Shown one piece after another: positions 1 to 64,000 of a stretch of 64,000 nt of DNA. Both the position numbers and the translations under genes were made by a program. The first letter of the stretch is position 1; each line of letters opens with the position of its first letter. Where the stretch lies: positions 310,001-374,000 of the forward strand of contig NZ_CP019300.1 of assembly GCF_001953955.1 (NCBI RefSeq), read 5' to 3'. The notes beneath the pieces were generated by a model that worked only from the letters and a program-made list of their open reading frames with translations, was not told the origin of the DNA and did no database searches. The stretch comes from Prevotella intermedia ATCC 25611 = DSM 20706 (lineage in GTDB: Bacteria > Bacteroidota > Bacteroidia > Bacteroidales > Bacteroidaceae).

Positions 1-185
1 ACTACGTGTGTTGCGGTGCGCCAAGGATATTTCCGAACTGCTGTATCTTCGGGAATAGAGTCTTGCTGCTGTGTTATCTCTATTTTAATTGAATCCTTAT
101 AATTATCAAGCTGTGTATTACTGACGGTTGAATCCGCTTGAGCGGCAAACAGATTGGCCAGCAATAATATATTTGCAAGTAGCAT
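1..185 (-). CDS. N-terminus of a secreted protein (partial, runs off the left edge)
   Basis: An open frame on the minus strand starts at the ATG complementary to 183-185 and stays open to the window edge (about 61 residues). It begins with a short hydrophobic stretch (MLLANILLLANLFAAQA) that looks like a signal peptide. A polar Ser/Thr/Gln/Asp-rich linker follows, then the sequence KYPWRTATHV. This is the layout of an exported protein, but too little is visible to assign a family. Confidence 0.5.
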   Translation of the reverse strand, partial: MLLANILLLANLFAAQADSTVSNTQLDNYKDSIKIEITQQQDSIPEDTAVRKYPWRTATHV

Positions 186-424
186 CTATACAGTCTTTCT
201 TGGCGTAAAGATAGCCAATATTGTGATAATCAAATAAAAAGACAGATAGGTTTTAACTACAATTATGATTAGAAGAATGCTTTATTGTTTTTTTAATGGT
301 CGGTCTATATTTACCGAATACCGATATATAGTTTCGCTTTTCCGAATAGAAAGAACCCTTTAGCTGTCTGTTCTGCTACCCTTGTATTCTTCGTTTCATA
401 GGCGGAAAACAGACGATAATAATG

Positions 425-612
425 TAAAAGTTTTTCACAAACATAAATCTTGTGTAACTCGTTAGTTATCAATGCGTTGCAAAACCTATTGTTTTGCGTT
501 CCAAAAGCGGCTGTTTTGCACGGTAAAAGCGTAGGTTTTGCATTGCAAAAGAGCCGCTTTCGCAATGCCAAATCGAAATTATCGTTTTTCCTATAAATTA
601 TTTTTACAAAAG
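425..612. repeat. Family A intergenic array, copy 1 (4 x 22 bp modules plus flanks)
   Basis: Four modules of exactly 22 bp start at 480, 502, 524 and 546. Each has the form (C/T)AAAA-N7-TTTT(G/A)C-N4; the N7 cores are CCTATTG, GCGGCTG, GCGTAGG and GAGCCGC (the last with TTTC in place of TTTT). Conserved flanks are a gtaaa..tttttcaca-like segment on the left and a caaatcgaaattatcg....atttttacaaaa segment on the right. It fills most of the gene-free stretch 186-704; the rest of that gap is AT-rich with nothing else recognised. Confidence 0.85.
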
Positions 613-704
613 TAGAAGGCAATTACAACTTTTAGAGAAATATTCCGTTAAAAGGGTAGGGCAGTCAAAGCGATTGCCAATTAAAACTTAAAGAAAAAGA
701 AATT

Positions 705-1022
705 ATGATTCTTACAACAACTCCAAACATCGAAGGTTATAAGATTTTAGAGTACAAAGGACTTGTAACGGGTGAAACAATTATTGGTGCAAACTTTATA
801 AAAGACTTCTTTGCAGGTATCAGAGACATTGTAGGCGGACGCAGCAAGTCGTACGAAAAGGTGTTGCAGGAAGGCAAGGAAACTTCTGTTCGGGAAATGA
901 TGCAACGTGCGCAGGAATTGGGCGCAAACGCTATTGTGGGCATCGACATCGATTATGAGACAGTAGGGCAGGGCGGTTCGATGCTGATGGTGGCTTGTTC
1001 GGGCACCGCAGTGCGTATATAA
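705..1022 (+). CDS. YbjQ/UPF0145 family protein
   Basis: A 105-residue protein with the whole-length pattern of the YbjQ (UPF0145) family: an N-terminal ILTTTP segment, a central [11 protein letters not shown] stretch, and a C-terminal [15 protein letters not shown] followed by a glycine-rich strand. The family forms small oligomeric rings; metal binding has been suggested, but the function is not established. The length is typical. It stands alone between a repeat array and the convergent cysS gene. Confidence 0.9.
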
Positions 1023-1027
1023 TAAAA

Positions 1028-1098
1028 GGAATTAAAGCGTAAAGGGCAATTTCAAGAGGTTGTTTTTATCCTTCTGATTCCCTTTGCGCTTTAACTCC
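1028..1098. terminator. Long-armed inverted repeat between convergent genes
   Basis: About 19-nt imperfect arms (1028-1046 and 1080-1098, complementary around AAAGCG(T/C)AAAGGG) enclose a 33-nt loop. It sits exactly between the stop of the YbjQ gene and the stop of cysS, where a bidirectional terminator is expected. Confidence 0.45.
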
Positions 1099-1116
1099 TT
1101 GTTTAGCTTTTATCTT

Positions 1117-2604
1117 TTATTTATCCAACTTCCAAGTTACGCCGTCTTTGGTATCTTTCACTTGGAAACCAGCTTCGGCAAGAGCGTCGCGTATCTGGTC
1201 GCTCACAGCCCAGTCTTTATTGGCTTTTGCTTTCGCACGCAAGTCGAGCACCATATCCACTACTTTGCCGTAAGCAGCCTCTCGTGCGTCGTTGTTGGCA
1301 CCACGTTCGTTTACCAAACCAAGAATATCGAAAGCAAAAAGACGCATCGTTTCGCTGAGTTCCTTTAGGTCTTCTTCGCTGATTTGCGCTTTATGGTCGA
1401 TAAGCAGGTTCACTATGTGGCACGCCTCGAACAGATTTGAGATGACAGCAGGTGTCATAAGGTCGTCGTTCATTGCATCGTAGCACTTTTGGCGCAATGC
1501 CGCAACGAACTTCTTGGTATTCTCGTCGCTTGCTGCAGCAGTCTGAATGCGTTTCAAATCCTCTATGGCGTTCATCAGTCTTTCGTATCCTTTCTGTGCA
1601 GCTTGCAGGGCTTCGTTCGAGAAGTCTACCGTTCCGCGGTAGTGAGCAGACAGAATGAAGAAGCGAATGGTCATAGGCGAATAAGCCTGTTCTAAGGTTT
1701 CGTGGTTGCCTGTGAAGAATTGCTCCAACGTAATGAAGTTGTTGAGCGACTTGCCCATCTTCTGTCCGTTGATGGTAATCATATTGTTGTGCATCCAATA
1801 CTTCACCATTTCTTCGCCCTGCGATGCCACAGCCTGTGCTATCTCGCACTCGTGGTGAGGGAAAACCAAGTCCATGCCACCGCCGTGAATGTCGAAATGC
1901 TTGCCAAGATACTTTCTTCCCATTGCCGTACATTCGCAATGCCAGCCCGGGAAGCCGTCGCTCCAAGGCGAAGGCCAGCGCATGATGTGTTCAGGCATAG
2001 CCCTTTTCCACAATGCGAAGTCTGTTTGGTTTCGCTTTTCGCCCACGCCGTTCAGCTCGCGCGAGTTATTTATCATATCAGTAAGGTTACGACCAGACAG
2101 TACACCGTAGCGATGGTCCTTGTCGTACTTCGCTACATCGAAGTAAATGCTGCCGTTGCTTTCGTAAGCGTAGCCGTTTGCCATTATCTCCTTCACGAGT
2201 TCCTCTTGCTCAATGATGTGTCCTGTGGCGCGAGGCTCTATTGATGGCGGCAGAACGTTAAGCGCACGCATTGCATCATGATAGCGATTGGTGTAGAACT
2301 GCGCAATTTCCATAGGCTCAAGCTGTTCTAATCGTGCCTTCTTTGCTATCTTGTCGTCGCCGTCATCAGCATCGTGTTCCAAGTGTCCTACGTCGGTTAT
2401 GTTGCGAACGTAGCGCACTTTGTAGCCAATATGCTGCAGATAACGGAACAAAATATCGAATGTTATCGACGGACGGGCGTGTCCCAAGTGTGGGTCGCCA
2501 TATACAGTAGGACCGCAAACATACATTCCTACATTGGGAGCAGCTATCGGTTGGAAGCGTTCCTTCTGCCGATGCAGCGTATTATATATAACTAAATTCT
2601 GCAT
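1117..2604 (-). CDS. cysS: Cysteinyl-tRNA synthetase
   Basis: This enzyme charges tRNA-Cys with cysteine. The 495-residue protein is a complete class I synthetase. The zinc ligand Cys30 lies in VCGPTVYG and the HIGH-type signature is HLGH (39-42). Further zinc ligands are in [10 protein letters not shown] and the HHECEIAQ segment, and the KMSKS loop is KMGKSLNN near residue 280. The DALR-type C-terminal helices end at WKLDK. The start is the only sensible one, and a TACATTTG -7 box lies about 30 nt upstream. It is a monocistronic housekeeping gene. Confidence 0.97.
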
Positions 2605-2635
2605 TTGTTTAGTTCTTTATCATTAATATTAGGTG

Positions 2636-2643
2636 CAAATGTA
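2636..2643 (-). promoter_or_regulatory. -7 box of cysS
   Basis: On the minus strand this reads TACATTTG, matching the Bacteroidetes sigma -7 consensus TAnnTTTG, 32 nt upstream of the cysS start. No clear -33 TTTG was seen. Confidence 0.5.
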
Positions 2644-2685
2644 CAAAATAAATAGGAGTTAGCCTACTTATCCATTAAGTTTTAT

Positions 2686-2693
2686 TATCTTTG
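2686..2693 (+). promoter_or_regulatory. -7 box of pncB
   Basis: TATCTTTG matches TAnnTTTG, 45 nt upstream of the pncB ATG. It is divergent from the cysS promoter in a 134-bp intergenic space. Confidence 0.55.
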
Positions 2694-2738
2694 CATTATA
2701 TAAAGCCTTGACAACAAGGTAGAGAATTAAGAATATAT

Positions 2739-3959
2739 ATGCGACAAATAATTCAACATTTCACCGATAACGACGCTTATACGTTTAGTTGTCAGTACTA
2801 CATATTGCAAACCTATCCTCGCGCTGAGGTGGAATATACATTCTTCGACCGCAATGAAACTGTCTATCCAATGGGATTTGCCGAGCTGCTGAACGAGCAG
2901 TTGGGATATATGCCCAACGTGATTATCACGGAAGAAGAGATTGCTTTCATGAAGAAACGTATGTATTATCTGCCCGAATGGTACTTTACCTTCCTTCGAG
3001 GTTATCGCTTCAACCCTCACGAACTTACGGTTACACAAGACGAGGAAGGGCATTTGGACGTAAAAGTGCGTGGTAAATGGTACTCTACCATTATGTGGGA
3101 GATGCCCATTTTAAGCATTGTTTCGGAGTTGATGCACAATCTTCAGGGGCATATAACCGCCTATAACCCTAAGCGAGAGTATGAACGTTGTGTAGAAAAG
3201 ACGCGTAAAATTCTTTCAAATGGGTTGATTTTAGGCGATATGGGTACGCGTCGCCGTATGTCGTTCGACCACCAGAATATGGTCATTCGTACGATGAAGG
3301 AGGTCTATGAGCAAGGCGGATACACCGACGACAGCGGCTTTCACCCTTGGACGGGGCGTTTTACAGGAACGAGCAATGTTTATCTTGCGATGCGATACGA
3401 CCTTATTGCCATTGGAACAATGAGCCATCAGATTATCGAATTTGAAGAATGTGTGAGCGGAATATTTGAATGTAACTTCAACGTAATGCGCAAATTCAGC
3501 GACGTTTACGATGGCGACAACGGCATTTATCTCTACGATTGTTTTGGCGACAAGGTGTTCTTCAGCAACCTTTCTAAACGTATGGCGATGATGTTTAACG
3601 GTTTGCGTGTAGACAGCGGCGTAGAAGAAGAACAAGTAGAGAAGATTATTGCAAAGTATAAGTCGCTCGGAATCGACCCTGCCACCAAGCAAGTGGTGTT
3701 CAGCAACGGTCTTAACATCGACCGCGCCATAGAAATTCACAAGTATGTAGACAGCAGAATGAAAGACAGTTATGGTATGGGAACCTACCTTACCTGCAAT
3801 GTTGAGAACGTGGAACCAATGAATATCGTCGTTAAACTCACCCGAATGCGCATTACGGAAAGTCGCGAATGGAACGACTGCGTGAAGCTATCGTGCGACA
3901 AAGGCAAAACTTTGGGTAACCCCGCTAAGTGTGCTTACTTGCAAATGATGATAGGGTAG
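2739..3959 (+). CDS. pncB: Nicotinate phosphoribosyltransferase
   Basis: The enzyme joins nicotinate to PRPP to make nicotinate mononucleotide in the NAD salvage pathway. The 406-residue protein has the family's features: a substrate-site segment around FTGTSNVYLAMRYDL with the following GTMSHQ motif, and the C-terminal phosphate-binding segment VFSNGLNIDRAIEIHKY. The length is normal for the bacterial PncB type. It is transcribed alone, divergently from cysS, with its own -7 box. Confidence 0.95.
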   Translation: MRQIIQHFTDNDAYTFSCQYYILQTYPRAEVEYTFFDRNETVYPMGFAELLNEQLGYMPNVIITEEEIAFMKKRMYYLPEWYFTFLRGYRFNPHELTVTQDEEGHLDVKVRGKWYSTIMWEMPILSIVSELMHNLQGHITAYNPKREYERCVEKTRKILSNGLILGDMGTRRRMSFDHQNMVIRTMKEVYEQGGYTDDSGFHPWTGRFTGTSNVYLAMRYDLIAIGTMSHQIIEFEECVSGIFECNFNVMRKFSDVYDGDNGIYLYDCFGDKVFFSNLSKRMAMMFNGLRVDSGVEEEQVEKIIAKYKSLGIDPATKQVVFSNGLNIDRAIEIHKYVDSRMKDSYGMGTYLTCNVENVEPMNIVVKLTRMRITESREWNDCVKLSCDKGKTLGNPAKCAYLQMMIG

Positions 3960-3977
3960 GGAGGCGATTGTTTTATT

Positions 3978-4075
3978 TTCAAGTTGTCTGAACGCTATAT
4001 TCAAGCTATCTGAACGCTACTTTCAAACTGCCTGAATGCTACTTTCAAGCTGTCTGCACGCCACTTCAGAGCTAC
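3978..4075. repeat. Family D tandem array (22-bp period)
   Basis: Four degenerate units begin at 3978, 4000, 4022 and 4044, exactly 22 bp apart, with a partial fifth at 4065. Each follows the pattern TTCAA(G/A)(C/T)T(G/A)(T/C)CTG(A/C)A(C/T)GC. The array lies between the convergent ends of pncB and the SpoU-type methyltransferase gene. Confidence 0.8.
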
Positions 4076-4082
4076 TTAAAGC

Positions 4083-4640
4083 CTATAACAGCAGCGCACG
4101 GGCAAACTCCCAGACCACGATACCTGCTGTAACGCTTACGTTTAGAGAGTGTTTCGTGCCGAACTGTGGTATTTCAAGGCAGCCATCGCTTAGGTCTACA
4201 ACCGATTGATGCACACCTTTTACTTCGTTTCCAAGTACTACGGCGTAGTGCTTTTGGGCAGATGTGTCGTTGTTGATGGGCGAAATATGCTCCGAAAGGT
4301 CTTGCAATGCGGTTGAACCCTCTACCTGTTCGACGCTGTAAACGAAGTAACCATTGTTTTTCAGCTGTGTTACGGCATCTTCGGCATTGCTGAAATACTG
4401 CCAATCAACCGAGTTTTCAGCCCCTAAAGCCGTCTTGTGTATCTCCGCATTGGGAGGTGTAGCCGTTATTCCGCAGAGGTAAATCGCCTCGATACGGAAA
4501 GCATCGCACGAACGAAACACGCTGCCAACGTTGTAAAGCGACCGTACATCGTCGAGCACGACAACGAGCGGGAGCTTCCGACTCTGCTTAAATTCCTCAA
4601 GCGAGAGGCGGTTCATTTCTATGGTACGTAGCTTTCTCAC
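4083..4640 (-). CDS. SpoU/TrmH family RNA 2'-O-methyltransferase
   Basis: A 185-residue SPOUT-fold methyltransferase. Motif 1 is DDVRSLYNVGSVFRSCDAF (about residues 31-49), motif 2 is VVLGNEVKGVHQSV, and motif 3 is IPQFGTKHSLNVSVTAGIV. These three form the knotted SAM site that methylates ribose 2'-OH in rRNA or tRNA. The exact RNA target cannot be told from the sequence. The start codon overlaps the stop of the upstream SufE gene by 4 nt (ATGA), so the two are translationally coupled. It is the last gene of a four-gene operon. Confidence 0.92.
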   Translation of the reverse strand: MRKLRTIEMNRLSLEEFKQSRKLPLVVVLDDVRSLYNVGSVFRSCDAFRIEAIYLCGITATPPNAEIHKTALGAENSVDWQYFSNAEDAVTQLKNNGYFVYSVEQVEGSTALQDLSEHISPINNDTSAQKHYAVVLGNEVKGVHQSVVDLSDGCLEIPQFGTKHSLNVSVTAGIVVWEFARALLL

Positions 4641-5059
4641 TTGCCTTTCATATTGAATGCCAACGCGTAAGCCTTTATCTTCTTCACCATCGACAGCAGT
4701 CCGTTGCTGCGTGTAGGCGACAGATGTTGATGCAAACCTATGCGTTCGATGAAATAAAGGTCAGCATCGAGTATTTCTTTTGGCGTATGTCCGCTTACAA
4801 CCCTTATGAGCAGGGCAATGATACCTTTTGTAATAAGCGCGTCAGAATCGGCTGTAAACACCAGCTTACCGTCTTTAATATCGCATTGCAGCCACACGCG
4901 GCTTTGGCAACCGTCTATTAAATTCTGTTCGTTTTTATATTCTGCATCAAGCCCTTCAAGGTCGTTGCCGAGGTCGATAAGCATTTGGTACTTATCCATC
5001 CATTCGGTAAACTCGGCAAATTCTTCTATTATTTCGTCTTGTATTTCGTTGATTGTCAT
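4637..5059 (-). CDS. sufE: SufE family Fe-S assembly protein
   Basis: A 140-residue SufE-like protein, of the family that accepts persulfide sulfur from the cysteine desulfurase SufS and stimulates it. The sulfur-acceptor Cys51 sits in the canonical LIDGCQSRVW motif. A later LIRVVSGHTPKEIL segment and the C-terminal LSPTRSNGL stretch are also typical. It lies 20 nt downstream of the DoxX gene and overlaps the methyltransferase gene. No suf cluster is visible nearby, so it is an orphan copy. Confidence 0.93.
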   Translation of the reverse strand: MTINEIQDEIIEEFAEFTEWMDKYQMLIDLGNDLEGLDAEYKNEQNLIDGCQSRVWLQCDIKDGKLVFTADSDALITKGIIALLIRVVSGHTPKEILDADLYFIERIGLHQHLSPTRSNGLLSMVKKIKAYALAFNMKGK

Positions 5060-5079
5060 CTTCCTATTCTGTTTCTTGT

Positions 5080-5544
5080 TTATCTAATCATCTGAATACG
5101 ACGGCCTTTATGGCGTCGGTTGCCAATCAGGTTGTCCACTTCCCATATACCATTTCCGCAGGCGAGTATGCCGAAAGCTGCTGCCGAGGCGGTGAAAGCC
5201 GAATAGTTCAGCGGTGCTTTAATGCCTACAGACGTTGCCATTGCGATGGCAAAGACAAGTATCATCAGTCCTGAAAGCGATGCAGTCCACTTTAATTTCA
5301 GTCCGACAAGCAGGCAGAGGGGGAGCAGAACCTCAAGTATGGTAGCTGTCCATGCCAATACGGGAACGGCATCGGCAGGAATATAGGGTATCAGCGATTG
5401 TGTATAGGCAACGAATTTATCCATGTCGCCCCACATACAGAGTTCCTTTGCCCATATTCCGAAGCGGTCGGCTACCGACGAAAGCATTGAGGCGGCTACG
5501 GTAAGACGTAGGAACAGTTTGGCAATTTGTCGTAGTTCTATCAT
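5080..5544 (-). CDS. DoxX family membrane protein
   Basis: A 154-residue protein with four hydrophobic segments, matching the DoxX/SURF4-like fold: a first helix around LFLRLTVAASMLSSVADRFG, then VLAWTATILEVLLPLCLLVGL and two more C-terminal helices. Members are small integral membrane proteins sometimes tied to quinol oxidases or redox stress, but no reaction is established for this subgroup. It is in an operon 26 nt after the U32 peptidase gene and 20 nt before sufE. Confidence 0.85.
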   Translation of the reverse strand: MIELRQIAKLFLRLTVAASMLSSVADRFGIWAKELCMWGDMDKFVAYTQSLIPYIPADAVPVLAWTATILEVLLPLCLLVGLKLKWTASLSGLMILVFAIAMATSVGIKAPLNYSAFTASAAAFGILACGNGIWEVDNLIGNRRHKGRRIQMIR

Positions 5545-5570
5545 TGTTTATCGTTTTTTTGTTTGCGTTT

Positions 5571-6818
5571 TTACTCTATATTAGTCTTCAGAAGCTTGTA
5601 AACCTTATCGTTCGGGCGCACCTTGTCGGGCACCGGGACAGACACTCGCCAGCCCTTTTCAGCCTTTTCAACAGGCTTTAGGTCGTAGCGTATTTCGCTT
5701 GCGTCGAACTTCAGTATGCCCGTTGTGGGTCCTGTGATGAGCATTTTCTGTTCTTTCTCTATCTCAGAAGCCTCCACCGCAATTTCAGCTACGCCGAGTT
5801 TAGAGAAGTATTTCATAACTTTGCCCACCAAAACTTTCTTTTCCGTAGCCTTGTTGCCGTAGTTCTTTGTCCATTCGCCTAAGCGTTGGCCTTGGTAGTA
5901 GCCGTCCCAGAAACCACGGTTGAACACGGTTGAAAGGCGTTCGTCCCACTTGTCTTTCTTCTCTTCGGTGTAAGTGCCGTCGAGTACGCTCTGTATGGCT
6001 TCCTTGTAGCACGTTACAACCTCGTAGACATATTCGGGACCGCGTGCCCGTCCTTCTATCTTGAAGACCCTTACACCCGCCTTCATCATCTTGTCGATGA
6101 AGCGAATGGTTTTCAGGTCTTTCGGACTCATTATGTATTTATTGTCGATTTCGAGCTGATTACCTGTTTCGTTGTCGGTAACGGTGTACGAACGGCGGCA
6201 AATCTGTGTGCATTGTCCACGGTTGGCAGAGCGGTTCGAGTCGTGCAGACTCATATAGCATTTACCCGAAATAGCCATACAGAAAGCACCGTGGCAGAAC
6301 ATTTCTATGCGAACCAATTCGCCACGAGGGCCACGAATGTCCTGTTCCTCAATCTGTCGGTATATTTCTGCCACCTGTTCCATATTCAGTTCGCGTGCCA
6401 ACACTGCCACATCGGCAAACTGCGCATAGAATTTCAACGCCTCGATGTTCGATATATTGAGTTGTGTAGACAGGTGTACTTCCATACCCACTTGGCGACA
6501 ATACACCATGACGGCTACGTCGCTGACGATGACGGCAGTGATATTGGCAACCTTTGCCGCATCAATAATCTCGCGCATTGCGTTGATGTCTTCGCCATAA
6601 ATAACGGTATTCACCGTAAGATAGGTCTTAATGCCTCGTTCGTTGCACGTTTCTGCAATCTCTTTCAAGTCTTCTATGGTGAAGTGATTAGCAGAATGCG
6701 ACCTCATATTAAGCTGCCCAATACCGAAGTATATAGAGCCTGCTCCTGCCTGAATGGCTGCTGCGAGACTTTCGCGTGAGCCAACAGGTGCCATTATTTC
6801 ATATTCTTGTATATCCAT
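5571..6818 (-). CDS. Peptidase U32 family protein (TrhP/RlhA-like)
   Basis: A 415-residue U32 protein. The N-terminal barrel starts IMAPVGSRESLAAAIQAGA, and the hallmark motif EMFCHGAFCMAISGKCYMS is followed by the RGQCTQICRRSY cysteines. Characterised family members such as TrhP and RlhA hydroxylate RNA (tRNA uridine 34 or 23S C2501) from a prephenate-derived precursor, and the conserved cysteines suggest an Fe-S site. RNA hydroxylation is therefore more likely than the old collagenase label. It is the first gene of the U32-doxX-sufE-spoU operon; the shared Fe-S theme with sufE is suggestive only. Confidence 0.88.
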   Translation of the reverse strand: MDIQEYEIMAPVGSRESLAAAIQAGAGSIYFGIGQLNMRSHSANHFTIEDLKEIAETCNERGIKTYLTVNTVIYGEDINAMREIIDAAKVANITAVIVSDVAVMVYCRQVGMEVHLSTQLNISNIEALKFYAQFADVAVLARELNMEQVAEIYRQIEEQDIRGPRGELVRIEMFCHGAFCMAISGKCYMSLHDSNRSANRGQCTQICRRSYTVTDNETGNQLEIDNKYIMSPKDLKTIRFIDKMMKAGVRVFKIEGRARGPEYVYEVVTCYKEAIQSVLDGTYTEEKKDKWDERLSTVFNRGFWDGYYQGQRLGEWTKNYGNKATEKKVLVGKVMKYFSKLGVAEIAVEASEIEKEQKMLITGPTTGILKFDASEIRYDLKPVEKAEKGWRVSVPVPDKVRPNDKVYKLLKTNIE

Positions 6819-6836
6819 ACTTATCTTTTACGCAGG

Positions 6837-6844
6837 CAAAGTTA
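6837..6844 (-). promoter_or_regulatory. -7 box of the U32-doxX-sufE-spoU operon
   Basis: On the minus strand this reads TAACTTTG (TAnnTTTG), 18 nt upstream of the operon's first ATG. Confidence 0.55.
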
Positions 6845-6977
6845 CTACAAAATAATGAGAATGATTACGATTTGCGAGTCAAACCCATAAAATTCGTTCG
6901 TTGGAGAAGGATTTTCAACTAGTACTTCTAGTATTCCTAAGATTTCTAGAAATATTTAAATGAATATATGTAAAATC

Positions 6978-7173
6978 GCTTTAATTTTGTAAAAATAATT
7001 CCAAAGAAAAACGGTAATTTCGATTTGGTATTGCGAAAGCGTAGGTTTTGCGTTGCAAAAGAGCCGCTTTTACCGTGCAAAACCTACGCTTTTACATTGC
7101 AAAACAATAGGTTTTGCAATGCGCTGATAGCAAGATAGTTACGTAATAGATGCGCTTGCGAAAAATATTTACA
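6978..7173. repeat. Family A intergenic array, copy 2 (inverted relative to copy 1)
   Basis: Four 22-bp modules start at 7034, 7056, 7078 and 7100, with cores GCGTAGG, GAGCCGC, CCTACGC and CAATAGG. The flanks are the reverse complement of those in copy 1 (ttttgtaaaaataatt...acggtaatttcgat on the left, gcgaaaaatatttac on the right). It occupies most of the gap between the U32 gene and polA; the remainder (6845-6977) is AT-rich with nothing recognised. Confidence 0.85.
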
Positions 7174-7178
7174 CTGTT

Positions 7179-9941
7179 TTAGTGCGCTTCGAGCCAATTT
7201 TCCCCCCAACCAGCATCGGCTATCAGGGGTACGTTGAGCGGATAGGCATTCTGCATTTCCTCTATCACGATGCGCTCCACTCGTTCTTTTTCGTCGGGAA
7301 ATACCGAGAAGTTGAGTTCGTCGTGTACCTGTAAAATCATTTTCGAGCGTATGTTTTCGCGTTTGAAACGTTGCCAGATGCGCACCATAGCCACTTTTAT
7401 GATGTCGGCTTCCGAACCTTGTATAGGGGCGTTGATGGCATTTCGCTCGGCTTCCTCTCTTACAGTTGCGTTTCGGCTGTTGATGTCGGCAAGGTAACGA
7501 CGACGGTGGAAGATGGTTTCGGCGTAACCCTTTTGCCGTGCTTCCTCTTTCGCACGCTCCATATAAGCCTTTACCTTCGGGAATGTGTTGAAGTAGCCGT
7601 CTATCAGCTCTTTTGCTTCGCTTCTTGAAATGCCTATTCGCTGTGCCAAACCGTGAGTAGTAATGCCGTAGATGATGCCAAAATTGGCTTGTTTGGCTTT
7701 CTTTCGCTGTGTGTCGGTTACGTTTTCCATATCTTCGTGCCATATTTTGGCAGCCGTAGCACGGTGAATGTCGAACCCTTTGCGGAAGGCTTCCATCATG
7801 TTTTCGTCTTCCGAGAGATGCGCCATGATACGAAGTTCTATCTGACTGTAGTCGGCAGAGAAGAACTCGCAGCCGGGTTCGGGTATGAAACACTTGCGAA
7901 TTTCCTTGCCATCGTCTGTTCTGACGGGTATATTCTGCAAGTTTGGGTTGCTCGACGACAGTCTGCCCGTTGCCGTAAGTGCCTGATTGAACGACGTGTG
8001 TATATGTCCTGTTTCGGGTTTGATAAGTTTTGGCAAGGCGTCAATATAGGTGCTGAGCAGCTTTTTAATGCCTCTGTATTCCAGTATCTTATGTACGATG
8101 GGGTGTTTGTTCTCCAAACTCACCAGTACTTCTTCGCTTGTAGCATACTGTCCTGTCTTTGTCTTCTTCGGTTTCTCCATTATCTGCAGCTTTCCGAACA
8201 GCATTTCGCCCACCTGCTTGGGACTTGAGATGTTGAAACTCTCGCCTGCGAGTTCGTATATCTCCTGTTCGTATTGGTTCATGCGTTCGGTAAAGATGCG
8301 CGAAGTTTCTTCTAAGGCAGCCGTATCTAAGCGTACGCCGTGCAGTTCCATATCGGCGAGCACGGGCACGAGCGGCATTTCTATGTTCCAGAACAAGTCT
8401 TCGGCTTCCACTTCCTTCAGTTTCAGTTCGAGCACGTTCTTCAGCTGCAGCGTAATGTCGGCATCTTCGCAAGCGTACTCGTAGATTTCGCTCGGTTGCA
8501 GGTCGCGCATGCTTTTCTGATGCTTCCCTTTGGCACCGATAAGGCTTTCTATTGGAATGGTTTTATAGTTCAAAAGCGTTTCCGCCATGTAGTCCATGTT
8601 GTGCCGAAGCTCGGGTTGGATAAGGTAGTGTGCAATCATCGTGTCGAACAACTTGCCCCTTAACGTTACGCCATATTTGTGCAGAACTTCGTAATCGTAT
8701 TTAATGTTCTGCCCAATCTTCAGAATTTTCTCGTCTTCGTATAGCGGTTTGAATATATTTACTATCTTTAAGGCTTCTTTACGATTAGCAGGAACGGCTA
8801 CATAAAATGCCTCTTTTTCGGCTACCGAGAAGCTTAAACCCACCAATTCTGCATCGATGGCGTCCGCCGACGTAGTTTCTGTGTCTAAACAGAGAAACTC
8901 TTTTGTAAAGAAATAATCACAAACATTCCGTGCTTCTTCCTCATTCTCAATTAGTTTGTAATTGTGTGGCACTGCTGAAAGGCTGCAGGAAGGGGCTTTT
9001 TTTGCGTCGCCTGCATCTTCGGGCGCATTTTCTGCAAATAAATTGAGCTGCAAATTATCGCTTTTTTGCGCTTTTTGACCGCCTTTAACAAACTTGTTAA
9101 GAAGTGTTTTGAACTCTAATTCGGTGAAGATTTCGCGTAGTTTGTCTTCATCGGGTTGTTTTATCTTCAGTTCGTCCCATTCCATATTGAACGGAACATC
9201 GGTACGAATGGTTGCCAAGAACTTCGACATCTTGATGTCATCGACGGCAGCTTCCACCTTCTCTCTTAACTTTCCTTTTATCTGGTCGGTATGTTCGAGC
9301 ATATTGTCGATAGACCCAAACTGGTTGATAAGCTTTGCAGCGGTCTTTTCGCCCACACCCGGACAACCTGGAAAGTTATCGGCAGAGTCGCCCATAAGTG
9401 CCAAGAGGTCGATTACTTGGGCTGGGGTAGGGATACCGTATCTGTCTTCTACCTCGTTCATACCTACCACATCGTAGCCTCCGCCGTGCCTTGGACGATA
9501 CATATAGACGTTCTCTCGGATAAGCTGACCATAGTCTTTGTCGGGCGTAAGCATAAAGGTGGTAATGCCCTTGCTGCCTGCCAGCGTTGCTACCGTACCG
9601 ATAATGTCGTCCGCCTCGAAGCCATCGACTTGCAAAATAGGTATGCGCATAGCTTCGAGAATTTGCTTTATGTAGGGAACAGACAGCTTTATGTCTTCTG
9701 GTGTTTCCTCTCTTTGTGCCTTATACTCGGGGAATGCCTCGTGTCGGAAGGTGAGTCCGTGGTCGAAAGCCACGGCAATGTGTGTGGGATTTTCCTTTGT
9801 CAGCACTTCGTTCAGCGTGTTACAGAAACCCATAATAGCCGATGTATTCACTCCTTTTGAGTTGATACGCGGATTTCTGATGAGGGCATAATACGACCGA
9901 TAGATAAGTGCGTAAGCGTCGATGAGAAACAGTTTGTCCAT
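7179..9941 (-). CDS. polA: DNA polymerase I
   Basis: A 920-residue protein with all three domains. The N-terminal 5' nuclease starts MDKLFLIDAYALIYRSYYAL and carries the GFEADDIIGT and MGDSADNFPG acidic sites. The 3'-5' exonuclease has LCLDTETTSADAI intact, so proofreading residues are present. The polymerase has motif A DYSQIELRIMAHLS, motif B with KQANFGIIYG, and motif C QVHDELNF. It acts in Okazaki fragment maturation and excision repair. An in-frame ATG 21 codons upstream (10004) was rejected because the canonical N-terminus begins at MDKLF. Confidence 0.97.
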   Translation of the reverse strand: MDKLFLIDAYALIYRSYYALIRNPRINSKGVNTSAIMGFCNTLNEVLTKENPTHIAVAFDHGLTFRHEAFPEYKAQREETPEDIKLSVPYIKQILEAMRIPILQVDGFEADDIIGTVATLAGSKGITTFMLTPDKDYGQLIRENVYMYRPRHGGGYDVVGMNEVEDRYGIPTPAQVIDLLALMGDSADNFPGCPGVGEKTAAKLINQFGSIDNMLEHTDQIKGKLREKVEAAVDDIKMSKFLATIRTDVPFNMEWDELKIKQPDEDKLREIFTELEFKTLLNKFVKGGQKAQKSDNLQLNLFAENAPEDAGDAKKAPSCSLSAVPHNYKLIENEEEARNVCDYFFTKEFLCLDTETTSADAIDAELVGLSFSVAEKEAFYVAVPANRKEALKIVNIFKPLYEDEKILKIGQNIKYDYEVLHKYGVTLRGKLFDTMIAHYLIQPELRHNMDYMAETLLNYKTIPIESLIGAKGKHQKSMRDLQPSEIYEYACEDADITLQLKNVLELKLKEVEAEDLFWNIEMPLVPVLADMELHGVRLDTAALEETSRIFTERMNQYEQEIYELAGESFNISSPKQVGEMLFGKLQIMEKPKKTKTGQYATSEEVLVSLENKHPIVHKILEYRGIKKLLSTYIDALPKLIKPETGHIHTSFNQALTATGRLSSSNPNLQNIPVRTDDGKEIRKCFIPEPGCEFFSADYSQIELRIMAHLSEDENMMEAFRKGFDIHRATAAKIWHEDMENVTDTQRKKAKQANFGIIYGITTHGLAQRIGISRSEAKELIDGYFNTFPKVKAYMERAKEEARQKGYAETIFHRRRYLADINSRNATVREEAERNAINAPIQGSEADIIKVAMVRIWQRFKRENIRSKMILQVHDELNFSVFPDEKERVERIVIEEMQNAYPLNVPLIADAGWGENWLEAH

Positions 9942-10004
9942 TGTAAAAATATTATTTAAGGGTAAAATTACTAAAAAAATGCCATAATTACCGATATTAT
10001 TCAT

Positions 10005-10012
10005 TATTTTTG
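10005..10012 (+). promoter_or_regulatory. -7 box of the polyprenyl synthetase gene
   Basis: TATTTTTG matches TAnnTTTG, 18 nt upstream of the ATG at 10031. Confidence 0.5.
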
Positions 10013-10030
10013 TATCAAAATAATTTTTGA

Positions 10031-11008
10031 ATGGATTATCTGTCGATTATAAAAGAACCGATAAGTCAGGAATTAGACGACTTTATCTCACTGTTTAACA
10101 AAGCGTTAATGCACGAAGAAGGGCTGCTTTCGAGTGCGTTGGAGCATATACGGAACAGGGGAGGAAAGCGTATGCGCCCGATGCTGATGTTGCTGATGGC
10201 AAAGAATTTCGGCGAAGTTACGTTCGTGGCGCAGCACGCTGCCGTTGGATTGGAGCTGCTGCACACTGCCAGTCTGGTGCACGACGACGTGGTGGACGAA
10301 AGCGGAGAGCGCAGAGGACAGGCATCGGTGAATGCCACTTATAATAACAAGGTGGCAGTGTTGGTGGGCGACTACATTCTTTCGACGGCACTGCTGAATG
10401 TGGCTTATACACAGTCGGAAGACATTGTGCGCGACCTTGCAGAGTTGGGGCGCACGCTTTCTAACGGCGAAATATTGCAGCTGACCAACATTTCTAATCA
10501 GGAAATATCGGAAGAGGTATATTATCAGGTAATAAACCAGAAGACAGCGGCTTTGTTTGAGGCGTGTGCGGTGATTGGCGCAAAGGCGGGCAAAGCATCG
10601 GAAAGCGATGTTGAGGCTGCAAGACTGTTCGGACAACGCATCGGAATTATCTTCCAGATACGCGACGACATATTCGATTACTACGATTCGACCGAGATAG
10701 GAAAGCCTACGGGCAACGATATGTTGGAAGGAAAGCTGACGCTTCCTGTTATTTATGCGTTGAAATCTACAGGCAACAAGAAAATGATGGCGTTGGCAAT
10801 GAAGGTGAAAGAGGGCACGGTAAATGCCGATGAAATCGCCCAATTGGTAGCTTTTGCAAAGGAAAGCGGCGGTATAGAATACGCTGAAAAGAAGATGTTA
10901 GAGTTCCACAACGAGGCTTTACAGTTTATTTCAAACTGCGTGCACGACGAAGCGATAGCCAATGCGCTGAAGGCGTACTTGGATTTTGTGATTCAACGGA
11001 AGAACTAA
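10031..11008 (+). CDS. ispB: Polyprenyl diphosphate synthase (IspB-like)
   Basis: A 325-residue trans-prenyltransferase that chains isopentenyl diphosphate onto an allylic primer, probably for the menaquinone side chain. The first Asp-rich motif is LVHDDVVDESGERRG and the second is IRDDIFDYYD. GGKRMRPML near residue 44 and the GKPTGNDMLEGKLTLP segment are typical of medium- and long-chain enzymes. Product length cannot be told. It is a single gene with its own -7 box and a strong terminator, divergent from polA. Confidence 0.92.
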   Translation: MDYLSIIKEPISQELDDFISLFNKALMHEEGLLSSALEHIRNRGGKRMRPMLMLLMAKNFGEVTFVAQHAAVGLELLHTASLVHDDVVDESGERRGQASVNATYNNKVAVLVGDYILSTALLNVAYTQSEDIVRDLAELGRTLSNGEILQLTNISNQEISEEVYYQVINQKTAALFEACAVIGAKAGKASESDVEAARLFGQRIGIIFQIRDDIFDYYDSTEIGKPTGNDMLEGKLTLPVIYALKSTGNKKMMALAMKVKEGTVNADEIAQLVAFAKESGGIEYAEKKMLEFHNEALQFISNCVHDEAIANALKAYLDFVIQRKN

Positions 11009-11030
11009 AACAAATTGCAATGATAGTAAA

Positions 11031-11078
11031 ACGTCTGCGGGATAGCTTGTTTAAGGGCTGTCCCGCAGATGTTTTTTA
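11031..11078 (+). terminator. Rho-independent terminator after ispB
   Basis: Arms 11031-11042 and 11061-11072 pair over 12 bp (one G-T) around TCTGCGGGA/TCCCGCAGA. TTTTTT follows directly, 22 nt after the stop codon. Confidence 0.85.
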
Positions 11079-11182
11079 CGGGCAACCAATCTGATAGGGC
11101 AGTAAGAATTATCCGTTTAATGTGGCAGTTGAATACACGAATGCAACTACGCATACGGGAATGCCAATAGTGGTATTTTACT

Positions 11183-11375
11183 TTGGTTTTGTAAAGATAA
11201 TTCGTAGGAAAAACGGTAATTTCGATTTTGCATTGCGAAAGCGTAGGTTTTGCAATGTAAAAGAGCCGCTTTTACCGTGCAAAACCTACGCTTTTACAAT
11301 GTAAAACAATAGGTTTTGGAAAGTGTTGATAATAAGGTAGTTAAGTAATAGATATTCTTGTGAAAAATATTTACA
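11183..11375. repeat. Family A intergenic array, copy 3
   Basis: Four 22-bp modules start at 11236, 11258, 11280 and 11302 with cores GCGTAGG, GAGCCGC, CCTACGC and CAATAGG, the same order as copy 2. The flanks match too (ttttgtaaagataatt...acggtaatttcgat and gtgaaaaatatttac). Together with the two terminators it accounts for the 570-bp gap 11009-11578; nothing else is recognised there. Confidence 0.85.
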
Positions 11376-11523
11376 TACATTTTGCTGTTTTTCTGCTTAT
11401 ATGATAGGCAACATTGCTGCATTTTGAGCTTTGTCAAACCTCAACAAGAACAACTGCAATGTTATCGTTTCTTCTGCTGAATTGGTATATAGGGCAATGT
11501 TGTTTTATTGAATCTATGAAATA

Positions 11524-11564
11524 AAAAATCCCGATTTCAACGCTGAAATCGGGATTTTTGTATT
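11524..11564 (-). terminator. Terminator after deoC
   Basis: A perfect 15-bp stem (11524-11538 and 11545-11559, ATCCCGATTTC paired) with a 6-nt loop has T/A runs on both sides, so it could work in both directions. It lies 15 nt beyond the deoC stop. Confidence 0.85.
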
Positions 11565-11578
11565 GTTTGAACGGAGGT

Positions 11579-12490
11579 TTAGAAGAACTTAATCTCTTTG
11601 CCTTCAATATCGCTGAGCAGCAGGTTGGTCAGACGACTGGTGCCAAGGCGGAACCAATAGTTTGTGAGCCACTTCTCGCCGAGAATTTCTTTGTAGATGG
11701 TATAGAAGATGATAGCGTCCATAACGGTATTAATGCCGCCTGCAGGCTTCAAACCTACCTGAATGCCCGTCTTGTCGTAGAACTCCTTAATCGCCGTACA
11801 CATTACGTAAACAGCCTCTGGAGTTGCGCTAATCTTCTCTTTGCCAGTGCTTGTCTTGATGTAGTCGGTACCTGCAAACATAGAGAGCAGGGCGGCAATC
11901 TTGATGTTGCGGACGTTGTTGAGGTCGCCTGTTTCGAGGATAACCTTCATAGGTATGTCGCCGCAAGTCTGCTTCAGTTCGCTGACTTGGTCGCAAACAT
12001 CTTCATAATCGCCCGAAAGGAACTTGCCCACAGGCAATACGATGTCAATTTGTGTAGCACCGTCCTTGATGGCAAGTGCGGTTTCGATGGTCTTGACTTC
12101 GAGGAATGTTTGTGAAGATGGGAAGTTTCCCGTTACGTTTGTAATGTCTACGCCGTCTACTTCCAAGCTGTCGGCAATGAGTTTTGTGAAGCACGGATAA
12201 GCACAAACGGCTCCAACGTGTGGGAGGGTAGGGTATTCCTGTGCAAATTTGTTCACTTTTTCGACCATTGCGAGCACTTCTTCCTCTGTGTCGGTAGTCT
12301 TGAGAGTGGTTAATTCGACACTTCCGAGAAGGAATTTCTTAACGTCTAAGGTGTCGTTCTCAGGTACTTTCTCTTCAATAATCTTTTTTACTGCTGCCTT
12401 TACTTCCTCGTCTGTAATGTCAAGGTTGTATTGTTTCAGCATTTCATCATACTTACTGTTGGTTTGGATTTTACCTTCGTTGTTTTGCAT
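11579..12490 (-). CDS. deoC: Deoxyribose-phosphate aldolase
   Basis: The enzyme cleaves 2-deoxyribose 5-phosphate to acetaldehyde and glyceraldehyde 3-phosphate in deoxynucleoside catabolism. The 303-residue protein has the Schiff-base lysine in DYIKTSTGK and a second conserved lysine in VGLKPAGGI. It has about 60 extra N-terminal residues compared with short bacterial DeoC proteins. It is the last gene of the uvrC-dtd-MazG-deoC run, 44 nt after the pyrophosphohydrolase gene, and is closed by a strong terminator. Confidence 0.95.
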   Translation of the reverse strand: MQNNEGKIQTNSKYDEMLKQYNLDITDEEVKAAVKKIIEEKVPENDTLDVKKFLLGSVELTTLKTTDTEEEVLAMVEKVNKFAQEYPTLPHVGAVCAYPCFTKLIADSLEVDGVDITNVTGNFPSSQTFLEVKTIETALAIKDGATQIDIVLPVGKFLSGDYEDVCDQVSELKQTCGDIPMKVILETGDLNNVRNIKIAALLSMFAGTDYIKTSTGKEKISATPEAVYVMCTAIKEFYDKTGIQVGLKPAGGINTVMDAIIFYTIYKEILGEKWLTNYWFRLGTSRLTNLLLSDIEGKEIKFF

Positions 12491-12534
12491 AATGTCTTAT
12501 AGTTTGTTTATTATAATACTTCGTCTTTGTTTTG

Positions 12535-12906
12535 CTATTGTAATTCTTCGGTATTTGTAGGTGTTTCCGCTTGCGTTAGCTTTTTGTTTTGCTTGTGTCT
12601 GTCCTTGTCGCGGGTTGTTTTCTTGTCGAAACTCTTTTGCAGTTCCGCTGTAAGGTCTACGCCCGTTTGGTTTGCCAAGCACATCAGAACCCACAGAATA
12701 TCTGCCATTTCTTCGCCAATATTGTGCTTTTCGCCTTCCTTGAAGCTTTGGTCGCCGTAGGTACGAGCCATTACACGTGCCAATTCGCCCACTTCTTCGG
12801 TAAGACAAGCCATATTGGTAAGCTCACTGAAGTAGCGCACACCATACTCGTGAATCCATTTGTCGATGAGCTTTTGCGCCTCTCTGATGCTTAATTCGTG
12901 GTGCAT
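12535..12906 (-). CDS. MazG-like nucleotide pyrophosphohydrolase
   Basis: A 123-residue all-alpha NTP pyrophosphohydrolase. The metal-binding pattern is EEVGELARVMART in one helix and EEMADILWVLMCLANQ in the next. Such enzymes hydrolyse non-canonical or surplus nucleoside triphosphates to monophosphates. The C-terminus (about 30 residues, Lys/Thr/Gln rich) is low-complexity. It starts 4 nt after the dtd stop, so the two are surely co-transcribed in a house-cleaning operon. Confidence 0.88.
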   Translation of the reverse strand: MHHELSIREAQKLIDKWIHEYGVRYFSELTNMACLTEEVGELARVMARTYGDQSFKEGEKHNIGEEMADILWVLMCLANQTGVDLTAELQKSFDKKTTRDKDRHKQNKKLTQAETPTNTEELQ

Positions 12907-12910
12907 TTTG

Positions 12911-13363
12911 CTATTCTTTGTTCTTTGTGTCCATACATATTGTAACAGGACCGTCGTTCAGCAATTCTACTTTCATATCAGCACCGAACTCCCCTTCGCC
13001 CACAGGCTTGCCCATAACGAGGCTCAACTCCTTGCAGAAACGTTTGTAAAGCGGAATGGAAATCTCGTGTTTGGCAGCGTGAATGTAGCTTGGACGGTTT
13101 CCTTTCTTGCAACTTGCCATAAGCGTAAACTGCGAAACGACAAGGGCTTCGCCGCCTATTTCCATAACGCTCTTGTTCATTACGCCCTGCTCATCGTCGA
13201 AGATTCTCAGGCTTGCAACCTTGTTTACAAGCCATTTAATGTCGTCTTCTCCGTCGTTTTCGCCTATGCCAAGAAGGATAAGTAAGCCTTTTTGTATCGC
13301 TGACTTTACATTGCCATCAATTGTTACCGATGCGTGCTTTACACGCTGAATTACAACTCTCAT
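12911..13363 (-). CDS. dtd: D-aminoacyl-tRNA deacylase
   Basis: The enzyme removes D-amino acids mischarged onto tRNA. The 150-residue protein has the canonical start MRVVIQRVKHASV, the catalytic-site motif SQFTL (77-81) and the chiral-proofreading GPVT motif (138-141, with the cis-Gly-Pro pair). It lies 30 nt after uvrC and 4 nt before the MazG-like gene. A TAATTTTG -7 box sits only 5 nt upstream of the ATG (see findings). Confidence 0.95.
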   Translation of the reverse strand: MRVVIQRVKHASVTIDGNVKSAIQKGLLILLGIGENDGEDDIKWLVNKVASLRIFDDEQGVMNKSVMEIGGEALVVSQFTLMASCKKGNRPSYIHAAKHEISIPLYKRFCKELSLVMGKPVGEGEFGADMKVELLNDGPVTICMDTKNKE

Positions 13364-13367
13364 ACCG

Positions 13368-13375
13368 CAAAATTA
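13368..13375 (-). promoter_or_regulatory. Possible internal -7 box just before dtd
   Basis: On the minus strand this reads TAATTTTG, immediately before the dtd ATG and within the uvrC-dtd gap. If used, it would give an almost leaderless transcript. Confidence 0.3.
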
Positions 13376-13393
13376 CTTATTTTATTTTGATTA

Positions 13394-15229
13394 TTAGGGG
13401 TTTAAGTGGAAATAATTGTATAACAGCGTTGCTCTCGTGCTGCCAATAATCTCTGTAAGTTCTTGAATGTCAGCCTCTTTAATCTTTTTTACGGTCTTAA
13501 AGTGCTGCAACAGCTGTTCTTTACTTTTGCTTCCGATTCCCTTTATATCGTCTAACTCGCTGTGTAGCTGATGTTTCGAGCGTTTGTCCCTGTGGAACGA
13601 TATGGCGAAACGGTGCACCTCGTCTTGTATTTGTGTGAGAACTTTGAAGAGTTCGGAGTTCGTTGGAATGCCGATTGTCTGTGGTGGAAATCCGTAAAGC
13701 AGTTCGTTGGTTCTGTGGCGGTTGTCTTTTGCCAATCCTGCAATGGGAATAGCGAGTTGCAATTCGTCTTCAACAACGGCTCTAACTACCTCCATTTGTC
13801 CTTTTCCGCCATCGGTTATGATGAGGTCGGGTAGGGGTGTTTCGCTTTCTATCATACGTTTGTAGCGTCGTCGCACTACTTCTTGCATAGACGCATAGTC
13901 GTCTGGACCTACAACAGTCTTGATATTGTATTTCCGATAGTCCTTTTTCGAAGGCTTCATACCTTTATATACCACGCAGGCGGCTACTGCATCGGTGCCT
14001 GAAATGTTCGAGTTGTCGAAGCATTCTATTTGGTACGGTAGCTTTGGTAGCTTTAAACGGTCTTGCAATTCCTTCATTAAGCGTGTTTGACGCTGTTCTG
14101 GATTGAGCTTCTCTGCCTGCTTTAGGCGGTCGAACTTATGCTGTTTTGCGTTCATTTCCGACAGTTCGAGCAAGTGTTTCTTATCGCCTCGCTGTGGAAT
14201 GAAGAAGGTTGCGTCTTTTATATGAAAGTCTAATTCAAAGGGAACGATAATCTCTTTTGCAGTGCTTTTAAAGCGTTCGCGAATCTCCGGAATAGCTTCG
14301 TTGAGCAGTTCGGCATCTGTTTCCTCTAATTTACGCTTGTATTCAAAGGTGAAACTCTGATTGATGGCACCGTTTGTAACGTGCAGATAGTTGATGAAAG
14401 CGTTCTTCTTGCTGTCGTCGTTTACAATAGAAAAGACGTCTACGTCGGCTATTGTGTAGCTTACTATCTCGCTCTTGGCTGCAAAATTCTCCAAGGCAAT
14501 GTAGCGTTGCTTGTACACTTCCGCTTCCTCAAAGCGCAATTCTGCAGCACATTCCTCCATTTTGGCTTTCATTAAGCGTTGCACCTCGCGTGTATTACCT
14601 TTCAGAATTTGACGTGCCTGCGCCATATTTTGCTGGTAATCTTCGTACAATTGCTTGCCAATACAAGGCGCACCGCAGTTTCCAAGATGATATTCCAAGC
14701 AAGGTTTATACTTCTTTTGCTCTATTCCTTCTTTTGTTATGGGGAACCGACACGTACGCGGCTTATAGAGTTTCTTTACTATTTCGAGTATGGCATACAT
14801 GCTGCTGATGTGGCTGTAAGGCCCATAGAAACTGCCATACCGCTTGTTTATCGTGCGAGTGTTGAAGATTCGCGGGAAGTACTCGTTTGTTATACAAATG
14901 CTGGGGTAGGTTTTGCCGTCCTTTAGCAGCACATTGTAGCGCGGTTGATATTGTTTTATAAGCTGATTTTCTATCAATAGCGCATCTTCCTCGCTATTTA
15001 CAACCGTGTAAGTTATATCATGGATTTTAGAAACCAACACTTTCGTCTTGAAGCGGTCGGTTTCTTTGTGGAAGTAAGACGACACTCGATTCTTCAAGTT
15101 CTTAGCTTTGCCCACGTAAATAATGGTGTGCTCCTTGTCATAGTATTGATATGTGCCAGGCTTGTTGGGCAAATTCGATACTATGTTCTTAAGATAAGCC
15201 AATCGTTTCTGATTTTCTTCTTTTGTCAT
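13394..15229 (-). CDS. uvrC: Excinuclease ABC subunit C
   Basis: UvrC makes both incisions in nucleotide excision repair with UvrA and UvrB. The 611-residue protein has, in order, an N-terminal GIY-YIG nuclease (GTYQYYDKEHTIIYVGKAKNL), a cysteine-bearing segment, a UVR helix pair (AKMEECAAELRFEEAEVYKQ), the RNase H-like domain (IECFDNSNISGTDAVAACV and LIITDGGKGQ), and C-terminal helix-hairpin-helices (IKGIGSKSKEQLL). Length is normal. It heads the run uvrC-dtd-MazG-deoC. Confidence 0.97.
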   Translation of the reverse strand: MTKEENQKRLAYLKNIVSNLPNKPGTYQYYDKEHTIIYVGKAKNLKNRVSSYFHKETDRFKTKVLVSKIHDITYTVVNSEEDALLIENQLIKQYQPRYNVLLKDGKTYPSICITNEYFPRIFNTRTINKRYGSFYGPYSHISSMYAILEIVKKLYKPRTCRFPITKEGIEQKKYKPCLEYHLGNCGAPCIGKQLYEDYQQNMAQARQILKGNTREVQRLMKAKMEECAAELRFEEAEVYKQRYIALENFAAKSEIVSYTIADVDVFSIVNDDSKKNAFINYLHVTNGAINQSFTFEYKRKLEETDAELLNEAIPEIRERFKSTAKEIIVPFELDFHIKDATFFIPQRGDKKHLLELSEMNAKQHKFDRLKQAEKLNPEQRQTRLMKELQDRLKLPKLPYQIECFDNSNISGTDAVAACVVYKGMKPSKKDYRKYNIKTVVGPDDYASMQEVVRRRYKRMIESETPLPDLIITDGGKGQMEVVRAVVEDELQLAIPIAGLAKDNRHRTNELLYGFPPQTIGIPTNSELFKVLTQIQDEVHRFAISFHRDKRSKHQLHSELDDIKGIGSKSKEQLLQHFKTVKKIKEADIQELTEIIGSTRATLLYNYFHLNP

Positions 15230-15269
15230 TCGTCTAACTTCTTTATATTAAAGTGTTTTATATGTATCT

Positions 15270-15285
15270 TGTTTCACGTGAAACA
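15270..15285. promoter_or_regulatory. parS site 1 (consensus ParB-binding palindrome)
   Basis: The 16-bp sequence TGTTTCACGTGAAACA is identical to the Bacillus subtilis parS consensus bound by ParB/Spo0J. It lies in the 336-bp gap between uvrC and apt, 40 nt upstream of uvrC. Confidence 0.85.
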
Positions 15286-15360
15286 AAGATGCTATTTTGC
15301 ACTCCTTTGCTCTCTTAAATTTTGTTTTAAGCGGATTGCTCAATTACTTTTAGACAGCGA

Positions 15361-15395
15361 GAACCGAAAGACGGCAGTGCTGTGTCTTTCGGTTC
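15361..15395. terminator. Hairpin between apt and uvrC
   Basis: A perfect 12-bp stem (GAACCGAAAGAC at 15361-15372, complement at 15384-15395) with an 11-nt loop. There is no long T-run on either side, so termination is likely but not certain. The remainder of the gap 15230-15565 holds parS site 1 and nothing else recognised. Confidence 0.5.
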
Positions 15396-15565
15396 GCTTG
15401 TATTTTATGTCTCTTGCAAAGGTTAGGAATCTCTATTCTACAAAGCAAAAGCACTTATTTTGCGAGATAGAAACAACTATGCTGCAAGATTGCAAGGTTT
15501 GTTTTGCTGGATAGAGTAGGGCTTCTATGAAAGGGAACGAAGCACCGTTCTACTCTCAACGTTGC

Positions 15566-16102
15566 TTAGAATTGTAGCAAAGAGGAAATTTCTATATCCT
15601 CGTCGAATGTATTACGGCAATCGGGGAACTCTTCTTTAAGCTCTATAATAAAGTTGCAATAAACCTTCTTGGGCTTGAACTTCTTTACAAGATTGCACGC
15701 AGCGCGCATCGTTCCGCCCGTAGCAAGCAAGTCGTCGTGCAACAGAATGACATCGTTTTCGCTGATTGCGTCTTTGTGAATCTCTATTGTATCAATGCCA
15801 TATTCCTTCGCATAGTTCTCTTGTACGGTTTCGCAAGGCAGTTTTCCGGGCTTACGGCAAAGCACGATGCCTGCTCCAAGACGCAAGGCGAGTGCAGACG
15901 ACATCACGAAGCCACGACTTTCGATTCCTACAATCTTCGTAATTCCTTTGTCTTTGTATAGTTCATACATTTCGTCCGTTATCTCTTTAAGAGCTTCGGG
16001 CGACTTAAATAAGGTGGTAACATCGCGAAAGTTTACGCCTTTGATAGGCCAATCGGGTATGCACCTTAGGTTGTCGAGTAGTATTTTACTATTCATATTC
16101 AA
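15566..16102 (-). CDS. apt: Adenine phosphoribosyltransferase
   Basis: The enzyme makes AMP from adenine and PRPP (purine salvage). The 178-residue type I phosphoribosyltransferase has the PRPP loop VILLHDDLLATGGT at 118-131 and the ESRGFVMSSALALRLG motif at 61-76. The N-terminal FRDVTTLFKSPEA hood segment is also typical. Two close ATGs are possible (16102 and 16096). It lies 52 nt after mnmG, and the two parS sites bracket it. Confidence 0.96.
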   Translation of the reverse strand: MNMNSKILLDNLRCIPDWPIKGVNFRDVTTLFKSPEALKEITDEMYELYKDKGITKIVGIESRGFVMSSALALRLGAGIVLCRKPGKLPCETVQENYAKEYGIDTIEIHKDAISENDVILLHDDLLATGGTMRAACNLVKKFKPKKVYCNFIIELKEEFPDCRNTFDEDIEISSLLQF

Positions 16103-16130
16103 TTAGTTATGTATTTGTTTTCTTGTCAAT

Positions 16131-16146
16131 TGTTACACGTGAAACA
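16131..16146. promoter_or_regulatory. parS site 2
   Basis: TGTTACACGTGAAACA fits the degenerate parS consensus TGTTNCACGTGAAACA with one change from site 1. It is placed in the 52-bp gap between mnmG and apt, 861 bp from site 1. Confidence 0.8.
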
Positions 16147-16154
16147 TTTAATAA

Positions 16155-18032
16155 TTATCTTCCCATAAGCACTAAAAGTACATTTATGTCGCTTGGACTT
16201 ACGCCAGGGATTCGGCTTGCCTGCGCAAGCGTTTCGGGTTGTATGCGCTCTAACTTTTGGCGGCACTCTGTTGAGAGATCGTGTATTGCGCTGTAATCAA
16301 AGTGTCCTTTTATCTTGATGTCTTCAAGGCGGCGCATTTTCTCGGCAAAAGTGCGTTCACGTTCGATGTAACCTTTATATTTTATTTTTATTTCGGCTGC
16401 TTCTGTAATCTCTTCCTTTCTATTTGGCGATGATTCCAATATTTCTTTAAGGTGGGGTAGGTGGTCTGCTAAACCATACAAGCTGACACCTGGGCGTGCT
16501 ATAAGTTCGGAAATCTTAACCGAACCTTGTATCGCAGAGCTGCCAATACTATCCAGGAAACCATTAATTTCGTTCGATTTAATCGCTGTTTTATTGCAAT
16601 AGTCGATAATGCGCTCTATGTTGGCTTTCTTATGCAGCCACCAATCATAGCGGTCGCGCTTTGCCAAGCCTATTTCGTAGGCTCTTTCGGACAGTCGCGC
16701 ATCGGCATCGTCTTGACGAAGCAGTATTCTGTATTCGGCTCTTGATGTGAACATACGGTACGGTTCGTCCACTCCTTTCATCGTTAAATCGTCGATGAGT
16801 ACGCCAATATAGCTCTCGTCGCGTTTCATAATGAAAGGTTTGCTGCCTGCACATTGCAGTGCAGCATTCACTCCTGCTACCAAACCTTGTCCGCCTGCTT
16901 CTTCGTAGCCTGTTGTTCCGTTTACCTGACCAGCCAAGAAAAGTCCTTCAATAATCTTCGATTCCAACGATGGTTTCAGTTGTGTGGGGTCGAAGTAATC
17001 GTATTCGATAGCGTAGCCTGGCCGATACATCTTTGCATCGCGCAAAGCGGGTATCTTTCGCAATGCCTCTAATTGAATTTCCCACGGCATAGACGAAGAA
17101 AAACCATTCAGATACATTTCGTTTGTGTCCACACCTTCGGGCTCAAGGAAGAGCGGGTGCGTGTTTTTATCGGGGAAAGTTACAAGTTTGGTTTCGATAG
17201 ACGGACAGTATCGTGGTCCTGTGCTTTGTATTTGTCCGTTGAAAAGGGGCGAATCTGGTACCCCTTTCCGTAGGATTTCGTGTGCCTCCTCGTTGGTATT
17301 GCATGTCCAACAAGGCAGCTGTGGGAGCATTCTGTGTTGTCCGAAGTATGAAAACTGATGATAATCGTTTTCTCCCGGCTGTGCTTCCATCTCGTCGAAG
17401 TGCACCGAACGTTTGTCGATGCGCACAGGTGTTCCCGTCTTCATTCTGTCTTTCCGCACTCCCCAGCGCGTTATGCTTTCGGCAAAGTTGTGCACGGCAG
17501 GTTCGGCACAGCGTCCGCCTTCCACCTGTCGCTTGCCAATATGCATCAGTCCGTTGAGGAATGTGCCTGCCGTAACGATTACCGTGCGTGCGAAAAGTTC
17601 TACTCCCCATATCGTGCGCACACCTATGGCACGCCCATTTTCCACGATTAGCTCGTCGGCTTGGTCTTGGAATATATCGAGATTGTCGGTATGGTCGAGT
17701 ATTCTCTTCCATTCCGTTATGAATTTCTCTCTGTCGCACTGTGCTCTTGGGCTCCAGACAGCAGGTCCTTTTGAGCGGTTGAGCATACGAAACTGTATGG
17801 CTGTGGCGTCGGTAACAATGCCCATCTGTCCGCCTAATGCGTCGATTTCTCTCACAATCTGCCCTTTTGCTATGCCTCCCACTGCAGGGTTGCAACTCAT
17901 TTGGGCAATTTTGTTCATATCCATTGTTACCAAACACACCTTTGCGCCTATGTTGGCAGCTGCCGTGGCTGCTTCGCAACCAGCGTGCCCACCGCCAATG
18001 ACCAGCACATCGTATTTGAAAGTAATGCTCAT
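16155..18032 (-). CDS. mnmG: tRNA uridine-5-carboxymethylaminomethyl modification enzyme MnmG
   Basis: With MnmE, MnmG modifies the wobble uridine U34 of several tRNAs. The 625-residue FAD protein begins MSITFKYDVLVIGGGHAGCEAATAA, with the GxGxxG nucleotide fold, MSCNPAVGGIAKG, and the active-site cysteines in the GGRCAEPAVH and LPCWTCNTNEE segments. The C-terminal helical tRNA-binding domain ends QASRIPGVSPSDINVLLV. An in-frame ATG at 18053 was rejected because a TACTTTTG -7 box overlaps it and the canonical N-terminus begins at 18032. Confidence 0.96.
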   Translation of the reverse strand: MSITFKYDVLVIGGGHAGCEAATAAANIGAKVCLVTMDMNKIAQMSCNPAVGGIAKGQIVREIDALGGQMGIVTDATAIQFRMLNRSKGPAVWSPRAQCDREKFITEWKRILDHTDNLDIFQDQADELIVENGRAIGVRTIWGVELFARTVIVTAGTFLNGLMHIGKRQVEGGRCAEPAVHNFAESITRWGVRKDRMKTGTPVRIDKRSVHFDEMEAQPGENDYHQFSYFGQHRMLPQLPCWTCNTNEEAHEILRKGVPDSPLFNGQIQSTGPRYCPSIETKLVTFPDKNTHPLFLEPEGVDTNEMYLNGFSSSMPWEIQLEALRKIPALRDAKMYRPGYAIEYDYFDPTQLKPSLESKIIEGLFLAGQVNGTTGYEEAGGQGLVAGVNAALQCAGSKPFIMKRDESYIGVLIDDLTMKGVDEPYRMFTSRAEYRILLRQDDADARLSERAYEIGLAKRDRYDWWLHKKANIERIIDYCNKTAIKSNEINGFLDSIGSSAIQGSVKISELIARPGVSLYGLADHLPHLKEILESSPNRKEEITEAAEIKIKYKGYIERERTFAEKMRRLEDIKIKGHFDYSAIHDLSTECRQKLERIQPETLAQASRIPGVSPSDINVLLVLMGR

Positions 18033-18050
18033 TCCGCTTTTATTTTTCGG

Positions 18051-18058
18051 CAAAAGTA
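18051..18058 (-). promoter_or_regulatory. -7 box of mnmG
   Basis: On the minus strand this reads TACTTTTG (TAnnTTTG), 19 nt before the ATG at 18032. It decides the start by overlapping the alternative ATG at 18053. Confidence 0.55.
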
Positions 18059-18443
18059 AGAATTTTTATTGAATTATGCAGCACAATTCCGACATATTGC
18101 TATTGCAAACTTGTTTCCTTTTATAATTTTGGACATTGTGTTCTCTTCGATATGCTTTTTCAGCTGTTGTTGGTTGTGTTGCCGAAGAATATGTTTTTAA
18201 TAGTTAAAATAATAAAACAAACGCCTTCGAATTGTTAAATTCGGAACCGTGAAACACGCCAATACTTGCGTTTTTTCGCACAACAAGAAAGTTGATTGCA
18301 AATAAGGGCACTTTTTGCGTGCAATATTTATCGTTCTGTCAGTCAGCCGTTAAGATGCTGTTGTGGGTATATGTGTGAAATGAAAACGGCTTTTAGTTAT
18401 GGATTATAGGGTATAAAAAATGATAAAAGGAATAAAATGGTAG
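18059..18443. other. AT-rich intergenic stretch with nothing recognised
   Basis: This is the left part of the 714-bp gap between mnmG and the DUF2851 gene. It is AT-rich without a convincing reading frame, RNA gene or terminator. I looked for DnaA boxes because of the nearby parS sites and mnmG, and saw none that matched well. Confidence 0.5.
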
Positions 18444-18447
18444 GTGA

Positions 18448-18585
18448 AGGTGCATTTTTGGCAATTCAAAAATGGCTCTTTTGCAACGCAAAACAATGGG
18501 TTTTATAACACGCTGGATATTAAGCAGTTACACAACAGATACGCTTGTGAAAAATATTTACAACTATATTGTCTTCTTTTCGCCT
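18448..18585. repeat. Family A intergenic array, copy 4 (degenerate, two modules)
   Basis: Two recognisable modules, CAAAA-ATGGCTC-TTTTGC and CAAAA-CAATGGG-TTTTAT, are followed by the conserved flank ending cttgtgaaaaatatttac. The outer modules and opposite flank are lost or diverged. Confidence 0.65.
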
Positions 18586-18716
18586 ATTCCATAAGGTTTA
18601 CAAGAGCGCACAACGTCCCCCTTTTTCAATAAAGGAAAACAGATGAAAAGCGATTGCCGTTTCCCTTTTATAGCGGAAAAGCGATGAAAGTTCTTCTTTT
18701 TTCAGACTATTTTTTG

Positions 18717-18724
18717 TATTTTTG
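18717..18724 (+). promoter_or_regulatory. -7 box of the DUF2851 operon
   Basis: TATTTTTG matches TAnnTTTG, 22 nt upstream of the ATG at 18747. It supports that start over in-frame ATGs at 18654 and 18684, which lie upstream of the box. Confidence 0.5.
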
Positions 18725-18746
18725 TCCTCGTAAAGCATTACCGACT

Positions 18747-20057
18747 ATGGAAAAACTTATCCACTATGTTTGGAAACACAAACTATTTCCGCTTGCACAA
18801 CTCGCTACTATCGACGGGCAATCGGTAGAAGTGATAGACGTCGGATTGCCCAACAGCAATGCAGGACCCGACTTCTTTAATGCCAAAGTGAAGATAGACG
18901 GCACATTGTGGGTGGGCAATGTGGAGATACACGATAAGGCTTCCGATTGGTTTACACACAGGCACGACACCGACGCACACTACAACAACGTCGTTTTACA
19001 CGTTGTAGAACAAGCAGACACTACGGTACGGAAACAAAACGGCGATGTTCCGCCACAGCTTGTACTACCCGTTCCGCAAACTGTAAAGCTGAACTACAAG
19101 GAGCTGCTCAGTGCCGATGCTTATCCGCCCTGCTATAAGATTGTTCCTGAACTATCGAAACTGATGGTTCATTCGTGGCTGAACGCATTGCAAACCGAGC
19201 GGTTGGAACAGCGCACAACTGCCATCTCAGAGCGTCTGAAGGCTTGTAACGGCAACTGGGAAGCCACTTACTTCGTGTCGTTGGCACGCAACTTCGGCTT
19301 CGGAATAAACGGCGATGCCTTCGAACAATGGGCTAAGTCGATTCCGTTTCACGCCGTAGACCATCATCGCGACGACTTGTTTCAAGTAGAAGCGATATTT
19401 ATGGGACAGGCAGGGCTGCTTCAAGCCGATGCCCTACCTAAGCAACACCACGAAAAAGCAATTGCCGATGCATACTTCCAACGGTTGCAAAGCGAGTACA
19501 AATACTTGGCACACAAGTTCTTGCTCACACCGATAGACGCTCAACAGTGGCGGTTTCTAAGGTTGCGACCGCAGAATTTTCCGTACATTCGCATTGCACA
19601 GCTTGCACAACTCTATTACAACCGACGGTCGGGATTGGCAGAACTGATAGATTGCACCACTATAAAAGAAGTTACAGAACTGCTGCAAACACAGGTAACA
19701 CCCTATTGGGAAACGCATTATACCTTCGGCGGCAACGACAGCAAGCAGGCGAAGAAGAACCTGTTGAAAGCGTCAATAGAACTCATTATCATCAATACCG
19801 TCGTGCCCATCTTGTTTGCTTACGGCAGATACAAGATGTCTGAAAAGCTCTGCGATCGCGCTTTCGCATTCTTGGAAGCCCTGAAAGCCGAGAACAACCA
19901 TATTGTAAGAATGTGGGAAGAGGTGGGTCTGAAAGTGGAAACAGCCGGCGATTCGCAGGCTTTGATACAACTGAAAAAAGATTATTGCGACCGTAAGGAG
20001 TGTTTACGGTGCAGAATAGGATATGAATACTTAAAACAAAAGAAACAAGAACAATGA
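18747..20057 (+). CDS. DUF2851 family protein
   Basis: A 436-residue protein matching the Bacteroidetes family DUF2851, with the N-terminal pattern MEKLIHYVWKHKLFPL, GPDFFNAKVKIDGTLWVGNVEIH and a later HRHDTDAHYNNVVLHVV. The buried Asp/Glu/His/Lys pattern in these segments is nuclease-like in appearance, but no activity is known to me. Its stop overlaps the next gene's start by 4 nt, and dprA follows. The operon is DUF2851-thioesterase-dprA. Confidence 0.85.
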   Translation: MEKLIHYVWKHKLFPLAQLATIDGQSVEVIDVGLPNSNAGPDFFNAKVKIDGTLWVGNVEIHDKASDWFTHRHDTDAHYNNVVLHVVEQADTTVRKQNGDVPPQLVLPVPQTVKLNYKELLSADAYPPCYKIVPELSKLMVHSWLNALQTERLEQRTTAISERLKACNGNWEATYFVSLARNFGFGINGDAFEQWAKSIPFHAVDHHRDDLFQVEAIFMGQAGLLQADALPKQHHEKAIADAYFQRLQSEYKYLAHKFLLTPIDAQQWRFLRLRPQNFPYIRIAQLAQLYYNRRSGLAELIDCTTIKEVTELLQTQVTPYWETHYTFGGNDSKQAKKNLLKASIELIIINTVVPILFAYGRYKMSEKLCDRAFAFLEALKAENNHIVRMWEEVGLKVETAGDSQALIQLKKDYCDRKECLRCRIGYEYLKQKKQEQ

Positions 20058-20473
20058 AAAAAAACACTAATTACATCTACGAAACCCGAATGGAAGTGCG
20101 CGACTACGAATGCGATATACAAGGTATTGTGAACAACGCGCACTATCTGCACTACACGGAACATACACGCCACCGCTTTATTCAGTCGCTTGGCATCAGC
20201 TTTTCAAAGCTGCACGAAAAGGGCATAGACCCTGTTGTGGCTCGTATGAGCTTGGAATACAAGACACCATTGGCTTGCGACGATGAGTTTATATCACGAT
20301 TGGCGATGAAGAAAGAAGGCATTCGCTACATATTCACACAAGACCTTTACCGTGCAAGCGACGAACGTTTGTGCTTCCACGCCGATGTAACGCTCGTTAT
20401 ACTGACCAACGGAAAGCTCGGCGAAAGCAAGGAATACGACGAGGCTTTCGCACCTTTCCTGAAGCAAGAATAA
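20054..20473 (+). CDS. Acyl-CoA thioesterase, YbgC/FadM-like hotdog protein
   Basis: A 139-residue single hotdog domain. The N-terminal motif VRDYECDIQGIVNNAHYLHY carries the active-site Asp and the N-x-x-Y pattern of the 4HBT family. Such enzymes hydrolyse acyl-CoA or related thioesters; the substrate is unknown. It overlaps the DUF2851 stop by 4 nt (ATGA), so the two are translationally coupled, and lies 29 nt before dprA. Confidence 0.9.
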   Translation: MKKNTNYIYETRMEVRDYECDIQGIVNNAHYLHYTEHTRHRFIQSLGISFSKLHEKGIDPVVARMSLEYKTPLACDDEFISRLAMKKEGIRYIFTQDLYRASDERLCFHADVTLVILTNGKLGESKEYDEAFAPFLKQE

Positions 20474-20502
20474 AATAACAGGAGCAAAAACAAACAGAAA
20501 CG

Positions 20503-21633
20503 ATGAAGCAAGAACACCTCTATGCCATTGCATTGACACGCACAACAGGGTTCAATCAGCCTGCTTTGCTCGAACTGTACCAAAAGGCTGGGTCGGCAAC
20601 AGCAGTCTATGAGCATCGGAACAACATACGCGACATATTGCCCGATGCCTCGCAACACCTTGTGGAAGGACTGAAGAAGCTAAACGACATACTGCCTTTT
20701 GCCGAACGTGAATTGCAGTACGATGAGCAACACGGCATAGAAGTGCTTTGCTTCAACGACGATAATTATCCGCAACGTATGCGCGAATGTGCCGACGCAC
20801 CGTTGGTTTTATACAAGCGTGGTACCGCCAACCTGAACAAACAGCGCACACTGAGCATCGTAGGGACACGCAATTGCACGCCATACGGACGCGATTTGAT
20901 TCGTGTTTTCATACGTGAGCTGAAGTCAATCTGTCCCGATGTGCTCGTATTCAGTGGCTTGGCGTATGGCGTAGACATCTGTGCACACCGCGAAAGTCTT
21001 GCAAATGGATTGGATACGGTGGGCGTTGTGGCGCATGGATTAGGCACTATCTACCCACGAATGCACACCGAAACAGCAAAGGAAATGAGCCAAAAAGGGG
21101 GCGGAGTTATTACCGAATACACCACGAATACGCAACCTGTGCCCAAAAACTTCGTGCAACGCAACCGCATAGTTGCAGGTTGTGCGGACGCAACATTGCT
21201 TATTGAATCGGCAAACAAGGGCGGAGGACTTATTACGTGCAGCATTGCGCGCAGCTATAGCAGAGATGTGTTTGCCTTCCCTGGTGCTATCGGTGCGGAA
21301 TACAGCGAAGGTTGTAACAATTTAATTCGTGATAACGGCGCAAGTCTTGTTACTTCGGCTTACGATTTCGTAAAGGCAATGAACTGGGACAACGACATAA
21401 AGCTCGAAAAAGCACAACAACGAGGAATCGAACGTTCGCTGTTTCCCGACCTTACCGACGACGAAAAGGCGATTGTAAATGCACTGCAAAAGCAAAACGA
21501 CCTACAAATCAATATGCTTTCGGTACAGGCAAACCTACCTATTGCCCGCCTTATGGCTTTGCTTTTCGAGTTGGAAATGAAGGGAATAGTGAAGACAATG
21601 GCTGGCGGTTGCTACCATTTATTAGACTGTTAA
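20503..21633 (+). CDS. dprA: DNA-processing protein DprA
   Basis: DprA binds incoming single-stranded DNA and loads RecA during natural transformation. The 376-residue protein has an N-terminal SAM-like helical region, the Rossmann core (LSIVGTRNCTPYGRDL, SGLAYGVDICAHRESL, GLGTIYPRMH, FVQRNRIVAGCADATL), and a C-terminal winged-helix segment ending KTMAGGCYHLL. The length is normal. Its presence is compatible with competence, but no other com genes are in the window. Confidence 0.95.
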   Translation: MKQEHLYAIALTRTTGFNQPALLELYQKAGSATAVYEHRNNIRDILPDASQHLVEGLKKLNDILPFAERELQYDEQHGIEVLCFNDDNYPQRMRECADAPLVLYKRGTANLNKQRTLSIVGTRNCTPYGRDLIRVFIRELKSICPDVLVFSGLAYGVDICAHRESLANGLDTVGVVAHGLGTIYPRMHTETAKEMSQKGGGVITEYTTNTQPVPKNFVQRNRIVAGCADATLLIESANKGGGLITCSIARSYSRDVFAFPGAIGAEYSEGCNNLIRDNGASLVTSAYDFVKAMNWDNDIKLEKAQQRGIERSLFPDLTDDEKAIVNALQKQNDLQINMLSVQANLPIARLMALLFELEMKGIVKTMAGGCYHLLDC

Positions 21634-21675
21634 AGTCGATTTCACGGGGTTGAATGCTCCATAACGCACTTCAAG

Positions 21676-22620
21676 CTAAGGCATTCCAACCGTCTGCACA
21701 TACTTTTCTACCACCGCAGCCTGCTCCCGATAAAAGGCTTTCTGTTCCACTTCGCTCGCAGCAACCACCTCTTCCAAGCTGGCAGAGAGGTTCTGCATTT
21801 CCCACGTAATTGAATATTTGGCTGCTTTGCGTGCAGCAATACACTTCTCCAATTCGTATTTTGCATACGGTTTATGATTGTTGAACAGCAGATTAGCGAG
21901 CGTAAAGCGCAACCGTTGTCGGAATTTCTCTTCTCGCTGCGTGGCAATGGCACGCGTCAGTAAGGCTATTTTAAGCTGTTTGTCGGTTATCAACTCTGCC
22001 AATTTCTGATAAAGGTACGACTGATGGTGGTTTCTCAGCAAATGCCGATATATGTTTATCGCCTTGTCGCGCTTCCCCATAATGGTGTAAATCGTTGCTT
22101 TATAGCGTTGATTGTTCGGATTGTAAGGACTATGCTTCAACGATTCGGCAAGAATGGGGGCGGCTTTCAGTGCCATTTCCACCGTAGGGTTTCCCTCAAC
22201 TTCCTTGAACACTTTGCCAACAATACGCATTCCCAACGACTGAACGGGGTGTCCGTTGCTCTGTGTCATCAACCAATCGTCGTCGGTCAGCTTCTCTATG
22301 CCCCATTTGGATATGAAATCGAGAATAGAAAAAGTTGTACTATGGTCGAAAACAAACATGGCAGCGCGCAGCATCGTTGCCTGTCCGCGCAAACTACTGT
22401 CGTCCATAGTCGGATAAAGCCTCAACAAGCTTTGAAATATCTTATATGCTTCTTCCAATCGGCGTTGCTGATAGCGCAGCCGCATAACGTCTACACCTAC
22501 CCAAAACATCGCCATCGTGGTGTAATGCCCCTTGTGTGCCGCATACATAGGGCGGATAGCGTTGTACGCTTCTTCTATCTTGCCTTGCTTTCTCAGTTCA
22601 AATACGTCCTTCACTTCCAT
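21676..22620 (-). CDS. TPR-like helical protein of unknown function
   Basis: A 314-residue, wholly helical protein with tetratricopeptide-like pairs (VFELRKQGKIEEAYNAIRPM, QRRLEEAYKIFQSLLRLYP, AINIYRHLLRNHH). No signal peptide is present, so it is probably cytoplasmic and acts as a protein-binding scaffold. An ATG at 22656 is in frame but gives an uncharacteristic Arg-rich leader; MEVKDVF at 22620 is the better start. It is convergent with dprA, with a 42-nt gap. I do not recognise a specific function. Confidence 0.75.
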   Translation of the reverse strand: MEVKDVFELRKQGKIEEAYNAIRPMYAAHKGHYTTMAMFWVGVDVMRLRYQQRRLEEAYKIFQSLLRLYPTMDDSSLRGQATMLRAAMFVFDHSTTFSILDFISKWGIEKLTDDDWLMTQSNGHPVQSLGMRIVGKVFKEVEGNPTVEMALKAAPILAESLKHSPYNPNNQRYKATIYTIMGKRDKAINIYRHLLRNHHQSYLYQKLAELITDKQLKIALLTRAIATQREEKFRQRLRFTLANLLFNNHKPYAKYELEKCIAARKAAKYSITWEMQNLSASLEEVVAASEVEQKAFYREQAAVVEKYVQTVGMP

Positions 22621-22726
22621 AGTATCGCTCCTTTCCCTCTGATGTTTACATATCACAAAGATAACAAAAAATATTTACGATACACAATTCAGAGCATAAA
22701 AAACTGAAATTATGAATTAAAGATAG

Positions 22727-22734
22727 TACCTTTG
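22727..22734 (+). promoter_or_regulatory. -7 box of the YfcE-like gene
   Basis: TACCTTTG matches TAnnTTTG, 17 nt before the ATG at 22752. Confidence 0.55.
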
Positions 22735-22751
22735 TCGGCAAAAATAATGGT

Positions 22752-23291
22752 ATGAAATATTTATTGGTATCAGATATTCACGGTTGCCGTCCTGCCTTGG
22801 AAAAGGTGTTGAAGTTCTACGACGAGCAGCGTTGCGACATGCTTTGCATATTGGGCGATATATTGAACTACGGTCCACGCAACTCTATTCCCGAAGGACT
22901 CGACCCCAAAGGCATTGTAGAACTGCTGAATGCACGCGCCAAAGACATTGTGGCAATTCGTGGAAACTGCGACGGCGAAGTAGACCAAATGCTGCTCAAC
23001 TTCCCTATTCTTGGCGATTACCTGCTGTTGGTAGACGAAGGCAAGAAGCTGTTTCTTACACACGGACACGTATATAACAAGGAGAAGATGCCACAAGGGC
23101 AGTTCGATGCCGTGGTGTATGGGCATACACACCTGTGGGAAATTACACCACAAGCGGGCACAATCGTCTGCAACACTGGCTCCATTACCTTTCCGAAGGG
23201 AGGCAATGTGGCAACATTTATGACCTATGAGGGGGGTACTTTCACCGTCTACGATATGGAAGGAGCGGTGCTGAAGCAATATACGCTGTAA
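22752..23291 (+). CDS. yfcE: YfcE-type metallophosphoesterase
   Basis: A 179-residue calcineurin-like phosphodiesterase. The five metal-ligand blocks are all visible: SDIHGC (Asp8, His10), GDILNYGPR, GNCD, THGHVYN and YGHTH. E. coli YfcE hydrolyses phosphodiesters in a manganese-dependent way; the natural substrate is unknown. It is a single gene with its own -7 box and a strong bidirectional terminator. Confidence 0.93.
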   Translation: MKYLLVSDIHGCRPALEKVLKFYDEQRCDMLCILGDILNYGPRNSIPEGLDPKGIVELLNARAKDIVAIRGNCDGEVDQMLLNFPILGDYLLLVDEGKKLFLTHGHVYNKEKMPQGQFDAVVYGHTHLWEITPQAGTIVCNTGSITFPKGGNVATFMTYEGGTFTVYDMEGAVLKQYTL

Positions 23292-23328
23292 CGAAAGTCC
23301 CCACCCTTCCATCATTACGAATACGAAA

Positions 23329-23370
23329 CGAGCCGCTGTTCCTGCACTATGTGGGAACAGCGGCTCGCCG
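23329..23370. terminator. Bidirectional terminator
   Basis: A perfect 14-bp GC-rich stem (CGAGCCGCTGTTCC at 23329-23342, complement at 23354-23367) lies between the convergent ends of the YfcE-like gene and the thioredoxin-like lipoprotein gene. Confidence 0.8.
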
Positions 23371-23393
23371 TTTATAACGTATTGAAGACCGTT

Positions 23394-24548
23394 TTACAAC
23401 AGTGCTTCTATCTCTTTAGGCAGATTTTTTATCTGTGCAGGGTTCTTCACGACAATGTTGTTGCGGTCGATAAGATAGATAATCGGCGTTGCAGTGGCTG
23501 CACTGGTGTAGGCTTCGCTAATGCCTGTGTTGTCGTAAACGTTAATCCAAGGCAGACTCGCAACGCTTTCTTTCCAGAAATGCACGTTTTCATCGAGAGA
23601 AACCATATAGATTTCCAATCCTCTTGCGTGATATGCGTCGTACAGTTCGCGCATCTGCATAATGTATTCAGGCGACTCTGGGAGCGAGAAAGCGTGGAAG
23701 TTAAGCAACACTACCTGTCCTTTCAAATCGGTCAGATGGTGCATCTTTCCTCTGTTATCGCGCAAAGGCAAGTCGATTACGCCCGTTTCTTCGGCTCTAA
23801 TCTCCACTTGTTGCTTATTGGCAGACGCAATACGGTCGTCGCGCATACCCTTAATTGTAATATTGTGCAAGTTCTGTCCACGTTCCGAATGAGGATAGAA
23901 AGTGTCCCAACTCGTTGCTACCGCACCGAAAACCTTATTGTCTTTGGCGTCCTTGGCAGGGTTGAAGATGAGGCGTGCCGCATTGTTTACGACAATGAAC
24001 TGAAAGAGTGCAAAGTAGCTGTACGCCTTCATCGGTTCCTTGTAAATGTAGTTGAGGGCTACATCTTCCTTGTAAGTTTGCACAAGCACCTCTACAATCG
24101 AGTCGGCAACTTCGGGTTGATGGTTGTACAGTGCCTGACATTGGGTTTGCAAGTTGATTTGCTTCAACGCCAGTTCCTTTATTTTCTCGTTCTCATACGA
24201 CCCATTGACATCGTATTCGGTTGCCATTTGCGGATACTTTGCCGTTACCTTGACCGTTTCGGTAGAGTCGATGGCAATGTTTATAATCTGTTCGGCAATG
24301 CGCAAACGGTAAAACTCGGGGTTGTCAATCTTGTCGCCTGCAAACGAGAAAGCACCTTTCTCGTCGAGCTTCACCGAGTCTACGGTGGTAAAACCTGTCA
24401 GACCGTTGTGCTCAAAGTAAAGCACAGAGTCTTGGGCGTTACCGATTGTTCCCTCAACGTGAAACTTCTCGCCGACACAACTACTAATCAAAGCAGTCAT
24501 TCCCACAAGGAAACCGCCTGCAACTATTGTTTTGATTATATTTTTCAT
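23394..24548 (-). CDS. DUF4369/thioredoxin-fold lipoprotein lacking the CXXC site
   Basis: A 384-residue predicted lipoprotein with signal peptide and lipobox ALISSC (Cys24). An N-terminal DUF4369-like beta domain (VEGTIGNAQDSVLYFEHNG) and a helical middle precede a C-terminal redoxin/TlpA-like thioredoxin fold with VVLLNFHAFSLPESPEY and GLEIYMVSLDENVHFWK. In relatives the second beta strand is followed by WCxxC; here FSLPES takes its place, so no redox cysteine pair exists. It may be a binding or chaperone-like paralogue in the periplasm. It is monocistronic. Confidence 0.85.
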   Translation of the reverse strand: MKNIIKTIVAGGFLVGMTALISSCVGEKFHVEGTIGNAQDSVLYFEHNGLTGFTTVDSVKLDEKGAFSFAGDKIDNPEFYRLRIAEQIINIAIDSTETVKVTAKYPQMATEYDVNGSYENEKIKELALKQINLQTQCQALYNHQPEVADSIVEVLVQTYKEDVALNYIYKEPMKAYSYFALFQFIVVNNAARLIFNPAKDAKDNKVFGAVATSWDTFYPHSERGQNLHNITIKGMRDDRIASANKQQVEIRAEETGVIDLPLRDNRGKMHHLTDLKGQVVLLNFHAFSLPESPEYIMQMRELYDAYHARGLEIYMVSLDENVHFWKESVASLPWINVYDNTGISEAYTSAATATPIIYLIDRNNIVVKNPAQIKNLPKEIEALL

Positions 24549-24699
24549 TACGTAAAAATATGATTTATACGTGCAAAGGTAATTCTTTTAATGAAAAATA
24601 CCAAAATGAATGTATGAAAATTGTCGTCCGTCAGCCCCACCGATTGTGTTTATCCGCATTGTCTTTATAAAACAAAAATAGCACATTGTCGAATTACTT

Positions 24700-24781
24700 A
24701 CGTGTAAATAATTCTTTTTCAACGTGTAAGTAAATATTTCTTTACGTGTAAATAAATATTTTTCTACACGTAAATAATTTG
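24700..24781. repeat. Family B intergenic array, copy 1 (22-bp period)
   Basis: Four units start at 24700, 24722, 24744 and 24766, exactly 22 bp apart, each carrying a half-palindromic ACGTGTAA(A/G)TAA or ACACGTAAATAA core followed by a T-rich tail. It lies in the 369-bp gap between divergent genes; the rest of the gap is AT-rich without other signals except the -7 box at 24889. Confidence 0.85.
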
Positions 24782-24888
24782 GCAAACAAACAGTTTCGGT
24801 AGGCGCAACTCCCTTTCGGCAAGCAGAAAAGGTGTGGGCGATGCGCTATTTTCCGCACAATAAGTTCGCCATTGACAAGATAATGTTG

Positions 24889-24896
24889 TAACTTTG
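24889..24896 (+). promoter_or_regulatory. -7 box of the VanX-like gene
   Basis: TAACTTTG matches TAnnTTTG, 21 nt before the ATG at 24918. It overlaps the alternative ATG at 24894 and so argues against it. Confidence 0.55.
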
Positions 24897-24917
24897 TGTA
24901 GAAATAAATGCACTACG

Positions 24918-25685
24918 ATGAAGAAAGAATGGATATTTTTAGCATTTTGGCTGGTTGTTTCGAGCTTTGCAGTGTTGAATTTGCAAGATAGAAACGGCAA
25001 GAAACCTGTGCAAGCAGGCAGCAAGCAGTCGCAAAAGTCGGCAACAGCACAGTATATGGAAAAGCAAGGATTGGTGGATATAAAGAGCGTAGACCCCACT
25101 ATAAAGGTGGCTTTGATGTATGCACGAACCGACAATTTCTGCCATAAACTGCTCTATACCAACCTGCGCGAAGCCTACGCACTACCACAATGTGCTGCAG
25201 CCTTGAAGAAAGCGCAAGCAGAACTGAAGCGACTTCGTCCCGATTTAAGCCTCATCATCTTCGATGCGACACGCCCAATGAGTGTGCAACAAACGATGTG
25301 GGACGCCGTAAAGCATACCAACCACAGCTTTTACGTGTCGAACCCTGCCAACGGAGGGGGTATGCACAACTACGGAATGGCAGTAGACATCAGTCTTTGC
25401 AAAGCATCGTGGAGCGAAAAGCAATGGTGCGACGGCGCAACACCTTGTCGGATAGATACCATTCCAATGGGTGTGAAGGTGGACCATTTGGGCTACGAGA
25501 GCCACATCGACAAGGAACAGCAGCTATTGGCAAAAGGAATACTTACGAAAGAAAGCCTTGAGAACCGACAGTTGCTGCGCCGTGTAATGAAATCGGCAGG
25601 CTTTCAGCCGTTAAGAACGGAGTGGTGGCACTTCAACCTATGCACACGTGCGTGGGCAAAAGCAAACTTAAAGGTAGTGAGATAA
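24918..25685 (+). CDS. D-alanyl-D-alanine dipeptidase (VanX-like, M15D)
   Basis: A 255-residue zinc peptidase with an N-terminal hydrophobic segment (residues 5-20), so it is exported or membrane-anchored. The zinc and catalytic motifs of family M15D are present: GMHNYGMAVDIS (His150, Asp157) and EWWHFN near the C-terminus. It hydrolyses D-Ala-D-Ala or similar dipeptides, most likely in peptidoglycan turnover. No vanHA genes are nearby, so this is not evidence of a glycopeptide-resistance operon. The methyltransferase gene follows after 27 nt. Confidence 0.92.
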   Translation: MKKEWIFLAFWLVVSSFAVLNLQDRNGKKPVQAGSKQSQKSATAQYMEKQGLVDIKSVDPTIKVALMYARTDNFCHKLLYTNLREAYALPQCAAALKKAQAELKRLRPDLSLIIFDATRPMSVQQTMWDAVKHTNHSFYVSNPANGGGMHNYGMAVDISLCKASWSEKQWCDGATPCRIDTIPMGVKVDHLGYESHIDKEQQLLAKGILTKESLENRQLLRRVMKSAGFQPLRTEWWHFNLCTRAWAKANLKVVR

Positions 25686-25712
25686 CTTTTTCCACATCAT
25701 TATACACAGCAC

Positions 25713-26942
25713 TTGGAAACTTCAGAATTTATCCGACAGCACGCCAACGACGACGTTAAAACGCTCGCACTCTTAGGAAAACGCTTTCCGAAGGTGGATT
25801 TGCCCTACGCACTCGACCAAATAAGAGGGCGGCAATTGGCACGGACGAAGCTGCCTGCGTGGGCGAATACGGAGGGCATTGTCTATCCGCCGCATCTGAA
25901 TATGGAACAATGTTCGAGCGAACAAACCGCTTTGTATAAACAGGAAATCGCCGTTCGCCTGCTGAAAGAACTTCCAGCGGAGAGCGAACCTACATTTGCA
26001 GACCTTACAGGGGGCTTCGGTGTGGACTTCTCGTATATGTCGAAACCTTTCAAGAAGGCACTCTATGTAGAACGAAACGAGCAACTTTGCAGCATTGCGA
26101 CACAGAATTTCAAGTGCTTGGGATTGAATAACATCAGTACAAAAAACGGCGATTCCATCGAAGTTTTACATCAGTTAGACAGCGTTTCCGTTCTTTTCTT
26201 AGACCCTGCACGCCGCAACAGCAACGGCGGCAAGGTGGTTTCGATGGCTGATTGTGAACCTAACGTATTGGAATTGTGCGATGAAATGGTGAAAAAGAGC
26301 CATTTCGTGGTGCTGAAACTGTCGCCTATGTTAGACTGGCACAGTGCCGTTTCACAACTGAAATACGTTACGGAGGTGCACATCGTATCGGTTGGAAACG
26401 AGTGCAAAGAGCTTTTGTTGGTGCTTACCGACAGAAACAAGACGGCGAAGGGCTGTAAAAGCAATACGATTCAGATATTCTGCGTAAACGACAACGATGT
26501 TTTCAGCTACGAAGAAGGTATTTACAGTGAGGGTGAAAACATACTCCAACAACGCATTTTCGACCGAAACGCCAACCTTCCACCCTATCTTTACGAGCCG
26601 AACGCTTCGATAATGAAGGCGGGGTGCTTTGCTCAGCTAAGCGAAACATACGGTGTGGCAGCCTTAGGGCATAATTCCCACTTGTTTGTTTCGCCCGACT
26701 TCCTGCCCCATTTCCCTGGTAGAAAGTTCCAAATCGTAAATGTCTGTACGCTGAACAAGAAAGAATTGCGCCGTGCTTTGGCGGGTATGACGCAGGCGAA
26801 CATCGCCGTGAGAAACTTTCCGATGCGGGTTGATGAACTGAAAAAGCGACTGAAACTGCGCGACGGAGGCGAACACTACATCTTTGCAACCACACGTGGC
26901 GACAAGGAACATATACTAATAATAAGCAAAAAAGAGGTGTAA
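25713..26942 (+). CDS. Class I SAM-dependent methyltransferase with THUMP-like domain
   Basis: A 409-residue protein with a helical N-terminus, a Rossmann methyltransferase core and a C-terminal THUMP-like, RNA-binding part. The SAM site is FADLTGGFGVDFSYMS (motif I); VLFLDPARRNSNGGKVV takes the place of the usual catalytic DPPY. It is probably an RNA methyltransferase with an unknown target. The frame opens with a TTG codon (TTG GAA ACT), and no in-frame ATG or GTG exists upstream before a stop, so a TTG start is assumed. It lies 27 nt after the VanX-like gene. Confidence 0.85.
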   Translation: METSEFIRQHANDDVKTLALLGKRFPKVDLPYALDQIRGRQLARTKLPAWANTEGIVYPPHLNMEQCSSEQTALYKQEIAVRLLKELPAESEPTFADLTGGFGVDFSYMSKPFKKALYVERNEQLCSIATQNFKCLGLNNISTKNGDSIEVLHQLDSVSVLFLDPARRNSNGGKVVSMADCEPNVLELCDEMVKKSHFVVLKLSPMLDWHSAVSQLKYVTEVHIVSVGNECKELLLVLTDRNKTAKGCKSNTIQIFCVNDNDVFSYEEGIYSEGENILQQRIFDRNANLPPYLYEPNASIMKAGCFAQLSETYGVAALGHNSHLFVSPDFLPHFPGRKFQIVNVCTLNKKELRRALAGMTQANIAVRNFPMRVDELKKRLKLRDGGEHYIFATTRGDKEHILIISKKEV

Positions 26943-26943
26943 A

Positions 26944-26975
26944 TTTGGCAATATTGGTTAAAATGAGTACCTTTG
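26944..26975 (+). promoter_or_regulatory. Promoter of the GNAT-like gene and parE
   Basis: A full Bacteroidetes promoter: -33 TTTG at 26944-26947, a 20-nt spacer, and -7 TACCTTTG at 26968-26975. The first ATG is at 27013. Confidence 0.75.
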
Positions 26976-27012
26976 TATGTTCAAAAGTAAAGTATGAAAG
27001 AAATATAACGAT

Positions 27013-28158
27013 ATGTCATCAATACAAATCAAGAAGGTAACGAACGGAGAAGACCTAAAATCTTTTATAGAATTTCATTACGACCTCTATGCTGGTAGCC
27101 CCTACGATGTGCCCAATCTTTACAAAGACGAATGGGACACGCTCTCTAAAGACAAGAATGCAGCTTTTGATTTCTGCGAAGCTGAATACTATTTGGCATT
27201 TAAAGACAACAAGATAGTAGGGCGTGTGGCAGCCATTATCAACCATAAAGCCAATCAGAAATGGGAACGGAAGGACGTTCGCTTTGGCTGGATAGACTTT
27301 ATTGACGATATAGAAGTGTCTACGGAATTGCTCAATGCCGTGGCTGATTATGGCCGTGCAAAAGGTATGGAAACCATTGCGGGTCCGTTGGGATTTACCG
27401 ATATGGACCCTGAAGGTATGCTTACAATGGGCTTCGACCAATTGGGTACTATGGCAACAAGCTACAACTACGACTATTATCCAAAGCATATGGAGGCAAT
27501 GGGCGGTTGGGAAAAAGACGTAGACTATCTTGAATACAAGATAAACGTGCCCGATGCCATTCCCGAAAAGCTTGTAAAGCTCTCTGAAATGATTCAGAAG
27601 AGATACAATCTGCGCATCAAGAAACTCACTAAAAAAGATATATTTGAAGGCGGTTACGGCAAGAAGATTTTCAATCTCATCAATAGCACGTACAAAGACT
27701 TGTACGGTTTCTCTGAATTAACCGACCGTCAAATCGACCAATACATAGCACAGTATTTCCCATTTGCCAACTTGGAGTTTATCACCGTGATTGAAGACGG
27801 CAACAAAGACAATCAAATCGCAGGTATGGGCATTACTTTACCTTCGCTTAGCCGTGCTTTGCAGAAGTGCAAAAAGGGACGATTGTTTCCTTTCGGCTGG
27901 TGGCACATGTTGAAAGTAATTAAGTTTGCGAAGACAGAAGGCATAGACCTGCTGCTCTTGGGCTTTCTTCCTGAATACCGTGCAAAGGGTGCAAACGCAC
28001 TGTTGTTTTACGATTTAATCCCACGTTATATCAAACACGGCTTTAAATGGGGCGAAAGTCAGGTGGAAATGGAAACCAATGGCGGTGTGCAAAGTCAATG
28101 GGACATGTTCGATACCGTGAATCACAAACGCCGTCGCTGCTTTAAAAAGAGTTTATAA
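27013..28158 (+). CDS. GNAT-fold acetyltransferase-like protein
   Basis: A 381-residue soluble protein of a family common in Bacteroidetes and annotated as acetyltransferase-like. Two GNAT-like halves can be seen: [26 protein letters not shown] near residues 57-82 and a later [27 protein letters not shown] segment. Neither carries a clear acetyl-CoA R/Q-x-x-G-x-G/A loop, so substrate and activity are open. It is co-directional with and 32 nt before parE. Confidence 0.65.
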
Positions 28159-28190
28159 AGAAGAAACAGAAATACCGTTTAAACGAAAAT

Positions 28191-30137
28191 ATGGCCGAAG
28201 AAAGCAAAAAGACAGTAGCATATACCGACGATAACATTCGACATCTTTCGGATATGGAACACGTACGCACCCGTCCTGGTATGTATATCGGGCGATTGGG
28301 CGATGGAAAACTGCCCGAAGACGGTATCTATGTGCTGCTGAAAGAGGTTATCGACAATTCTATCGACGAATTTAAGATGAACGAAGGCACACGCATAGAA
28401 ATAGAAGTGGAAGACAATCTTCGGGTTTCAGTGCGCGATTATGGGCGTGGCATTCCGCAAGGAAAGCTCGTTGAGGCGGTATCTGTGTTGAATACGGGTG
28501 GCAAATACGACTCGAAAGCATTTAAAAAGAGTGTCGGACTGAACGGTGTTGGTATAAAAGCGGTGAATGCGCTAAGCACAAAGTTTGAAGTAAAGAGCTT
28601 CCGAGAGGGCAAAGTGCGCTCATTAACGTTCGAAAAAGGTATTAAAAAGACCGATAAAACTACGAAATCGAACGATGAGCAGGGCACTTACATCTACTTT
28701 GAACCCGACAACACGCTCTTTAAAAACTACAGTTTCCAAGACGACATTGTCGTTACTATGCTGCGAAACTACACCTATCTGAACACAGGACTTACCATTA
28801 TGTATAATGGGCATCGCATTCTAAGTCGCCACGGATTGAAGGATTTGCTCTCCGACAATATGACCGTAGACCCGCTTTACCCCATTGTTCACATGAAAGG
28901 CGATGACATTGAGATTGCCTTTACGCATACAAACCAATACGGAGAGGAATATTACTCGTTCGTAAACGGGCAGCACACCACGCAGGGAGGTACGCATCAG
29001 AGTGCATTTAAGGAGCATATAGCCAAGACTATCAAAGAATTCTTCGGCAAATACGAATATGGCGACATCAGAAATGGTATGGTTGCCGCCATCGCCATTA
29101 ATGTTGAGGAACCTGTTTTCGAATCGCAGACCAAGATTAAGCTTGGTTCTACGGTGATGGCACCCGATGGCGACACCATCAACAAGTTTGTTGGCGACTT
29201 CATAAAGACCAATGTCGATAACTTTATGCACATTCATAAAGAAGAATTTACCGACATTTTGGAAAACAAGATAAAGGAAACCGAGCGCGAACGCAAAGCT
29301 ATGGCAGGCGTTACGAAGTTGGCACGCGAGCGCGCAAAGAAAGCAAACCTGCACAATAGAAAGCTTCGCGACTGCCGTGTGCACTTCAGCGACGTGAAAA
29401 ACGAGCAGAAAGAAGAAAGCTCTATCTTCATTACTGAGGGCGATTCTGCCAGCGGAAGCATTACGAAAAGCCGAGATGTGAACACGCAAGCCGTATTTTC
29501 GCTGCGTGGAAAACCACTCAACTGCTATGGTCTGACCAAGAAAGTGGTGTACGAAAACGAAGAATTCAACCTCCTGCAAGCAGCTCTCGACATCGAAGAC
29601 GGCTTAGATACATTGCGCTACAACAAGGTTATCGTAGCCACCGATGCCGATGTAGACGGCATGCACATACGTTTGCTCATCATAACATTCTTCCTTCAGT
29701 TCTTCCCAGAGCTGATAAAGAAAGGGCACGTCTACGTTTTGCAGACGCCATTATTCCGCGTACGCAACAAACGCACTAAGATTAAGAACAAGCAAATAAT
29801 AGAGGAACAGGACGCAAAGCGACTGAAAGGCGAGAAGAAAAACGACCTTATCACGATTTATTGTTACACCGAGGAGGAAAGAATAAATGCGATTGAGGCT
29901 CTCGGACCTGACCCAGAAATCACTCGATTTAAAGGTCTTGGAGAGATTTCTCCCGATGAATTCGCCCATTTTATCGGTCCCGACATGCGTTTAGAGCAGG
30001 TTACGCTGCACAAAAACGACCAAGTGAAGAACTTGCTGGAGTACTATATGGGTAAAAATACAATGGAACGACAAAACTTCATCATCGACAACTTAGTGAT
30101 AGAAGAAGACCTTGTGAATGACGTTCCAATGGAATAA
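28191..30137 (+). CDS. parE: DNA topoisomerase IV subunit B
   Basis: The ATPase subunit of a type IIA topoisomerase that decatenates replicated chromosomes. The 648-residue protein has the GHKL ATPase site ([33 protein letters not shown]), a transducer region, and the TOPRIM site (EGDSASG and [10 protein letters not shown]) with the C-terminal [10 protein letters not shown] segment. It is shorter than GyrB, as expected for ParE. The matching parC is not in the window. Confidence 0.93.
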
Positions 30138-30208
30138 AATAAACTTAATTGCACAATAACAAACCCCAAACGGACTTACAACCCTACTTGAAATAAGAAC
30201 TGAAGATT

Positions 30209-31798
30209 ATGAAAAGAAGTTTTCTTTTATCAATAACGCTTTTGCTGTTCAGCACTTTTGCTGCTGCACAAATCAATCTGAACCTCGGCAGCGACTCGCC
30301 TATGCGGAAAATGCAGATGGCAGAGATAGCTATTTCCAACTTCTATGTAGACGATGTGGACGAGCAGAAAGTGGTGGAAGACGCCATTCGTGGTATGCTG
30401 AAAGGGCTCGACCCCCACTCTACCTATACCGATGCGAAGGAAACAAAGGCTATGAACGAACCTTTGCAAGGCGACTTTGAAGGTATTGGCGTGCAATTCA
30501 ACATTATCGACGATACGTTGGTGGTTATCCAAACTGTCGTGAATGGTCCCTCGGAGAAGGTGGGCATCGTTTCGGGCGACCGTATCGTTATGGTGGACGA
30601 CACGTTGATAGCGGGCGTGAAAATGAACCGCACCGACATTATGAAGCGTTTGCGCGGCAAAAAAGGCACAAAAGTAAAGTTGGGCATTGTGCGCCGTGAT
30701 GTAAAAGGCATACTGAACTTTATCGTTACACGTGCAAAGATACCCGTTCACACACTCAACGCAGCCTATATGATTCGTCCGGGCATAGGTTACGCACGTT
30801 TGGAGAGCTTCGGTATGAAGACCCACGAGGAGCTAATGGAAGCCGTAGAAAAGCTTAAACAGCAGGGTATGCAACGTTTGATACTCGATTTGCAGGACAA
30901 TGGCGGCGGTTTCCTCGAAGCAGCGGTGCGCATAGCGAACGAATTTCTGCAAGATAACGACATGATAGTCTACACGGAAGGTCGCCGTGTGTCGAGACAG
31001 AGCTACAAAGCACGAGGCAACGGACGACTGAAGGACATTCCTGTCTATGTCTTGGTAAACGAATTGAGTGCTTCGGCTGCCGAAATAGTTTCAGGTGCGA
31101 TTATGGATAACGACCGTGGCACTATCATTGGGCGTCGCACTTTCGGCAAAGGACTGGTTCAACGGCCGTTCGAACTCGCCGACGGAAGTATGATAAGACT
31201 AACCGTAGCACATTATTATATTCCGAGCGGACGCTGCATTCAGAAGCCTTACAAGAAAGGAGACAAGGTAGATTACGATATGGATTTGGAGAACCGACTG
31301 AAGCACGGCGAACTAACAAATCCCGACAGCATTCACTTTGCCGACTCGCTGAAGTTCTATACCGTTCGCAAACATCGCCCAGTATATGGTGGCGGTGGCG
31401 TTATGCCCGACTATTTCGTACCGTTGGACACCACAAAGTTTACGTCGTTCCACCGCAAACTTATGGCAAAGAACCTCATTATGGACGCTTTCTTGAAGTA
31501 TGTGGACAACAACCGCAAGACATTGAAAAAGAACTACAAGACCTTTGATGACTTCAAGAAGAACTACGAGTTGCCCGTCAGTCTTACCGACCAAATCATT
31601 GCAGAGGCTAAAAAACAAAAGATAGAACCGAAAAATGCCGATGAACTCGAAAAAACCGTGGCTTACATGCGCCACCAACTAAAGTCTCTCGTTGCACGCG
31701 ACCTATGGGATATGACTGAATATTTCAGAATATGGAACGAGCAAAGCGACATTGTTCAGAAAGCAATTGAAGTGATTGAGGCTGATATGAAGAAGTAA
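30209..31798 (+). CDS. S41 family C-terminal processing protease
   Basis: A 529-residue exported protease with signal peptide (MKRSFLLSITLLLFSTFAAAQ). A helical N-terminal domain, a PDZ domain (GIGVQFNIIDDTLVVIQTV and SGDRIVMVDDTLI) and the S41 core follow. The catalytic serine lies in ELSASAAEIVSGA (Ser287/289) and the lysine in FGKGLVQ (Lys314). Such enzymes trim unstructured C-termini of periplasmic proteins. It lies 71 nt downstream of parE and is probably on the same transcript. Confidence 0.93.
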   Translation: MKRSFLLSITLLLFSTFAAAQINLNLGSDSPMRKMQMAEIAISNFYVDDVDEQKVVEDAIRGMLKGLDPHSTYTDAKETKAMNEPLQGDFEGIGVQFNIIDDTLVVIQTVVNGPSEKVGIVSGDRIVMVDDTLIAGVKMNRTDIMKRLRGKKGTKVKLGIVRRDVKGILNFIVTRAKIPVHTLNAAYMIRPGIGYARLESFGMKTHEELMEAVEKLKQQGMQRLILDLQDNGGGFLEAAVRIANEFLQDNDMIVYTEGRRVSRQSYKARGNGRLKDIPVYVLVNELSASAAEIVSGAIMDNDRGTIIGRRTFGKGLVQRPFELADGSMIRLTVAHYYIPSGRCIQKPYKKGDKVDYDMDLENRLKHGELTNPDSIHFADSLKFYTVRKHRPVYGGGGVMPDYFVPLDTTKFTSFHRKLMAKNLIMDAFLKYVDNNRKTLKKNYKTFDDFKKNYELPVSLTDQIIAEAKKQKIEPKNADELEKTVAYMRHQLKSLVARDLWDMTEYFRIWNEQSDIVQKAIEVIEADMKK

Positions 31799-31994
31799 TT
31801 GCAACATTACAATAACCTAATAAAGCGAGCGTAATAGTTATTTAACGAGCTTGGGAAAGTTCTCTTTAATATCCATTACGCCTAAAAATAATCAGAAACT
31901 GCTCACTTTCATCTTTATATGCATCGGGTTTCTCCCAATAGTACAAAGCTCGATGCCATAGAGATGTTCTATTTATTATTTAGCATTCATACTT

Positions 31995-32864
31995 CTATTT
32001 TTCTAATTTATGACACTGCATCAAGCATTGTATTCCTGTAAGTAGCCTAAAATGATATAACATTATATAGTTATAAACAAGCAAACAATCTTCTTTTAAA
32101 TAATCGAATCTCTGGTTTAGTTTATTAAAAAGTTTAGAATAATATTTATCTTCACTCATAATGTTTGAAATTTGTGTGCAAAAATTGATGATAAACTTGA
32201 TATTACTACCTGTATTGCTATCCTCTATTTGTTCTAATTCTTTTAATAAAGCAATATTATCAATTTTCTTTGGTTGACTATTAGCAATCGAATAATTCCC
32301 TGCTTTTATATATGTGTTACAATGATGTCCATATAATGCAGATACCTTTTGAAAATTAGAGAAATCAATAATTCTTTTCGCTTTATGTGCTTCTAAAAGT
32401 TCTCTTATATCGTATAATGCTGGTGATACATATAAAATGAGGACTTTACTCTCAAGCTTTTGGTTAATACGCATTAATAGTTCTTGCTGTTTTTGATAAA
32501 TCTCATACCGGTAATAAGGCTCTCCCCACAAATGCCATTCCTTTCCCCTAGCACTAGATATATATTCTGGCTTTTTATATTGGAATAGTACATTTACTTT
32601 TATTTTTGGAATTTTTTTCAGCCAAGAGCTTTCAAAGTTTTCCATTTCTTCAGCTATTTTATGCAAATCTATTCCACGATTATTAGCACTATTTGACATA
32701 GACATGAACAAATTCCATAACTGATTATCTCTCGTTAATACAGAACTATCAAACCCCAAAAGACCTTCTAAGATTTGTCCTGGCGGAAAGAAGGTATCAC
32801 TTCTATTAGACAGCTCAATATTAAAGTAGCTCTCGTATGTTTTTTCTTCAAAATTTACTTTCAT
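31995..32864 (-). CDS. Orphan hypothetical protein, AT-rich
   Basis: A 289-residue soluble protein with no signal peptide or membrane segment and no motif I recognise. It is rich in Lys, Asn, Ile and Tyr, and its coding sequence is clearly more AT-rich than the flanking housekeeping genes, with many A/T-ending codons. Long gene-free stretches lie on both sides (about 200 nt to the S41 gene, 553 nt on the other side). A TATCTTTG -7 box lies 110 nt upstream. The composition suggests horizontal acquisition. Confidence 0.7.
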   Translation of the reverse strand: MKVNFEEKTYESYFNIELSNRSDTFFPPGQILEGLLGFDSSVLTRDNQLWNLFMSMSNSANNRGIDLHKIAEEMENFESSWLKKIPKIKVNVLFQYKKPEYISSARGKEWHLWGEPYYRYEIYQKQQELLMRINQKLESKVLILYVSPALYDIRELLEAHKAKRIIDFSNFQKVSALYGHHCNTYIKAGNYSIANSQPKKIDNIALLKELEQIEDSNTGSNIKFIINFCTQISNIMSEDKYYSKLFNKLNQRFDYLKEDCLLVYNYIMLYHFRLLTGIQCLMQCHKLEK

Positions 32865-32974
32865 ATGCTTTCTCGTTTACTTCTTATATTTATAGTATTC
32901 CCCGTTTTAAATAGTCTATACATTGATTAAAACTCTGTCAAGGGCAACTTTTGCGAAGTTCCATCTTGACCTTA

Positions 32975-32982
32975 CAAAGATA
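32975..32982 (-). promoter_or_regulatory. -7 box of the orphan gene
   Basis: On the minus strand this reads TATCTTTG (TAnnTTTG), 111 nt upstream of the ATG at 32864. The rest of 32865-33185 is AT-rich with nothing else recognised. Confidence 0.4.
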
Positions 32983-33195
32983 TATAAATTCTTTCATACG
33001 CCTCAGTGTTTCCTTATTTTTTTTTATGTTAATACACTATATTTATAGCAGGAAGTAAAATGACAAGACTTGAATGAAGACGTTTATATAAGTGCAAAGT
33101 TACGATTTTCTCACTCTTATAACTTTTTAAACTACTTTCTTATACTGAGCTTATGTCACATAAGCCCGCAAATCATTTTATCTCCCAATTTCTTT

Positions 33196-33300
33196 ACGTG
33201 TAAATAAATTCTTCTTTACACGTAAAGAAACATTTACTTACACGTAGAAAAATAATTATTTACACGTAGAAAAATAATTATTTACACGTAAATAATTTGT
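33196..33300. repeat. Family B intergenic array, copy 2 (five units, 22-bp period)
   Basis: Units start at 33196, 33218, 33240, 33262 and 33284, exactly 22 bp apart. The first is in the ACGTGTAAATAA orientation; the other four carry ACACGTA(A/G)A. Two adjacent units (33240 and 33262) are almost identical, suggesting a recent 22-bp duplication. Confidence 0.85.
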
Positions 33301-33367
33301 CGGTGTGCCGTTTTTGCAGCTTTATAGGGCAACAATACTTGGGTGTAAATACGTTTAAAGAAAAGAG

Positions 33368-33408
33368 AAACGGCTTCCGTGAAACATTCACAGAAGCCGT
33401 TTTATTTG
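33368..33408 (-). terminator. Terminator after the LRR protein gene
   Basis: The stem AAACGGCTTC (33368-33377) and GAAGCCGTTT (33393-33402) is extended by further pairs. It has A/T runs outside and lies 16 nt beyond the LRR gene stop. Confidence 0.75.
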
Positions 33409-33417
33409 ACTCTTTGC

Positions 33418-35064
33418 TTAGATTTTTACGACCTTTACGCTGCCATTAGCAAGCCTTAGCTTAGCAACGTAGACGCCACGATGAGGCAGAGTAAGCACAA
33501 CTTCGTTGCTGCCGACTTGCTTGTTTTCGCTTACCAAGCCACCAGCAGCATTGTATAGCTCTACCGAACTGATATTGGTATCGGCTGTTAAGCGCACTTC
33601 GGTTGCACTCAGTCTGACAACCGTGAGGTCTGCGCTTGCAGTTGTAACGCCTTTTATTGCATCTACAACGTCTGGATAGTCGCCTTCGATATTGTCGCCC
33701 CATAAGAACAGCCAGTTATTGTCGGCATACGACTTCTCCGAACCTTTTCTTACGTGCAAGTACACCTTATTGAATTCAACATCGCCGAATACCTCTTCTC
33801 CGAGAGTAGGAGCTGTTTCGCGATAGCTATAAATATCTTTCAAGCCGTGGCAGGCATAGAAAGCACGTGGACCAACTCCTATTACAGAATCGGGCAGGCT
33901 TACTTTCTGCATACTATTGTTGTAAGAAAAAGCATAATCGGCTATGTAAGAGGTTTTTGGTTGAAGCAAGAACTCCGTCTTAGTGCTCTTGCAAGGAATT
34001 GCCATCAGGTAGAGTCCGTTGCCGTTTTGGCTTCTGTAATAAAGCGCATTGTCCTCGTAAATCAAGTAGTCGTTCGTAGTAAAGTTGAACGTTGCCATAC
34101 CGTTGTTCGACAATGCGCCCGTACCAACCTTTTCAAGGTTCTTAGGGAGTGTTATCGCCTTAATGTCCTGACACTCGAAAAACGCCATTGAGCGGATTAA
34201 TTTTGTTTCAGCTGGCACAACGAAGTTATCGCTTTTCGCTGTCTGTGGGCACTCGTAGAGCGTGGTTTTATCCTTAGAATAGAGCACGCCACCGTCTGCC
34301 ATCATATACTTACTGCCTGCAACAACGGTGAAACCATCGAATTCGGGACATTGCAAGAACAACTTTGCGCCTGTTTTTTCTATCGATGCAGGAAGTTCGA
34401 GTGTTTCGATAGCGATACAACGTTGGAAAGCATTGTCTTTTATTTCTTTCAAACCTTCGTTCAGTTTCACGTTAGTCAGCACCTTGCAGTTGTAGAAAGC
34501 ACGCTCGCCAATGGTTTCTACGCCCGTAAGCGTAAGCGAGGTAAGCGAAACACAGTTGGCAAAACAGGTTTCGTCTATCTCTTTCAGCGTTTCAGGGAAC
34601 TTCACTTTCATAAGGTTAGAACAAGACATAAACGTGCTGCGCGAAAGCTTTCTAAGTCCTGTGGGTATTGTTATCTTCTTCAGGTTTTCGCACAATACGA
34701 AGGCATTTACACCAATGGAATCTACCGAGTTTGGCAATTCGATGGTCTCAAGGTTCGTGCAATCGCTGAAAGCCTGTTCGCCAATGGTCTTCAGTTTGCT
34801 ATTCGGTGCAAACGTAACCGACTTCAGTTCGGTAGCATAGAAGAATGCACACTGCCCTATAACTTCGAGCGAAGCTGGACATTCGATACTTCTGACAGAT
34901 GATGTTGCAAAGGCATTCGGAGCAATTTCGCGTATTCCTTCCGGAATTTTGTAGTCTTTGGGCACACCGTCGCCTCTCACCAACACTTCGCCTTCGATTA
35001 CCTGTGCCGACAAAACCGCTGGCACAAAGGCTAAGGCTGCTAACAATAAAGATTTAATCTTCAT
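33418..35064 (-). CDS. BspA-like leucine-rich repeat surface protein with T9SS C-terminal signal
   Basis: A 548-residue secreted protein. A signal peptide (MKIKSLLLAALAFVPAVLSAQ) is followed by about 15 BspA-type LRR_5 repeats of roughly 23 residues, each like I-A-x-x-A-F-x-x-C-x-x-L-x-x-I-x-L-P. The last 80 residues form a beta domain ending GVYVAKLRLANGSVKVVKI, which looks like a type A type IX secretion (Por) sorting domain. BspA-like proteins bind host matrix proteins and other oral bacteria; adhesion is therefore the likely role, by family. It is monocistronic with its own terminator. Confidence 0.92.
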   Translation of the reverse strand: MKIKSLLLAALAFVPAVLSAQVIEGEVLVRGDGVPKDYKIPEGIREIAPNAFATSSVRSIECPASLEVIGQCAFFYATELKSVTFAPNSKLKTIGEQAFSDCTNLETIELPNSVDSIGVNAFVLCENLKKITIPTGLRKLSRSTFMSCSNLMKVKFPETLKEIDETCFANCVSLTSLTLTGVETIGERAFYNCKVLTNVKLNEGLKEIKDNAFQRCIAIETLELPASIEKTGAKLFLQCPEFDGFTVVAGSKYMMADGGVLYSKDKTTLYECPQTAKSDNFVVPAETKLIRSMAFFECQDIKAITLPKNLEKVGTGALSNNGMATFNFTTNDYLIYEDNALYYRSQNGNGLYLMAIPCKSTKTEFLLQPKTSYIADYAFSYNNSMQKVSLPDSVIGVGPRAFYACHGLKDIYSYRETAPTLGEEVFGDVEFNKVYLHVRKGSEKSYADNNWLFLWGDNIEGDYPDVVDAIKGVTTASADLTVVRLSATEVRLTADTNISSVELYNAAGGLVSENKQVGSNEVVLTLPHRGVYVAKLRLANGSVKVVKI

Positions 35065-35173
35065 AATGACATTGTTTAGGAAATAAATTAGAACTCTTGT
35101 TTTATGCTTTTTTCTTTCCTCTATTCCCTCTTTAGCCAGAGTTCATAACTAAAGGAGAAGTTTACTACAATTA

Positions 35174-35181
35174 CAAAGGTA
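35174..35181 (-). promoter_or_regulatory. -7 box of the LRR protein gene
   Basis: On the minus strand this reads TACCTTTG (TAnnTTTG), 110 nt upstream of the ATG at 35064. Confidence 0.5.
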
Positions 35182-35294
35182 ACAATATTTTTACTTTCTG
35201 CCACCCCTTTCAGCGTATTTTATAAGCAGCCAAAAACACAGCGGCAAGACGGTAGGAACTTAATGGAAACAACCTACGTTATGAACGAAAAGAA

Positions 35295-35492
35295 GACAAT
35301 AAAACTGTAAATATTCTTCGCAAACGAAAGTGTCGCCTAACTTGCTATATATCAACACCTTACAAAACCTATTGTTTTGTATTCCAAAAGCGTAGGTTTT
35401 ACACGATAAAAGCGGCTGTTTTGCGTTGCAAAACAGCCGCTTTCGCAATGCCAAAGCGCAGTTATCAGTTTTTAACGGAATTGTTTTTACAA
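35295..35492. repeat. Family A intergenic array, copy 5
   Basis: Four 22-bp modules start at 35363, 35385, 35407 and 35429 with cores CCTATTG, GCGTAGG, GCGGCTG and CAGCCGC. The two middle cores are swapped relative to copy 1, and the last two cores here are exact reverse complements. It ends 3 nt from the ybeY stop and fills most of the gap 35065-35494. Confidence 0.85.
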
Positions 35493-35494
35493 AA

Positions 35495-35905
35495 TCAGCG
35501 TAGTGCCAACGCTTTATTTTCGTTCTCTTCCATTATCTCACGTTCGCCTGGCCCTTTATCGTTGATGCCACAAAGATGGAGCACACCGTGGATAATGACG
35601 CGGAAAAGCTCGTCTTCGTAGGTCTTTCCGAACTTTTCTGCATTGGTACGAACGGTATCGAGCGATATTATAATATCGCCATTGAGCACGTTGCCCTCGC
35701 AATAGTCGAAGGTAATGATGTCGGTGTAGTAGTCGTGTCCAAGATATTCGTTGTTCACTTCCAATATTTTCTCGTCGTCAACGAACATATAACCAATCTC
35801 GCCCACCTTACGGTTGTGGGTCGCTGCCACTGCTTTTATCCAGCGTGTGGTATCGCGTTTACCTATCTTTGGGAGCTTTACACCCTCTGCGTTGTATGTT
35901 ATCAT
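35495..35905 (-). CDS. ybeY: Endoribonuclease YbeY
   Basis: A 136-residue metal-dependent RNase of rRNA maturation. The central TDIITFDYCEGNVLNGDIIIS segment and the zinc motif HGVLHLCG (His106, His110) are present. The third histidine of the usual H-x3-H-x5-H motif is not at its position; INDKGPGE follows instead, a form I associate with Bacteroidetes homologues. It lies 12 nt downstream of coaD, so the two are co-transcribed. Confidence 0.92.
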   Translation of the reverse strand: MITYNAEGVKLPKIGKRDTTRWIKAVAATHNRKVGEIGYMFVDDEKILEVNNEYLGHDYYTDIITFDYCEGNVLNGDIIISLDTVRTNAEKFGKTYEDELFRVIIHGVLHLCGINDKGPGEREIMEENENKALALR

Positions 35906-35917
35906 TCTTCGTTTGTT

Positions 35918-36388
35918 TTATCGTTTCTGTGGCAGAAATTCGCTAACGTCCCTGCCAAAGTGTATAAGTTCGCGCACAAGGCTTGAGCTGATGCTGGCAA
36001 ACTGTGGTTCAGCCACAAGCAATAAGGTCTCCATACCGCCCAAAAGACGATTTATGTCTGCCTGTTCGCGTTCGTATTCAAAGTCTTTTATGCTGCGCAC
36101 ACCCTTTATAAAGAATGTGGCTTGCTCACGTTTGGCGAAGTCTACGGTAAGGTCGGTATAGGCTTTCACCTCTATCTTTGGCACATCGGCATAGAGCTGC
36201 TGTATGGCAGACACACGTTGGTCGGTGGTTTGCATATATTGTTTGCGCTCGTTTACGCCTACACCAATGACTATTTTGTCGAACAAAGGCAATGCCCGAC
36301 GCACAATAGAGTCGTGTCCGACGGTGAAGGGGTCGAAACTTCCCACAAACAAACCTATCCGTTCTGTGTGCTCGCTGTTGTTTACCAT
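35918..36388 (-). CDS. coaD: Phosphopantetheine adenylyltransferase
   Basis: The enzyme transfers AMP to 4'-phosphopantetheine, the penultimate step of coenzyme A synthesis. The 156-residue protein has the nucleotidyltransferase signature GSFDPFTVGH (TVGH at 22-25), a KGVRSIKDFEYE motif, and the C-terminal ISSSLVREL. An in-frame ATG at 36439 would add 17 residues not seen in the family, so the 36388 start is preferred. It is upstream of and coupled to ybeY. Confidence 0.95.
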   Translation of the reverse strand: MVNNSEHTERIGLFVGSFDPFTVGHDSIVRRALPLFDKIVIGVGVNERKQYMQTTDQRVSAIQQLYADVPKIEVKAYTDLTVDFAKREQATFFIKGVRSIKDFEYEREQADINRLLGGMETLLLVAEPQFASISSSLVRELIHFGRDVSEFLPQKR

Positions 36389-36458
36389 ATACTTTAAAGT
36401 TTTGTTCGTAACGGTTAGTGAAATCTTCTTCAGCATCAATACCTGCCTGTTCTACTTG

Positions 36459-37709
36459 CTATCGAAAAAGTACATAGAAATGACTCTTCGGCTTACTGTT
36501 CACTACCATAGTGTTGGTAGATGGCGCAGAGATGGTTAATCCGCAGCAAGTATTTATGCGATGCTCGCCCGCATAGGTCAAAGACGAGAAGTAATATTCG
36601 GTATGGCGTTCGTATGGAACAAGTTGCGACAAAGCATAGTCGAACCGTTTCGTCAGTTCTGCATCGCTGGCGCAAAGACGATGGACATAATCGGCGAAAT
36701 CGAAGAATACCACTGGGGTGTAGCCATCGAGAACCTGCAAGCCTGAACCGACATCGGTACCCAAGCGATACTTGTTGTGAACGACATCGAGCACCTTCAT
36801 CATTTCATCTACCTTGCGGCAATCGGTTACAGAAATTGTTCCGTAATGGTAGTCAGTGCTGCCGATGGAATAGTTGGAATAGAAGTTATAGAAACTTTCT
36901 ACTGCATTCTTGTAGTCGGGTTGCGTAGGCGATAGGTACTTCCACATCTCACGATAAGGCATTCCGTGCCCCATTATCTCGGTTGGACAGCCTATCAGGT
37001 AGTCGGTAACACGGTTCAATTCGTAAGCCGTTTCGATATTCGCCATATAGCAATCGTCGAAGAGGAGGAACTGCAAATGGTTTACTTTGGAACGTCGTAT
37101 TCCGTCTGCCAAATCGTCGATATTCATCTGAACAGCTCCGCCACCGAAGTAACGGCTCTGTCGAGTAATGGGCAATCCCATCTTCTCGTTTCTATCTCGG
37201 GCTGCTGCAATGCGACGTTGTACAGATTCAGAGACTTTTTCGGCATATATCCAGCCTACACCGTGCGAGCCAATCATCATAGAATAAATGTGTGCAGGAG
37301 CAACCTCTGCCACCTTATTCAACAAGGCAGCCATCTTGTCGGAGGTATTCATAGCACCGTCGTCGTAGGTTTTGAGCGTGTCGTTATAACACTTTCCGTC
37401 GCGGTAAGTAACATTGATAAGATGGCTTTTATCCATCGAGTTGGCTATTAAAATAAGCAAATTGGTATTGTTCAAGCCTCCTTGCTCAACGATTCCTTTC
37501 TTCATATCCTTGATATTGTTCACGAAGAATTCATACAAGTTCTTTCCTGAACCCGTCCAAGGCATATAAACAAAGATTGTTTTCTCTTTCGTGGAGGGCG
37601 TATCGTCAGGGTCGTCGCCCCCTTTGCTGCAGGAAACCAAGGTCGCAGCAACAAACATACACAAAAGCATAAAGACACTGCCAAGGTGTTTAAACGACTT
37701 TTGGCACAT
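36459..37709 (-). CDS. Clostripain-family (C11) cysteine peptidase lipoprotein
   Basis: A 416-residue predicted lipoprotein (lipobox TLVSC, Cys27) with a Gly/Asp-rich linker and then a clostripain/caspase-like core. The catalytic His lies in MMIGSHGVGW and the catalytic Cys in LLFDDCYMANIE. Family members cleave after Arg or Lys and are usually exported. An in-frame ATG at 37739 would add ten residues before the signal peptide. It is 19 nt upstream of the extended coaD frame but 70 nt from its preferred start. Confidence 0.88.
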   Translation of the reverse strand: MCQKSFKHLGSVFMLLCMFVAATLVSCSKGGDDPDDTPSTKEKTIFVYMPWTGSGKNLYEFFVNNIKDMKKGIVEQGGLNNTNLLILIANSMDKSHLINVTYRDGKCYNDTLKTYDDGAMNTSDKMAALLNKVAEVAPAHIYSMMIGSHGVGWIYAEKVSESVQRRIAAARDRNEKMGLPITRQSRYFGGGAVQMNIDDLADGIRRSKVNHLQFLLFDDCYMANIETAYELNRVTDYLIGCPTEIMGHGMPYREMWKYLSPTQPDYKNAVESFYNFYSNYSIGSTDYHYGTISVTDCRKVDEMMKVLDVVHNKYRLGTDVGSGLQVLDGYTPVVFFDFADYVHRLCASDAELTKRFDYALSQLVPYERHTEYYFSSLTYAGEHRINTCCGLTISAPSTNTMVVNSKPKSHFYVLFR

Positions 37710-37949
37710 TGTAATTGGATATGGAGAGAAGCATTTCATTGTCTATCAATCGGAATAATATTTCTATTTGACTTGCAAATATAACAATAAAATAATAAAA
37801 TCGTTGGTTCACAACCGTTTTTTAAGTATCAAACCATAATATTTACGGTTATTTCTGCCCACTAAGAGCTTTAGCTGAGATAATAGTTTAATGTGAGTTC
37901 GACGAATTTATCGGTTGTTTCATCGTGCGCAAAACTGCTTTTATACCCC

Positions 37950-38056
37950 ACAAGTATAGTGCGTTTATATACCACTCGTGGTATACACTTGCACCCCACT
38001 CGTGGTATATGTTCGTACCCCACTCGTGGTATACATTTGTATATCACGAGTGGGGT
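37950..38056. repeat. Family C palindromic array (24-bp period)
   Basis: Five units start at 37950, 37974, 37998, 38022 and 38046, exactly 24 bp apart. The three central units contain CCACTCGTGGTATA. The last has CGA in place of CTC at the centre and the first is degenerate. Arms such as ATACCAC and GTGGTAT are self-complementary. It lies in the 493-bp gap 37710-38202; apart from the terminator nothing else is recognised there. Confidence 0.85.
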
Positions 38057-38116
38057 ACAGCAACAACAAATTTACAGACAATTACCATTCGTAGAACTCA
38101 CATTCATATACTACTA

Positions 38117-38150
38117 AAAATCCCACAAGGCTTATGCTTTGTGGGATTTT
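38117..38150 (-). terminator. Terminator after frdCAB
   Basis: A 12-bp stem AAAATCCCACAA / TTGTGGGATTTT with a 10-nt loop and A/T runs on both sides, 53 nt beyond the frdB stop. Confidence 0.8.
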
Positions 38151-38202
38151 AATATAAGCTGAATGGACTTTAAAAGCCATTCAATACTTTACAGTAATTA
38201 CT

Positions 38203-38958
38203 TTAGTCGGCAAGTTTTGCTTTGATAAACTCGCGGTTCAAGCGAGCAATGTTAGCAATAGACTCGTTCTTTGGACACTCTGCTTCGCATGCACGGGTGT
38301 TTGTACAGTTACCAAAACCGAGTTCTTCCATCTTCATAATCATAGCCTTTGCACGTTTAGCAGCCTCTGGGCGACCTTGTGGAAGGAGTGCCAACTGGCT
38401 TACCTTAGAAGAAAGGAAGAGCATTGCTGAACCATTCTTACATGCTGCAACGCACGCACCGCAGCCGATACACGTAGCGCAATCCATTGCCTCGTCAGCA
38501 TCTTCCTTAGGAATGAGGATTGCGTTAGCATCTTGTGGCTGTCCTGTACGAATGCTTGTGTAGCCACCAGCTTGGATAATCTTATCGAATGCACCACGGT
38601 CTACCATACAGTCCTTGATTACTGGGAATGCAGCAGAACGCCATGGCTCAACTGTGATAACATCGCCATCGTTGAAACGACGCATATAAAGCTGGCAGGT
38701 TGTAGCACCTGTAGCAGGTCCGTGTGGGTATCCATTGATGTAAAGAGAACACATACCGCAGATACCTTCGCGACAGTCGTGGTCGAAGACGAAAGGTTCT
38801 TTGCCATCTTCGATAAGCTGCTCGTTGAGGATATCCAGCATTTCGAGGAATGAAGTATCACCTGTGATGTCCTTCATCTCGAATGTATCAAAATGACCTT
38901 GTGCAGTAGGTCCGTTCTGACGCCATACTTTAAGCGTGAAACTTATTGTTTTTTCCAT
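38203..38958 (-). CDS. frdB: Fumarate reductase/succinate dehydrogenase iron-sulfur subunit
   Basis: A 251-residue electron-transfer subunit. The [2Fe-2S] ligands are in [12 protein letters not shown], the first ferredoxin-type cluster in [14 protein letters not shown], and the third in [12 protein letters not shown]. It carries electrons between the quinone site in FrdC and FAD in FrdA. It is the last gene of frdCAB, 46 nt after frdA. In anaerobic Bacteroidetes this complex normally runs as fumarate reductase, which yields succinate. Confidence 0.95.
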
Positions 38959-39004
38959 TACGTTGATTTCTTTTTAATGTGTTGCAAAGCAACTTTGACC
39001 TAAA

Positions 39005-40987
39005 TTAGTTCTTGTAGTTACGTGTTTGAACCTTAATTGCCTCGTACTCGAGTGGTTCCTTGATGAGTTCAGGCTCAGCGGTATCGCTGCCCTTATACTC
39101 CCAGCAACCTACGTAGAAGTAATTTTCGTCATCACGCTTAGCTTCACCTTCTTCGGTCTGATATTCTTCGCGGAAGTGACCGCCGCAGCTCTCATTGCGT
39201 GAAATAGCATCGTAAGCTACGAGCTCGCCCATTGTAATGAAGTCGCGAAGGTGGATAGCCTTGTCGAGTTCGACGTTGAGTCCTTCCTTGCTTCCTGGTA
39301 TAAAGAGGTTGGTTTCGAACTCCTTACGTATTTCCTTCATCTTCTGCAAACCTGTTTCCAAGCCTTCTTTTGTGCGACCCATTCCTACGTAATCCCACAT
39401 AATACGGCCAAATTCCTTGTGGATAGAATCTACACTACGCTTACCCTTGATGTTCATAAGGCGGTCGATTTCGTCTTGAACGCCCTTCTCTGCCTTAACA
39501 AACTCTGGGTGGTCGGTAGGAATCTTGCCCCAAAGAGATTGGTCTGCCAAGTAGTTCTGTATAGTATAAGGTAATACGAAGTAGCCGTCTGCCAAACCTT
39601 GCATCAATGCAGAAGCACCAAGACGGTTAGCACCGTGGTCAGAGAAGTTACATTCGCCAATAGCGAAGAGTCCCTTAATGGTGGTTTGCAACTCGTAATC
39701 AACCCAGATACCACCCATTGTATAGTGGATAGCAGGGTAAATCATCATTGGGTTGTAATACTTAACGCCATTGATTTCCTTAGCCAACTCGCCTGGATTT
39801 ACGTCGGTGATTTCCTCGTACATATCGAAGAGGTTGCCATAACGCTGGCGGATAACGTTCAAGCCAAGACGGTTGATGCTTTCAGAGAAGTCGAGGAACA
39901 CAGCCAAACCTGTGTTGTTTACACCGAAGCCGTGGTCGCAACGCTCCTTGGCAGCGCGTGAAGCCACGTCGCGAGGCACCAAGTTACCGAAAGCTGGATA
40001 GCGACGCTCCAAGTAGTAGTCGCGCTCTTCTTCTGGAATATCTGAACCTTTCTTTGTTCCTGCCTGCAATGCCTTAGCGTCTTCGATGTTCTTTGGAACC
40101 CAAATACGACCGTCGTTACGCAACGACTCTGACATCAATGTAAGCTTAGACTGCTTGTCGCCGTGAACAGGAATACAGGTTGGGTGAATCTGAACGAACG
40201 CTGGATTTGCGAAATAAGCACCCTTGCGGTAGCACTGAACAGCTGCTGTACAGTTGCAACCCATAGCGTTGGTAGAAAGGAAGTATGCGTTACCATAACC
40301 ACCTGTAGCGATAACAACTGCATTTGCAGAGAAACGCTCAAGCTCGCCAGTAACCAAATTCTTGGCAATGATGCCACGTGCGTGGTCGTCAACCACAACA
40401 ACATCTTCCATTTCGTAGCGTGTGTAAAGCTTCACACGACCATCATTAACCTGCTTGCTCAATGCAGAATAAGCACCGAGAAGAAGCTGCTGACCTGTCT
40501 GACCCTTTGCATAGAATGTACGTGATACCTGCGCACCACCGAAAGAACGGTTTGCCAACATACCACCGTATTCGCGTGCGAAAGGTACACCCTGTGCCAC
40601 ACACTGGTCGATAATGCTGTTTGACACTTCAGCCAAACGGTAAACGTTTGCTTCACGAGCGCGATAGTCGCCGCCCTTTACCGTGTCGTAGAACAGACGA
40701 TAGATAGAGTCGCCATCGTTCTGATAGTTTTTTGCGGCGTTGATACCACCTTGTGCAGCAATTGAGTGTGCACGACGTGGTGAGTCCTGAATACAGAAAT
40801 TGTAAACAGTGAAACCCATTTCGCCAAGCGATGCTGCAGCACTGGCACCTGCCAAGCCTGTACCAACTACAATAACATCGAGCTTTAATTTATTCTTAGG
40901 ATTAACCAAACGCTGGTGAGCCTTATAATTGGTCCACTTCTCTGCTACTGGTCCTTCTGGGATTTTTGAATCTAATATTTTAGCCAT
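39005..40987 (-). CDS. frdA: Fumarate reductase/succinate dehydrogenase flavoprotein subunit
   Basis: The 660-residue catalytic subunit. The FAD Rossmann motif is [19 protein letters not shown] and the covalent-FAD histidine segment is [19 protein letters not shown]. Substrate-side motifs include [10 protein letters not shown] and [12 protein letters not shown]. It reduces fumarate to succinate on the cytoplasmic face of the inner membrane. It lies 32 nt after frdC and 46 nt before frdB. Confidence 0.96.
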
Positions 40988-41019
40988 AATCTTGTATCTT
41001 TCTATTAGAATTTAATGAA

Positions 41020-41706
41020 TTAAGCAACACAACAAAGACTTGGTGCGCAGCCAAATGCAAAAGCGAGTACAACAATCAAGAAACCTAACATAAGAAGTGA
41101 GGTGTAAACCAAACCAATCACCTTCCAACGATTGAACCAAACCTTACCATTGATACCGAGAGTCTGCATAGCCGACCAGAAGCCGTGTGAAAGGTGGAAC
41201 CAGATAGCGCAAATCCAAACAATGTAAAGTACTACAAAAACAGGATTAGCAAATGTTTCCTTAATGTAAGCGAAGCCGTCTGCTGGGTGGAACTGTGTGT
41301 GCATGCCCACAATTTCAGCAAACATCATGTTGTACCAGAAGTTGAACAAGTGAAGCAACATACCCAAAAGGACAATGATACCCAATACCAACATGTTCTT
41401 AGATGCCCATTCTACCTTCGGACTTGAACCTGTTACAGCGTAGCGTTCGTTGCCACGTGCACTGCGGTTCTGTGCAGTAAGAATGAATGCGTAAACGATG
41501 TGAGCCACTGTCAGTGCTCCCAGAGCCAACGTAGCCACTACCGCATACCAATTCGCACCGAGAAATTCACAAATCATATTGTAGGCCTCTCCAGAGAAAA
41601 GCGCAACAATATTCATCGACATGTGGAATGTCAGAAATAGAATAAGTGCAATGCCAGTTACGGACATCACAACTTTTCTACCAATAGAAGAATTGATTAA
41701 CCACAT
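41020..41706 (-). CDS. frdC: Fumarate reductase/succinate dehydrogenase cytochrome b subunit
   Basis: A 228-residue membrane anchor with five hydrophobic segments and histidines in them (LFLTFHMSMN, VAHIVYAF, MLLHLFNFWY, WFHLSHGFWSAM) suited to ligate di-heme b. It passes electrons from menaquinol. It is the first gene of frdCAB and is preceded by a complete promoter with an approximately 137-nt leader. Confidence 0.94.
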   Translation of the reverse strand: MWLINSSIGRKVVMSVTGIALILFLTFHMSMNIVALFSGEAYNMICEFLGANWYAVVATLALGALTVAHIVYAFILTAQNRSARGNERYAVTGSSPKVEWASKNMLVLGIIVLLGMLLHLFNFWYNMMFAEIVGMHTQFHPADGFAYIKETFANPVFVVLYIVWICAIWFHLSHGFWSAMQTLGINGKVWFNRWKVIGLVYTSLLMLGFLIVVLAFAFGCAPSLCCVA

Positions 41707-41849
41707 AAATTGTTTTGTTTTTTTAAATATTTAAACTGTTAGAATTAATTGTCTTTTTCGTGAACGCACACATAACAAGGTCTGCCAAAAAGTGCAATCC
41801 CTATATAGCAATACCCATAAGTTGGTATCAAATGGGGGCGTATCCGATG

Positions 41850-41880
41850 CAAAAATACTATAAAATAATGATTAAACAAA
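41850..41880 (-). promoter_or_regulatory. Promoter of frdCAB
   Basis: On the minus strand: -33 TTTG at 41880-41877, a 19-nt spacer, and -7 TATTTTTG at 41857-41850. It lies about 144 nt upstream of frdC, leaving a long 5' leader. Confidence 0.7.
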
Positions 41881-42238
41881 CTTTTTCTTTAAAAAACAGC
41901 CGTAAAATACCTACTGTAAGCGTAATATTGACAACGTCTAAACAAGCCACGAAAAACGAAATGTAATTCCAAACACAACTATAAGGATATGTAAAGAAGA
42001 AGAACTGCAAGAAAAAGCGACAAAAGTTAAGCGGAAACAGCATTTGCAGCTATAACAAGTAAGCGACCGTTTCCAAAAATAAAGAACATTCTATTCTTAG
42101 AAGCAACAGACAATCCAAGAATACCATAAAAACCCATAAACAAACTGCAAAAGCCACCAGCAAACTTTAAAACTATTTAAAATCTATCGCCAAATTTAAC
42201 ACGAGAGAAAACAACGAAATAGAATCGTGAAACATTAA
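41881..42238. other. A-rich intergenic stretch without recognised features
   Basis: The gap between the frdC promoter and repeat copy 6 is strongly A-rich on the plus strand and contains no convincing reading frame, RNA or terminator. The stretch 42303-42449, after the repeat, is likewise empty. Confidence 0.5.
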
Positions 42239-42302
42239 AGCCGCTTTCGCAACGTCAAATCGAAATTATCGTTTTCTTAACGAATTATCTTTACAAAATC
42301 AA
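42239..42302. repeat. Family A copy 6 (end fragment)
   Basis: Only one end of the family A element remains: the tail of the last module (AGCCGCTTTCGCAACG), then the flank caaatcgaaattatcg...ctttacaaaa, in the same orientation as copy 1. Confidence 0.65.
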
Positions 42303-42449
42303 AGCGATTTTTACGTGTTAGTTTAAAGGTTTGTAGGAACCTTAGGAAGATTAAAAATACTATGTGAAAACATTTTTCCTCGGTGTTAGGAACGTGATGA
42401 ATCATACTCCTACATACATTGTGTGCCTTTCTTCGCTGTGCTATTGTGG

Positions 42450-43751
42450 CTAAAAAGTAATAAGAAAGGCTGACCCCAACGTCAATGAATGAATACAAGT
42501 GCGCTTGCCTTGTGCGCGATAAGGCATCAGGTCATAGTCTAAAAGTAGGCGAATGCCATAGCGTCGGCGTGCTCTGAACGTCAGCGAGAGCCCTGTTCCG
42601 AAAGCAAAACTATGTTGCGAGTCGATTAAATAGTTCGTTAGCTGCAAGTCGGGATAGTGCACACGCTCTGCCAAAAGCTTGCTTCCAACGAGCCAACGCT
42701 CCGAAAGTGGGTAGGAAAAATATGCACCGCCACTTATCCTCCATGCATCGAAAACATTGTCTTCAGCCTTCACCTTGTCTACGATAACCGAAGTACGTGT
42801 AACCCCAATTCTTCCTCCGACGCCTACATACGGATTAAAGAAGTAAGCACCTTCGATAGTCGAGGTGCAGCCCGACGATACTTTAAACTCCGAATGTTGC
42901 CCAATGGGGTACGAACCTAACGGCAAGCTAATCTGAAAGTTCAAGCTAAGGAACGATGGGTTTAGCATCTTGTCGAACGTTTCATTGTTGTTTACATTGT
43001 TCAGTCCACGTTTTTTGAATATCAAATCGGCAAAGTAGTAGCCCAACTCCGTAGAAAGAATGCCTATTCCTGCACCTGTCAAAACGTCGCTCAGCCAGTG
43101 CTTGTTGTTCGCCATGCGCATAAGACCTGTGGCTGAGGCTACGGTGTATGCCCCAATGCCTATCCAAGGGCTTTTGTGCCCGTACTCTTTGGTCAGCATC
43201 GTTGCGGTCATAAAAGCCGTTGCAGTATGTCCCGAAGGATAAGAGTGCCTGTCTGTGCCATCAGGACGCTCCACGTGGGTGGTATGTTTCAGCGTGTTTA
43301 CGATGCTTGCCATTACTGCTACCGACAGCACATCGGAAGCAAGCATACGTCCCCAGCTGCTTCTGCTTTCCTCGCCGCCCAATTTTAATCCCAGCATAAC
43401 GGCGGCAGGGAGATACTGGGTATAGTCGTCCAAGTGTCGATGAAACTCTGGCAGGTAGTCGTTCCGCAATCCTCGGAAGTGCTTATTCTGTCCTCGCACA
43501 ATGAGACCGTTTATAATGAGCGGTGCACTTGAATAAACAATCTTATGGAAACGGGTGTTGCTGATGCGTTCGAGCGCATCTCCGACTTTCTGAATGACGA
43601 TACTGGTATCTACTTCAGCGCACAGACTGTCGGTCAAACCTCTTGAATATGTGTGTTTGATGGTATCATTAAACGAGCTGTACGCCTTTGCCTGACAGCA
43701 AAGACATACCAATAGCACAATCAAAAAATATATCCTCTTAAAACAAATCAT
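42450..43751 (-). CDS. PAP2-family phosphatase with C-terminal beta-rich domain
   Basis: A 433-residue exported protein (signal peptide ending about CQAKA). The PAP2 phosphatase motifs are LKHTTHVERPDG, YPSGHTATAFM and RMANNKHWLSDVLTG. Residues after about 250 are rich in alternating hydrophobics and aromatics ending HSLTLGSAFLITF, like an outer-membrane beta-barrel or its edge. It may dephosphorylate lipid A or isoprenyl phosphates at the envelope; that role is inferred from the family. It is monocistronic. Confidence 0.88.
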   Translation of the reverse strand: MICFKRIYFLIVLLVCLCCQAKAYSSFNDTIKHTYSRGLTDSLCAEVDTSIVIQKVGDALERISNTRFHKIVYSSAPLIINGLIVRGQNKHFRGLRNDYLPEFHRHLDDYTQYLPAAVMLGLKLGGEESRSSWGRMLASDVLSVAVMASIVNTLKHTTHVERPDGTDRHSYPSGHTATAFMTATMLTKEYGHKSPWIGIGAYTVASATGLMRMANNKHWLSDVLTGAGIGILSTELGYYFADLIFKKRGLNNVNNNETFDKMLNPSFLSLNFQISLPLGSYPIGQHSEFKVSSGCTSTIEGAYFFNPYVGVGGRIGVTRTSVIVDKVKAEDNVFDAWRISGGAYFSYPLSERWLVGSKLLAERVHYPDLQLTNYLIDSQHSFAFGTGLSLTFRARRRYGIRLLLDYDLMPYRAQGKRTCIHSLTLGSAFLITF

Positions 43752-43810
43752 TCTCTTCAGTCAATTCCTCAATGGTAGTTGAAATTTCAAACTAACCTGT
43801 AAAGTGGCTG

Positions 43811-43818
43811 CAAAATTA
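43811..43818 (-). promoter_or_regulatory. -7 box of the PAP2 gene
   Basis: On the minus strand this reads TAATTTTG (TAnnTTTG), 60 nt upstream of the ATG at 43751. Confidence 0.4.
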
Positions 43819-43913
43819 TAACTTTTTTGTGAGAATATGGTCTAATGCAATGTAAAAAGTGTATGAAAATGATAGTCGAATAGCTGCGAAAGCATTAAAA
43901 ATAATGAATATTT

Positions 43914-43944
43914 TTTGTGTTATCTACTAATTCTGCTAACTTTG
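43914..43944 (+). promoter_or_regulatory. Promoter of the dapB-lepB genes
   Basis: -33 TTTG at 43914-43917, a 19-nt spacer, and -7 TAACTTTG at 43937-43944. The dapB ATG is at 44013. Confidence 0.75.
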
Positions 43945-44012
43945 CAGTAGCATAAACGTGTTTTTATAACGTTTTTACGACAAAGTGAAACTACACAGAT
44001 TACGATAAAAGA

Positions 44013-44768
44013 ATGAAGATAGCACTAATAGGCTACGGCAAAATGGGGCATATGATAGAACAGATTGCCCTTGAGCGTGGCCACGAAATAGTTTGCAAAA
44101 TAGATGCAGACAATCAGGAAGAGTTCGACTCTCCAGCTTTTGCAGCTGCCGATGTAGCCATCGAATTTACCACTCCAACAGCCGCTTACGGCAACTATTT
44201 AAAAGCTTTTGCGCACAACGTGAAGGTGGTTAGCGGTTCTACGGGTTGGCAACACGAGCACAAAGCCGACGTGGAACGCCTTTGCACAGAGGGCGGACAA
44301 ACCTTGTTTTGGGCAAGCAACTTCTCTATCGGGGTGGCTATCTTTGCAGCGGTAAACCGCTATTTGGCTAAGATAATGAACCAATACCCACAATACGATG
44401 TGGCAATGGAGGAAACTCACCACGTTCACAAGCTTGATGCGCCTTCCGGAACAGCCATTACGCTGGCAGAAGGCATATTGGACAACATCGACCGCAAGGC
44501 GAAATGGGCAAAAGGAAAGCAAGTTGCTGCCGACGGTAGCGTTACTTCAGCAGAGCCAATGCCTGCCGACGTGCTCCCGATAGCTTCTGTCCGACGAGGT
44601 GAAGTGCCCGGTATTCACAGCATAAGCTACGACTCTGAAGCCGACAGCATTACGATAACACACGATGCACACAACCGAAAAGGCTTTGCTTTGGGTGCTG
44701 TATTGGCTGCCGAATATACAAAAGAGCATAGCGGACTGCTATCTACAAACGATTTGTTTCAATTCTAA
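44013..44768 (+). CDS. dapB: 4-hydroxy-tetrahydrodipicolinate reductase
   Basis: The enzyme reduces hydroxy-tetrahydrodipicolinate with NAD(P)H in lysine and meso-diaminopimelate synthesis. The 251-residue protein starts MKIALIGYGKMGHMI with the dinucleotide loop at residues 7-12. The catalytic and substrate motif EETHHVHKLDAPSGTA and the VRRGEVPGIHSI segment are present. It heads dapB-lepB, with a 49-nt gap. Confidence 0.96.
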   Translation: MKIALIGYGKMGHMIEQIALERGHEIVCKIDADNQEEFDSPAFAAADVAIEFTTPTAAYGNYLKAFAHNVKVVSGSTGWQHEHKADVERLCTEGGQTLFWASNFSIGVAIFAAVNRYLAKIMNQYPQYDVAMEETHHVHKLDAPSGTAITLAEGILDNIDRKAKWAKGKQVAADGSVTSAEPMPADVLPIASVRRGEVPGIHSISYDSEADSITITHDAHNRKGFALGAVLAAEYTKEHSGLLSTNDLFQF

Positions 44769-44817
44769 ATAACAACGTCCACAGCGTGGGACTGACATAA
44801 GAATAATTTTATAACCA

Positions 44818-46356
44818 ATGATTGACAAAGAAAAAGCAAAGCTCGACCCCAAGAAACAGTGGGCAAAGTGTATTATAGTATCGGTGCTCTACCTCGCTTT
44901 CCTCCTTTGGGTGAAGAGCTGGTGGGGGCTCATCGTGTTGCCGTTTATCTACGATGCATATATTACGAAGAAGATAAAGTGGCAATGGTGGAAAAATTCA
45001 GACGGTCCCGTGAAGTTCATAATGGGGTGGGTAGATGCCATTGTCTTCGCCCTTGTAGCCGTTTACTTTATCAATCTTTTCTTCTTCCAGAACTATGTGA
45101 TACCTTCTTCTTCGCTTGAGAAGTCGTTGCTCACGGGCGATTACCTCTTCGTATCGAAGTTGAGCTACGGTCCCCGCATACCACAGACACCGCTTACGGT
45201 GCCCCTTACACAACATACGATGCCGTTCTTCAACATAAAGAGCTACATAGAGTTTCCACATTGGGAGTATCGCCGCGTGGCAGGATTGGGCAAAGTGCAG
45301 CTGAACGATATTGTTGTGTTCAACTATCCTGCGGGCGACACCATTATGAGCGAGCCCCAATACCAGGCAGACGACTATTATCGTATGGTCTACGAAGCAG
45401 GAACGAGCCTCTTGATGCAGCAAAATCCGAAGTTGGCAACTGCCAATAAGAACGCATTACAGCAGCGCGCGTTCTACGACAAGGCGTATGCGCTCGGCAG
45501 AAACTACATAGCCAACAACGTAATGACGTACGGCGAGATAGATTCGCGCCCCACCGACCGTCGCGAAAACTATGTAAAGCGTTGCATTGGCTTGCCGGGA
45601 CAAACCTTGCAGATAAAGAATAAGATTGTATATTTGAACGGAAAGCCAAACAAAGAGCCCGAAAACGTGCAATATACCTATATGGTAAAGTTCAACAACA
45701 TAACGGCTGCCGACCTGTTGGGCGAACAATACGACGACTTCCGCAAGGAATTGGGCATCAGCAACGAAGATGTGCAAAGCCTCAGCCGCCTGCACGGCTT
45801 TGATGTAGAGCAGGGATTGGTGCTGAATCAGGCTGCCTTGCAGTACGATGGCTATATGCCGCTTACCAAACGTGCCGTGGCTGCATTGAAACAGCGTGGC
45901 ATAGTGAAGGCAATACGCCCCGTAACCGACAAGGATATATATTCTGGTTCGAACTATCCGCGCAATTCCGACCTTGGCTGGAAAGTATGGACGCGCGACA
46001 ACTACGGTCCTGTGTGGATTCCTGCAAAGGGCAAGAGCATTGCACTGACATTGGACAACCTGCCTGTCTACGAGCGTTGCATCAAGGTTTACGAGGGCAA
46101 CAAGCTCGAAGTAAAGCAAGGAAAGATTTACATTAACGACAAGCCTGCGACGTCGTACACCTTCAAACTCGACTACTATTGGATGCAAGGCGACAACCGA
46201 CACAACTCTGCAGATAGCCGTTATTGGGGTTTTGTGCCCGAAGACCACATCGTGGGCAAGCCATTGTTCGTATGGTGGTCGAGCGACCCCGACCGTCGTG
46301 GCTTCGGTGGCATACGTTGGAGCCGCCTGTTTAAATGGGTTGATAACATAAAGTAA
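44818..46356 (+). CDS. lepB: Signal peptidase I (long Bacteroidetes form)
   Basis: A membrane-bound protease that removes signal peptides of exported proteins. The 512-residue protein has N-terminal membrane segments (about 17-50 and 72-90). The catalytic Ser99 lies in IPSSSLEKSL and the general-base Lys254 in NYVKRCIGLPGQTL, with the later QGDNRHNSADSRYWG box. The Ser-Lys distance is about 155 residues against about 55 in E. coli, and a second insertion of about 150 residues separates Lys from the C-terminal box, as is usual for this phylum. Confidence 0.94.
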   Translation: MIDKEKAKLDPKKQWAKCIIVSVLYLAFLLWVKSWWGLIVLPFIYDAYITKKIKWQWWKNSDGPVKFIMGWVDAIVFALVAVYFINLFFFQNYVIPSSSLEKSLLTGDYLFVSKLSYGPRIPQTPLTVPLTQHTMPFFNIKSYIEFPHWEYRRVAGLGKVQLNDIVVFNYPAGDTIMSEPQYQADDYYRMVYEAGTSLLMQQNPKLATANKNALQQRAFYDKAYALGRNYIANNVMTYGEIDSRPTDRRENYVKRCIGLPGQTLQIKNKIVYLNGKPNKEPENVQYTYMVKFNNITAADLLGEQYDDFRKELGISNEDVQSLSRLHGFDVEQGLVLNQAALQYDGYMPLTKRAVAALKQRGIVKAIRPVTDKDIYSGSNYPRNSDLGWKVWTRDNYGPVWIPAKGKSIALTLDNLPVYERCIKVYEGNKLEVKQGKIYINDKPATSYTFKLDYYWMQGDNRHNSADSRYWGFVPEDHIVGKPLFVWWSSDPDRRGFGGIRWSRLFKWVDNIK

Positions 46357-46375
46357 TATCATATTTGCGAACAAG

Positions 46376-46434
46376 ATAGCATTGTCTGAAAGGTCTGACG
46401 GGTCAGACTTGCCCGACAATGCTATTTTCTTTTT
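46376..46434 (+). terminator. Terminator after lepB
   Basis: An 11-bp outer stem (46376-46386 with 46415-46425, ATAGCATTGTC) encloses a second GTCTGAC/GTCAGAC hairpin. TTTTCTTTTT follows. Confidence 0.8.
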
Positions 46435-46464
46435 ATCCATCTCTTCCTTTACAACAATTCGATT

Positions 46465-47091
46465 ATGCCAGCACTGCTTTCTTCTGCCTGCTTTGCGCCC
46501 ATTCAGTGGTATCAGAAACTGAACCGATACGATGTGTGCCTGATAGAGCAACACGACCATTTCGTGAAGCAAACCTATCGCAACCGCTGTGTGATAGCTA
46601 CGGCAAACGGCGTGCAAACCTTGTCGATACCCGTAGAAAAGTTCGACGACGTGAAGTGTGAAATGAAAGATGTGCGCATCAGCGACCACGACAACTGGCG
46701 TCATCAGCATTGGAACGCACTGCTGTCGGCTTACGGCGAAAGTCCGTTCTTCGAGTATTACCAAGACGATATTCGCCCTTTCTATGAAAAGAAATGGAAG
46801 TTTCTTTTCGATTTCAATATAGAAATCACCCATACACTCTGCGAATTGCTCGACATACAGCCCGACATTCGTCCTACCGAAGAGTTTCTACCAATGGACA
46901 AAGCTGGCGAAACCGCTCTGCCTTATGCCGATTTCAGAGAGGCGATACGCCCGAAACGCCCCCTCGCTGATGCCGATTTCGTGCCCAAACCCTACTATCA
47001 GGTATATGAGCAAAAGATAGGTTTTCAGCCCAATCTCAGCATTCTCGACCTGCTTTTCAATATGGGCAACGAATCCATATTCTACCTTTAG
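46465..47091 (+). CDS. WbqC family protein
   Basis: A 208-residue protein of the WbqC-like family, with the N-terminal FAPIQWYQKLNRYDVCLIEQHDHF, then KQTYRNRCVIATANG and the C-terminal NLSILDLLFNMGNES. Family members occur in polysaccharide loci and are thought to act in amino-sugar modification, but here no such genes are near. It follows the lepB terminator, so it needs its own promoter, which I could not place. Confidence 0.88.
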   Translation: MPALLSSACFAPIQWYQKLNRYDVCLIEQHDHFVKQTYRNRCVIATANGVQTLSIPVEKFDDVKCEMKDVRISDHDNWRHQHWNALLSAYGESPFFEYYQDDIRPFYEKKWKFLFDFNIEITHTLCELLDIQPDIRPTEEFLPMDKAGETALPYADFREAIRPKRPLADADFVPKPYYQVYEQKIGFQPNLSILDLLFNMGNESIFYL

Positions 47092-47170
47092 TGCGTTGCC
47101 TGTTTACTTTTGTTTATTATTTTTACAAGTAATTGCAACGCAACCGACTCTCTGTATAAGATTTAAACCG

Positions 47171-47178
47171 TAATTTTG
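47171..47178 (+). promoter_or_regulatory. -7 box of the exported CarboxypepD_reg-like gene
   Basis: TAATTTTG matches TAnnTTTG, 20 nt before the ATG at 47199. Confidence 0.5.
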
Positions 47179-47198
47179 CAGCGGCAAATTGATAGTTT

Positions 47199-47804
47199 AT
47201 GCAGCAGAGAATTTTACTATTCATAATCTTACTGACGAGTTTTCCCACCGCCTATGCCCAGCAAGTGCAGGTCTGCGACGGTGCAACCAGTCTGCCTATC
47301 CGCAACGTTGCCATTGCCGTAGATGGAAAACACTTTGGCAAGACCGACTATCGGGGACTTGTGCGCTTGCCCGATGCCTACGAAACTGCAACTTTCTCTT
47401 GTCCCAAATATCACCCCGAAACGCTGACACGTGCAGAAGTGCTGAAAGATACAGTATTTCTTTTTCCCGAAAAGAACTATCTTGACGAAGTTGTGGTATG
47501 GGGCAAGCACATCGTAAACGGCAGAGAAATGTTGAAAAAACTACCGAAACGCGACATTCTTGAGAAGGCTCCACAACACAGTGTAGGAGATTTTGACTTA
47601 GGTTTAATGCTCGACAAGCGTCTCAGGCGCGACAAAGAACACGTTAGAAAGCAACGCGAAGTGTTCAAGAAGTTCGATGGCATCAATGTCGGCGACCCTA
47701 TCTTGCGTGCTTACCACGAAGCAATGGCAGAGCAGAAACGCAAGAAAATGGAGAAAGAAATAGAGGAGAAGCACAAGAATGCAGATGGTAAAGTAGAGAA
47801 ATAG
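47199..47804 (+). CDS. Exported protein with carboxypeptidase regulatory-like domain
   Basis: A 201-residue protein with a signal peptide (MQQRILLFIILLTSFPTAYAQ). A CarboxypepD_reg-like beta sandwich follows (QVCDGATSLPIRNVAIAVDG to DTVFLFPEKNYLDEVVVWG), the piece found at the N-terminus of TonB receptors but here without plug or barrel. The C-terminal half is charged and coiled, ending in a Lys/Glu-rich tail. It is probably a small periplasmic or envelope protein; its role is unknown. Confidence 0.75.
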   Translation: MQQRILLFIILLTSFPTAYAQQVQVCDGATSLPIRNVAIAVDGKHFGKTDYRGLVRLPDAYETATFSCPKYHPETLTRAEVLKDTVFLFPEKNYLDEVVVWGKHIVNGREMLKKLPKRDILEKAPQHSVGDFDLGLMLDKRLRRDKEHVRKQREVFKKFDGINVGDPILRAYHEAMAEQKRKKMEKEIEEKHKNADGKVEK

Positions 47805-47956
47805 CCCCACTTTCCGTTGCCTATATAATAATCAACATTTGTCTTTAACATATTCTCTGCCTATTTTTAAGTATTCCCATACCTGTTTTTTAGTGTATTC
47901 CGAGCTTGTTTCTCTACACTTTTATCTTGCCAAAACATCACACTACCAAATTCTTT

Positions 47957-48040
47957 ACGTGTAAATAATTCTTTTTCTACGTGTATGTAAATATTTCTTT
48001 ACGTGTAAATAAATATTTTTCTACATGTAAGTAAATTGTC
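47957..48040. repeat. Family B intergenic array, copy 3 (22-bp period)
   Basis: Four units start at 47957, 47979, 48001 and 48023, exactly 22 bp apart, with ACGTGTA(A/T)(A/G)TAA cores (the last ACATGTAAGTAA) and T-rich tails. The phase, order and tails follow copy 1 closely. Confidence 0.85.
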
Positions 48041-48453
48041 AATGTTCAGTTTTCCCTGGGAAGCAATAGTATGATTGACTTAAAGTCTGTATTGATAATA
48101 ATGGCAACTACTTGTATGATATTAATCGGAGTAGTCGTATTATTCCAATAAGTTAAGAGCCTTAGGCAACTTCGACAAAGGAGTTACGGAGTGCAGGCGG
48201 CAGTCCGTACAATCCCTTATAGAGTATGGAGAATAAGGGAACATGTCCTACAACATCTTGAGTGGTTGCACAAAGTGCTGTATATGTTGGGGCTTTTAAG
48301 CCCCTCACTATGATTCTATTCAAGAAATATTGTAAATTTGTATTAGTTTACGTGTCGTAAGGTTACCCAAATGTCCGTGTAATCCTTAAGAATAAAGGAT
48401 TCTTTAAATATGAAAGTACTACAAAGAGTCCTGTCGAAGCGGGGCAAAAACGA
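48041..48453. other. Gene-free stretch with possible small transcript
   Basis: This is the middle of the 784-bp gap 47805-48588. It holds a GGGGCTTTTAAGCCCC hairpin (about 48288-48303), a TAAATTTG -7-like box at 48333-48340 and two tiny frames (26 and 31 codons). None is strong enough to call as a gene (see findings). Confidence 0.35.
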
Positions 48454-48502
48454 AATAATCCCACAGTCCAAAGGGTATGAGGACTGTGGGATTATTGATT
48501 TT
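48454..48502. terminator. Strong bidirectional terminator
   Basis: A perfect 16-bp stem (AATAATCCCACAGTCC at 48454-48469 with its complement at 48481-48496) and an 11-nt loop, followed by GATTTTT. It lies 86 nt past the stop of the minus-strand lipoprotein gene and at the end of a possible plus-strand small transcript. Confidence 0.85.
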
Positions 48503-48588
48503 TAGATACTGTAAGGCTATTTTGATGAGATAATCTTTTTCGCCTTCAGATGTTATTCAACTTTTTCAAAGAGATGTCTTTTCCTGTC

Positions 48589-49617
48589 TTAGAACCAGAA
48601 ACCGCTGTTGTCGTGTGGTGCAGGTTCGCCGTTCAAGCGATAGTATAGCTCGGTAAGTGCTTCTTTATAGGTCATGTTAAAGCTGAATTTCAATGTGTTG
48701 ATGAGACGTTTGAAGAAAGCAGGAACTTCGTCTTCCTTCATATCCAAAGTAACGTTTGCTTCGCCCTCGCCCAATTCGCTTCTGTCCATATAAACCATTA
48801 CAGGAATGGTTATCGTAGGATACCACTTTTCGTTTTTGAGTTGCTCTGGTGTAGGAGTCCAATCAGGAATCTTCGAATACTTTTCTACGGGTTTTCCCCA
48901 ATTATCTCTGAACTCTAAGTCCTTTAGGCGTACATTCTTCTTATTGTGGCTTTCCATCAACATTATCTTGAGATTGCAAGTCTGGCGGCAATATCCAAAC
49001 GATGCGATACCTTTGAAACCGAGTGGGTCTTTAAGTCCGTTATAACGTGCTTTCCCACTGTGAATGGTTTCGTTCCAAGGTGTTGGGTCTATATAATCGT
49101 AGCGCATAAACTCGCGGTTGGCAGGATTGTCGAGCTTCTTGTCGAAGTCGGGGAATGCCTTTTGGTTCTCTACCACGAAGAAATGTTGATAATGGTCGCT
49201 CTTTCCGTTTTCTATGAACTGACCGTTGATTAAGTTTCCTGCCTCATCGTAGTATTTAATGTCCAATGCGTGGCTCACAGTTGCTTCAGAGTTATGCATT
49301 TGATTGTAGCTCATTGCATAGAGGTAAGGAGGATTTTTAGCGTCAGCTACCCATTTCCCGTTTTGCATTGTAAAGACAAACACTTGCGGTGCGTCCATCT
49401 TCTTAACACCATCGTACATTTTATTCTCATGGAAAACTCCATAGCCGTGCAGGTGTCCTTCGTAAACGTTGATTACTACCTTTGCAGGTTTGGGGCCTAC
49501 AAGTTCTTTAGTCTTATCTGTTGGCTTTACTTCGTCTTCGCTACATGCTGTAAATCCGCCAGCAACGATAAGGCTCATTGCTACGAACAGCATAGATTTA
49601 AATACTTTTTTCATCAT
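48589..49617 (-). CDS. Predicted lipoprotein with His-rich motifs, paralogue of the next gene
   Basis: A 342-residue lipoprotein (lipobox FTAC, Cys25). Histidine-bearing motifs EGHLHGYGVFH and SDHYQHFFVVE stand out. The first 200 residues share an order of motifs with the 244-residue protein encoded upstream: an ExxL..G..F start, a K-Y-Y-D/N-A-x-G-x-x-x-x-x-Q-F segment, then HQHFF/YQHFF and a (N/D)P(L/M)GF segment. The C-terminal 100 residues are unique. It is probably a cell-surface partner of the TonB receptor; metal or metal-complex binding is inferred from the histidines and context. Confidence 0.7.
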   Translation of the reverse strand: MMKKVFKSMLFVAMSLIVAGGFTACSEDEVKPTDKTKELVGPKPAKVVINVYEGHLHGYGVFHENKMYDGVKKMDAPQVFVFTMQNGKWVADAKNPPYLYAMSYNQMHNSEATVSHALDIKYYDEAGNLINGQFIENGKSDHYQHFFVVENQKAFPDFDKKLDNPANREFMRYDYIDPTPWNETIHSGKARYNGLKDPLGFKGIASFGYCRQTCNLKIMLMESHNKKNVRLKDLEFRDNWGKPVEKYSKIPDWTPTPEQLKNEKWYPTITIPVMVYMDRSELGEGEANVTLDMKEDEVPAFFKRLINTLKFSFNMTYKEALTELYYRLNGEPAPHDNSGFWF

Positions 49618-49670
49618 TGTTTTTTATTAATGGGTTATTGTTATATAAGTTTTTATTGTTTAAGACCTTA

Positions 49671-50405
49671 TCAGTCTTCTATCTCTATGGGAAGTTTGAC
49701 ACTCAAATCCCACAGGGCTTTGTTCAGCTGAGAGGGCGATGGTGCCCAGAAAGGAGAGGCTTTGCCGTCTTTGCCGAACTTTGTTAAGTTGCCAGAGTGC
49801 ATCAAAGCCACTTTCAAGTTAAACTTTGTGCCTGGCTGCAAGAAACGTATGAAACCGAAAAAGCCCATAGGGTTGCTTTCGCCGATGAACTTTCCTTTGT
49901 ATGAATCGGCGTAAGTGTATTCGTAAGGCAGTTTTGTGCGGTCTCTTACCAATACATTGGCCGCGCCGTCGTTTACATAATACATAAAGAAATGCTGGTG
50001 AATCTTGTCTTGTTCGTTATCGTAGAACTGGTGATTCATGTGTTCTCCTTTTGCGTTGTAGTAGTCCATACGCAAGGAATAAACCACATCGGGGTGCTTC
50101 TTCGTGTTTTTTACAACGAATTTGGTCTGTCCTCCGTCGCCTGTCTTGAAGTTTTCGCCTTTCACAACTTCCCAAACGATTTTCTGAACATTGCCTGTCG
50201 GCACGAAATCTGCCTCTTGTGGCATATTCTCGAATGCTGCTCCGCTGCGCAGTTTGCCCTCTGTGAGTGTGAAGACAGACTGTGTAGGGTCTTCGTGCAA
50301 CTTGTTTTCTTTCTCGTCTTCTGGCTTTTCAGGATTGCAAGCAGAGAAGAAACCAATACTGAGCATACCTAATAAAATAGGAAAAATACTGTTTTTAATT
50401 TTCAT
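49671..50405 (-). CDS. Predicted lipoprotein, partner of the TonB receptor
   Basis: A 244-residue lipoprotein (lipobox FSAC, Cys23) with an acidic linker. Key segments are MDYYNAKGEHMNHQFYDNEQ and KIHQHFFMYYVND, then ESNPMGFFGFIRFLQPG. The Tyr/Gly/His pattern recurs in the downstream 342-residue paralogue, indicating ancestral duplication. It lies 43 nt after the TonB receptor gene and 53 nt before its paralogue, so the three form one operon. I do not recognise a named family. Confidence 0.7.
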   Translation of the reverse strand: MKIKNSIFPILLGMLSIGFFSACNPEKPEDEKENKLHEDPTQSVFTLTEGKLRSGAAFENMPQEADFVPTGNVQKIVWEVVKGENFKTGDGGQTKFVVKNTKKHPDVVYSLRMDYYNAKGEHMNHQFYDNEQDKIHQHFFMYYVNDGAANVLVRDRTKLPYEYTYADSYKGKFIGESNPMGFFGFIRFLQPGTKFNLKVALMHSGNLTKFGKDGKASPFWAPSPSQLNKALWDLSVKLPIEIED

Positions 50406-50448
50406 CTTTTTACTTTTTATTGTTTACTTATTATACTTCTGTCTTTAT

Positions 50449-52575
50449 TTAGAACTTCCAACCCAAGGTGAGCCTGATGTCTCGTCCGAGGTCGTGCGCA
50501 TAGTATCGTGCGCGGTTGGTATATTCCTTATATTCTTTATTGAAAATATTGTCGGCTGAAACGAATATTCTGAGAGCGTTATGCGCATCTATTTTCCACT
50601 CTGTTCCCACTTCAAAGCCAAACAAACTGTAAGATGCAGGTGCAAAGTCGATAAGGTCGGTGGCTGCATCGAAGCGGTGCTGGCGTGCAACGAAGCGATG
50701 TTTAAGTTCCAACCATGGCGCAAACTTTCCTGAAAGCTTAGGGGTGTATGTCAGACTGTGGTTGAAACGGAACGACGGAATATAGGGCAAGTAGTTGTTT
50801 GTATGTCTTTCGTTTGCCCAAATCATTGCCGAAACGAAATGATATTCCACTTCTGCAAGAGGACGAATGCGCAAATCAAGGTCTATTCCCCGAATAAACG
50901 CATCGGTTTGCATATACTGGAACAATGGATAAGTGCCCGAAATAACCGTTACGTGTTGGCCTTTCATCGGGCGGTCGTATATGTAGTTCTTCACCCACTG
51001 CAAGTAAGCGTCGAGCCGAACATCAAGAAACGTGCTGCGATATTCAGCCGATGTAACCCACTTGTAGCTGTTCTCGGAATTCATAGTAGAGTCGCCACGC
51101 ACGAAACGTCCCGAACCCAACTCGTTGCCGTTGCTATACAGCTCGAAAACGTGGGGCGCACGCCATGCCAAACCCAAGTTGGAAGTCAGCGTCAGGTTGT
51201 CGGTGGCATGGTAATGGCCGCCTATGCTGTAAGTGAAATTAGAGAAAGTGCGATGCCCGCCATAGTAGTCGCCCGTCCAGTCGTAGCCTGCTGCCTTCGT
51301 GTCCTGCCAATCGAAACGAATGCCTGCCTCTGCTCCGAGCCTGTTGCGCTCGTACTTTTGGAAAGCGTAAGCCCCTAACTGGGTTTCCGTATGGTTCGGA
51401 ATAATGGGCACAACGCCTGTTCCTCGCTGGTTGGAATGGCTTGTATTGGTGAGCTGCGCACCTATTTCGCTTTCCCAAAGTCCATAACTCTTGCGCCAAC
51501 GCAAATGGTTCTGCAACGATTTAAGGTGCATGCTCACAGCTGGAATGTAGGAAAGGTTCATACGTCGAATGCGATTTTCCTCCCTATCGTCCTTCTGAAA
51601 CGATGCCAACCAATAGAATCTGCCATACTTCTCGCTATCGTAGAACAGTTTCAGCGTGGCGTTTGTGTGAATAATGTGCTGGAATGGGTAGTCGATGTGG
51701 CGTGTATAAGGTGTTATATCGACTGGTCTTCCTATCTTGATGCGCTCTGCAAGCAAGTCCTCGTCGCCCATTTGAGCATTGAATAGCACACCTAACTTCA
51801 GGTCGTACCGACTGAGATAGCCTTCTATACGGAAGTTCTTATGGCGATAGCCCAATGCCGTTGAAAAGTCAAACTCGCGTGTTCCCGTGTTGTTCAGCAG
51901 GTAATTGGCAGACCGCTGGTCGCCGCTGTTGGCATAAGTAGCCTGAATGCGCCACGCCAACGAGGGCAGAAAGGGCATAGAACCTTCGGTATTGCCCACC
52001 ACCTGATAGCGATAGCCGTTAGAACCGTACATACTCGACAGCTTTCCGCTTGCTCTTTTCTGTCCGTAAGGCAACATATCCTGTTCCATTACCACAATTC
52101 CGCCGAGGGCTTCAGAGCCATATCGCACCGCTTCAGCCCCTTTCACAACTTCTATCTTCGAGCTGCTGTTCTTATCAACCTCTGGTGCGTGGTCGGCACC
52201 CCACTGCTGTCCTGTAAGCTTGGCACCGTTATTGACGAGCAAGATTCTATTTCCGTACATACCGTGGATAACTGGCTTCGACACGGTACTGCCTGTCTGA
52301 ATGGAGCTGACACCGCTGACACGTTCCAACATCGCACCCAACGACTGCCCCATGGAGCGTTCTATGATTTGACTGTTAAGCTGTGAACTTACAACATTGT
52401 TGCTAACGAGTTTTCGAGTGGAGGTTACTTCCACTTCGTCCATAAGGTGGGCTTTCTGCATTGTAGTATCTGCGTATGCCGTAACATTATTTTGCGGTTG
52501 CTGCGCAAAGCCGTTTGCAGGCACGCCAATATACAATCCCACTACGCCCATAACTGTGTAGACGAGCTTTTTCAT
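50449..52575 (-). CDS. TonB-dependent outer-membrane receptor
   Basis: A 708-residue receptor with a signal peptide (about residues 1-25), a TonB-box-like MDEVEVTSTRK, a complete plug (VSGVSSIQTGSTVSKPVIHG, VVKGAEAVRYGSEALGG) and a 22-strand-type barrel ending RDIRLTLGWKF. The plug segment QQWGADHAPEVD resembles the His-containing plug loop of zinc-type receptors such as ZnuD. It lacks the long SusC N-terminal extension and no SusD follows, so it is not a polysaccharide system. An in-frame ATG at 52725 lies before the signal peptide and is rejected. Confidence 0.92.
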   Translation of the reverse strand: MKKLVYTVMGVVGLYIGVPANGFAQQPQNNVTAYADTTMQKAHLMDEVEVTSTRKLVSNNVVSSQLNSQIIERSMGQSLGAMLERVSGVSSIQTGSTVSKPVIHGMYGNRILLVNNGAKLTGQQWGADHAPEVDKNSSSKIEVVKGAEAVRYGSEALGGIVVMEQDMLPYGQKRASGKLSSMYGSNGYRYQVVGNTEGSMPFLPSLAWRIQATYANSGDQRSANYLLNNTGTREFDFSTALGYRHKNFRIEGYLSRYDLKLGVLFNAQMGDEDLLAERIKIGRPVDITPYTRHIDYPFQHIIHTNATLKLFYDSEKYGRFYWLASFQKDDREENRIRRMNLSYIPAVSMHLKSLQNHLRWRKSYGLWESEIGAQLTNTSHSNQRGTGVVPIIPNHTETQLGAYAFQKYERNRLGAEAGIRFDWQDTKAAGYDWTGDYYGGHRTFSNFTYSIGGHYHATDNLTLTSNLGLAWRAPHVFELYSNGNELGSGRFVRGDSTMNSENSYKWVTSAEYRSTFLDVRLDAYLQWVKNYIYDRPMKGQHVTVISGTYPLFQYMQTDAFIRGIDLDLRIRPLAEVEYHFVSAMIWANERHTNNYLPYIPSFRFNHSLTYTPKLSGKFAPWLELKHRFVARQHRFDAATDLIDFAPASYSLFGFEVGTEWKIDAHNALRIFVSADNIFNKEYKEYTNRARYYAHDLGRDIRLTLGWKF

Positions 52576-52782
52576 ATTCTTCACTATGAAATAATAATAA
52601 AATAAATGGTTAAATGCTGTTCTCTCTGTATTGCAAAGCAGCGTAACAGTGCGGTATCTACTTGATAATATAGCCTCACAGGCATATACAACGATGTGCA
52701 AAAAGGCACTATGACAATACAGCAAAGCCTACAAACACAACGTGTTGCAAGCATAAAAAGCGTTCTAAAAACTATTTAGAAA

Positions 52783-53106
52783 CTAAGCAAAAAAGGGAGG
52801 AGCGTGTGCGTTTACCGATTCTACCGACCTGTAAACTATAATGGGTTCTAACGCTTGAGGCTTGTGAAAGAGGGTGCAAACCGTTATCGGAACAAAGCTG
52901 AACAGTTTCACTGCATCGGCTTTGTGCATCGTAAAGTCGCAGACAAAACAAGATGCGCCTACCTCCGCATTGTTCGTGGTAGCCAGTTTCTCTATGTGAA
53001 CCTCTTCGTTGTGGTGGAAGTGCAAATCTTTTATAGCAAGTACAGTCGTGAACGTTATCAATAACATCCACGCCATAAGCATTTTCGAAAGATTTGTTCT
53101 TCTCAT
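52783..53106 (-). CDS. Small exported or membrane-anchored His/Cys protein
   Basis: A 107-residue protein with one N-terminal hydrophobic helix (MLMAWMLLITFTTVLAI), then LHFHHNEEVHIE and SCFVCDF, a His/Cys pattern suited to binding a soft metal. It lies 207 nt upstream of the TonB receptor in the same direction. Similar short membrane proteins often precede metal-linked TonB receptors, which is part of the argument for a metal-uptake locus. A second overlapping frame (52772-53188) was rejected as it lacks such features. Confidence 0.6.
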   Translation of the reverse strand: MRRTNLSKMLMAWMLLITFTTVLAIKDLHFHHNEEVHIEKLATTNNAEVGASCFVCDFTMHKADAVKLFSFVPITVCTLFHKPQALEPIIVYRSVESVNAHAPPFFA

Positions 53107-53224
53107 TTAAGTTCTGTTTGCGTTCTCTAAGGGTGATTTTGGTATGCGTAATCCTCTCTGTCCGTAGGGATTTTATGCCCCGAAACATTCATCTTAATGC
53201 CTGTTTATTGCATCAGATACTTTG

Positions 53225-53232
53225 CAAAAGTA
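53225..53232 (-). promoter_or_regulatory. Possible -7 box of the TonB locus
   Basis: On the minus strand this reads TACTTTTG (TAnnTTTG), 119 nt upstream of the small His/Cys protein. The rest of the gap 53107-53508 holds only this and the plus-strand box at 53449. Confidence 0.4.
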
Positions 53233-53448
53233 TAGAAAATACTGGAAACAACCCAAGCAACTCTGTCTTGTTTATATCTTTTTAACGCTACATACACGTA
53301 TCTGTTATAAAAATTAACCCATTCAGAAAACACCCATATATATAAGGTGTAAAACCTAAAAATAGCGGTAAAATGACAGAAAACACCTATTAATGAAACA
53401 TTTTCAGCAAATAATTGCAAAAAAGTTAGGTGGTTATTGGAATATTTG

Positions 53449-53456
53449 TACCTTTG
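53449..53456 (+). promoter_or_regulatory. -7 box of the pentein-like gene
   Basis: TACCTTTG matches TAnnTTTG, 52 nt before the ATG at 53509. Confidence 0.5.
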
Positions 53457-53508
53457 CATCGATTCTATTACTATAACAATTTAATAAAAAATATCACACA
53501 AATACTAT

Positions 53509-54132
53509 ATGGAGAACTTGGAAGCAATAAAGGTTTCGGGGGAGAGAGTGTCTTCTGAACATCTGAATGCAAATAAAGTTTACTTCGCAACAGAAGTTTT
53601 AAACGATAGTAACGTAATGCCAATTTACAACAAATTGTGCATGGTACTTGACATATACGATGTTAAGCACGAAATCGTTGAAGACCCTACAACGCATACT
53701 TGTAAGGTTTTGAAACCTTCTTGGCTTGCCAATAACGGAAAGATGGCAGACCACGTGGAATGTCTTGTGCGCTACATTGGCAACAAACGCGTGCTGATGA
53801 CCAACTGTGCAGAGTACAATGCAGAAGTGGCAGCAACCTTGAAAGAGAAGTTAGAAGCCGACGGCTACGAGGTTGTGGAACTCAGCTATTCGTCTTGCGC
53901 AGGTGTCCGCGATGCCAAAGATATGAGCTGGGCATACATCAACTACATTCAAACATCGAAAGTAGTAATCGTACCTATGCAGCGTGCAAAGGAAGACAAG
54001 GAAGCTTTGCGCCAAATAAAGGCTTGCTTCCCCGACTTGGCAGTAGTGGGCGTCTATGCAAAGCCCTTCTTCAGCGACGAGGGCGAGTTTATCTGTTACA
54101 GTAAGAGCATTAAAGAAAACGCAATATCGTAA
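53509..54132 (+). CDS. Short agmatine-deiminase-like (pentein-fold) protein
   Basis: A 207-residue protein that aligns by eye to the C-terminal half of agmatine deiminase/PAD_porph enzymes: NGKMADHVECLVRYIG for the usual GHxD segment, SWAYINYIQTSKVVIVPM for SYxNFYxxNxxVxxP, FPDLAVVGVYA, and GEFICYSKS where the catalytic-Cys GGIHCIT lies. His82 and Cys196 are thus kept, but the N-terminal 150 or so residues and the Gly-rich loop are missing. It could be a degenerate enzyme or a single-domain hydrolase. The gene has its own promoter and terminator. Confidence 0.6.
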   Translation: MENLEAIKVSGERVSSEHLNANKVYFATEVLNDSNVMPIYNKLCMVLDIYDVKHEIVEDPTTHTCKVLKPSWLANNGKMADHVECLVRYIGNKRVLMTNCAEYNAEVAATLKEKLEADGYEVVELSYSSCAGVRDAKDMSWAYINYIQTSKVVIVPMQRAKEDKEALRQIKACFPDLAVVGVYAKPFFSDEGEFICYSKSIKENAIS

Positions 54133-54165
54133 CATCAATTGAACGTTAAAACAAAGAAATAAAAG

Positions 54166-54203
54166 AGGCTGTGTCGCAATATCGCAACACAGCCTTAATT
54201 GTT
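54166..54203 (+). terminator. Terminator after the pentein-like gene
   Basis: The stem AGGCTGTGT (54166-54174) pairs with ACACAGCCT (54187-54195), followed by TAATTGTTT, 33 nt after the stop. Confidence 0.7.
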
Positions 54204-54490
54204 TATCCCCCCTCAAGTATCATAAAGAAACAAGAGAGATAACACTTCGGCAAAGGTTTATTAGGCGAATAGTTTTCTCTTTCTTGCTAAAGGTGAATAT
54301 TTTGTTATCATTGCTCTTTGTTTTGTTTATTATTGGCAGTAGCAAGTCATTCGGAGATAGTGATATAACGAAACCCTTGCTGAAGAGAAAGAGCCTTTTA
54401 CGAGCAATCTTACTTTTAAGTAAAGATGAATTCGATATAAGAAATTACATTAACATAGTCTAATTGTCTCAAAAAAGTTACCTGAAGGGC
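54204..54490. other. Gene-free stretch before the att site
   Basis: AT-rich, with no convincing frame. A 14-nt match to the IS982 terminal repeat (TTCGATATAAGAAA at 54431-54444) is the only signal noted. Confidence 0.4.
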
Positions 54491-54543
54491 ACTATAAAAG
54501 GAAAAGAGTTGCATAGATTTTGCAACTCTTTTCCTTTTATAGT
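54491..54543 (-). terminator. Perfect 23-bp hairpin beside the tRNA fragment
   Basis: The arms 54491-54513 and 54521-54543 are perfect complements (23 bp, loop TAGATTT). On the minus strand it directly follows the 3' end of the tRNA-Met remnant and carries T-rich tracts, so it was probably the tRNA's terminator before the element inserted. Confidence 0.7.
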
Positions 54544-54585
54544 GGACCAGCTAGGGCTTGAACCAGGGACCTCCAGATTATGAGT
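54543..54585 (-). other. 3' half of tRNA-Met(CAT): attachment site of the integrated element
   Basis: Read on the minus strand this is the tRNA from the anticodon loop CTCATAA onward: 3' anticodon stem TCTGG, variable loop AGGTC, T-arm with TTCAAGC loop, acceptor strand CTGGTCC and discriminator A. The 5' half is absent; unrelated sequence starts next to the loop. The T-stem strands CCTGG and CCTAG have two mismatches (the paired form would be CTAGG), so the fragment is no longer under tRNA selection. Confidence 0.8.
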
Positions 54586-54624
54586 AAGACAGATTGATGT
54601 TTTGTGATTTTTAATATAAACTTT

Positions 54625-54655
54625 ATTGCTGATTAGCAAATAGTTACTATCTTTG
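54625..54655 (+). promoter_or_regulatory. Promoter of the integrase gene
   Basis: A -33-like ATTG at 54625-54628, a 19-nt spacer, and -7 TATCTTTG at 54648-54655. The transcript would carry a leader of about 170 nt containing the TGTTTTCCC repeats if translation starts at 54833. Confidence 0.6.
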
Positions 54656-54699
54656 TGCCAGTTTATGATACTCTGTAAAACCCCGTATCAAAACGTCTC

Positions 54700-54785
54700 T
54701 GTTTTCCCTTTGTTTTCCCGATAATCATCGGAAAATATGGGATTTTGGAAGAAAATGAGGGTACTTGTTTTCCCATTGTTTTCCC
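54700..54785. repeat. Four TGTTTTCCC direct repeats in two helically phased pairs
   Basis: Identical 9-mers start at 54700, 54711, 54766 and 54777. Each pair is 11 bp apart (one helical turn) and the pairs are 66 bp apart. They lie between the tRNA fragment and the integrase coding region, where arm-type recombinase or directionality-factor sites are expected. An ATCATCGG-centred palindrome (TTTTCCCGATAATCATCGGA at 54713-54732) overlaps the second repeat. Confidence 0.65.
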
Positions 54786-54832
54786 AAAATAGAGAAAAAT
54801 GTGAAGTTGAAACCTCCAGACTATTGGCAGAA

Positions 54833-56296
54833 ATGGCAAAGAAATTAGAAACAACTTATAAGAGCGCAAGATTCGGAATTTGCACCTATGCGCTCATCCT
54901 TGACAAGCGTCATCCGAAGAAAGACAGAAACACGTTTCCTGTCGCAATGCGCTACACCATAGACAGAAAGTCATGGTACAACTTTGTGGCTGGCGAGTTT
55001 ACGAAAGAGGATTTTTCAAAGATATGTACGCTCAGTGCCAAGGCGGTTCGTTCAGAACTCTATGACAAGAAGGTGGAATTTGATGCCATCTTTGAGAGGC
55101 AAGTAGAGCTTATTGAGCGTCTGGGAAATAGTCTGACGCTCGATAGAATTAAGACTGCCATAACGGGTGTAGACACATCCAAGGAAGCTTCCTTCTTTAG
55201 CGTATGGCAGGATAGGATTAATTTCTTTAGGACCAACAACAATGGGGAGCAATACACCACTGCTGAGTCATACGAGTGTGCCATGAAGTCATTTCAAAAG
55301 ATTCTCTGGGACAGGCCAATTACAGGCTTTAAGGTAGGGAAGGAGGATATTGAATACTGGAGCAACGGAATGCAGAATGGTGTATTGAACGAGAAAGGTG
55401 AGATGATCGGTCAAATAAGAGAGGCAACAAGAGGTCTTTATCTCCGAAACTGTCGTGCCGTCTGGAATGAATGCGTATCGCTGGGCTATCTTACTAATCA
55501 AGAATATCCATTTTCTAATGTCAAGAAAAAGAAGCTCGTAGCGATACCTGTCGGCGACACAAGGAAGAACCACTACCTAAATGTCCAGCAGATGACAGAA
55601 CTGTATCGGGTGTTTATAGATAAACGCTATCCTGACACATGGAAGAAAGGTTATGTTGAAAATGCCCATTATTCATTGGGATTGTTCCTTGCCCAATACC
55701 TGTGTAACGGTTTCAATATGGCCGATGCAGCCGAACTTAAGTATTCGAAATTCTATTTCGACTCGGGCAGGAAAGCATTCAAGTTCAAACGGGTGAAGAC
55801 CAGAAATCGCACAGAAGGGGGCGGTGAAATAATAATCCCCATCATAGAACCATTACAGAAAATTCTTGATGAGATTGCCGCAGAACCAGTTCTAAATGGC
55901 TTCGTATTCCCTGACATTCTTCAGGGTGCTACGCATAAGGCTATTAAGCGCAAACGAATCTCTCAGGAGAACTCAAATGTGCAAGACCGCGTCATCAAAA
56001 TCTCTCAGGATGTATTAAATTGGGAGGTTCGCCCATCGGGAACATGGTGCAGGCATTCTTACGGAACAAATCTAACCCATGCCCAAGTAGAGGACAGGTA
56101 TATTTCACAGAGTATGGGACATTCGACAGACAAGACCATTACAGAAAGATACATTGCTCAATATCCGTTGGAAACAATGTTCGAGTTTAATAGCAAATTG
56201 TTGGATATGGAGCCAAAAGTAACAGTGGAGGACATCAAGAACATGACGGAGGAGCAGAAAACAGAGATGCTTCTTAAACTCTTGGAAAAGAAGTAG
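54833..56296 (+). CDS. int: Tyrosine recombinase / integrase
   Basis: A 487-residue integrase of the large Bacteroidetes type: an N-terminal arm-binding segment, a core-binding helical domain, and a catalytic domain with RHSYGTN (Arg407, His408), MGHSTDKT (His430) and the nucleophile Tyr440 in TERYI. The position of the first catalytic Arg is Asn292 in YLCNGFNMADAAEL. IntDOT of CTnDOT also lacks this Arg. The frame is open from 54737, but the ATG at 54833 (MAKKLETTYKSARFG) fits the family better and leaves the TGTTTTCCC repeats non-coding. Confidence 0.9.
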   Translation: MAKKLETTYKSARFGICTYALILDKRHPKKDRNTFPVAMRYTIDRKSWYNFVAGEFTKEDFSKICTLSAKAVRSELYDKKVEFDAIFERQVELIERLGNSLTLDRIKTAITGVDTSKEASFFSVWQDRINFFRTNNNGEQYTTAESYECAMKSFQKILWDRPITGFKVGKEDIEYWSNGMQNGVLNEKGEMIGQIREATRGLYLRNCRAVWNECVSLGYLTNQEYPFSNVKKKKLVAIPVGDTRKNHYLNVQQMTELYRVFIDKRYPDTWKKGYVENAHYSLGLFLAQYLCNGFNMADAAELKYSKFYFDSGRKAFKFKRVKTRNRTEGGGEIIIPIIEPLQKILDEIAAEPVLNGFVFPDILQGATHKAIKRKRISQENSNVQDRVIKISQDVLNWEVRPSGTWCRHSYGTNLTHAQVEDRYISQSMGHSTDKTITERYIAQYPLETMFEFNSKLLDMEPKVTVEDIKNMTEEQKTEMLLKLLEKK

Positions 56297-56874
56297 AACA
56301 TAGCAAAGGAGAACGGATATGAGACCTTTTGAGGATTCCCAGAAGAATGCCATGAGAGAAGCCATGGAACGTGTGTTTTCGTGGAAGCAGGAGCATACAG
56401 AAGAATACTCGCGCTTCTCCCCGGATATGATGAAGGTGGAGCGCAACGACTTCAGTTGTCTTGAACGTATTTTCAAGATGGCTGTTGGCTTTGTGCCAGC
56501 CTCCGTGCTTATCGAATGCCAGAAGTTGTTCGCTTCCAATTCGGAAGTTGTCTTGTCTGCCGACGAAAAAGCAGCTGCCGCCACTCGTGTTGTCGATGAA
56601 CTGATGAAGCTGAAAGGCTATTTGCGCTTCGGGGTATATACGGAAACCATAGGTAAAAAGAGTGATGCCAACCTTGCGCAAACTACAGAGCGAGGAGAGC
56701 AGTTCTTGATTAGGGAATTCAGTCTAGCAGACGAAGACCAGAGCGAGAAAGACGACGAGCATATTTACATCCCCTTCGTGACCGCTCAGGAGTTTTGGGA
56801 TTCATTGCCTTCCTTTATTCAGATGGCGGTATTCACTCTAGGCAAAGGACATTCTGCCGATGAAATGGCTACTC

Positions 56875-56881
56875 TATCAAA
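56875..56881. repeat. Target-site duplication, left copy
   Basis: TATCAAA, identical to 57907-57913 and directly abutting the left inverted repeat of the IS. Confidence 0.9.
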
Positions 56882-57906
56882 ACGTGAGTTCGATATAAGA
56901 AAGTTGTTTTAAAAGTTGTAGGAGTGGAATATTTTTTGTACCTTTATACTTGTAAACCAAAGAGTTACAAACAAATACCCACTCCTATGACTGATACAAA
57001 TTTAATAGAAATATTCTGTATATTCGACGATTTTTGCAAGTATTTTACTCCAGAGTTGAAAAAACATACGCTTCAGGTACCCGGCAAGCGGCACCGTAAC
57101 CGTGTTTCCCGTATGTCAGACAGTGAAATCATGACCATTCTGGTCCTGTTCCACACTCACCGCTTCCGAGACCTCAAGTCCTTCTACTTAGGCTATATCT
57201 GCCAGCATATGCGTGGAGACTTCCCACATCGGATTTCCTACAACCGCTTCGTCGAGCGACAAGCACAGGTCGCACTGCACCTGTTGCTGTTTCTCCAGAC
57301 ATGTGCACTGGGCAAGTGTTCAGGCATATCCATCATTGATTCCACACCACTGGCTTCCTGCCACATCAAGCGTGAGCGGCAGCACAGGACCATGAGGGGC
57401 TGGGCGGCAAAGGGAAAGTGCACCATGGGCTGGTTCTACGGCTTCAAGCTACATCTTGTCATCAATGACAAGGGAGAGATTATCCAGTGGAAGCTCACGC
57501 CAGGAAACGTAGATGACAGGGAGCCACTGAAGGACAAACGCTTCACCGAGAGGTTGTTTGGGAAACTCTTCGCAGACAGGGGGTATATCAGTCAGAACCT
57601 CTTTGAGATGCTCTTTGTGGACAATATACATTTAGTGACAAAGATAAAGAAGAACATGAAGAACTCCCTGATGAGCCTGTATGATAAGTTGTTGCTCAGA
57701 AAGCGTTCTGTGATAGAGACGGTGAACGATGAACTGAAGAATGTATGTCAGATAGAACACACCAGACATCGCTCTTTTGATAACTTTGCAACAAATCTGA
57801 TAGCAGGACTCATTGCATACAATCTGTTGCCAAAGAAGCCAGAAATGAACATAGAAATAATTGATAAAAGCAGAATAATTGCATAGAGCTTATATCGAAC
57901 TCACGT
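56882..57906 (+). mobile_element. IS982-family insertion sequence, complete
   Basis: 1025 bp with perfect 18-bp terminal inverted repeats (ACGTGAGTTCGATATAAG at 56882-56899; complement at 57889-57906) and 7-bp flanking duplications. It contains one intact transposase gene. The intact ends and exact duplication indicate a recent insertion. Confidence 0.93.
56987..57886 (+). CDS. IS982 family transposase
   Basis: A 299-residue DDE transposase. The catalytic residues are visible in GISIIDSTPL (Asp), FADRGYIS (Asp) and SVIETVNDELKN (Glu), with the C-terminal IEHTRHRS motif and GWFYGFKLHLVINDKGE typical of IS982. It is full length, so the element may be active. A 5' in-frame ATG at 56924 is possible, but MTDTNLIEIF matches the family N-terminus better. 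Confidence 0.93.
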   Translation: MTDTNLIEIFCIFDDFCKYFTPELKKHTLQVPGKRHRNRVSRMSDSEIMTILVLFHTHRFRDLKSFYLGYICQHMRGDFPHRISYNRFVERQAQVALHLLLFLQTCALGKCSGISIIDSTPLASCHIKRERQHRTMRGWAAKGKCTMGWFYGFKLHLVINDKGEIIQWKLTPGNVDDREPLKDKRFTERLFGKLFADRGYISQNLFEMLFVDNIHLVTKIKKNMKNSLMSLYDKLLLRKRSVIETVNDELKNVCQIEHTRHRSFDNFATNLIAGLIAYNLLPKKPEMNIEIIDKSRIIA

Positions 57907-57913
57907 TATCAAA
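57907..57913. repeat. Target-site duplication, right copy
   Basis: TATCAAA directly after the right inverted repeat; identical to 56875-56881. Confidence 0.9.
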
Positions 57914-58738
57914 GAGAATCATGCTCTCTGCCATCCAAGCGTTGCCAGAGATGTTCATCAAAGTTCGCAATCAGATAATGGCAGGTAGCAATTCCTTATT
58001 GATGTGTACGTTGTACTATGTCTGCTATGACCACGGACTGCCCAAAAGTGCGATGGCACTTAGCAAGGTTAGCCTTGGCACCAAACAGACTTCGTATATT
58101 CGTGAAAGCGTCAAAGCCATCGTTGAAAGCCTTGTTGAGACCAGTATCACGAAGGGACTCGACAAGAAAACAGAGTGGACCAAGCAGTCCAAGGGTGTTG
58201 AAGATTCAGAGTTGCGCCAAGCGATAAAGACCACCCTTGCCAATACGCAAGGCAAGCATGGCCGCAGAACCATCCTGCAAGAAGAACGGAGCCTTGATGA
58301 CATTCTCATTGCAGATGACGAGCAAGCTTTGAAGGAAGCGATAATGACTGCACTCAATGATATGGAACACGAATATGAGACAGCCTACATCAAGGCGGCA
58401 CTCATCCGATCCAATCATCTTAGTTCTGACATATCCTTTGCGGTATTCCTACGTGCCATTTGTTCTTTCGCTGACAAGGAATACAAATACGACCCAGCCC
58501 AGAGGGTTGATTCCTTCATTATGTATGAGAAGAAGAATTTTGAGGCTTCCAAGAGTTCAAAGTGGCAACGTGGAAGAAGGATTGTATCGTATTTGACAGA
58601 AGTGTTTAGGGCAATGCCAAATACAATAGACAAACCCTAGCAAAAGTATAGGTTATGGGAAATAATGATTCGTGATAAAAAAGTGCAAAAAGATTATAAA
58701 AAACTAAAGGTTATTAATTTCGTTTTATAGAAAATACC

Positions 58739-58746
58739 TAACTTTG
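58739..58746 (+). promoter_or_regulatory. -7 box of the DUF4143 ATPase gene
   Basis: TAACTTTG matches TAnnTTTG, 48 nt upstream of the ATG at 58795. Confidence 0.5.
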
Positions 58747-58794
58747 TAAACCAAACTTTATAAGAATATATACTTCTTATTAAATGTAATTTAT

Positions 58795-60048
58795 ATGAGT
58801 ATTAGTAAAGATGTCATCAAACAGTGCCTGATTAGTAAGCAGCGCGAAGTGGATGAGGCGGTACTTGTGAACCGTCCTACAGACTTTGAAGAGAATGGCA
58901 ATTATGTGATAGTTGGCGTGAGGCATGCGGGTAAGTCGTATCTGCTGTATCAGCGCGTGCGTCAGCTGCAGGAGGAAGGAAAGGGATGGGACGAGATTCT
59001 GTTTGTGGACTTTGAGGATGAGCGTCTGGCGGAATTCCAGACGGAAGACTTTAACAGTCTGCTGGAAGCCCATCTGGAACTGTATGGTAAGAAGCCGGTG
59101 GTGTTTTTGGACGAGGTGCAGAACATTCCGCATTGGGATAAGTTCGTGCGTAGGTTGACTGATGCGAAATACAGGGTGTATGTGACAGGTAGCAATGCGA
59201 AGATGCTGAGCAAGGAGGTGGCGACTACGTTGGGCGGACGGTTCTTTATCTACGATGCGTACCCATATTCATTCAAAGAGTATCTGGCAGCGCAGCAGGT
59301 GGAACTGAGGGAGCATTGGGAGTATGACACGATTCAGAGAAGTGAGGTGAAGCGGCATCTGAATGAGTATTTCTATTACGGCGGTCTGCCAGAGATCCTG
59401 TCGTTTCAGAACAAGCGGGCTATGCTTTCAAGCTTGTACCAGAAGATCTACCTAGGTGACATCTGCGCCCGAAATAACATTAAAAACGACAGAGTGCTGA
59501 ACATCTTGATCAAGAAAATGGCAGAAAGCGTGAAGCAACCACTGTCGTATAACAGGCTGAAGAACGTGATAGTGGCAACGGGGTCGCCCATCAGTGTGCC
59601 TACTACGATAGACTATGCGGATTATGCCGCTGATAGTTGGCTAATATTGCCCATGGAGAATGAGATTGGGAAGCTGACGGAGAAGGAGACACAGAAGAAA
59701 TACTACTTCGTTGATAACGGTTTACTGAACCTGTTCCTGATGAACTCAGAGACATCGCTACTGGAGAACATGGTGGCGGTGGAGCTATTCAGACGATACG
59801 GCAAGGAGAATGTGTATTATCTGAATGCTGACAAGGAGATAGACTTCATAGTACCTGACGAGAAGCTAGCCATACAGGTGTCCTACAGCATCAAGGATGA
59901 GACCACTTACAACAGGGAGGTGCCACCACTGGTCAAGTATGCCAAAGCGCACGAGGACTGGAAGTGCCTGCTGATTACTTACGATGAGGAGGGCACGGAA
60001 AAGGAAATACCCGTGGTACCGGTGTGGAAGTGGCTGATGAAGGTGTGA
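58795..60048 (+). CDS. AAA_14/DUF4143 ATPase
   Basis: A 417-residue protein with an N-terminal AAA_14 ATPase and a C-terminal DUF4143 nuclease-like domain. Walker A is GVRHAGKS (41-48) and Walker B VVFLDEVQ (102-109). TGSNAKMLSKEVATTLGGR is the sensor segment. The end has the EVDFI-like KEIDFIVPDEKLAIQV motif. These proteins are common in anaerobe genomes and mobile regions; their role is unclear. It has its own promoter and lies between the split gene and the MBL operon. Confidence 0.9.
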   Translation: MSISKDVIKQCLISKQREVDEAVLVNRPTDFEENGNYVIVGVRHAGKSYLLYQRVRQLQEEGKGWDEILFVDFEDERLAEFQTEDFNSLLEAHLELYGKKPVVFLDEVQNIPHWDKFVRRLTDAKYRVYVTGSNAKMLSKEVATTLGGRFFIYDAYPYSFKEYLAAQQVELREHWEYDTIQRSEVKRHLNEYFYYGGLPEILSFQNKRAMLSSLYQKIYLGDICARNNIKNDRVLNILIKKMAESVKQPLSYNRLKNVIVATGSPISVPTTIDYADYAADSWLILPMENEIGKLTEKETQKKYYFVDNGLLNLFLMNSETSLLENMVAVELFRRYGKENVYYLNADKEIDFIVPDEKLAIQVSYSIKDETTYNREVPPLVKYAKAHEDWKCLLITYDEEGTEKEIPVVPVWKWLMKV

Positions 60049-60146
60049 TGAATAAGTGGAGGATGAAGGAAGATAAGCAGGATATGTTTCAGAAACTATT
60101 GGAGCTAATGGAATAATGCAGGCATGTAAATCAGTATGTATAGGCT

Positions 60147-61352
60147 ATGAGAGCAATAATAAAAACATTTGAATCAGGAGCAGGCGACTGTATCTTTCTC
60201 GTAATGAAAGATGAGACGGATGGCAGCCGTTTTCATATTATGATGGACTGCAATGTATTGACAGATGAGATAAAAGCTTATATACGTGATGAACTTTACA
60301 AACATATAGATGTACTCATAGTTACTCATATTGACAGTGACCATGCTAATGGTATAACCAAGCTAATGCGTACCCCTGATTTTGCAGAGATGCAAATAGG
60401 GATGATTCTGTTCAATGGGTTTCAGCCGCAAACGGAACAATCTCAGCTATTGCCATCCGAAACTATAGCAAAACTAAAAGCAGTGACTGAATTATTGCCA
60501 CCGACGGTAGATGAAGCATTGCAAAAAACGAATGGAATGGATGCGGCATGTTTAATCACTGAGTTGAATAAGCATCCACGATGGAAAGTCGTATGGAGAC
60601 AAGCTCCGATATTGGCAGGGGAAACGATACCGCTTGGTAATGATGAAAAATGGGGAAGACTGAGAGTGCTGTCTCCAACACAAGATGTGATGGACAATTT
60701 GCTACACGATGTAAAATTGGAATATGCCAAAAGATTAGGTTCTGCACCTCCAAATGAGGATTTCTTGGATCAGGATAAATACTACGAATTGATGCTGCGA
60801 CTATCAGAATTACGTAAAAGGCCTTCTTTGTCAAGAAAAGTCAATGCTGCAGCCATCACTAAAGAAACGCTGATTAATAACGCAAAAACAAATGCAGAAG
60901 AAAATAGTGTTACCAATGCTAATAAAGCTTCACTCGCTTTCTGTTGGGAAGGTGGTGAAGAGCTGAAACGCATTCTTCTGATGGGAGATGCCGTATCATC
61001 ACAAGTCGTGAATGAATTAAATGATATCGATGATGACAGAATATGGTTTGAAGCTGTGAAGGTGTCACACCACGGGAGCAAGCATAATACTAGTATAGAA
61101 CTAAATGCTAAAGTTGATTCGGCTCACTACTTCTTTACAGGCGGAAAAGATAATGAGGGGCCAGATGTTGAAACTGTTGCAAAAATAGTTATGAAACCGC
61201 TGGCTGAGGGAATAGTACAACGGGAGATTCATTATAACCATGAGAAAGGAATCAACCTTTGGAAAGAACTGAATAAAGAAAATGCAATACAATTGCTTAA
61301 TAATCATCATACACAGTTGAATACAGACAATACATATGAATTTGAATATTGA
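60147..61352 (+). CDS. ComEC-like metallo-beta-lactamase-fold protein (AVAST type I A-like)
   Basis: A 401-residue soluble MBL-fold hydrolase. The metal motif is THIDSDH (His61, Asp63, Asp65, His66), as in ComEC/Rec2-type MBL domains. A later ILLMGDA and VSHHGSKHN (His308, His309) supply the remaining ligands. It has no membrane segments, unlike ComEC itself. Its stop overlaps the start of the peptidase-STAND gene by 17 nt, so the two work together. MBL proteins of this type accompany trypsin-like and STAND proteins in AVAST type I anti-phage systems; that assignment is by analogy. Confidence 0.85.
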   Translation: MRAIIKTFESGAGDCIFLVMKDETDGSRFHIMMDCNVLTDEIKAYIRDELYKHIDVLIVTHIDSDHANGITKLMRTPDFAEMQIGMILFNGFQPQTEQSQLLPSETIAKLKAVTELLPPTVDEALQKTNGMDAACLITELNKHPRWKVVWRQAPILAGETIPLGNDEKWGRLRVLSPTQDVMDNLLHDVKLEYAKRLGSAPPNEDFLDQDKYYELMLRLSELRKRPSLSRKVNAAAITKETLINNAKTNAEENSVTNANKASLAFCWEGGEELKRILLMGDAVSSQVVNELNDIDDDRIWFEAVKVSHHGSKHNTSIELNAKVDSAHYFFTGGKDNEGPDVETVAKIVMKPLAEGIVQREIHYNHEKGINLWKELNKENAIQLLNNHHTQLNTDNTYEFEY

Positions 61353-64000
61353 CAATTACGGAGACAAGGGTGTAGTTCCCGTATTTTGTGGAAGCTATGT
61401 AAGTGGCACAGCTTTCTTTGTAACGCCAACACACCTGTTAACAGCAGGCCATGTAATAGCTGAGTATATTTTAGACAAAGAGGCAATGGTTGCAGTGGTT
61501 GTGGAAGAGGAGTACAAGGTTTGCCGCGTACTTGTACATCAAGCCAACCCTGATGTCGCTATTTTGGAATGTGTTGACTATATATGCCCTAATGAGTATG
61601 TACTGCCATTACTAGCCAGTAAGTTTAAAGAGAGTATTGATTTGTTGATAGTCGGGTATCCGAGAGAACTGGGAAACGGCGTGGATTATTTCGGGGTGAC
61701 TGTAAAAAATAGTCGGGAGAAAGCAGACCTTAAAGGGGGCTTTGACCGAATGGTTGTAAGAACTGACAGTTTTGGCTTCAATAGCTATGAAGGTTTTTCT
61801 GGGTCGCCAGTGATTAATGACTTCGGAATGGTTGTAGGTATAGAAACAGACCAACTCTACTATTCGTTAGGCTATCTTTCCATCGCAGCCATTAAAGAAC
61901 TGGTTGAAAAGGAAACAGAAATCAGAATAGAGGAGAATAACGATTTATATGATAACACCCCGTATGGTCTGAGAAGGAGTTATAACCACATACGAGAGCA
62001 CACTGCCGACATGCTCAAAACACGTTATAATGACAAGGTTCATGTAGAAAATGAGGAAGTAGAAAAGACAATACAGCGATTTTGCGGCTATGGATTTGAA
62101 GAGGAACGGGTTGAAATACATGATGAGTATAAGGCTTGGTATGATAAAATGGCTGGTGTCAGACTATCATATATTGATAGTATCACTCAACTTGTAAACT
62201 ATTTACAAGATGGAATTATCACAGATGGGGTCAAAGGCGAAATGGAGAAGCTATTTAATTTGAGGGATAGCGAAAAGAAACTCCATGCTGACCACAGTAA
62301 GGAGTTGCGATCCATTTATAAAAAGATATATACATGGCTTCGTAATAAGAGGTTATACGAAGAAAGACAATTTATGCACGTTAGTGGTACTGCTGGGTGC
62401 GGAAAGTCTCATTTGCTTTATAGGGAGGCTCTTGAAATAAGTAATTGCCAACGGATATATATGCTATTAGGTTCGGAATTTTCATCCTTGGAAGATCCAG
62501 AGAATACTATAGCACGTGTTATGGGGTGGAAAAGTAGTGATCCGCTTAAAGAACTGAATGATGAACTTGCACATGAAGAAGGGAAAACTGCAACTATCAT
62601 TATTGATGCTCTGAATGAAGGGGCGGGTACTCACTTTTGGATGGAGCAATTACCAATTCTAAAGAACAAGATTTCCCGTTACAGTCATCTGAAGATGATA
62701 GTATCGCTTAGGACGCTTTCGAAAGAAGACCAACTCAACGATATCCTGAGAGACGATTGGCATTCTTTGAGGGTAGAAGGTTTTAAGAACCGCAAAAAGG
62801 CAATCGGGAATTATTTCGAGGCATACGAGATTATGACGAACGAAGCACCATATACAAAAATAGCGGAATTCACCAATCCGTTATTTCTGAGAATGTTTTG
62901 TGAAACTTACTATAGTCAGACACAAGAAGAACGAGAGAAGGTATTAAGGCTTCCCATCTATAAGCGATATTTAGAAAAGCGTAACTACGAAATATCTGAC
63001 GGCGTGGATGAAGATGTAAAACGGGATATAACCAGCAAGTATATATTGTGGGTTGCACAACGCTCACTTGAACAGTTCCAATGTGATGACTTGCCAAGGC
63101 AATTGGCTTATAAGCGTTCTTATAAACTTTGTCCTTTCAGGACGTGGAAAAATAGCCTATTGAGAAACTGTCTAGAAGCCAATCTGCTTCGTGAATATAC
63201 TACTGAAAAAGATGACTTTGTAGATTTTGAGTTCGATTCGATGGGTGACTACTTGAAAGCAGAACGTCTGCTGAGCCGTAATTGTGATGACGGCGACCGC
63301 TTTAAGACACTCGTTAGAATATACGATAAAATGGATGCTGATTATAGTTCGAATCAAAATTGGCAGAAGAAACTTAATTTTGTAAAAGCCTTTCTGAGTG
63401 TATGGAACCCACCTGCAGCTATATGGCAAAAACCTGAGTTCATGAAAGGAAAACTGACGAGTCTATTGTTAAGCAGTATGCCTTTACGTAATCAGCGAGA
63501 TGAAGAGAATACACTTACTTCGGATATTATAGGGAGTATCCTTCAAAACAATCCTGACTATATCCAACCCGAACTTATATTGCAGAACATTGAACTGTAC
63601 AGTACGGGGCTGATGGATAAAGTACATGCTAAGTTGATGGATATGACTATGTCTGTGCGCGACTTGGCATGGACAACCAATGTGAACGGATTGTTCGATG
63701 GAGCGTATTATCAGGATCTTTTAGAACCTCTACAACTTACCTTGCAGCACGAAATAGAAACGTTGCTGACGGTTGAAATATGGATGCTGAGCACAAGTTT
63801 CCCTTATTTAAGGGCTTATATGATGAGGAAAGTGAAAGAACTATTATCAGAGCATGCAGACAAAACAAACGAAATGATAGTCAAGTTCCATGCTGTGAAT
63901 GACCCGTATATCCTATCAGGCCTATATACCGCGGTTTATGGTGTAATTGTCAGCGTTGACAAAGCTGATTTCAGCAGAGGTGTTGCAGAACAAATTTTAT
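61336..64000 (+). CDS. Trypsin-like peptidase fused to a STAND NTPase (partial, runs off the right edge)
   Basis: 888 codons are visible. Residues 1-190 are a trypsin-fold serine peptidase with the complete triad: His39 (LTAGH), Asp73 (NPDVAILE) and Ser155 (EGFSGSP). A linker follows, including LKTRYNDKVHVEN, which is like the pre-NTPase motif of Avs proteins. The STAND NTPase has Walker A GTAGCGKS (351-358), Walker B TIIIDALNE (Asp424) and VSLRT. The region after about residue 560 is helical and would be the sensor, with its end unseen. Inferred role: phage-triggered protease activation causing abortive infection. Confidence 0.85.
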   Translation, partial: MNLNIDNYGDKGVVPVFCGSYVSGTAFFVTPTHLLTAGHVIAEYILDKEAMVAVVVEEEYKVCRVLVHQANPDVAILECVDYICPNEYVLPLLASKFKESIDLLIVGYPRELGNGVDYFGVTVKNSREKADLKGGFDRMVVRTDSFGFNSYEGFSGSPVINDFGMVVGIETDQLYYSLGYLSIAAIKELVEKETEIRIEENNDLYDNTPYGLRRSYNHIREHTADMLKTRYNDKVHVENEEVEKTIQRFCGYGFEEERVEIHDEYKAWYDKMAGVRLSYIDSITQLVNYLQDGIITDGVKGEMEKLFNLRDSEKKLHADHSKELRSIYKKIYTWLRNKRLYEERQFMHVSGTAGCGKSHLLYREALEISNCQRIYMLLGSEFSSLEDPENTIARVMGWKSSDPLKELNDELAHEEGKTATIIIDALNEGAGTHFWMEQLPILKNKISRYSHLKMIVSLRTLSKEDQLNDILRDDWHSLRVEGFKNRKKAIGNYFEAYEIMTNEAPYTKIAEFTNPLFLRMFCETYYSQTQEEREKVLRLPIYKRYLEKRNYEISDGVDEDVKRDITSKYILWVAQRSLEQFQCDDLPRQLAYKRSYKLCPFRTWKNSLLRNCLEANLLREYTTEKDDFVDFEFDSMGDYLKAERLLSRNCDDGDRFKTLVRIYDKMDADYSSNQNWQKKLNFVKAFLSVWNPPAAIWQKPEFMKGKLTSLLLSSMPLRNQRDEENTLTSDIIGSILQNNPDYIQPELILQNIELYSTGLMDKVHAKLMDMTMSVRDLAWTTNVNGLFDGAYYQDLLEPLQLTLQHEIETLLTVEIWMLSTSFPYLRAYMMRKVKELLSEHADKTNEMIVKFHAVNDPYILSGLYTAVYGVIVSVDKADFSRGVAEQIL

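Follow-up and report, generated by a model that had tools for sequence, protein, structure and literature searches.

The window, a stretch of 64,000 nucleotides from the 2.67-Mb genome of Prevotella intermedia ATCC 25611 (G000:C1:310001-374000), carries at its right end two overlapping genes, the first for an MBL-fold protein and the second for a protein that joins a trypsin-like head to a STAND core, referred to here as the sensor (Table 1). The ORF calls bear out the original prediction of a ComEC-like MBL gene whose end overlaps a protease/STAND gene, and the catalytic residues proposed for the second protein are in place: the His39, Asp73, Ser155 triad is invariant in an alignment of 22 rows (A3), as are Gly356 and Lys357 of the Walker A motif. 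The sensor has 518 homologues at E ≤ 1e-3, and the overlap, taken from the first possible start codon, measures 17–23 nt in 13 of the 20 other loci that have both a trypsin head and an MBL gene, so the pair of reading frames is not a product of chance. Lengths and motifs were counted in the 120 of these homologues that were listed, among which the nearest with an organism name comes from a Prevotella histicola MAG (P0019, 95% identity). On its gene content we class the module as a predicted AVAST-like defense system composed of MBL, protease and STAND parts. A third component was considered and dropped, because the 259-residue ORF that follows the sensor gene matches no family above cut-off and has no relative elsewhere among the ORFs of 131 loci, and because the ORFs at this position in eight relatives, compared by length and strand, differ in one or the other.

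Table 1. Features of the module and its carrier element (window positions unless a G000:C1 coordinate is given)
Feature	Position	Strand	Basis or remark
Left att repeat	54542..54585	.	Direct repeat, 42/44 identical
Tyrosine recombinase, beside left repeat	54737..56296	+	PF00589, 24.6 bits, just short of its cut-off (27.1)
MBL-fold protein, putative pro-nuclease (Avs1a/HamM-like, ComEC nuclease fold), 401 aa	60147..61352	+	
Metal-site motif T-H-I-D-S-D-H, residues 60–66	60324..60344	+	
Gate loop 1, residues 120–133	60504..60545	+	pLDDT under 50; AlphaFold2, alignment
Predicted cut after Thr128	60528-60530	+	Aligned with conserved Ile of Avs1a and HamM (PMC12799240)
Gate loop 2, residues 226–234	60822..60848	+	pLDDT under 50; AlphaFold2, alignment
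Predicted cut after Val232	60840-60842	+	Aligned with second conserved Ile (PMC12799240)
Asp281, metal site	60987-60989	+	
HHGS, residues 308–311, metal site	61068-61079	+	
Gene overlap, 17 nt; putative translational coupling	61336..61352	+	ORF calls
Protease–STAND protein, 1335 aa	61336..64000	+	ORF calls; runs past the window to G000:C1:375344
Trypsin-like protease domain, residues 24–169	61405..61842	+	Pfam PF13365 (Trypsin_2), above cut-off
His39	61450-61452	+	
Asp73	61552-61554	+	
Ser155	61798-61800	+	
Walker A GTAGCGKS, residues 351–358, in Avs2-like STAND core	62386..62409	+	
Right att repeat	G000:C1:392410-392453		Inside 3' part of tRNA-Met(cat)

The module lies in an integrative element, as had been proposed, and the element can now be bounded by its two direct repeats: it is 27,912 bp long (∼27.9 kb) and occupies the 3' part of tRNA-Met(cat). 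An Rfam search of the left att region returned nothing at the gathering score. Beyond the module, the element carries a C5-methyltransferase gene, MzaB-, MzaC- and MzaD-like genes (PADLOC) and a gene for an AIPR-domain protein; an Mza-like defense operon shares the element with the MBL and sensor genes.

Families of the sensor and gates of the MBL protein

The best PADLOC matches of the sensor are Avs2 models, led by PDLC02164 (383.9 bits, best stretch 218–989), and PDLC02162 matches residues 249–1326 (307.5 bits). The NCBIfam Avs2 model NF041813 gives 315.9 bits, short of its 1000-bit cut-off, and the Avs1b model NF041810 gives 21 bits against a cut-off of 1500 and covers residues 16–231 only. 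The best sequence match in the PDB is the solved Avs2, 9o4e. The head matches PADLOC models for LmuA, RT-protease and HamA; searched alone, it matches Avs1b at 27.5 bits and does not match the Avs2 model PDLC02163. Given these matches, the core is best described as a divergent relative of Avs2 rather than of Avs1, with a head and a partner of the shared nuclease–protease type. An HMM made from three Avs1c proteins found no Avs1c ORF at the window's locus (L002); its control hit, the Priestia copy (9e-49), is one of its own training sequences. The label "AVAST type I-like" in the original prediction therefore describes the MBL protein and the trypsin head, which resemble Avs1, but not the STAND core, which is homologous to Avs2 and falls below the NCBIfam cut-offs for both Avs1 and Avs2, nor does it fit a locus where avs1c was not found.

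For the MBL protein, PADLOC gives 165.7 bits with the LmuA-associated model, 97.8 with Avs1a and 85.3 with the RT-associated model, and the NCBIfam Avs1a model NF041809 gives 134.6 bits, below its 420-bit cut-off. In structural comparison the best match is the ComEC domain, which has 266 residues against 401 here. The metal-site residues, which we take to be metal ligands as in other MBL folds, are all invariant in the 22-row alignment except I62 and S64. AlphaFold2, run on the same alignment, models the protein with a mean pLDDT of 84.2, and the model contains two disordered insertions relative to the ComEC nuclease. These are the only stretches of three or more residues with pLDDT under 50, and both gate loops are accordingly disordered by prediction.

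The cut positions published for related MBL proteins map inside both low-pLDDT loops, at Thr128 and Val232 instead of Ile; in the alignment, the conserved Ile is absent from both gates. A motif search places the corresponding residues at I136/I237, I143/I246 and I134/I235 in Avs1a references and at I116/I215 in the HamM reference. Among 30 aligned MBL proteins, P1 of site 1 is Ile in 18, Val in 6, Thr in 4, Lys in 1 and Ser in 1, and P1 of site 2 is Ile in 17, Val in 6, Thr, Leu and Lys in 2 each and Ala in 1; these counts are as aligned, and by eye the rows L078 and L087 seem shifted by three residues at both gates, as do L033, L034 and L041 at gate 2, where the motif search agrees. For near relatives, a set of 120 MBL proteins that are 86–100% identical and hence not independent, site 1 was matched in 118 strings, of which 116 have Thr and 2 have Lys, and site 2 in 111, with Thr in 73, Ile in 19 and Val in 19. 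The two sites within one MBL protein resemble each other beyond shuffles, a likeness that relatedness inflates.

Association of the MBL gene with the trypsin head

We compared 91 loci with a core of the Avs2-like type, 84 of which have an assessable N-terminus. Trypsin head and MBL gene occur together at 21 of the 84, the head without MBL at 1, the MBL without the head at 0 and neither at 62. The MBL gene therefore adjoins 21 of 22 trypsin-headed cores and 0 of 62 others, and the sole exception, L047, is a broken record. The MBL and the trypsin head go together. The MBL gene is upstream in 19 of the 21 pairs and downstream in L078 and L087. These loci comprise the 80 best-ranked among 502 confirmed in one scan, which used two peptide patterns taken from trypsin-headed proteins, together with loci found otherwise, and the frequencies are not a census. 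A Pseudoalteromonas locus (L080) combines a clear Avs2 core (1138 bits) with an Avs1b-type head (89.6 bits) and an MBL gene upstream.

Within the genus, the core is matched at E ≤ 1e-20 in 5 of 150 genomes. The match reaches the protease end in two of these, the window's genome and G401, and in a third (G540, the source of L047) the head lies in the score range of L078 by HMM. A contig scan with a single sensor protein gave nine pattern matches, none confirmed. In tblastn searches, which found relatives under 60% identity only, the MBL matched 30 plasmid records and 1 phage record and the sensor 69 and 2, respectively; among all of these the full two-gene architecture is confined to MT836073, a record labelled phage. 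A search of the phylum with the Avs1a family gave hits in 198 of 395 genomes, that of the window among them, and all stayed short of the cut-off; as 9 of 14 control genomes were hit too, no frequency was drawn from it.

In a quick tree of 84 cores, which has long branches, the 17 trypsin-headed rows are spread over three places. The window's clade holds 15 rows, 13 trypsin-headed and 2 cut at a contig edge; with midpoint rooting it stands apart beside 69 rows that include the annotated Avs2 loci L048 and L049. L078 and L087 sit in a five-row clade with three headless rows, one of them cut, and L080 and L102 make up the third place. The tree leaves out the duplicates L001, L003 and L043, the partial or broken L006, L047, L052, L060, L066, L067 and L111, and cores under 800 residues. 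By this tree the sensor core would form a deep branch, found mostly in Bacteroidales, that is related to Avs2. Holding the trypsin-headed rows together is rejected (AU p 6e-81), which argues against a single origin of the head on Avs2-like cores; this test and the second label count omit four rows whose N-terminus is lost at a contig edge and keep L046, the head of which is not assessable, as "other". In an MBL tree of 29 rows the partners of Avs2-like cores are likewise divided among three places, and a single group of them was recovered in 0 of 200 bootstraps. The starred branches of the MBL and protease trees, both made without L058, force two changes only.

Proposed mechanism, alternatives and known systems

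The analysis shows the gene architecture, the intact catalytic residues, the co-occurrence of MBL and trypsin head, the positions of the cut motifs and, in a model, the disorder of both loops. We think it highly probable that the module is a two-gene abortive-infection system in which a sensor protease cuts the gates of the MBL protein to free a DNase. The C-terminal region of the sensor would bind a conserved phage protein, presumably one that takes part in DNA packaging, for instance the large terminase; on binding, the STAND NTPase would oligomerize and activate the N-terminal serine protease; the protease would cut the two disordered gating loops, as predicted after Thr128 and Val232, and thereby open the metal site of the ComEC-type nuclease; and the freed DNase would destroy phage and host DNA. 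Cleavage, DNase activation and a terminase trigger have been published for relatives, and the trigger, the oligomerization and the cut residues are transferred to the window's family by analogy. The trigger may differ, because identity to the wider Avs2 relatives is only about 25% and the score stays below the curated Avs2 cut-off. Counting against the mechanism are the predicted cut residues, which are not the Ile of the two tested systems, the trypsin-headed L047 without MBL, and the premature stop in this copy.

The complete C-terminus, which lies outside the window, bears on this last point. The ORF ends after 1335 residues at an in-frame stop (L002:9342-9344) that we regard as premature because 111 of the 120 listed homologues are longer, at 1361–1421 residues. 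The stop precedes a conserved C-terminal element, Q-[PKS]-[LMI]-[RT]-x-E, which lies near the end of 102 of the 120 and is absent from the window's protein. Without the conserved end of its sensor, the copy in ATCC 25611 may be weak or dead, and the system could be a decaying remnant with a non-functional protein. We take this possibility seriously and lean only slightly against it. In a cluster of 39 sequences (P0061), 99% identical to the window's protein, the predicted protein starts only at residue 347, and an IS splits a gene close by, both in keeping with decay; the triad, the Walker A motif and the MBL metal site are nonetheless intact, 1335 of about 1380–1412 residues are preserved in an ORF with no other interruption, and the stop might be a sequencing error. 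Longer uninterrupted copies are present in relatives, and the homologue in the type strain Phocaeicola vulgatus ATCC 8482 (L053) has an uninterrupted reading frame.

Proteases are known as direct effectors in other defense systems, and the protease could likewise act directly on phage or host proteins, with the MBL an independent hydrolase that travels along. The co-occurrence of MBL and trypsin head and the gate loops with their paired motifs speak against this reading, as does the cleavage shown in Hachiman and AVAST (PMC12799240), and we consider it very improbable. That the MBL protein is not a DNase and acts instead on RNA or a small molecule is also improbable, if a little less so; RNases (RNase J, Z) and esterases share the MBL fold, and in the structural match list they come after ComEC. 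Hardly credible is the original prediction of a canonical AVAST type 1 system in which fusion has joined the protease gene to the STAND gene. The MBL is a homologue of Avs1a, and the trypsin head one of the Avs1b head, but in plasmid loci of Chimaeribacter, Priestia and Cupriavidus a single protein (1910, 1939 and 1938 residues) already lies between avs1a and avs1c. It is annotated as a serine protease in two and as avs1b in one, its head matches a trypsin HMM in all three, with Walker A at 229–236, and the Chimaeribacter protein is Avs1b by PADLOC (2137 bits); the simple serine pattern G-x-S-G-x-P has no match in the Chimaeribacter and Cupriavidus proteins despite the HMM match. Since three avs1 loci carry one fused protein, the protease–STAND fusion is a known state, and in these type I loci protease and STAND are not separate genes, contrary to the original prediction. 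With the Avs2-like core, the short reach of the Avs1b model and the failure to find avs1c, this leads us to reject a type I system that has undergone a new fusion.

If the gated-nuclease mechanism is correct, it extends the principle of a fused protease that unlocks a nuclease to a divergent, mostly Bacteroidales sensor branch, supports repeated transplantation of a nuclease–protease cassette from one type of sensor to another, and provides a naturally occurring switch of cleavage residue for testing whether protease and gate co-evolve. We propose tentatively, and as a whole regard as rather doubtful, that the cassette moved onto Avs2-like sensors more than once, that in the window's lineage the protease and its gates shifted jointly from cleavage at Ile to cleavage at Thr/Val, that the resulting pair no longer cross-reacts with an Ile-type pair present in one cell with it, and that the sensor branch may read a different phage protein. 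If true, protease and gates of this lineage would have moved together to give an orthogonal pair.

The working principle, a fused protease that unlocks a dormant nuclease, was published in 2025. Tuck et al. (PMC12799240) describe nuclease–protease pairs in AVAST, Hachiman, Lamassu and DRT systems; there, the MBL has a gene of its own, as a rule upstream, the protease is joined to a variety of defense enzymes, and the proteases cut two MBL gating loops, turning the MBL into a DNase. PflHamM is cut after I118 and I218, which activates the DNase, and EpiAvs depends on I134 and I234. The coupling of sensing to proteolysis, put forward in the original prediction for a fused version, has been shown for Hachiman and AVAST and is not new, and the MBL, suggested there to be a second effector or activator, is the effector in the published systems, with the protease as activator. 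The term Avs2 is absent from the main text of that paper. Like these pairs, the window has an MBL gene adjoining a trypsin-like head on a defense core, two disordered insertions and cut motifs at the same places, whereas its predicted P1 residues are Thr128 and Val232 rather than Ile and its core is a divergent Avs2-like STAND. AVAST type 1, for example on Cupriavidus necator pHG1, also has an MBL gene followed by a protease–STAND fusion, but with a different STAND core, an avs1c gene, and a sensor of 1910–1939 residues against 1335 here (1361–1421 in the full-length homologues listed). Avs2 (PADLOC PDLC02161-02166, NF041813, 9o4e) has a STAND core homologous to residues ∼218 to 1326 of the window's protein, which scores 316 bits against a 1000-bit cut-off and in the quick core tree takes the place of a deep separate branch. 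PDLC02163 itself seems to start with a trypsin-type head, its positions 1–210 being matched by the L078 head, and the models hit by the window's head are instead those for LmuA, RT-protease, HamA and Avs1b. The founding AVAST papers may already show the combination of MBL, trypsin head and Avs2-like core; what is new here, judged from sequence, is a divergent version in which the sensor branch and the predicted cut residues differ.

Genes and element borders around the module

The ATPase adjoining the AVAST-like module scores 323 bits to PDC-S01, a candidate defence family in PADLOC. Farther to the left, the two ORFs that flank an insertion sequence match the DUF6043 profile at positions 10-52 and 122-261, each with a score under the curated cut-off, and from these matches a DUF6043 gene seems to have been split by the insertion sequence. 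Next to the left att repeat, on its outer side, lies a gene whose PAD_porph match is limited to profile positions 169-318 of 321, so it may represent a C-terminal fragment or a short form of that family. Close to the right end of the carrier element (locus L147, 3749-5448), a candidate relaxase ORF and a candidate accessory protein ORF were recognised by eye, which suggests that the element is mobilisable.

Features to the left of the module
Feature	Window position	Setting
PAD_porph-matching gene	53509-54132	Immediately outside left att repeat
DUF6043-matching ORFs with insertion sequence	56319-58640 (DDE transposase 56924-57886)	Insertion sequence between the two ORFs
AAA_14/DUF4143 ATPase	58795-60048	Immediately 5' of module

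Sensor copies predicted without the protease head

The 39 sequences of P0061, a cluster of homologues with 99% identity to the window's sensor, are predicted only from residue 347 onward, and the protease head is absent from these predictions. Broken or miscalled copies of the sensor may be common.

MBL genes in other arrangements

Two loci with Avs2-like cores, L078 (5888-11369) and L087 (334-5851), have a weaker-scoring trypsin head and carry the MBL gene 3' of the sensor, not 5'. The L078 head matches the PADLOC Avs2 model PDLC02163 with 268.7 bits over the model's first 210 positions. MBL genes also adjoin two plasmid-borne genes with a trypsin head: the one on a Lysinibacillus plasmid carries a NACHT protein annotation (L042, 7992-12325), and the one on a Providencia plasmid is annotated as an ABC-three-component system protein (L036, 6992-13130). 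Both settings lie outside the four systems with nuclease-protease pairs (AVAST, Hachiman, Lamassu and DRT) named in the available part of PMC12799240.
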